Below are positions 1 through 17,144 of a stretch of 17,144 nucleotides of DNA, piece after piece (the first letter of the stretch is position 1; each line of letters opens with the position of its first letter). The stretch comes from Coriobacteriales bacterium. GTDB taxonomy: Bacteria; Actinomycetota; Coriobacteriia; Coriobacteriales; QAMH01. The translations under genes were made by a program, and so were the position numbers. Under the pieces are notes generated by a model that had not been told where the DNA came from, made no database searches, and worked only from the letters and a program-made list of their open reading frames with translations. The DNA lies in contig JAKSUU010000001.1 of NCBI GenBank assembly GCA_024408695.1, forward strand, positions 1 to 17,144. Direction: 5' to 3'.

Positions 1-122
1 TAATTTTATCACAGAACTAAAATTTTTTCAATAGCTCACAAATAACACAAGTTTTCAATTAAACAAAGGGGTACCCTATTAGAATATAAAGCTTTGAATA
101 GGAAGTTCATCTGCGTGCCGAT

Positions 123-151
123 TTGATGTTGAGCTGCAGGGTATATATAGT
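123..151 (+). promoter_or_regulatory. Candidate promoter P1 upstream of the metal exporter gene
   Basis: TTGATG at 123-128 and TATAGT at 146-151 are separated by exactly 17 bp, as in a housekeeping sigma promoter. The predicted start is near 158, giving a leader of about 210 nt that contains both downstream hairpins. It lies inside the first copy of the 43-bp repeat. Confidence 0.45.
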
Positions 152-190
152 GTCCCTGGTTGGCACGGTTAGTATTTAAGGCATGCCGAT

Positions 191-219
191 TTGCTAGCAA
201 GTTGACGGATATATATAAT
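191..219 (+). promoter_or_regulatory. Candidate promoter P2 upstream of the metal exporter gene
   Basis: TTGCTA at 191-196 and a perfect TATAAT at 214-219 are separated by 17 bp. The boxes occupy the same place in the second repeat copy as P1 does in the first. Transcription would start near 226, inside the 5' arm of the large hairpin, so P1 and P2 transcripts would fold differently. Confidence 0.5.
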
Positions 220-221
220 GT

Positions 222-328
222 CCTCCTCTAGGCCTGCTGCTGTTTTGGCAGTATGCTGAAGCAGCAACAGGCCGGGGGGAGGTCTTTAATTTTCTGATCC
301 TGCTAGTGCACGGCAGAGTCAGAAAATT
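222..328 (+). promoter_or_regulatory. Structured leader with two strong hairpins
   Basis: The first hairpin spans 222-282. CCTCC at 222-226 faces GGAGG at 278-282, and GGCCTGCTGCTG at 231-242 faces CAGCAACAGGCC at 262-273, with mostly wobble pairs between, giving about 20 nearly continuous pairs followed by a T-rich stretch. The second hairpin has perfect 10-bp arms, AATTTTCTGA at 288-297 and TCAGAAAATT at 319-328, with inner CTGC/GCAG pairing. A weaker GGTAT (341-345)/ATACC (363-367) pair would place the ribosome site in a loop. The layout suggests an attenuator or metal-responsive leader. I do not recognise a known riboswitch consensus. Confidence 0.5.
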
Positions 329-367
329 GTTGCCTTCTTTGGTATAGTTGAAAAGGAGTGTGATACC

Positions 368-1075
368 ATGAGAATTAAAAATGAACGTCTCAAAATTAAC
401 GCAACCGCGCATCCTATGTCTAAGATGCTTCCAATAATGATAAGCGAAATGGCTCCAGCCACAACTATTGCAACGGTGCTTTTTATTAAATTTATATGTG
501 GAATGATCTTTGGATTTTTAATCAATTTTATTCTTGAAAAATCCGGGCGATTGCATACAGGTCTTGCAAGCAAACATACTCATGATGGACATGGAGACTA
601 TGACATTGATCAACTTTGTGACGAAGCTAATTGCAAATGCGACGACCACTGTGAGCACGAAAGCGGAAAACATGCTTGGGGACATATTGCTCTTTGCGCA
701 CTTAAACACAGTTTACAAGTCATCGTTTTTGTCTTGGTTATAAGCTTGTGTCTAAATTTACTAATTGAAACTGGTGCAATAGAAAATCTCTTTGCAAGCG
801 ATGCTAGTTATGGTCCATATTTAACAACTTTTATCACAGCAATTTTAGGGCTTATTCCAAATTGTGGAATTTCTGTTGGTATAACTGAATTATATCTTGA
901 AGGTTACCTTTGCGGTGGTGCTTTAATTAGCGGGCTTTTGGTAAATGCTGGCTGCGGGTTATTAGTTTTAATCAGAACAAACAAAGATTGGCGCGAAAAT
1001 CTTCGCATCGCACTTCTGCTTGTTACGATTGGTCTTGTTTGTGGCTGCCTTATCCAGGCAATTGGCATCCTTTAA
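368..1075 (+). CDS. Heavy-metal exporter-like membrane protein (ArsP_2 / 10TM exporter family), short form
   Basis: This 235-residue membrane protein resembles the C-terminal half of the putative 10-TM heavy-metal exporter family (ArsP_2, formerly DUF2899). The best signature is the segment around residues 161-196: GLIPNC, then TELYLEG, then the LVNAGCGLLVL stretch. Membrane spans are visible near 32-56, 112-133, 148-171, 183-203 and 213-235. Between the first and second lies a soluble loop, about 63-106, packed with possible metal ligands (H63, H70, H72, H75, C84, C89, C91, H94, C95, H97, H102, H106). Full members are usually well over 300 residues with a related N-terminal half, which is missing here. 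The start is set by AAAAGGAG at 351-358, 9 bp before ATG. It may be a genuine half-size transporter that dimerises, or a 5'-truncated gene with a new start. The substrate is not shown. Confidence 0.7.
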   Translation: MRIKNERLKINATAHPMSKMLPIMISEMAPATTIATVLFIKFICGMIFGFLINFILEKSGRLHTGLASKHTHDGHGDYDIDQLCDEANCKCDDHCEHESGKHAWGHIALCALKHSLQVIVFVLVISLCLNLLIETGAIENLFASDASYGPYLTTFITAILGLIPNCGISVGITELYLEGYLCGGALISGLLVNAGCGLLVLIRTNKDWRENLRIALLLVTIGLVCGCLIQAIGIL

Positions 1076-1082
1076 TACAATC

Positions 1083-1115
1083 TGGTGCAAAACATCCCTG
1101 ATATTTTTTGTACCA
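1083..1115. repeat. 33-bp hairpin repeat, copy 1
   Basis: This is the first of three copies in the window (also 1148-1180 and 11925-11957). The ends are TGGTGCAAAA and TTTTGTACCA, a near-perfect 10-bp inverted repeat around CATCCCTGATATT. It lies 7 bp after a stop codon. The flank ATTCGCAGGTCA at 1116-1127 recurs next to the third copy, so the mobile or copied unit is longer than the hairpin there. It has no T-tract after the stem, so it is not a standard terminator. Confidence 0.7.
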
Positions 1116-1147
1116 ATTCGCAGGTCACAGCACTGAAATATATTTTC

Positions 1148-1180
1148 TGGTACAAAACATCACTGATATTTTTTGTACCA
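1148..1180. repeat. 33-bp hairpin repeat, copy 2
   Basis: The ends TGGTACAAAA (1148-1157) and TTTTGTACCA (1171-1180) are a perfect 10-bp inverted repeat around a 13-nt centre. It differs from copy 1 at only two positions and starts 65 bp after it. The flank seen beside copies 1 and 3 is not present here. Confidence 0.7.
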
Positions 1181-1213
1181 ATCAGAAATTCAAGTAGTAT
1201 TTTTCAACAAACC

Positions 1214-1259
1214 AATTTTGTTCAAATTTACCGTTAGCCAGAAATTTTTGAACAAAATT
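1214..1259. promoter_or_regulatory. 13-bp inverted repeat overlapping the -35 box: candidate operator
   Basis: The arms AATTTTGTTCAAA (1214-1226) and TTTGAACAAAATT (1247-1259) are perfectly complementary around 20 nt. The right arm contains the whole -35 box of the next promoter. A dimeric regulator bound here would block RNA polymerase. The product of the next gene has an N-terminal winged helix and is an obvious candidate for autoregulation, but that link is inference. Confidence 0.5.
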
Positions 1260-1276
1260 TATTCAAACCTTATAAT
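1248..1276 (+). promoter_or_regulatory. Strong promoter for the choline/ethanolamine operon
   Basis: TTGAAC at 1248-1253 and a perfect TATAAT at 1271-1276 are separated by 17 bp. The predicted start near 1283 gives a leader of about 38 nt before ATG at 1321, with AGGAG at 1312-1316 as ribosome site. Confidence 0.75.
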
Positions 1277-1320
1277 ATACTATAGTTTTTTAACAATGAT
1301 TTCGTACACATAGGAGAATA

Positions 1321-3198
1321 ATGCTTACCAACGAAGAATTTGACATTCTTAATTATTTTTACAAATTAGAAAAGTCAAAAAAAGAAGCATCTGCAAAACC
1401 TGCAAAAAAGAATGCTAAGCCTAAGTTATATGATGACAGGCACAAAGAACAACTCCCTCAATTCCCAGACAAAATCACTCAAAGAATAATTGCGAGTCAA
1501 AGTGGATTGTCCTTAGGCACAACAAACAAAGTCCTTAAAACCTTAAAATCCAAAAAATATATAAAGGATAGCGCAATTACCCCTGCTGGTATGCGTGTTT
1601 TAAAACCCTATAAAGTGGATAACGCAATTATTATGGCGGCTGGACTTTCCTCTAGATTCGCTCCAATCTCTTACGAAAAACCAAAGGGCATTTTAAAGGT
1701 CAAAGATGAAATTTTAATCGAACGCCAGATAAAACAACTAAAAGCTGCGGGAATCGATGAAATCATTTTAGTCGTTGGTTATATGCGTGAAGAATTTTTC
1801 TACCTTGCGGAAAAACTTGATGTAAAGATTCTCATTAACGATGACTACGCAAATAGAAACAATTTTTATTCTTTGTATCTAGCAAAAAATTATCTAAAAA
1901 ATTCATATGTATGTTCTTCTGATGACTATTTTACTCAAAATCCCTTTGAAGAATATATCTATACTTCATATTATGCTGCAGAATACAGCGCCAAAAAAAC
2001 TCCAGAATATTGCCTTGTTACAAAAGGAAAACACGATGAAATTGTAAATGTTTTAATTGGTGGCAGCAAGGCCTGGTACATGACTGGACATACTTATTGG
2101 AACAAAGAATTTAGCAAGGCATTTATTAATTTATTAAAAACTATAGTTGACGACCCTAACACCGCTGGAAAACTTTGGGAAGATATTTATCGTGAAAACA
2201 TCAAAAAATTACCCGCAATGGTCCTTCGAAAATATAACAATGGAGAAATCTTCGAATTTGATTCATTGGATGAACTAAGGAGCTTCGATCCAATCTTTAT
2301 TCAAAATGTAGACAGCAGCATTTTAAACAACATATGCAAAGTCCTAAAATGCAATAAAGAAGAAATTATAAATATTGTGCCTATTAAACAAGGCCTTACG
2401 AATCTTTCTTTTATGTTCACTGTCAAAAATAAAAAATATGTTTATAGGCACCCAGGCGCAGGAACAGATGAAATTATTAACCGTGCCTCCGAAACTTTCT
2501 CGCAAAAAGTTGCTCTTGAGCTTGGGCTAGACAAAACCTTTATTTATGAAGACAAAAATCGCGGTTGGAAGATTTCTTATTTTATCGATAATTGCACACC
2601 TTTTGATTACCACAATGCAAAACATGTTAAAACAGCTATGAAAATGGGTAAAAAGTTGCACACCTGTGGCAAAAAATCAAAATTTAAATTTGATGTTTAC
2701 GAAAACACGCTCGAAATCATCGAAAAACTCGGGGCAGCCCAGCGCACGTCGTTTAAAGACTTCGAAGTTATCTATAGCAAAATTCAAAAAATTGCTAAAT
2801 TTTTAAAAGCAGAAAAATCCCCTTTATGTTTATGTCATAACGACTTTTATGACCCAAATTTCTTAGTTAGTAAAAAGGGTATGTTTTTAATTGACTGGGA
2901 ATATAGTGGCATGAGTGATTACGCAAGCGATCTTGGAACATTTATATGTTGCAGTGATTATACCTTTGAACAAGCGCTCGAAGTATTAAATATTTATTTT
3001 GAAGGAAAGATGAACGAAGAGCAATTAATACATTGCGTAAGCTATGTCGCACTTAGTGCATTTTATTGGTTTGTATGGGCCTTATATAAGGACATGTGCA
3101 ACGACCCCGTAGGAGAATGGCTTTATTTATGGTATAAACACGCTAAAAACTTTAGCGAAAAAGCATTGGAATTAATTGAAAGTAAAGGAGACAAATAA
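1321..3198 (+). CDS. Winged-helix / phosphocholine cytidylyltransferase / choline kinase fusion
   Basis: This 625-residue protein joins three modules. Residues 1-98 hold a Lys/Ala-rich linker and a MarR-like winged helix (about 52-98). Residues 101-335 are a LicC-type nucleotidyltransferase: AIIMAAGLSSRF at 102-113, EKPKG at 119-123, and a probable metal-binding D201-D202. Residues 350-620 are a choline/ethanolamine kinase of the LicA/APH fold, with the catalytic-loop motif HNDFYDPNF beginning at H506 (D508 as base) and IDWEYSG with D525 and E527. The expected chemistry is phosphorylation of choline or ethanolamine with ATP, then condensation with CTP to give the CDP-amino alcohol used to decorate teichoic acid, lipopolysaccharide or glycolipid. 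Its stop overlaps the permease start by one base (TAATG), indicating translational coupling. The catalytic modules are clear; which amino alcohol is used is not. Confidence 0.88.
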   Translation: MLTNEEFDILNYFYKLEKSKKEASAKPAKKNAKPKLYDDRHKEQLPQFPDKITQRIIASQSGLSLGTTNKVLKTLKSKKYIKDSAITPAGMRVLKPYKVDNAIIMAAGLSSRFAPISYEKPKGILKVKDEILIERQIKQLKAAGIDEIILVVGYMREEFFYLAEKLDVKILINDDYANRNNFYSLYLAKNYLKNSYVCSSDDYFTQNPFEEYIYTSYYAAEYSAKKTPEYCLVTKGKHDEIVNVLIGGSKAWYMTGHTYWNKEFSKAFINLLKTIVDDPNTAGKLWEDIYRENIKKLPAMVLRKYNNGEIFEFDSLDELRSFDPIFIQNVDSSILNNICKVLKCNKEEIINIVPIKQGLTNLSFMFTVKNKKYVYRHPGAGTDEIINRASETFSQKVALELGLDKTFIYEDKNRGWKISYFIDNCTPFDYHNAKHVKTAMKMGKKLHTCGKKSKFKFDVYENTLEIIEKLGAAQRTSFKDFEVIYSKIQKIAKFLKAEKSPLCLCHNDFYDPNFLVSKKGMFLIDWEYSGMSDYASDLGTFICCSDYTFEQALEVLNIYFEGKMNEEQLIHCVSYVALSAFYWFVWALYKDMCNDPVGEWLYLWYKHAKNFSEKALELIESKGDK

Positions 3199-4643
3199 TG
3201 GGAGAATGGGCAGCGACATTTTTTAGTAATCCGGGCAACTATGTAGTTGCACTTATTATGATCTGCGCCATCATTGGCTGTTTGGTTTCTGTTTTTAAAC
3301 CAGAACACGAACTTGGTCAAGAGTTTGTTGCAGGTATCGATGCTATTGGTCCTATCTTTTTGCCTGTAGCTGGTATTATGGCTTCTCAGCCTTACTTAGC
3401 AGCATTTATTAGTGGAGTTTTTGGACCACTATTTAACACAATTGGTGCAGACCCGGCAATGGCAGCGACAACCTTTATAGCCGTTGACATGGGCGGTTAT
3501 CCGCTTGCTGCCGAACTTGCAGCAACAAAAGAAAGCTGGATTATGGCTATGATGACAGGTTATATGGCAGGTGCTACTATTGTATTTACCATTCCTGTTG
3601 CTTTAAAGATGCTTGAAGTTCGCGACAGAAAATACTTGGCACTCGGTGTTATGAGTGGTCTTTTGGCTATTCCTATTGGCGTATTTGTATCGAGTGCAAT
3701 TATTGCTTTTTCAAATCCAATGATTCGTGAGGTGGTTGCTACCAATGGCGAAGCAACCTATCAGCTCGCGCTAAGTTGGGCGCAAATTGGTATTAACCTT
3801 GTTCCTTTAATTATTATCTGCGTTCTTTTAGCACTTGGTCTTAAGTTTATTCCTAATGGCATGATTAAAGGCTTTAATGTATTTGGTCGCGTTCTTGAGA
3901 GCGCATTAAAGATTGTTGTTGTAATTGTTATTATTGATTACTTTACTGGTATTTTTACAACCTTGCTTGGAGAAGCCTTTGAATTCCAGCCCATTATCGC
4001 AGATGAAGTTGACATATTTAGAGCTTTGGAAACCGCAGGTGCTATTGGTATTATGCTTTGTGGTGCCTTCCCAATGGTTTGGATGATTAAGAAGTTCTTA
4101 GCTAAGCCACTTGAAAAACTTGGTAAGCTTGTCCATCTTTCTTCAGATGCTACTGCTGGCCTTTTGGCTGCAAGTGCTAATGTTTTAGCAGCTCTTGCTA
4201 TGGTTAAAGATATGAGAGCACGCGATAAAGTAATTGTTATGGCATTTGGTGTTTGCTGTGCGTTCTTATTTGGTGACCATTTGTCGTTTACTGCAAACTT
4301 CCAACCTTCACTTATTCCAGCTGTTATGCTTGGTAAAATTGCTGGTGGTATTTTCTGTATTATCTTTGCCTACTTATTAGCAATTAAAAACGCCGAAAAA
4401 CTCGAAGCTGAGGATGCAGCTAAAGGCATTAGCTCAATTAGCACTCCTAAAGAAGATGAACAACTTATTGTAAATAACACGAACGACGAAGTTGCGCTAG
4501 ACGCTCCACGCTTTATGGCAGATACAAAAGCTCTAGCTCAATCTACCCTTGAATATGCAAAAATGATTGACGCGAGTGAAGAAGATTTAGCAAAACTTGC
4601 CCAAAGTGGTTACATGGCCTGTTCAAATATTGCAAAAAAATAA
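3198..4643 (+). CDS. EutH-family ethanolamine (or choline) permease
   Basis: This 481-residue membrane protein matches EutH, the ethanolamine permease family. Conserved stretches include DMGGYPLAAELA at 97-108, a segment around 123-163 matching the EutH core (ATIVFTIPVAL, RKYLALGV, IPIG), and FGDHLSFTA near 358-366. About ten hydrophobic spans lie between residues 14 and 396. Residues about 400-481 form a soluble acidic tail with no membrane span, longer than I expect for EutH. The gene is coupled by one base to the kinase/cytidylyltransferase fusion and no other eut genes are present. It probably feeds the fusion enzyme, taking the place the LicB-type choline permease has in classical lic loci, and not an ethanolamine catabolism compartment. 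The family is well supported; the substrate is inferred. Confidence 0.85.
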   Translation: MGEWAATFFSNPGNYVVALIMICAIIGCLVSVFKPEHELGQEFVAGIDAIGPIFLPVAGIMASQPYLAAFISGVFGPLFNTIGADPAMAATTFIAVDMGGYPLAAELAATKESWIMAMMTGYMAGATIVFTIPVALKMLEVRDRKYLALGVMSGLLAIPIGVFVSSAIIAFSNPMIREVVATNGEATYQLALSWAQIGINLVPLIIICVLLALGLKFIPNGMIKGFNVFGRVLESALKIVVVIVIIDYFTGIFTTLLGEAFEFQPIIADEVDIFRALETAGAIGIMLCGAFPMVWMIKKFLAKPLEKLGKLVHLSSDATAGLLAASANVLAALAMVKDMRARDKVIVMAFGVCCAFLFGDHLSFTANFQPSLIPAVMLGKIAGGIFCIIFAYLLAIKNAEKLEAEDAAKGISSISTPKEDEQLIVNNTNDEVALDAPRFMADTKALAQSTLEYAKMIDASEEDLAKLAQSGYMACSNIAKK

Positions 4644-4669
4644 ACCTCACTGACATAACATCTAAAACA

Positions 4670-4755
4670 CAACACTTGGGGGATGGTAACCTAAGTGTTG
4701 TGCCTTCCTTGTGTTGCAGAAACGCAACACTTAGGTTACCGTTCCCCAAGTGTTG
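4670..4755. terminator. 31-bp-stem hairpin of two inverted repeat copies between convergent genes
   Basis: Copy A (4670-4700) and copy B (4725-4755) are inverted versions of the same 31-bp unit: CAACACTTGGGG, a 3-bp variable core, then GGTAACC and TAAGTGTTG. They match at 29 of 31 positions, with one or both differences tolerable as wobble, and leave a 24-nt loop. The structure lies 26 bp after the permease stop and 11 bp after the end of the minus-strand restriction gene. It can therefore stop transcription from both sides, although no strong T-tract follows. The units belong to the repeat family arrayed at 12987-13106. Confidence 0.6.
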
Positions 4756-4766
4756 CGATACAAGAT

Positions 4767-7700
4767 TTAATTGTCGTTATCCTTGGCATCTGCTATTTTT
4801 TCGGTAACAGAGGCTTCAATATAATCTATTAGTTTTTTTGAAAAACTAAAGCAAGTATAGAAATATTCATCTGTAAACTTATCAAGCTGAATTGCTTTAT
4901 TTGATTTCTTAATTTTGTCGTTAATATCTTTAAGCTTTGGCTTTACACTAGCTGGTTTTTCTAAAAAGAGAGTATAGTCTGGAACAAGCTCAAATCCTCG
5001 AACAACAAGCTTTTTTTGTCTAAGCGACAAAACAAATCGTATGGTTTTTGTCATAAAATATGATTTGATTAATGCACAGTGTGTACTTTCCTTTGAATTT
5101 TTATATTTTTCTGGAGGAAGAACATACACAACATTGCCAACCGCAATTCTATTCTCATTACAAATAACAGGGTTATTATTAATAACATTGTTTCTACCGG
5201 CCAAAAGAGAATGACCTTTTTTATCTAACATTACTTTTCTGGAATTTGATATTTCCTCGTAATAATTGGCCTTTTTATTCAGATACTTTTCTTCAATATA
5301 ATACCAATGAGATTTTGTTCCTTTTCCACTTCCTTTATTTGCCCAAATTTCACGAGCTTTATTTAACCCATCTTTGGAATCCTTTAACTTGTCTGTGTCC
5401 TTAGATTTATCAAAACCAAATTCTTGACCATTTAAACTTCCAATATTTCCAGCTACTCTTTGCAAAATACTGTTGGTCGCCTTGCTACGATTGTCTAAAA
5501 GCTCATTAAAATAATCGTCCATTGATACATTTTTAATAAATTTTTTAACAAACTTTTTATATACTTCAGCTTCATACTCATTCGCAACAAAAACATCGTC
5601 TTTTTTATATGTCCCAGAGTAACTCTTAATTCCGTCCCTGCCTTTAAAATAAGAATTATAAGATACATCTCCTTCAAAGTCTTTTTCAAAATATGAAATT
5701 ACAACACCACCATCAATAGCATCATTTTTTTCAAAAATTAACTTTGAATCACCATAGTATTCAAAATTTTTAAGCTTGTTATCTAAAATGTTGTCCCTTT
5801 TATTGCATGCTTGTTTAGTAGGAACTACCCAATCTGCAGGGTGTATAAAACAACATGAATGTTCAGCAATTCCCCAACCAATTTTTAGAAATTGTGGCCA
5901 TATGGGAAAATTCTTTGTACCACCTTTTTGTATCTGATAAGGTGGATTACCAACAACTGCAGCAAATTTCACTTTTTTATCCTCTCCGTATGCATCTAAT
6001 TTTATTTGTGAATAATCATCGTTGCTCAATAAGGCTTTTATAACATTTTCACAACCATTTTTTTTGTCCTCATCACACTTTTTAGCAATGTCATAAGAAG
6101 TAAAGTTCTTAGCAATGTGTGCACAATTTAAACCACACTCTTCGTATGCTTTAAGGGTAAACTCAAAACCTACACCTGAAGATGGTATTGTATAAAAGGC
6201 ATCGGCATAATTAGGAAAATCTTTATAAGATTTCACGCCATGTGTTTTGCACCATTTAGTGTTAGAATCACACCAATCCTTAATAAAATCCCTATAAACA
6301 TATGCAAATTCGCCAATTTTTCCAGAAATATCTAAGATCTTTTCGCCGTTTACAAGAGCATCAATAATTTTTCTTTTAATTTTAGGTTCTTCTTGAACTT
6401 GTTTGTGTTCATAAAAAGCAAGTTTAAATAATTTTTTGCATGAATCTACAGGTGTAATGACTTCTGCATCACTAATTTTTTTAAGCTTGTCAAATACAAG
6501 ATAGGATTTATTAGCAATATCGAGACTTGTCTCTGATCTACCTTCTTTTATATTATTAATATCGTTTAAAGAGTGCTCAAAAATCAAACGAAAGTTTATC
6601 TCTTGCGGTGTTTGTTCTTTGCGATCTATAGTTAGAAATGGTTTTAAAAGTGAAGGCTTTATACCAAGGTTTTTGCAAATTCTTAAATTGTCATCATAGC
6701 GTTCATTAGAATCGGCATCGCAAGCTTTAATTAGATTATCAAAGCTTTCTACCTTAGACGGTGAAAGATATGCAAACAATAAAAGGCGCATATAGAAAGC
6801 CAAAAACAAATCTTCTTTTGATGGTTGTTTCTTTTTTTTGTCTGAACTGTCTTCTTCTAAATGATCTTCTTTATCACCTACAGATGAGCTAGAGTCTTGC
6901 TGTTCATTTTCTTGGTCATAATCTTCATCTTCTTCAGCGTATTGTTCATCCATAGAAAAATTGAAACCTTTTTTGGAATCTAAAGGGGACATACACTCTA
7001 TCATATTTCTTATTTGCCCGTTCTCATAGAATCCTTCAAAAACTGGGATTTCTTTAGCCGTTTGAATTAAACCTTGTTCCTTTCGGAAATCCTCAACATG
7101 TTTCGAAGCATCTGCATAGCACTCAATTTTTTCAGCCCTTTTTTCGCCAATTACAATAGTGTTAACATCAGAATAATATTGATTCAAGATTTCGTTTGGT
7201 GATTTTTTACTTTTATCCACCGATAAAGAGTGGCCAGAAAATTGATTGTCTGCTCTTATAACATCAAGATGAAACATTCGATTAGGCTTTAAATCAATCA
7301 AGATTGTCTGGGGTTTTAAGCACTCCTTGTGCCCCTTTGGCCCACTAGCCAAACTACTTAAGCTGGGATTTGTTATAATGTAAGAACTTTGAAGTCTAAA
7401 GATTGCCTGGTCGTATTCCTCAATAGAGCTACAATCCTTTGCAAAAATCATAGTATCCCACTGTTCTATAGTCACTCCTGTTAATAACTTTTGCGAAGTA
7501 AAAGACAATGTTTTTTCATGATTTAAACTACACTTGATTAATTCATGTTTATATTTAGTTATACTTTTTGTTTTATCATGAGAAGTGATAAGAAATTTTT
7601 GATAGTTGTTAAGGTTAGGAAGCTCTTCAATATGGTCTTCTATTAATTTGTAAAGTGCGTCACAAGATGATACACGTGGAAGAACAAAAACAATATGATT

Positions 7701-9467
7701 TCCTATTTTATCGTTTTTAATTGGGCCTATATTTAAAAATTCAAAGAAGGCGCCGTTCGTTTTGCTGCCGTCCAAAATCTTTAGAAACTCCAAAATAGCT
7801 TTTTCGTAAACAAACTTTTTATGTAGTTCGTTTTCTTTATCTTTTTCAACTGAGCAAGGTTTAAATAAATCTGTAAGTGAGTTTACATTTTGGTCTAAAT
7901 AACCGGCTTTTTTTAAAGGGCTAATTGGATCATAAGCAAAACGAATCATTTCTGGAAAACCAAAATATGGGTTTTCTTCTTCTGCAGGGTTATTGCCTTT
8001 TTTTTCTTCTAAACAATACTTTTTTTGAGTTTCAAAAAGCTGACTTTGATCAAAATAGCAAATAATGGTATCTTTATTAAATTCTTCGCTCATTAAAATA
8101 CGATATGGGGTTCCCGATAAATGAAGTTGGCATCTACTTTTAAGTTTAGAATTTTCAAGTGTTTCTAATGCCTTACCAAGCTCAACTGCATCCTCTTTTG
8201 TTGCTTTTTTATCAAAAAGATGCTCTTCTGCAGAGTCTTTAAGCTTAGCTCCATATTCCTTCGCGCGCGCACCAAAATGAGTTTCATCAACAATCAATAG
8301 GTCAATTTTATTGTTATTAAGATAGTAGAATAGTTCTTTGTGCTTGTCCTTAGCTTGATCGCCTTCAAGATCTTGCAGAGTTAAAAATAATGCAACCTTA
8401 TATTTGCCTTCAATGTCAATATCATCCTTATTATTCTTTTTTGCATCCTTTATTAAATCTTTAAATTTTTTTTGTTCCAAGGGCGTTTTTCCAAGAATTT
8501 CTTTAAATTCTCCGGTATTAAGGGTGCTGGCATCCATAAATTTATAGGACGCAAAATCCCAATGACCTTCTACTGCTTCTTTCCATGCATCTTTAACATC
8601 AGTTTTGGCAGAAACTATTACCACAAGCCTAGAATCTTTAATTGCTTCGGCACACCACAATGATGTATGCGTTTTTCCAAATCTCATAACAGCAAACATC
8701 AAAAGTTTTTTATAGCCTTTATCAAATGCTCCTTTAAATTTTTCAATTACCGTTTTTTGCTCGTCGCGCGGATTAAATTCTTCTGATCTTTTATAGTGCT
8801 TTTCTACTTGAGTGTTGACAAAAGGAAGGTAAAAATTGACATCTGAATCTTCGCTACCAACCTTAAGACTTTTTATTTTTTTTAAGGCAGTTTTTACATC
8901 CTCTAATTTGCAACCTTTAAAAAATTCGTCAGTATAAACAACGCCCTTTTTTTCAAGACGTTTTATGTGGCCATCTTTATTTATGTCATTTTCATCGACT
9001 AATTTATCGTGAACCGGATAATCTAAAAAATACACATAATTATACTTACTATACTTATCCGGATAATTTTGACAACGAACATTAAATTCTTCAATCTGCT
9101 TCTTGTATTTTTCTTTACTTTCAAGACCTTCTAATAAGCTATTGATTTTTTCTATAGACACATCTACTGTTGCATCCTCAAAATATATATTGTCAACATT
9201 AATTTTTTCATCTTTATTTTTCCACTCTTGCACACGCACCTTAGGGTGTCTTGAGGTAAAACCAACCTTTAAAGCATTTCCATCTTTTACGGTCGGGGTA
9301 TTAAATACATATATAGATGGTTTTATATACCCGTGAACGACTTCCAATACACTTTGCGCATCATATTCATAATTATCATCTAAGGTTTTGTTTTCTTGAA
9401 AAGCTAGGCTATGTACTTTGTTGCTTTCAGTTAATTTATTGTTTTTTGAAATCTTTTCTTTTTTCAT
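4767..9467 (-). CDS. Single-chain restriction-modification enzyme: GIY-YIG-like nuclease, SF2 helicase, N6-adenine methyltransferase
   Basis: This 1566-residue protein looks like a Type ISP-style enzyme in size and order. Residues about 50-130 resemble the T5orf172/GIY-YIG nuclease fold (SIYVF at 51-55, ALKVGFTSR at 65-73, R78). Residues about 225-700 are a superfamily 2 helicase: MRFGKT at 261-266 (motif I), DETH at 394-397 (II), SGTP at 451-454 (III), LLTGVTIEQW at 661-670 (V) and QAIFR at 687-691 (VI). An acidic, Ser/Lys-rich linker covers about 838-885. Residues about 1000-1290 are a gamma-class N6-adenine methyltransferase with ITPVDSC (1004-1010), motif I KILDISGKIGEF (1043-1054) and catalytic NPPY at 1174-1177. 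The rest, to 1566, is the likely target-recognition region. The start overlaps the preceding gene's stop (ATGA). Expected role: sequence-specific methylation plus ATP-driven translocation and cleavage of unmodified DNA. The helicase and methyltransferase are clear; the nuclease call is weaker. Confidence 0.82.
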   Translation of the reverse strand: MKKEKISKNNKLTESNKVHSLAFQENKTLDDNYEYDAQSVLEVVHGYIKPSIYVFNTPTVKDGNALKVGFTSRHPKVRVQEWKNKDEKINVDNIYFEDATVDVSIEKINSLLEGLESKEKYKKQIEEFNVRCQNYPDKYSKYNYVYFLDYPVHDKLVDENDINKDGHIKRLEKKGVVYTDEFFKGCKLEDVKTALKKIKSLKVGSEDSDVNFYLPFVNTQVEKHYKRSEEFNPRDEQKTVIEKFKGAFDKGYKKLLMFAVMRFGKTHTSLWCAEAIKDSRLVVIVSAKTDVKDAWKEAVEGHWDFASYKFMDASTLNTGEFKEILGKTPLEQKKFKDLIKDAKKNNKDDIDIEGKYKVALFLTLQDLEGDQAKDKHKELFYYLNNNKIDLLIVDETHFGARAKEYGAKLKDSAEEHLFDKKATKEDAVELGKALETLENSKLKSRCQLHLSGTPYRILMSEEFNKDTIICYFDQSQLFETQKKYCLEEKKGNNPAEEENPYFGFPEMIRFAYDPISPLKKAGYLDQNVNSLTDLFKPCSVEKDKENELHKKFVYEKAILEFLKILDGSKTNGAFFEFLNIGPIKNDKIGNHIVFVLPRVSSCDALYKLIEDHIEELPNLNNYQKFLITSHDKTKSITKYKHELIKCSLNHEKTLSFTSQKLLTGVTIEQWDTMIFAKDCSSIEEYDQAIFRLQSSYIITNPSLSSLASGPKGHKECLKPQTILIDLKPNRMFHLDVIRADNQFSGHSLSVDKSKKSPNEILNQYYSDVNTIVIGEKRAEKIECYADASKHVEDFRKEQGLIQTAKEIPVFEGFYENGQIRNMIECMSPLDSKKGFNFSMDEQYAEEDEDYDQENEQQDSSSSVGDKEDHLEEDSSDKKKKQPSKEDLFLAFYMRLLLFAYLSPSKVESFDNLIKACDADSNERYDDNLRICKNLGIKPSLLKPFLTIDRKEQTPQEINFRLIFEHSLNDINNIKEGRSETSLDIANKSYLVFDKLKKISDAEVITPVDSCKKLFKLAFYEHKQVQEEPKIKRKIIDALVNGEKILDISGKIGEFAYVYRDFIKDWCDSNTKWCKTHGVKSYKDFPNYADAFYTIPSSGVGFEFTLKAYEECGLNCAHIAKNFTSYDIAKKCDEDKKNGCENVIKALLSNDDYSQIKLDAYGEDKKVKFAAVVGNPPYQIQKGGTKNFPIWPQFLKIGWGIAEHSCCFIHPADWVVPTKQACNKRDNILDNKLKNFEYYGDSKLIFEKNDAIDGGVVISYFEKDFEGDVSYNSYFKGRDGIKSYSGTYKKDDVFVANEYEAEVYKKFVKKFIKNVSMDDYFNELLDNRSKATNSILQRVAGNIGSLNGQEFGFDKSKDTDKLKDSKDGLNKAREIWANKGSGKGTKSHWYYIEEKYLNKKANYYEEISNSRKVMLDKKGHSLLAGRNNVINNNPVICNENRIAVGNVVYVLPPEKYKNSKESTHCALIKSYFMTKTIRFVLSLRQKKLVVRGFELVPDYTLFLEKPASVKPKLKDINDKIKKSNKAIQLDKFTDEYFYTCFSFSKKLIDYIEASVTEKIADAKDNDN

Positions 9468-10456
9468 AAAACCTCATTTATATTTGTTGAATTTGTATAC
9501 AAACTTAAAAATGTAATTGTATCATTTTTTTCCCAATCCATAATCTGGCAATATACACCATTGTGAAGCGAAGGAATGTGTTTAGCGCAACCCACACATA
9601 CTTCTTTACTTGTTTTTTCTCCAAATATTGTTTGGACTTTTTTTGTGTGTTTACAGCTAAAAGGAACAACAAAACGCAAACCATCCATTTGCCAAAGGTT
9701 CCATGAAATAATCGTGGCGATTTCTATACACTTATCTAAACTAGGCTGAACTTGAAATCTATCCATATAATAATCTAGGAAAGTTATAAACATGTTTTCT
9801 CTTGCAAGCAATAAATTATCGCCTTGAATTTCGTAAGCATAACATGCTTTGTATGCTTCGAGAGCATATTTAAACCACAAATTGGAAGAACAGTTTTCGT
9901 TAATAATACGCAACTTTCTATCTAATATACCAATTCTATTTTTTAATTCAATGGCTTTTCCGCTAAGAGCATCATAGCGAGAAACTAAATATGGAGCCTC
10001 GCCACAACATACTTCTAGCCGAAGGTCTTTTACATAATTTTGCCAACTTTTTCCTTTGTAAAAAATGACCGCATTATTATTGGTCTGCCAAGATTTTTCA
10101 CATTCTTTATTAAACGGACCGCTTGAATCTATCCAGTTTTGATCAAGCTTATTATTTTGCACATTGCAAAGCCAAGCAGGAGTAAAAACCTCTCCTTTAG
10201 TTACCATTCTTTTTTTTTGAATATGCTTTGGCTTTAAATTACGTGGTTGAATTAATTTGCGGTGTTCAGTGATTGCTTTTAGGGTCATTGGGCTTTCTGG
10301 TAAATATGAAGAAGACAAATCAAGATAGTTATCACTTCCCCATAAAATATTTTCGTTTGTGGTTCTATCTAAAAGTAAAATTTCTAAAACACCTGGAAAT
10401 TCATCGATAACTTTGTATTCTAATAAATCTATATGGTTCATTATGTCCATAGTCAA
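9464..10456 (-). CDS. Methyltransferase-like partner subunit (restriction 'subunit M' family)
   Basis: This protein of about 330 residues resembles proteins usually named restriction endonuclease subunit M. Visible motifs: KGEVFTPAWLCN at 87-98, like methyltransferase motif X; LEVCCGEAPYLVSRYD at 147-162, like motif I of an AdoMet site; IQGDNLLLAREN at 210-221, like the acidic motif after it; and WNLWQMDGL at 252-260. No NPPY or DPPY catalytic motif is visible, so it may bind AdoMet or DNA without catalysing methylation. C268, H270, C287 and C290 could hold a zinc ion. Its stop overlaps the large gene's start by 4 bp, so the two are co-translated and probably form one complex. The longest reading starts at TTG (10456); ATG at 10441, giving MNHIDLLEY, is at least as likely. 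No clear ribosome site precedes either. Confidence 0.72.
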   Translation of the reverse strand: MTMDIMNHIDLLEYKVIDEFPGVLEILLLDRTTNENILWGSDNYLDLSSSYLPESPMTLKAITEHRKLIQPRNLKPKHIQKKRMVTKGEVFTPAWLCNVQNNKLDQNWIDSSGPFNKECEKSWQTNNNAVIFYKGKSWQNYVKDLRLEVCCGEAPYLVSRYDALSGKAIELKNRIGILDRKLRIINENCSSNLWFKYALEAYKACYAYEIQGDNLLLARENMFITFLDYYMDRFQVQPSLDKCIEIATIISWNLWQMDGLRFVVPFSCKHTKKVQTIFGEKTSKEVCVGCAKHIPSLHNGVYCQIMDWEKNDTITFLSLYTNSTNINEVL

Positions 10457-10478
10457 TAAAAGAGAAAATGTTTTTATT

Positions 10479-10484
10479 ATTATA
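10479..10484 (-). promoter_or_regulatory. Weak -10 box for the restriction-modification operon
   Basis: On the minus strand a TATAAT lies 22 bp before the longest start of the methyltransferase-like gene. No good -35 box stands at 16-18 bp; the region is T-rich with only CACTTT or TCACTT. A very short leader and the missing Shine-Dalgarno sequence suggest low or regulated expression. Confidence 0.35.
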
Positions 10485-10564
10485 CAATTACAAATAGAAA
10501 AAAGTGAAACTAGCGTAGTTTGAAAAATCGCAACGATAGAGCGTAAATATTTATATTCTATAAG

Positions 10565-10592
10565 GCTGAGCGCTGAAAAACTCAGCTTTTTT
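10565..10592 (+). terminator. Orphan intrinsic terminator on the plus strand
   Basis: GCTGAG (10565-10570) and CTCAGC (10581-10586) form a 6-bp stem directly followed by six T. It is directional for plus-strand transcription, yet no plus-strand gene lies upstream: the neighbouring genes are on the minus strand. The space between the restriction genes and the J-domain gene (10457-10724) also holds a perfect small hairpin, AAACTA-GCG-TAGTTT, at 10507-10521. A short non-coding transcript ending here is possible. Confidence 0.6.
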
Positions 10593-10666
10593 CTCTAGAT
10601 GGATGCACTTTTATAGTCCAAAAATTTGGTCTGTATGGAAGATAAATTAACTGCGTGGTTCATCAC

Positions 10667-10695
10667 TTGTCAAATTGTATGGTTCTTTATATAAT
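10667..10695 (+). promoter_or_regulatory. Strong promoter for the J-domain/HIRAN/Sel1 genes
   Basis: TTGTCA at 10667-10672 (5 of 6 consensus bases) and a perfect TATAAT at 10690-10695 are separated by 17 bp. The predicted start near 10702 leaves a 23-nt leader. The ribosome site before ATG at 10725 is only a weak GAAAGAAAA. Confidence 0.75.
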
Positions 10696-10724
10696 TAATG
10701 TATCTAGTGTAGAAAGAAAATTTT

Positions 10725-11513
10725 ATGGATAAAACAGAGCTAAAAAAACAAGTTGTTGAACTTCGTAACCAAATTTTAGAAAGGGTTCAAGAATACGATT
10801 TTCGAGATACTCACGATCGCATGATTTTAAATGCTGAATACCAAATAAAAATTGGTGTTTACGAAGTAGAGCTACTAAAAGCGCAACTAAACGCCATGCG
10901 ACAAAAGAAAAAATACCAATTAATACAAGCAGCTATAAACCGTGAAGAAAAAATTGATGTAAACGGCATTGACCAGAGTTTAGACAATGAGCTCGACATA
11001 TGGATCAAAAAAGTAAAAGATGGTATTAACCTTCATAAAGCAGCCGTAGCATGTCGCAGCGATTTAACTGCAGCAAAACCAGCAGATGTAAAAGAATGTA
11101 AACGCTTGTATAGAATAATTGCAAAACGCCTTCACCCAGATATTTGTGCTATTTTAGGGGAAGACGCACGTGAATATTTTGAACAAGCTAAAAATGCATA
11201 CGCCATGCTAAACTTAGAAATTTTACAATCAATAGAAATTGCTACACGCGATTTAGAAAAACCAGAAAATCTTGATGAAATGGATGAAAATGCACTTTGT
11301 CTCGAAGTTGAACTTGCAAGTGCCCAACTTAATATTCAACGCGAGAAATTAAAAAAACTTAATGCTCAAGAGCCATTTTGTTATGAAGACATAATGAAAG
11401 ATCCTGCTAAACTTAATAGAAAAACGGCCCCTATTAAAGAAGAAACCGCCAAACAGCAAGAAATCTACGAAACTTATTTTAAAAAAACACAAGACTTATT
11501 AAAGGATAAATAA
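10725..11513 (+). CDS. J-domain protein with coiled-coil flanks
   Basis: This 262-residue soluble protein has a DnaJ-like domain at about 122-165. The sequence ECKRLYRIIAKRLHPD ends in the diagnostic HPD at 137-139 and is followed by the helix REYFEQAKNAYAML, as in helices II to IV of a J domain. Unlike DnaJ, the domain is central: residues 1-110 are charged and helical, probably coiled coil, and residues 185-262 are again helical and charged. There is no Gly/Phe-rich or zinc-finger region. It would be expected to stimulate a DnaK/Hsp70 ATPase and to bring it to a particular partner; the partner is unknown. Its stop overlaps the HIRAN gene start by one base (TAATG), so the two products are probably made together. 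The J-domain call is firm; the role is not. Confidence 0.8.
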   Translation: MDKTELKKQVVELRNQILERVQEYDFRDTHDRMILNAEYQIKIGVYEVELLKAQLNAMRQKKKYQLIQAAINREEKIDVNGIDQSLDNELDIWIKKVKDGINLHKAAVACRSDLTAAKPADVKECKRLYRIIAKRLHPDICAILGEDAREYFEQAKNAYAMLNLEILQSIEIATRDLEKPENLDEMDENALCLEVELASAQLNIQREKLKKLNAQEPFCYEDIMKDPAKLNRKTAPIKEETAKQQEIYETYFKKTQDLLKDK

Positions 11514-11917
11514 TGGATAATGAATTGATAAAAACCGCTGGACAAGAAATTTCGCCAAGCGTTGCTGCATCACTCAATTTAGGGGTGGAAGCAAAACCAT
11601 TCTCAAATGAAATTGTTTTAGTAGAACACACGCGTGTTGTTGGCACAAAACATATTGAAAATATTGAAGATCTTATATTAAATTTAGCGCCAGGTGACAA
11701 ATTAAAATTAATTCGCGACACTAAAAATCTTTACAACAAATATAGCATTAAAATCACAAATCAAGACAGTGTAAAACTTGGGTTTGTATCGTGTAATAAA
11801 AATGAAATGCTTGCAAGTATGCTTGATGGCGGAAAAGAAATTTTTGCGCGAATACTCTCAATCAGCAAAATTGACGATTGGAACAAAATTGACATCGAGG
11901 TGATCTTGAACGACTAA
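11513..11917 (+). CDS. HIRAN-domain protein
   Basis: This small protein (134 residues) is mostly one HIRAN-type domain, about residues 26-130. Supporting features are the opening strand and VVGTKH near 43-48, the central LAPGDKLKLIRDTKNLYNKY with the 'N.Y' feature typical of HIRAN, then a strand and KLGFVSCNKNEMLASMLDGG, matching the 'lGylp....la.lld.G' part of the family. HIRAN domains in helicases such as HLTF bind 3' DNA ends, and stand-alone bacterial copies are often seen near DNA repair or mobile functions. It is coupled to the J-domain gene by a TAATG overlap, implying the two act together. The residues before 26 are unassigned. No catalytic activity is evident. Confidence 0.78.
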   Translation: MDNELIKTAGQEISPSVAASLNLGVEAKPFSNEIVLVEHTRVVGTKHIENIEDLILNLAPGDKLKLIRDTKNLYNKYSIKITNQDSVKLGFVSCNKNEMLASMLDGGKEIFARILSISKIDDWNKIDIEVILND

Positions 11918-11924
11918 ATAAAAT

Positions 11925-11957
11925 TGGTACAAATAATACCTGATATATTTTGTACCA
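11925..11957. repeat. 33-bp hairpin repeat, copy 3
   Basis: TGGTACAAAT and ATTTTGTACCA end regions form the same hairpin as copies 1 and 2, here around AATACCTGATAT. It begins 7 bp after the HIRAN stop codon. The flank ATTTGCAGGTCA (11958-11969) matches the flank of copy 1 at 11 of 12 bases, although the two lie almost 11 kb apart. Confidence 0.7.
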
Positions 11958-11996
11958 ATTTGCAGGTCAAGGGCGAATAATAAGACCCCATAAAAT

Positions 11997-12001
11997 AGGA
12001 G
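11997..12001 (+). promoter_or_regulatory. Ribosome binding site deciding the Sel1 gene start
   Basis: AGGAG lies 5 bp before ATG at 12007. The reading frame is open upstream to a TTG at 11950, but that TTG is inside the hairpin repeat and has no ribosome site, so 12007 is chosen as start. Confidence 0.8.
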
Positions 12002-12006
12002 TAAAA

Positions 12007-12969
12007 ATGAAAAATTCTCAAGTATTTAAATACAGCGGAAAAATTATTAAAACACCAGATTTTTTAGTGCCATGGATTCCAGAAATAAAATTTATAGACC
12101 CAAAATTTGGTCTTCCTTTGTACTTAAATGGCCAAAAAATTGAAATGACTCAATACAACTCATCACAAGATGAATATGGTCAAGATGGTGCACGCACTGG
12201 TGGACAATTTTATACAGAAGCCATGCGTCACACAGATGAAAGTGAGCACGAACTTCGACTAAGCTGTTTTCAGGCAGCAGAAATTTTTTATCTGCAAGGT
12301 GCTTATTTTGGTACTAACTGGTGCTTTGAGGGGCTTGGATACATTTATAGCTACAATAGATGTGAAAGTCGCAATTTAATTCGCACAATCGATTATCTTA
12401 ATTGTATGTACAACAATTGGAAAGCTGGCAATTTAATGGAACATCTTTTACCATACGAGGCAAAGGCGCAATACATATATGATCAATTTAAGGCTGGTAA
12501 TATCTGTGTTGAACTAGCCGAAATCATGCAAGATGCTCCTAATCATTTTATAGATGTTGATCCTGAGAAAATAAAAGAAGATACAAATAAATGGGCATTT
12601 GCAGCTTATGAGTTTGCTGCTGGTTTAGGATACCCAGAAAGTTGCTATAAACTTGGCGACATGTATAAAAATGGTCGCGGTTGCGAACGCGACTACGACA
12701 AAGCTTTTCAACTTTATAAAAAGTCTTATGAAATTAGCAAATCGTATGAAGAGGTCCTTTGGGGAAGTGCAGCATTTAGGCTGGCTATGGCGTATGAAAA
12801 CGGCCAAGGATGCAAACAAAATTTTGCAAAAGCACTAGAATATTACGAAATTGCAAGCACAGGCCTAGAGATTGCAGTTGATTCGGGAGAATGGTTTTAT
12901 AAAAAAGTCCTTCGTGACGCACAAGAAGGCGTGTTACGTTGCAAACAAGAACTCGCTGGCAACTACTAA
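12007..12969 (+). CDS. Sel1-like repeat protein
   Basis: This soluble protein of 320 residues has at least two Sel1-type (TPR-like) helical repeats in its C-terminal half. One is at about 197-241 and contains GYPESCYKLGDMYKNGRG and the following DYDKAFQLYKKSYE; the second, at about 248-284, contains AAFRLAMAYENGQGCKQN and FAKALEYYEIAS. The LGxMYxxGxG pattern is typical. The first 190 residues are aromatic- and Cys-containing and probably include degenerate repeats (around 75-110), but I do not recognise a domain. No signal peptide or membrane segment is visible, so it should be cytoplasmic. Sel1 proteins act as scaffolds for protein contacts. It follows the J-domain and HIRAN genes after an 89-bp gap that holds a hairpin repeat and probably shares their promoter. 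Confidence 0.75.
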   Translation: MKNSQVFKYSGKIIKTPDFLVPWIPEIKFIDPKFGLPLYLNGQKIEMTQYNSSQDEYGQDGARTGGQFYTEAMRHTDESEHELRLSCFQAAEIFYLQGAYFGTNWCFEGLGYIYSYNRCESRNLIRTIDYLNCMYNNWKAGNLMEHLLPYEAKAQYIYDQFKAGNICVELAEIMQDAPNHFIDVDPEKIKEDTNKWAFAAYEFAAGLGYPESCYKLGDMYKNGRGCERDYDKAFQLYKKSYEISKSYEEVLWGSAAFRLAMAYENGQGCKQNFAKALEYYEIASTGLEIAVDSGEWFYKKVLRDAQEGVLRCKQELAGNY

Positions 12970-12986
12970 ACGTTAGAGACGGAGTG

Positions 12987-13106
12987 CAGCACTTGGGGAC
13001 GGTAACCTTAGTGTTGCAGCACTTGGGGAAGGCAACCTTAGTGTTGCAACACTTGGGGAAGGTAACCTTAGTGTTGCAACACTTGGGGACGGTAACCTTA
13101 GTGTTG
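12987..13106. repeat. Four tandem 30-bp palindrome-ended repeats
   Basis: Four units follow each other with an exact 30-bp period (12987, 13017, 13047, 13077) and no spacers. Each starts CA[A/G]CACTTGGGGA, continues [C/A]GG[T/C]AACC and ends TTAGTGTTG. The ends CAACACT and AGTGTTG are inverted repeats, so each unit can fold alone. The same unit, one base longer, occurs at 4670-4700 (same orientation) and 4725-4755 (opposite orientation). Absence of spacers rules out a CRISPR array. The array fills most of the 202-bp gap after the Sel1 gene. Confidence 0.9.
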
Positions 13107-13133
13107 CAAAAAAATCGCTGGTTATAATATAAT
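13104..13133 (+). promoter_or_regulatory. Candidate promoter using the end of the repeat array
   Basis: TATAAT occurs twice in overlap (13123-13128 and 13128-13133). For the second, TTGCAA at 13104-13109 stands 18 bp upstream and is formed by the last bases of the final 30-bp repeat. The first lacks a suitable -35 box. The next gene starts at 13172 with AAGGAG at 13161-13166. Confidence 0.5.
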
Positions 13134-13171
13134 CTTATATACTTATAAAGTACGCAATTCAAGGAGACACA

Positions 13172-13711
13172 ATGAACGACGAAGCTGAGATTTCACAGGA
13201 TGGCCAGCAAGTTAGTTTAGAAATGCCAGAAGTGCTAGAAAAAGTCCTTTTTTACTCAATAGAAGAAGCGCAAAATGCACTAAAAGAAAAAGATGGTTTT
13301 GAGCCTTTCAGTATTGTTGTTGAAAAAGATAACATGATTATTGAAAAATATCCTGGTGACACCCCTGAACAAATTCGCAATAATGCATATATGCAAATTA
13401 AAACCGCATCAGCTTTTGCTAATTACTATACCTTTTGTTATGATGGCTACCTTGACACCGAAGACCCAGAAACTGGCAAAAACAAGGTCATGGATGCAAT
13501 CATTGTTGAATGCGCAGAAAAAGGTATGAAAAACTCACACGCCATTTGTGTACTCTACGAAAAAATTAACGAAAAATATAAATTTGAAGAAGCAGCCTAT
13601 GTAGGGCCAGCCGAAATGTTTTTTGATAACACAAAAGAAGAAGTCGATGTTGATGAATTCAAAAAGTATCAAGAAAAATTCTTAAACGAAAGCAAAGAAA
13701 ATAAAGATTAG
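13172..13711 (+). CDS. Acidic conserved-looking protein of unknown function
   Basis: I do not recognise a named domain in this acidic protein of 179 residues. It has no signal peptide or membrane span and should be cytoplasmic. The most distinctive parts are IVVEKDNMIIEKYPGDTPEQ near 49-68 and the central FCYDGYLDTEDPETGKNKVMDAIIVECAEKG (about 88-118), which ends in a short helix and is followed by a strand-rich stretch with YVGPAEMFF at about 144-152. The ends are rich in Glu and Lys. It starts with a good ribosome site (AAGGAG, 5 bp before ATG). The queD gene follows after 72 bp, which contain an inverted repeat, so the two may be transcribed together or separately. The product is probably a real protein because of its length, ribosome site and even codon use. 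Confidence 0.75.
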   Translation: MNDEAEISQDGQQVSLEMPEVLEKVLFYSIEEAQNALKEKDGFEPFSIVVEKDNMIIEKYPGDTPEQIRNNAYMQIKTASAFANYYTFCYDGYLDTEDPETGKNKVMDAIIVECAEKGMKNSHAICVLYEKINEKYKFEEAAYVGPAEMFFDNTKEEVDVDEFKKYQEKFLNESKENKD

Positions 13712-13734
13712 GAGAAATTTGTTTCATATGTAAC

Positions 13735-13756
13735 ATTATTCTTTTTAAAGAATAAT
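13735..13756. promoter_or_regulatory. 10-bp perfect inverted repeat before queD
   Basis: ATTATTCTTT and AAAGAATAAT flank two bases (TT). With such a tight centre it is more likely a protein-binding site or a weak AT-rich hairpin than a terminator, since no T-tract follows. It lies 28 bp before the queD start, which itself lacks a recognisable ribosome site. Confidence 0.4.
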
Positions 13757-13783
13757 TCGCAAAATCGCAATAAAAACAAAAAT

Positions 13784-14206
13784 ATGACATACACATTAAA
13801 GACACAAAATCATTTTGATAGTGCGCATTTTTTAAGCGACTACCACGGCAAATGCGAAAACTTACATGGTCACCGCTGGATTGTAGAAGCCGAAATTACA
13901 AGCGCAGAACTACAAACTCAGGGCGATGAAAAAGATATGGTTTGTGATTTTTCGTCATTTAAAGATTCGCTAAATGAAATTTGCAAAGAATTTGACCATA
14001 CTTTTTTAATTGAAGAAAGCTCTCTTGCAAAAACAACAATTGAAGCCTTAGAGCAAGAAGGCTTTTCCGTAAAAATATTACCGTATCGCACAACCGCCGA
14101 AAACTTTGCAAAAGATATATTTGAAAAACTAGCAAAATGTGGCATGCCAGTTAGTAAAATCAGCGTATACGAAACACCAAATAACTGTGCAATTTATACA
14201 AAATAA
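13784..14206 (+). CDS. queD: 6-carboxy-5,6,7,8-tetrahydropterin synthase (QueD/PTPS family)
   Basis: This protein has 140 residues, the usual length of bacterial QueD. The zinc ligands are all visible: H15 in FDSAHFL, and H28 and H30 in NLHGHRW. The catalytic C24 lies in YHGKCENLHGH. FDHTFLIE (from about 71) supplies the second catalytic Asp-His region, and YETPNNCAIY near the C-terminus contains the substrate-binding Glu. QueD converts dihydroneopterin triphosphate to 6-carboxytetrahydropterin, an early step of preQ0/queuosine synthesis. The absence of QueC, QueE and QueF neighbours leaves the pathway unproven; a related pterin synthase role is possible. No Shine-Dalgarno sequence precedes ATG, only an A-rich stretch, yet the conserved N-terminal MTYTLKTQNHFDSAHF fits this start. 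Confidence 0.88.
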   Translation: MTYTLKTQNHFDSAHFLSDYHGKCENLHGHRWIVEAEITSAELQTQGDEKDMVCDFSSFKDSLNEICKEFDHTFLIEESSLAKTTIEALEQEGFSVKILPYRTTAENFAKDIFEKLAKCGMPVSKISVYETPNNCAIYTK

Positions 14207-14215
14207 AGGGGCAAA

Positions 14216-14467
14216 ATGATACGCATTGGATCCATTGTAGTATTAATAATCGTTGTAGCAATTCTTTATATTGCTGTGCGCAATCTTCGCAAACGCAAAA
14301 GCCCTGCATGCTTTATAGACTCTGACCTCTTTACAGAAAAAGACAAGGAAAATTTTCCAGAACCTTTAAAATCTTGCAAAACTTGTCCAAACGCCGTCGA
14401 CTGTCTAGGTTGCGACTTTAACATAAAAGAAGAACGAGAACTTGAAGATCAAGAATACACGCTATAA
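14216..14467 (+). CDS. Small single-span membrane protein with a four-Cys motif
   Basis: A single hydrophobic helix (about 4-22) at the N-terminus is followed by Arg/Lys-rich residues 22-28, predicting a short outside end and a cytoplasmic domain by the positive-inside rule. The soluble part has C54 and C57 followed by C63 and C66 (SCKTCPNAVDCLGCDF), plus C32, which could bind a metal or a small iron-sulfur cluster. The architecture (one helix, basic stretch, Cys-rich tail) recalls FeoB-associated Cys-rich membrane proteins, but the Cys spacing differs and I do not assign it to that family. It is 83 residues long, starts 9 bp after queD behind AAAGGGG, and is followed 21 bp later by a metal-responsive regulator, which makes a metal-related role plausible. 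Confidence 0.7.
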   Translation: MIRIGSIVVLIIVVAILYIAVRNLRKRKSPACFIDSDLFTEKDKENFPEPLKSCKTCPNAVDCLGCDFNIKEERELEDQEYTL

Positions 14468-14488
14468 TAACAAAAGTCAAAAATACAA

Positions 14489-14899
14489 ATGGTTGAGACA
14501 ATAAAAAACATAAAAAGTTATGGCTTAACCGCCTCGAGTGAAGATTACATTGAAGCAATTTATGAACTTAGTGACTCGGGGTCAAAAAGTGTTCGTTCCA
14601 CAGATTTAGCAGCCTCGCTTGGCGTATCAAAAGCATCCGTAACAAAGGCTCTTAAAAGGCTAAAAGAAAATGGCCTTATTGAGCAACTTGCATATGGCGA
14701 CATCAGCATTACAAAGAAAGGCCAAGAATACGGCCAAACGGTTTTACAAAGACATATTGCTCTTCGTTCATTTTTAACAAATGTTCTAAAAATTGATTCT
14801 GCAAAGGCCAATGAAGAAGCTTGTAAGATGGAACATACAATTTCGCAAGAAACAATGGATAAATGGATAGCGTGGTTACAAGAAAATGGAATTAGCTAA
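14489..14899 (+). CDS. DtxR/MntR-family metal-dependent repressor
   Basis: A compact DtxR-family regulator of 136 residues. The N-terminal winged helix (about 12-80) holds EDYIEAIY and the recognition region STDLAASLGVSKASVTKALKRL; the metal-binding and dimerisation part follows, with QRHIALRSFLTNVL (H89) and EEACKMEHTIS (C112, E115, H116). It lacks the C-terminal SH3-like domain, like MntR. D19 and E22 match the manganese-type ligands of MntR (D8, E11), whereas C112 stands where MntR has E99 and where DtxR/IdeR has its Cys ligand, so metal preference cannot be read directly. Expected role: binding Mn(II) or Fe(II) and repressing metal uptake genes. No transporter for these ions lies next to it. 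The next gene overlaps it by 14 bp. No ribosome site precedes the ATG. Confidence 0.85.
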   Translation: MVETIKNIKSYGLTASSEDYIEAIYELSDSGSKSVRSTDLAASLGVSKASVTKALKRLKENGLIEQLAYGDISITKKGQEYGQTVLQRHIALRSFLTNVLKIDSAKANEEACKMEHTISQETMDKWIAWLQENGIS

Positions 14900-15548
14900 C
14901 AAAACCTACTTTGGCTTTTATTGTTTTTTAGAAAATCAACTAGAAAACGAGCTCTGCCAAAACAAGGGCGACAATATTTCGGTCGGGCAAGAAATCTCTA
15001 TAAAAATTGACACTTATCTAAATGATTATATGAAAGAATTACCACGAGCACGTGTTTACAATTTGGCAGACGAACTTGTGGGTTTTCTTCCCAAAAACAA
15101 AGCGACACAATTGCAACAAGCCGAGCAAGATGGCTTCAAAATTCGTGTTTGCGTTAGCGCTGTTACCTACGACGAAGGTATTGAAGAATATATGGCACAG
15201 GTCGCGGTAATTGCATACTTGCCAAATAACACAAACTTTTTTGATGCTTTATGCACAAAAATGTTTGAAAACATTGCCGGCGGGGATCATGTCAAAATTC
15301 AGCTTTCTGAAAAAGAATTGCAGGCTATACTCAACACGCCTGTAGACAAAATTAAACTTGAGACAATCGCCTTTCCAAAACTTGAAAAAGGCAAGGCCTA
15401 CTATAAAAAACACGCAACCGGCACCGAAAAAATGGTTATTGCAGCATCTCAAAATAAAATAGGTTGTTGGATTGGGTCCTTTGCAGTTTTTGCGGTTGTT
15501 GGAGCAGCGATAATATTCATTGTTTTAAAAATTATGGGAATTGTGTAA
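14886..15548 (+). CDS. Tail-anchored protein of unknown function with a HIRAN-like segment
   Basis: Of this 220-residue product, only the C-terminus is membrane-embedded: a strong hydrophobic helix at about 197-219, with almost nothing after it, predicts a tail-anchored protein with a cytoplasmic bulk. The middle, about residues 36-110, reads as strands and contains ARVYNLADELVGFLPKNKA, then a Gln/Glu helix and RVCVSAVTYDEG. The order (strand, 'G+LP', helix, strand) is reminiscent of HIRAN, but the DNA-end binding residues are not evident, so this is tentative. The start lies inside the regulator gene in another frame with a 14-bp overlap, and the stop is immediately before the radical SAM ATG, so all three are probably co-translated. 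Confidence 0.65.
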   Translation: MELANKTYFGFYCFLENQLENELCQNKGDNISVGQEISIKIDTYLNDYMKELPRARVYNLADELVGFLPKNKATQLQQAEQDGFKIRVCVSAVTYDEGIEEYMAQVAVIAYLPNNTNFFDALCTKMFENIAGGDHVKIQLSEKELQAILNTPVDKIKLETIAFPKLEKGKAYYKKHATGTEKMVIAASQNKIGCWIGSFAVFAVVGAAIIFIVLKIMGIV

Positions 15549-16871
15549 ATGTTAAGCGAGCGTATTTTATCTCAAACAGTAAAAACTATGAATAGTCATT
15601 ACTTGGCAATGAAGCCAATTAATGACGACTTTGAGCTGCCACACCCTAAAAAAAATCTAAAATACATGCTCTATATACATGTTCCTTTTTGTGAAAGGCT
15701 CTGCCCATATTGTTCTTTTAATCGTTTTCCATATAAAAAAACTAGGGCTGTTGCATACTTTAAGGCACTGCGAAAAGAAATTCGTATGCTAGCAGATGCA
15801 GGCTACGACTTCGAAAGCGCGTATTTTGGAGGAGGCACACCAACAATAAACCTTGATGAGCTTGTTAAAACAATCAATCTAATTAAACGAATATTTAGTG
15901 TTAAAGAGATTAGCTGTGAAACAAACCCTAATCACTTAGGTGATGCGTATTTAGATGCGCTAAATGGCAAGGTAGACCGGCTTTCAGTTGGCGTTCAAAG
16001 TTTTGATGACAGACTTTTAAAACAAATGGACCGCTACGACAAATACGGCAATGCGCAAAGTATTGCTTGTGCGCTTGAGTATGCATCCAAGGCAAAAGTT
16101 TTTAAATCACTAAATGCAGATTTCATCTTTAACTTTCCGGCACAAAGCCTTACAAGCCTAAAACATGATTTAAATATTATTCAAGAAATTAATATTAACC
16201 AGGCAACGTTTTATCCTTTGATGGCTAGCCCTGTGGTTGAAAAATCGCTCAAAGCCACTGTTGGAATGGTCGACTATAATCGCGAGCGTAAATTTTACGA
16301 AACTATTTGTCATGAGCTTTGTGACAAGCGTGGTGCGAAATTTACCTATGGCAGCGCCTGGACATTTAATGCAAATAGTGGCAACATGATTGACGAATAC
16401 ATTGTTGACTACGAGCAATACCCTGCCGTAGGAAGCGGTTCTATGTCTTATTTAGATAATAAACTATTTGTTAATACATTTAGCATAAACGAATACATCG
16501 AAAAGATTGATCGGGGCGAGTTAAGTATTTCAAGCTATGTGAAGTTTAAAAAACATGACCAAATGCGCTATAGGTTTATGATGCAACTTTTTGGACTAAA
16601 GCTTGATAAAGTACAATGGTATGCCGATTTTAAATGTACGCCTGCAAGTGGACTGCCTGCAGAATATGCCTTTATGAAGCAAAATGGAGCTTTTGAAAAC
16701 GAGGATGACAATTATATTACGCTAAGTAACAGGGGTCGTTATCTGCTTGTTGTTATGATGAGACAATTTTTTATTGGCGTAAATTCTGTTCGCGACAAAG
16801 GGCGCATGAGTTTGCCTTCTTCAGAGCAAGAGTTGCTTTTTAAAGATGGTGTCACCGCCGACAAACTCTAA
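15549..16871 (+). CDS. Radical SAM enzyme of the HemN/HemW (coproporphyrinogen III oxidase-like) family
   Basis: This 440-residue enzyme has the CxxxCxxC iron-sulfur motif in HVPFCERLCPYCSF (C48, C52, C55), preceded by YIHVPFC as in HemN/HemW. YFGGGTPT at 92-99 is the AdoMet-binding 'GGE-like' motif, followed by ETNPNHL and RLSVGVQSFDDRLL, then ADFIFNFPAQ. The C-terminal third, with DEYIVDYEQYPAVGSGSMSYLDNKLFVNTF and LLVVMMRQFFIGVN, differs from canonical HemW, so it belongs to a side branch. HemN makes protoporphyrinogen IX anaerobically, HemW transfers heme, and ChuW/HutW degrade it; no motif here chooses between these, and no heme genes flank it. It starts immediately after the preceding stop. 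The radical SAM call is firm, the substrate unknown. Confidence 0.82.
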   Translation: MLSERILSQTVKTMNSHYLAMKPINDDFELPHPKKNLKYMLYIHVPFCERLCPYCSFNRFPYKKTRAVAYFKALRKEIRMLADAGYDFESAYFGGGTPTINLDELVKTINLIKRIFSVKEISCETNPNHLGDAYLDALNGKVDRLSVGVQSFDDRLLKQMDRYDKYGNAQSIACALEYASKAKVFKSLNADFIFNFPAQSLTSLKHDLNIIQEININQATFYPLMASPVVEKSLKATVGMVDYNRERKFYETICHELCDKRGAKFTYGSAWTFNANSGNMIDEYIVDYEQYPAVGSGSMSYLDNKLFVNTFSINEYIEKIDRGELSISSYVKFKKHDQMRYRFMMQLFGLKLDKVQWYADFKCTPASGLPAEYAFMKQNGAFENEDDNYITLSNRGRYLLVVMMRQFFIGVNSVRDKGRMSLPSSEQELLFKDGVTADKL

Positions 16872-16934
16872 ACAATTAACAAAAATATCGAGCTAAACAA
16901 CAACTCATTTGAAACAATTAAGTAATTTTTACTC

Positions 16935-16943
16935 TGCTATAAT
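16935..16943 (+). promoter_or_regulatory. Extended -10 promoter candidate after the last gene
   Basis: TGCTATAAT is a perfect extended -10 (TGN-TATAAT). No -35 box stands at a normal distance; TTGAAA at 16909-16914 is too far. It would drive a gene beyond the window, with a leader of at least 190 nt. The remainder of 16872-17144 shows no gene. Confidence 0.4.
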
Positions 16944-17017
16944 CGAATGACTCTTTACATAAAATTTTACATAGATCTTAGATGTCAATTTCAAGTGCTA
17001 AGAAATTTTTAGACATT

Positions 17018-17040
17018 TTTATTTTTGAAAAATAAATTTT
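17018..17040 (+). terminator. AT-rich hairpin, possible weak terminator
   Basis: TTTATTTTT and AAAAATAAA are inverted around one base and followed by TTTT. The stem has only A-T pairs, so it is weak. It lies 147 bp after the radical SAM stop, so it could end that transcript or be chance in AT-rich DNA. Confidence 0.3.
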
Positions 17041-17089
17041 ACTAAAAATCTATTAGCGTATCTTTTGCATTAACTCTATTGCGGAAGAA

Positions 17090-17125
17090 GACAAGTTGAA
17101 CGCTCATGACAAGTTGAACGCTCAT
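17090..17125 (+). repeat. 18-bp tandem duplication at the window edge
   Basis: GACAAGTTGAACGCTCAT is present twice in direct succession (17090-17107 and 17108-17125), and GACAA begins a third, incomplete copy. The period is a multiple of three; read in frame it gives DKLNAH twice, and the frame is open to the window end. No start codon with a ribosome site precedes it, so coding is not supported within the window. Confidence 0.7.
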
Positions 17126-17144
17126 GACAAACAACATCCAGAAT

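Follow-up and report, generated by a model that had tools for sequence, protein, structure and literature searches.

A restriction-modification gene pair whose adenine methyltransferase is probably split just before motif IV

A 17,144-nucleotide stretch of DNA from a Coriobacteriales bacterium (hereafter the window) contains a gene pair that probably encodes an ATP-dependent restriction-modification system with an adenine methyltransferase naturally divided in two immediately ahead of motif IV. The small subunit, S, would bind SAM and supply the SAM-binding half of the enzyme, namely motifs X, I, II and III and beta-strands 1-3. The end of the large subunit, named M', runs from the NPPY of motif IV to the C-terminus and would supply NPPY, the remaining fold and target recognition. 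S would dock on M' in trans and complement it, and the S-M' complex would methylate adenine at N6, with the target set by M'. Unmethylated DNA would be cut by R, the GIY-YIG-like nuclease and SF2 motor of the same large subunit. A second SAM-half, X', most likely serves the restriction side, through coupling or docking, rather than methyl transfer. Domain make-up, pairing of the genes, motif conservation, natural fusions, a phage pair, a swap boundary and a predicted fusion fold support this reading.

Both open reading frames were confirmed, together with the helicase motifs, the NPPY and the coupled 330-residue gene lacking NPPY that a sequence-only reading of this DNA had described.

4767..9467, minus strand: large subunit, 1566 residues, with GIY-YIG-like nuclease, SF2 helicase, X' and catalytic/target-recognition half (Pfam, PADLOC, motifs)
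9464..10456, minus strand: S, 330 residues from TTG, putative SAM-binding N-terminal half of a gamma-class adenine methyltransferase (PADLOC, profile alignment, motifs)
9464..9467, minus strand: ATGA overlap of 4 bp, the S stop lying over the large-gene start

The overlap suggests translational coupling. The TTG start of S is uncertain, ATG codons at residues 3 and 6 (10450 or 10441) being also possible. PADLOC matched the small protein (P0002) to MTase_II (PDLC03390, 3.6e-104) and the large protein (P0001) to REase_MTase_IIG (PDLC03626, 3.7e-146). Thus, neither gene is a chance open reading frame. NCBIfam gave no useful outcome for either protein. Searches of solved structures by sequence were uninformative for the single window proteins and for the S, M' and fusion profiles.

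The first part of the large subunit corresponds to R.

8880..9329, minus strand: GIY-YIG/T5orf172-like nuclease region, about residues 47-196 (IYVF 52-55, KVGFT 67-71, DEFF 180-183)
7389..8777, minus strand: SF2 helicase-like motor, about residues 231-693 (Pfam; MRFGKT 261-266, DETH 394-397, SGTP 451-454, AIFRLQ 688-693)

A Pfam search of the large protein revealed a ResIII helicase (3.3e-8) and an Eco57I methylase (3.7e-8). P0001 itself matched no GIY-YIG model in Pfam, and no Mrr family match was obtained at E 1. A profile of the N-terminal family (18 rows) aligned with the profile of eight split relatives (hhalign probability 98.2, E 2.8e-14), two of which, L026 and L094, match Pfam T5orf172. 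The description of the N-terminal segment as GIY-YIG-like, already proposed from the letters of the DNA, therefore stands.

S contains the motifs of a SAM site.

10178..10195, minus strand: motif X, GEVFTP, residues 88-93; E and P in 92/92 rows
9986..10018, minus strand: motif I, LEVCCGEAPYL, residues 147-157; counterpart of FLEPACGSGNFL in short relatives
9815..9835, minus strand: motif II, YEIQGDN, residues 208-214; acid (E or D) in 92/92 S rows
9677..9700, minus strand: motif III, NLWQMDGL, residues 253-260; counterpart of NLVHGDAL in short relatives

Motifs II and III go beyond those named in the sequence-only reading. S aligns with short upstream S-like proteins (hhalign probability 99.0, E 4e-18, 151 columns) that carry textbook motifs I (FLEPACGSGNFL), II (YGIELLADN) and III (GDAL). 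The acidic residue of motif II is expected to hold the SAM ribose. It is kept in all S rows and in 41/41 short S proteins, versus 1/141 X' rows. The conserved residues of S include motifs X, I, II and III. Motif I reads CGEAP and has no second glycine, which counts against the split. NPPY is not present in the S sequence, and no Pfam family matched S.

If the PADLOC label of S is taken literally, as the strength of the MTase_II match would invite, S would act independently as a Type II methyltransferase and simply stand beside a Type IIG enzyme. This is highly improbable. S has no motif IV, and natural fusions, described below, join S to an NPPY-TRD part. WNLWQMDG(L) was considered as a disguised motif IV and rejected, as it aligns with motif III of the short relatives. 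S as a complete Type II enzyme was discarded on the same alignment and on the absence of motif IV.

The catalytic motif missing from S is found at the end of the large subunit.

4770..5948, minus strand: M' module, from motif IV NPPY (residues 1174-1177) to the C-terminus, putative catalytic half and target-recognition region (Pfam, motifs, swap pattern)

The Eco57I Pfam domain falls in M', and the PADLOC model PDLC03375 (MTase_II) covers the NPPY-to-end part of relatives. Comparison of 188 locus pairs with nuclease-helicase parts more than 80% identical gave a mean identity of 84% for S versus 42% for the NPPY-to-end part. Specificity is therefore expected in the latter, and its variability suggests that M' contains the TRD. 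The swap boundary is at NPPY: the part that follows is exchanged wholesale, while S and the nuclease-motor stay near-constant. Mirror-tree correlations were modest (S-M' 0.35, S-R 0.54, S-X' 0.57) and are no proof of S-M' contact.

The sequence-only reading had assigned to S the recognition of DNA or the sensing of its modification state. The constant pairing of S would suit such a role, and separate specificity subunits do exist, as in BcgI. PMC3874165 also gives them for Type I systems. However, S remains about 84% identical while M' is exchanged, the SAM-site motifs are among its conserved blocks, and it has no Pfam match. We consider this assignment very unlikely and unsupported; S as a specificity subunit was rejected on its constancy during M' exchange.

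Among 80 genome loci (the best 80 of 357 relatives), a partner module lies beside the S gene in 79; in the remaining locus the contig ends within it. In keeping with the two-component system first proposed, the two genes are thus not mostly apart in genomes. In viruses, S is more often apart: 17 viral contigs have no M' partner in the fetched flank, and 4 of the 14 that were searched whole have M' elsewhere. M' without a detected S was observed at L149, L153, L191 and L193. Both patterns weigh against the split. A synteny comparison in relatives showed S to be sporadic (2/20, including its own genome) and found no empty site.

Natural S-M' fusions with the order X-I-II-III-NPPY were found at L012, L074, L090, L111, L124 and L125 and in phage FNU4. 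A short S is fused to M' at L173 and L183. Within the sequence fetched for FNU4, L173 and L183, X' does not occur as a separate module. Tenacibaculum phage PTm1 encodes S and an annotated 344-residue M' beginning MKFDIIVGNPPYQQ. In frame upstream of this M', only a remnant of X' is left, starting past motif II' (KIAYEFTRK...) and devoid of motifs X' and I'. The PTm1 S-M' pair could itself be decaying. Searches of the whole PTm1, FNU4, L173 and L183 records with the large-protein model gave matches to its M' end and none to its nuclease-motor part. Another phage protein, L232, has NPPY; visual inspection of the preceding part showed neither motif X nor motif I, and S is about 8 kb away.

AlphaFold2 was used to model the fusion of one relative, L012 (pLDDT 89.5, pTM 0.86); in the alignment, the L012 row shares 47% identity with P0002. 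In the S half, strands 145-148, 205-209 and 254-256 correspond to motifs I, II and III. Strand 328-333 then leads into NPPY 334-337, and further strands follow in M'. Search for structural similarities using Foldseek gave CamA (E 7.2e-12 over 705 columns), then BrxX, M.BseCI, MmeI and LlaGI. The L012 fusion is thus predicted to fold like CamA, although the TM-scores for CamA, 0.38-0.43 by query length, weigh against the split. The gamma-class motif order X-I-II-III-IV and the fold are seen in the natural fusions and in the L012 model, and extend to the window pair by homology.

The large subunit has a second SAM-half before NPPY.

5958..6530, minus strand: X' module, about residues 980-1170, altered SAM-half with EVITP (X'), LDISGKIGEF with Lys (I') and TIPSSG without acid (II')

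X' in cis with NPPY, together with the matches of the X'-M' profile (A2) to the complete methyltransferases CamA (8.2e-9) and LlaGI (4.2e-8), means that a whole methyltransferase may form within the large protein alone. S would then be a SAM-binding activator or regulator, in the manner of METTL14 with METTL3. This is the main rival of the split enzyme, and we regard it as possible though distinctly less probable. X'-M' has the same linear order as complete enzymes. X' is detected in 74/80 genome loci; the remaining six run to a contig end or stop close to one. X' and M' also share one protein without R in 7/80 genome loci, 10/15 fetched phylum loci and 35/117 viral loci (the latter including repeats of one contig). 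X' therefore often stays with M' rather than with the nuclease-motor, and the idea that X' is tied strictly to the nuclease-motor protein was rejected. L157 and L191 likewise carry X'-M' without R, the contig of L157 ending 2.1 kb downstream; L191 and L193 have X'-M' without a detected S.

Against a self-sufficient X'-M', the motif II acid is gone in 140/141 X' rows and motif I has a Lys in 135/141. Pointing the other way, a Glu lies three residues past the lost acid in 36/141 rows and LlaGI shows ANEI near this position, so that the acid may have moved rather than vanished in such groups. Also against a self-sufficient X'-M', FNU4, L173 and L183 join S or short S to M' with no separate X' in the fetched stretch, PTm1 retains only the end of X', and in L232 NPPY stands without a visible motif X or I. 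Finally, in 5/80 genome and 5/15 phylum loci the R protein carries X' and a different protein carries M'. A further and rather doubtful idea is that M' has two alternative SAM-half partners: with S it would form the methyltransferase, and with X', which would have no normal hold on SAM, a target-reader for the nuclease-motor. The choice between S and X' would then decide between modification and restriction.

The system resembles Type ISP enzymes (LlaGI, LlaBIII) in size and in the order nuclease, SF2 motor, gamma-class methyltransferase and TRD. An SF2 motor (the ResIII match and motifs), a gamma-class adenine methyltransferase (NPPY, the LlaGI match) and a putative TRD are all found here. 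It differs by a GIY-YIG-like rather than Mrr nuclease, by a constant second gene, presumably needed, and by two SAM-halves for one NPPY half. Type ISP enzymes are presented in PMC4666363 and PMC4872093 as single polypeptides with an Mrr-family nuclease. Type IIG enzymes (Eco57I, MmeI), which PMC3874165 describes as gamma-methyltransferases with an N-terminal cleavage domain, share the Eco57I Pfam domain of M'. The large protein contains nuclease-like and NPPY parts, but its X' is altered and S is separate; the SF2 motor and the additional gene are further differences. The proposal of a two-component system related to Type ISP yet distinct from it is supported by the nuclease and the constant second gene. 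Its novelty as a separate branch was overstated, as PADLOC models already exist for both genes, though as separate enzymes. PDLC03626, PDLC03390 and PDLC03375 cover the large protein, S and the NPPY-to-end part of relatives, and nothing in their names marks the latter two as possible halves of one methyltransferase.

The solved adenine methyltransferases matched by the S-M' fusion model, CamA, M.BseCI, BrxX/PglX and MmeI, are single-chain through motifs I-IV, as is also visible for CamA in the alignment. None of them is known to come with a comparable nuclease-motor gene as partner. M.AquI is a naturally split C5 methyltransferase that, similarly, makes one fold from two genes. Its chemistry and class are different; in the window system, an adenine methyltransferase is coupled to restriction machinery. 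No description of the present split was found in the literature searched; REBASE and most subscription journals and preprints were outside its scope, and the split may be known there.

Two gene families that are catalogued separately as methyltransferases appear to encode one half each of a single enzyme. If so, inventories of restriction-modification systems and methylome assignments would be in error wherever they count S as a methyltransferase in its own right. The position of the cut coincides with the point of specificity exchange among relatives and hints at a reason for the divided enzyme: the SAM-binding half, nuclease and motor would be kept constant and the catalysis-plus-recognition block swapped or inverted. 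S and M' would form a natural split adenine methyltransferase open to testing. Solo S proteins are a candidate class of phage counter-measures. If M' indeed switches between S and X', the solo phage S proteins would counteract restriction by driving host enzymes towards methylation of phage DNA.

The two genes lie on the minus strand of the window and overlap by four bases:

4767-9467, minus strand: large gene, 1566 aa
9464-10456, minus strand: small gene (S), 330 aa, with a TTG start and alternative ATG starts at residues 3 and 6

The large protein matches ResIII and Eco57I in Pfam, both above the cut-offs. Its helicase motifs are MRFGKT (residues 261-266), DETH (394-397), SGTP (451-454) and AIFRLQ (688-693). 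No Pfam family was found for the small protein, and NCBIfam gave no match for either. Each is matched by a PADLOC model, REase_MTase_IIG for the large protein (PDLC03626, 3.7e-146, residues 135-1483) and MTase_II for the small one (PDLC03390, 3.6e-104, residues 8-321). Thus, both families are already in a catalogue. Divergent neighbours at 10725-11917 (plus strand) encode a DnaJ-like protein, whose Pfam DnaJ match (2e-5) falls short of the cut-off, and a small protein with a HIRAN domain (5.5e-9) that resembles the C-terminal part of PADLOC PDC-M03B (2.8e-8). The region 1321-4643 (plus strand) is an ordinary flank, with a nucleotidyltransferase/choline-kinase-like fusion followed by an EutH-like protein (Pfam).

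Shorter relatives of the small protein contain GEVFTP (motif X), FLEPACGSGNFL (motif I), YGIELL.DN (motif II) and NLVHGDAL (motif III), and no NPPY follows motif III. The motif names and roles used here are those of gamma-class methyltransferases. Profile alignment of 41 short relatives with the window's family (probability 99.0, E 4e-18, 151 columns) pairs motif I with LEITCGEAPYL, motif II with YGFEWQGDN and motif III with NLWQMDGL. The small protein of the window thus contains the complete N-terminal half of a gamma-class methyltransferase, the SAM-binding one, and ends before motif IV.

Genome contigs were scanned for relatives of the small protein; 357 were obtained, and the analysis used the best 80. 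The sequence-only reading had proposed a survey of pairing across genomes, and the two genes indeed travel together: at least one partner module adjoins the small protein or is fused to it at 79 of these best 80 loci. At the remaining one, L005, a contig end falls inside the small gene. Within the same 80, partner and small gene share a strand in 78 loci and diverge in L032; 72 of the 77 measurable gaps are overlaps or at most 20 bp long. The median gap is 5 bp, and the three widest are 868, 1031 and 1317 bp. Among 396 genomes of the same phylum, the small-protein model was found in 5 and the large-protein model in 17. Eleven of the 12 genomes having only the latter were examined (G298, E 6.6e-4, was left out), and all 11 have a short small-protein relative (204-280 aa) directly upstream of the large gene. 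These relatives were first detected with weak whole-protein E-values (1e-8 to 5e-3), and profile comparison backs the detection. The gene is present in just two of 20 relatives, its own genome counted; the locus is therefore accessory.

Locus architecture was read with four profiles: S and three large-protein modules, namely R (nuclease-motor), X' (a second, altered SAM-half) and M' (from NPPY, motif IV, to the C-terminus). The arrangement of the window, with R, X' and M' encoded by a single ORF next to S, is found at 62 of the best 80 genome loci. In seven, R is missing from the ORF that encodes X' and M'. In five, X' is joined to R on an ORF that has no M'; of these five, L028 and L035 are truncated by a contig end, and L011 could be a broken R-X'-M'. 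The six loci in which no X' is seen (L005, L043, L048, L054, L069, L074) all reach a contig end or stop within about 40 bp of one. Natural S-M' fusions occur in L012 and L074. X' is carried by the R protein in 5 of 15 phylum loci and by the M' protein in the other 10. Viral contigs show this set of modules again: the 117 viral loci, some of which repeat a contig, comprise R-X'-M' (18), R-X' (11), X'-M' (35), X' alone (1) and none (52). On a Bifidobacterium longum plasmid (L102, 8038-10367), S and M' are separated by an IS256-family element, and NPPY is missing from M' as annotated. On an Enterococcus faecium conjugative plasmid, a DUF262 protein follows the pair (L105, 11146-12390, plus strand).

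Sixty-five loci have all four modules complete, and in 188 pairs of these R is more than 80% identical. Over these pairs, S averages 0.84 identity and X' 0.87, whereas the mean for M' is 0.42, and 172 of the pairs fall below 0.5 in M'. The pairs are non-independent and, judging by record titles, mostly stem from Prevotella and other Bacteroidales. A role of the small protein as specificity subunit is therefore unlikely, which argues against the DNA-recognising second subunit of the sequence-only reading. When large proteins are compared in bins over their full length (195 pairs, from 36 of 55 proteins), mean identity is 0.80-0.94 per bin through the NPPY bin (0.82 at residues 986-1000, L055 numbering), then 0.40 at 1001-1020, 0.31-0.49 to 1260 and 0.57 at 1261-1306. 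The joint of exchange therefore coincides with motif IV. Two of the loci that were checked, L116 (8003-14996) and L032 (1868-5024), contain additional M' copies, complete or partial, of which one per locus is inverted, and the NPPY-coding sequence is covered by inverted repeats of 33-37 bp; by eye, a nearby ORF in L116 resembles a tyrosine recombinase. This suggests switching of the methyltransferase half by DNA inversion at both loci.

The fusion L012 (669 aa) was predicted with AlphaFold2 from a 43-row alignment (A4) including the window's small protein, 47% identical to L012 (pLDDT 89.5, pTM 0.86). In the S half, strands 145-148, 205-209 and 254-256 fall at motifs I, II and III. Strand 328-333 runs into NPPY (334-337) and is followed by strands 363-371, 395-401 and 417-423. 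Foldseek against solved structures placed CamA chains on top (7.2e-12, 705 columns and TM 0.40/0.48 for the first; TM 0.38-0.43 by query across the CamA chains; these scores are moderate), followed by BrxX, M.BseCI, MmeI, DrdV, BpuSI, LlaBIII and LlaGI among others. The alignment length implies that both halves are covered.

Tenacibaculum phage PTm1 (L104) encodes a 335-aa S and an annotated 344-aa M' beginning MKFDIIVGNPPYQQ. The M' frame is open for 58 codons further upstream (4393-4566, plus strand) and reads as the end of X' past motif II'. The PTm1 M' gene therefore derives from an X'-M' ancestor through loss of motifs X' and I'. The halves are fused in Fusobacterium phage FNU4, L173 and L183. 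Searched as whole records, these four match only the M' end of the large-protein model (from 939, 983, 1009 and 1008), with no nuclease-motor part at E 0.001, L173 and L183 being possibly fragments. Exceptions are L157 (2.1 kb from the contig end) and L191, which have X'-M' but no R; L193, which has R-X'-M' but no detected S; and L149 and L153, which have M' but no S.

X' is related to SAM-halves, aligning with short S over motifs X and I (hhalign, probability 97.4, 57 columns), and the X' + M' profile matches CamA (8.2e-9) and LlaGI (4.2e-8). Deduplicated rows numbered 92 for S (80 clusters at 90% identity), 41 for short S (39) and 141 for X' (115). The motif II acid is present in 92/92, 41/41 and 1/141 of them, respectively. 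X' has KSG at the place of GCG or GTG in CamA/LlaGI; 135 of 141 rows have this Lys, and 137 have Thr/Ser two residues past the lost acid. The window reads TIPSSGVG at the lost-acid place. Glu is found three residues past it in 36 of 141 rows, and LlaGI has ANEI near the same place, so that a shifted acid is possible in the groups with that Glu. Given these alterations (KSG, acid lost), X' seems to have been retained for a purpose different from ordinary SAM binding. In the four loci without the nuclease-motor, X' is absent or truncated, which hints at a possible restriction-side role; however, X' is often on the same chain as M', which fits the rival view of X'-M' itself as the methyltransferase.

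In 17 viral contigs (L109, L112, L113, L128, L129, L131-L142), some with S near copies of each other, S has no M' in the examined flank. Fourteen were searched whole: M' was not found in 10, which may be fragments, and lies elsewhere in four (contigs of L132, L136, L137 and L140). Three of these M' form the end of an R-containing protein of 1795-1927 aa, more than 60 kb from S on contigs over 230 kb, two of the three matches to M' being weak, with best E-values of 3.8e-10 and 9e-6. No hit was obtained there with the X' profile, though KIGE-type motifs are visible by eye. The fourth is a 502-aa protein about 8 kb from S, without motif X or I by eye. Solo viral S could be anti-restriction factors or remnants. 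Beside the solo S of L113, a 227-aa protein (846-1529, plus strand) shows by eye a DPPC motif and, further on, a block resembling motif I, and is perhaps a permuted methyltransferase. In distant viral relatives (L200-L222; weak matches), a stand-alone SAM-half-like protein of 123-343 aa accompanies an NPPY protein. The latter mostly has 280-420 aa, but about 1140-1170 aa in L209, L210, L213 and L214, and sometimes two NPPY proteins stand in tandem (L205). From these sequences, the split design may be wider.

No GIY-YIG family matched the large protein in Pfam at E 1. T5orf172 is matched in split relatives with a stand-alone nuclease-helicase (L094, 1.8e-7; L026, 2.4e-10). An 18-row profile of the N-terminus in the window's family aligns with eight split-relative proteins including these two (probability 98.2, E 2.8e-14), spanning IYAF, KVGxT, VH and EFF. 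Through this match the GIY-YIG-like segment of the sequence-only reading is retained, and the N-terminus is taken as a GIY-YIG-like nuclease.

No division of a gamma-class methyltransferase between motifs III and IV is described in the available portions of PMC11758030, PMC12898733, PMC10333322, PMC5644110, PMC5903667, PMC4872093, PMC7824862 and PMC3874165, REBASE being outside this search. The available text of PMC7824862 mentions circularly permuted phage adenine methylases; that of PMC3874165 has neither 'split' nor 'two halves'. A branch apart from Type ISP had been proposed: the separation stands in that two defining Type ISP features, the single chain and the Mrr nuclease, are missing, but it overstates how new the genes are, both families being already in PADLOC. 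Because of these missing features, we do not call the system a Type ISP member. We file it as an ATP-dependent restriction-modification system, proposed to work in the manner of Type ISP enzymes, with a SAM-half that would be detachable.
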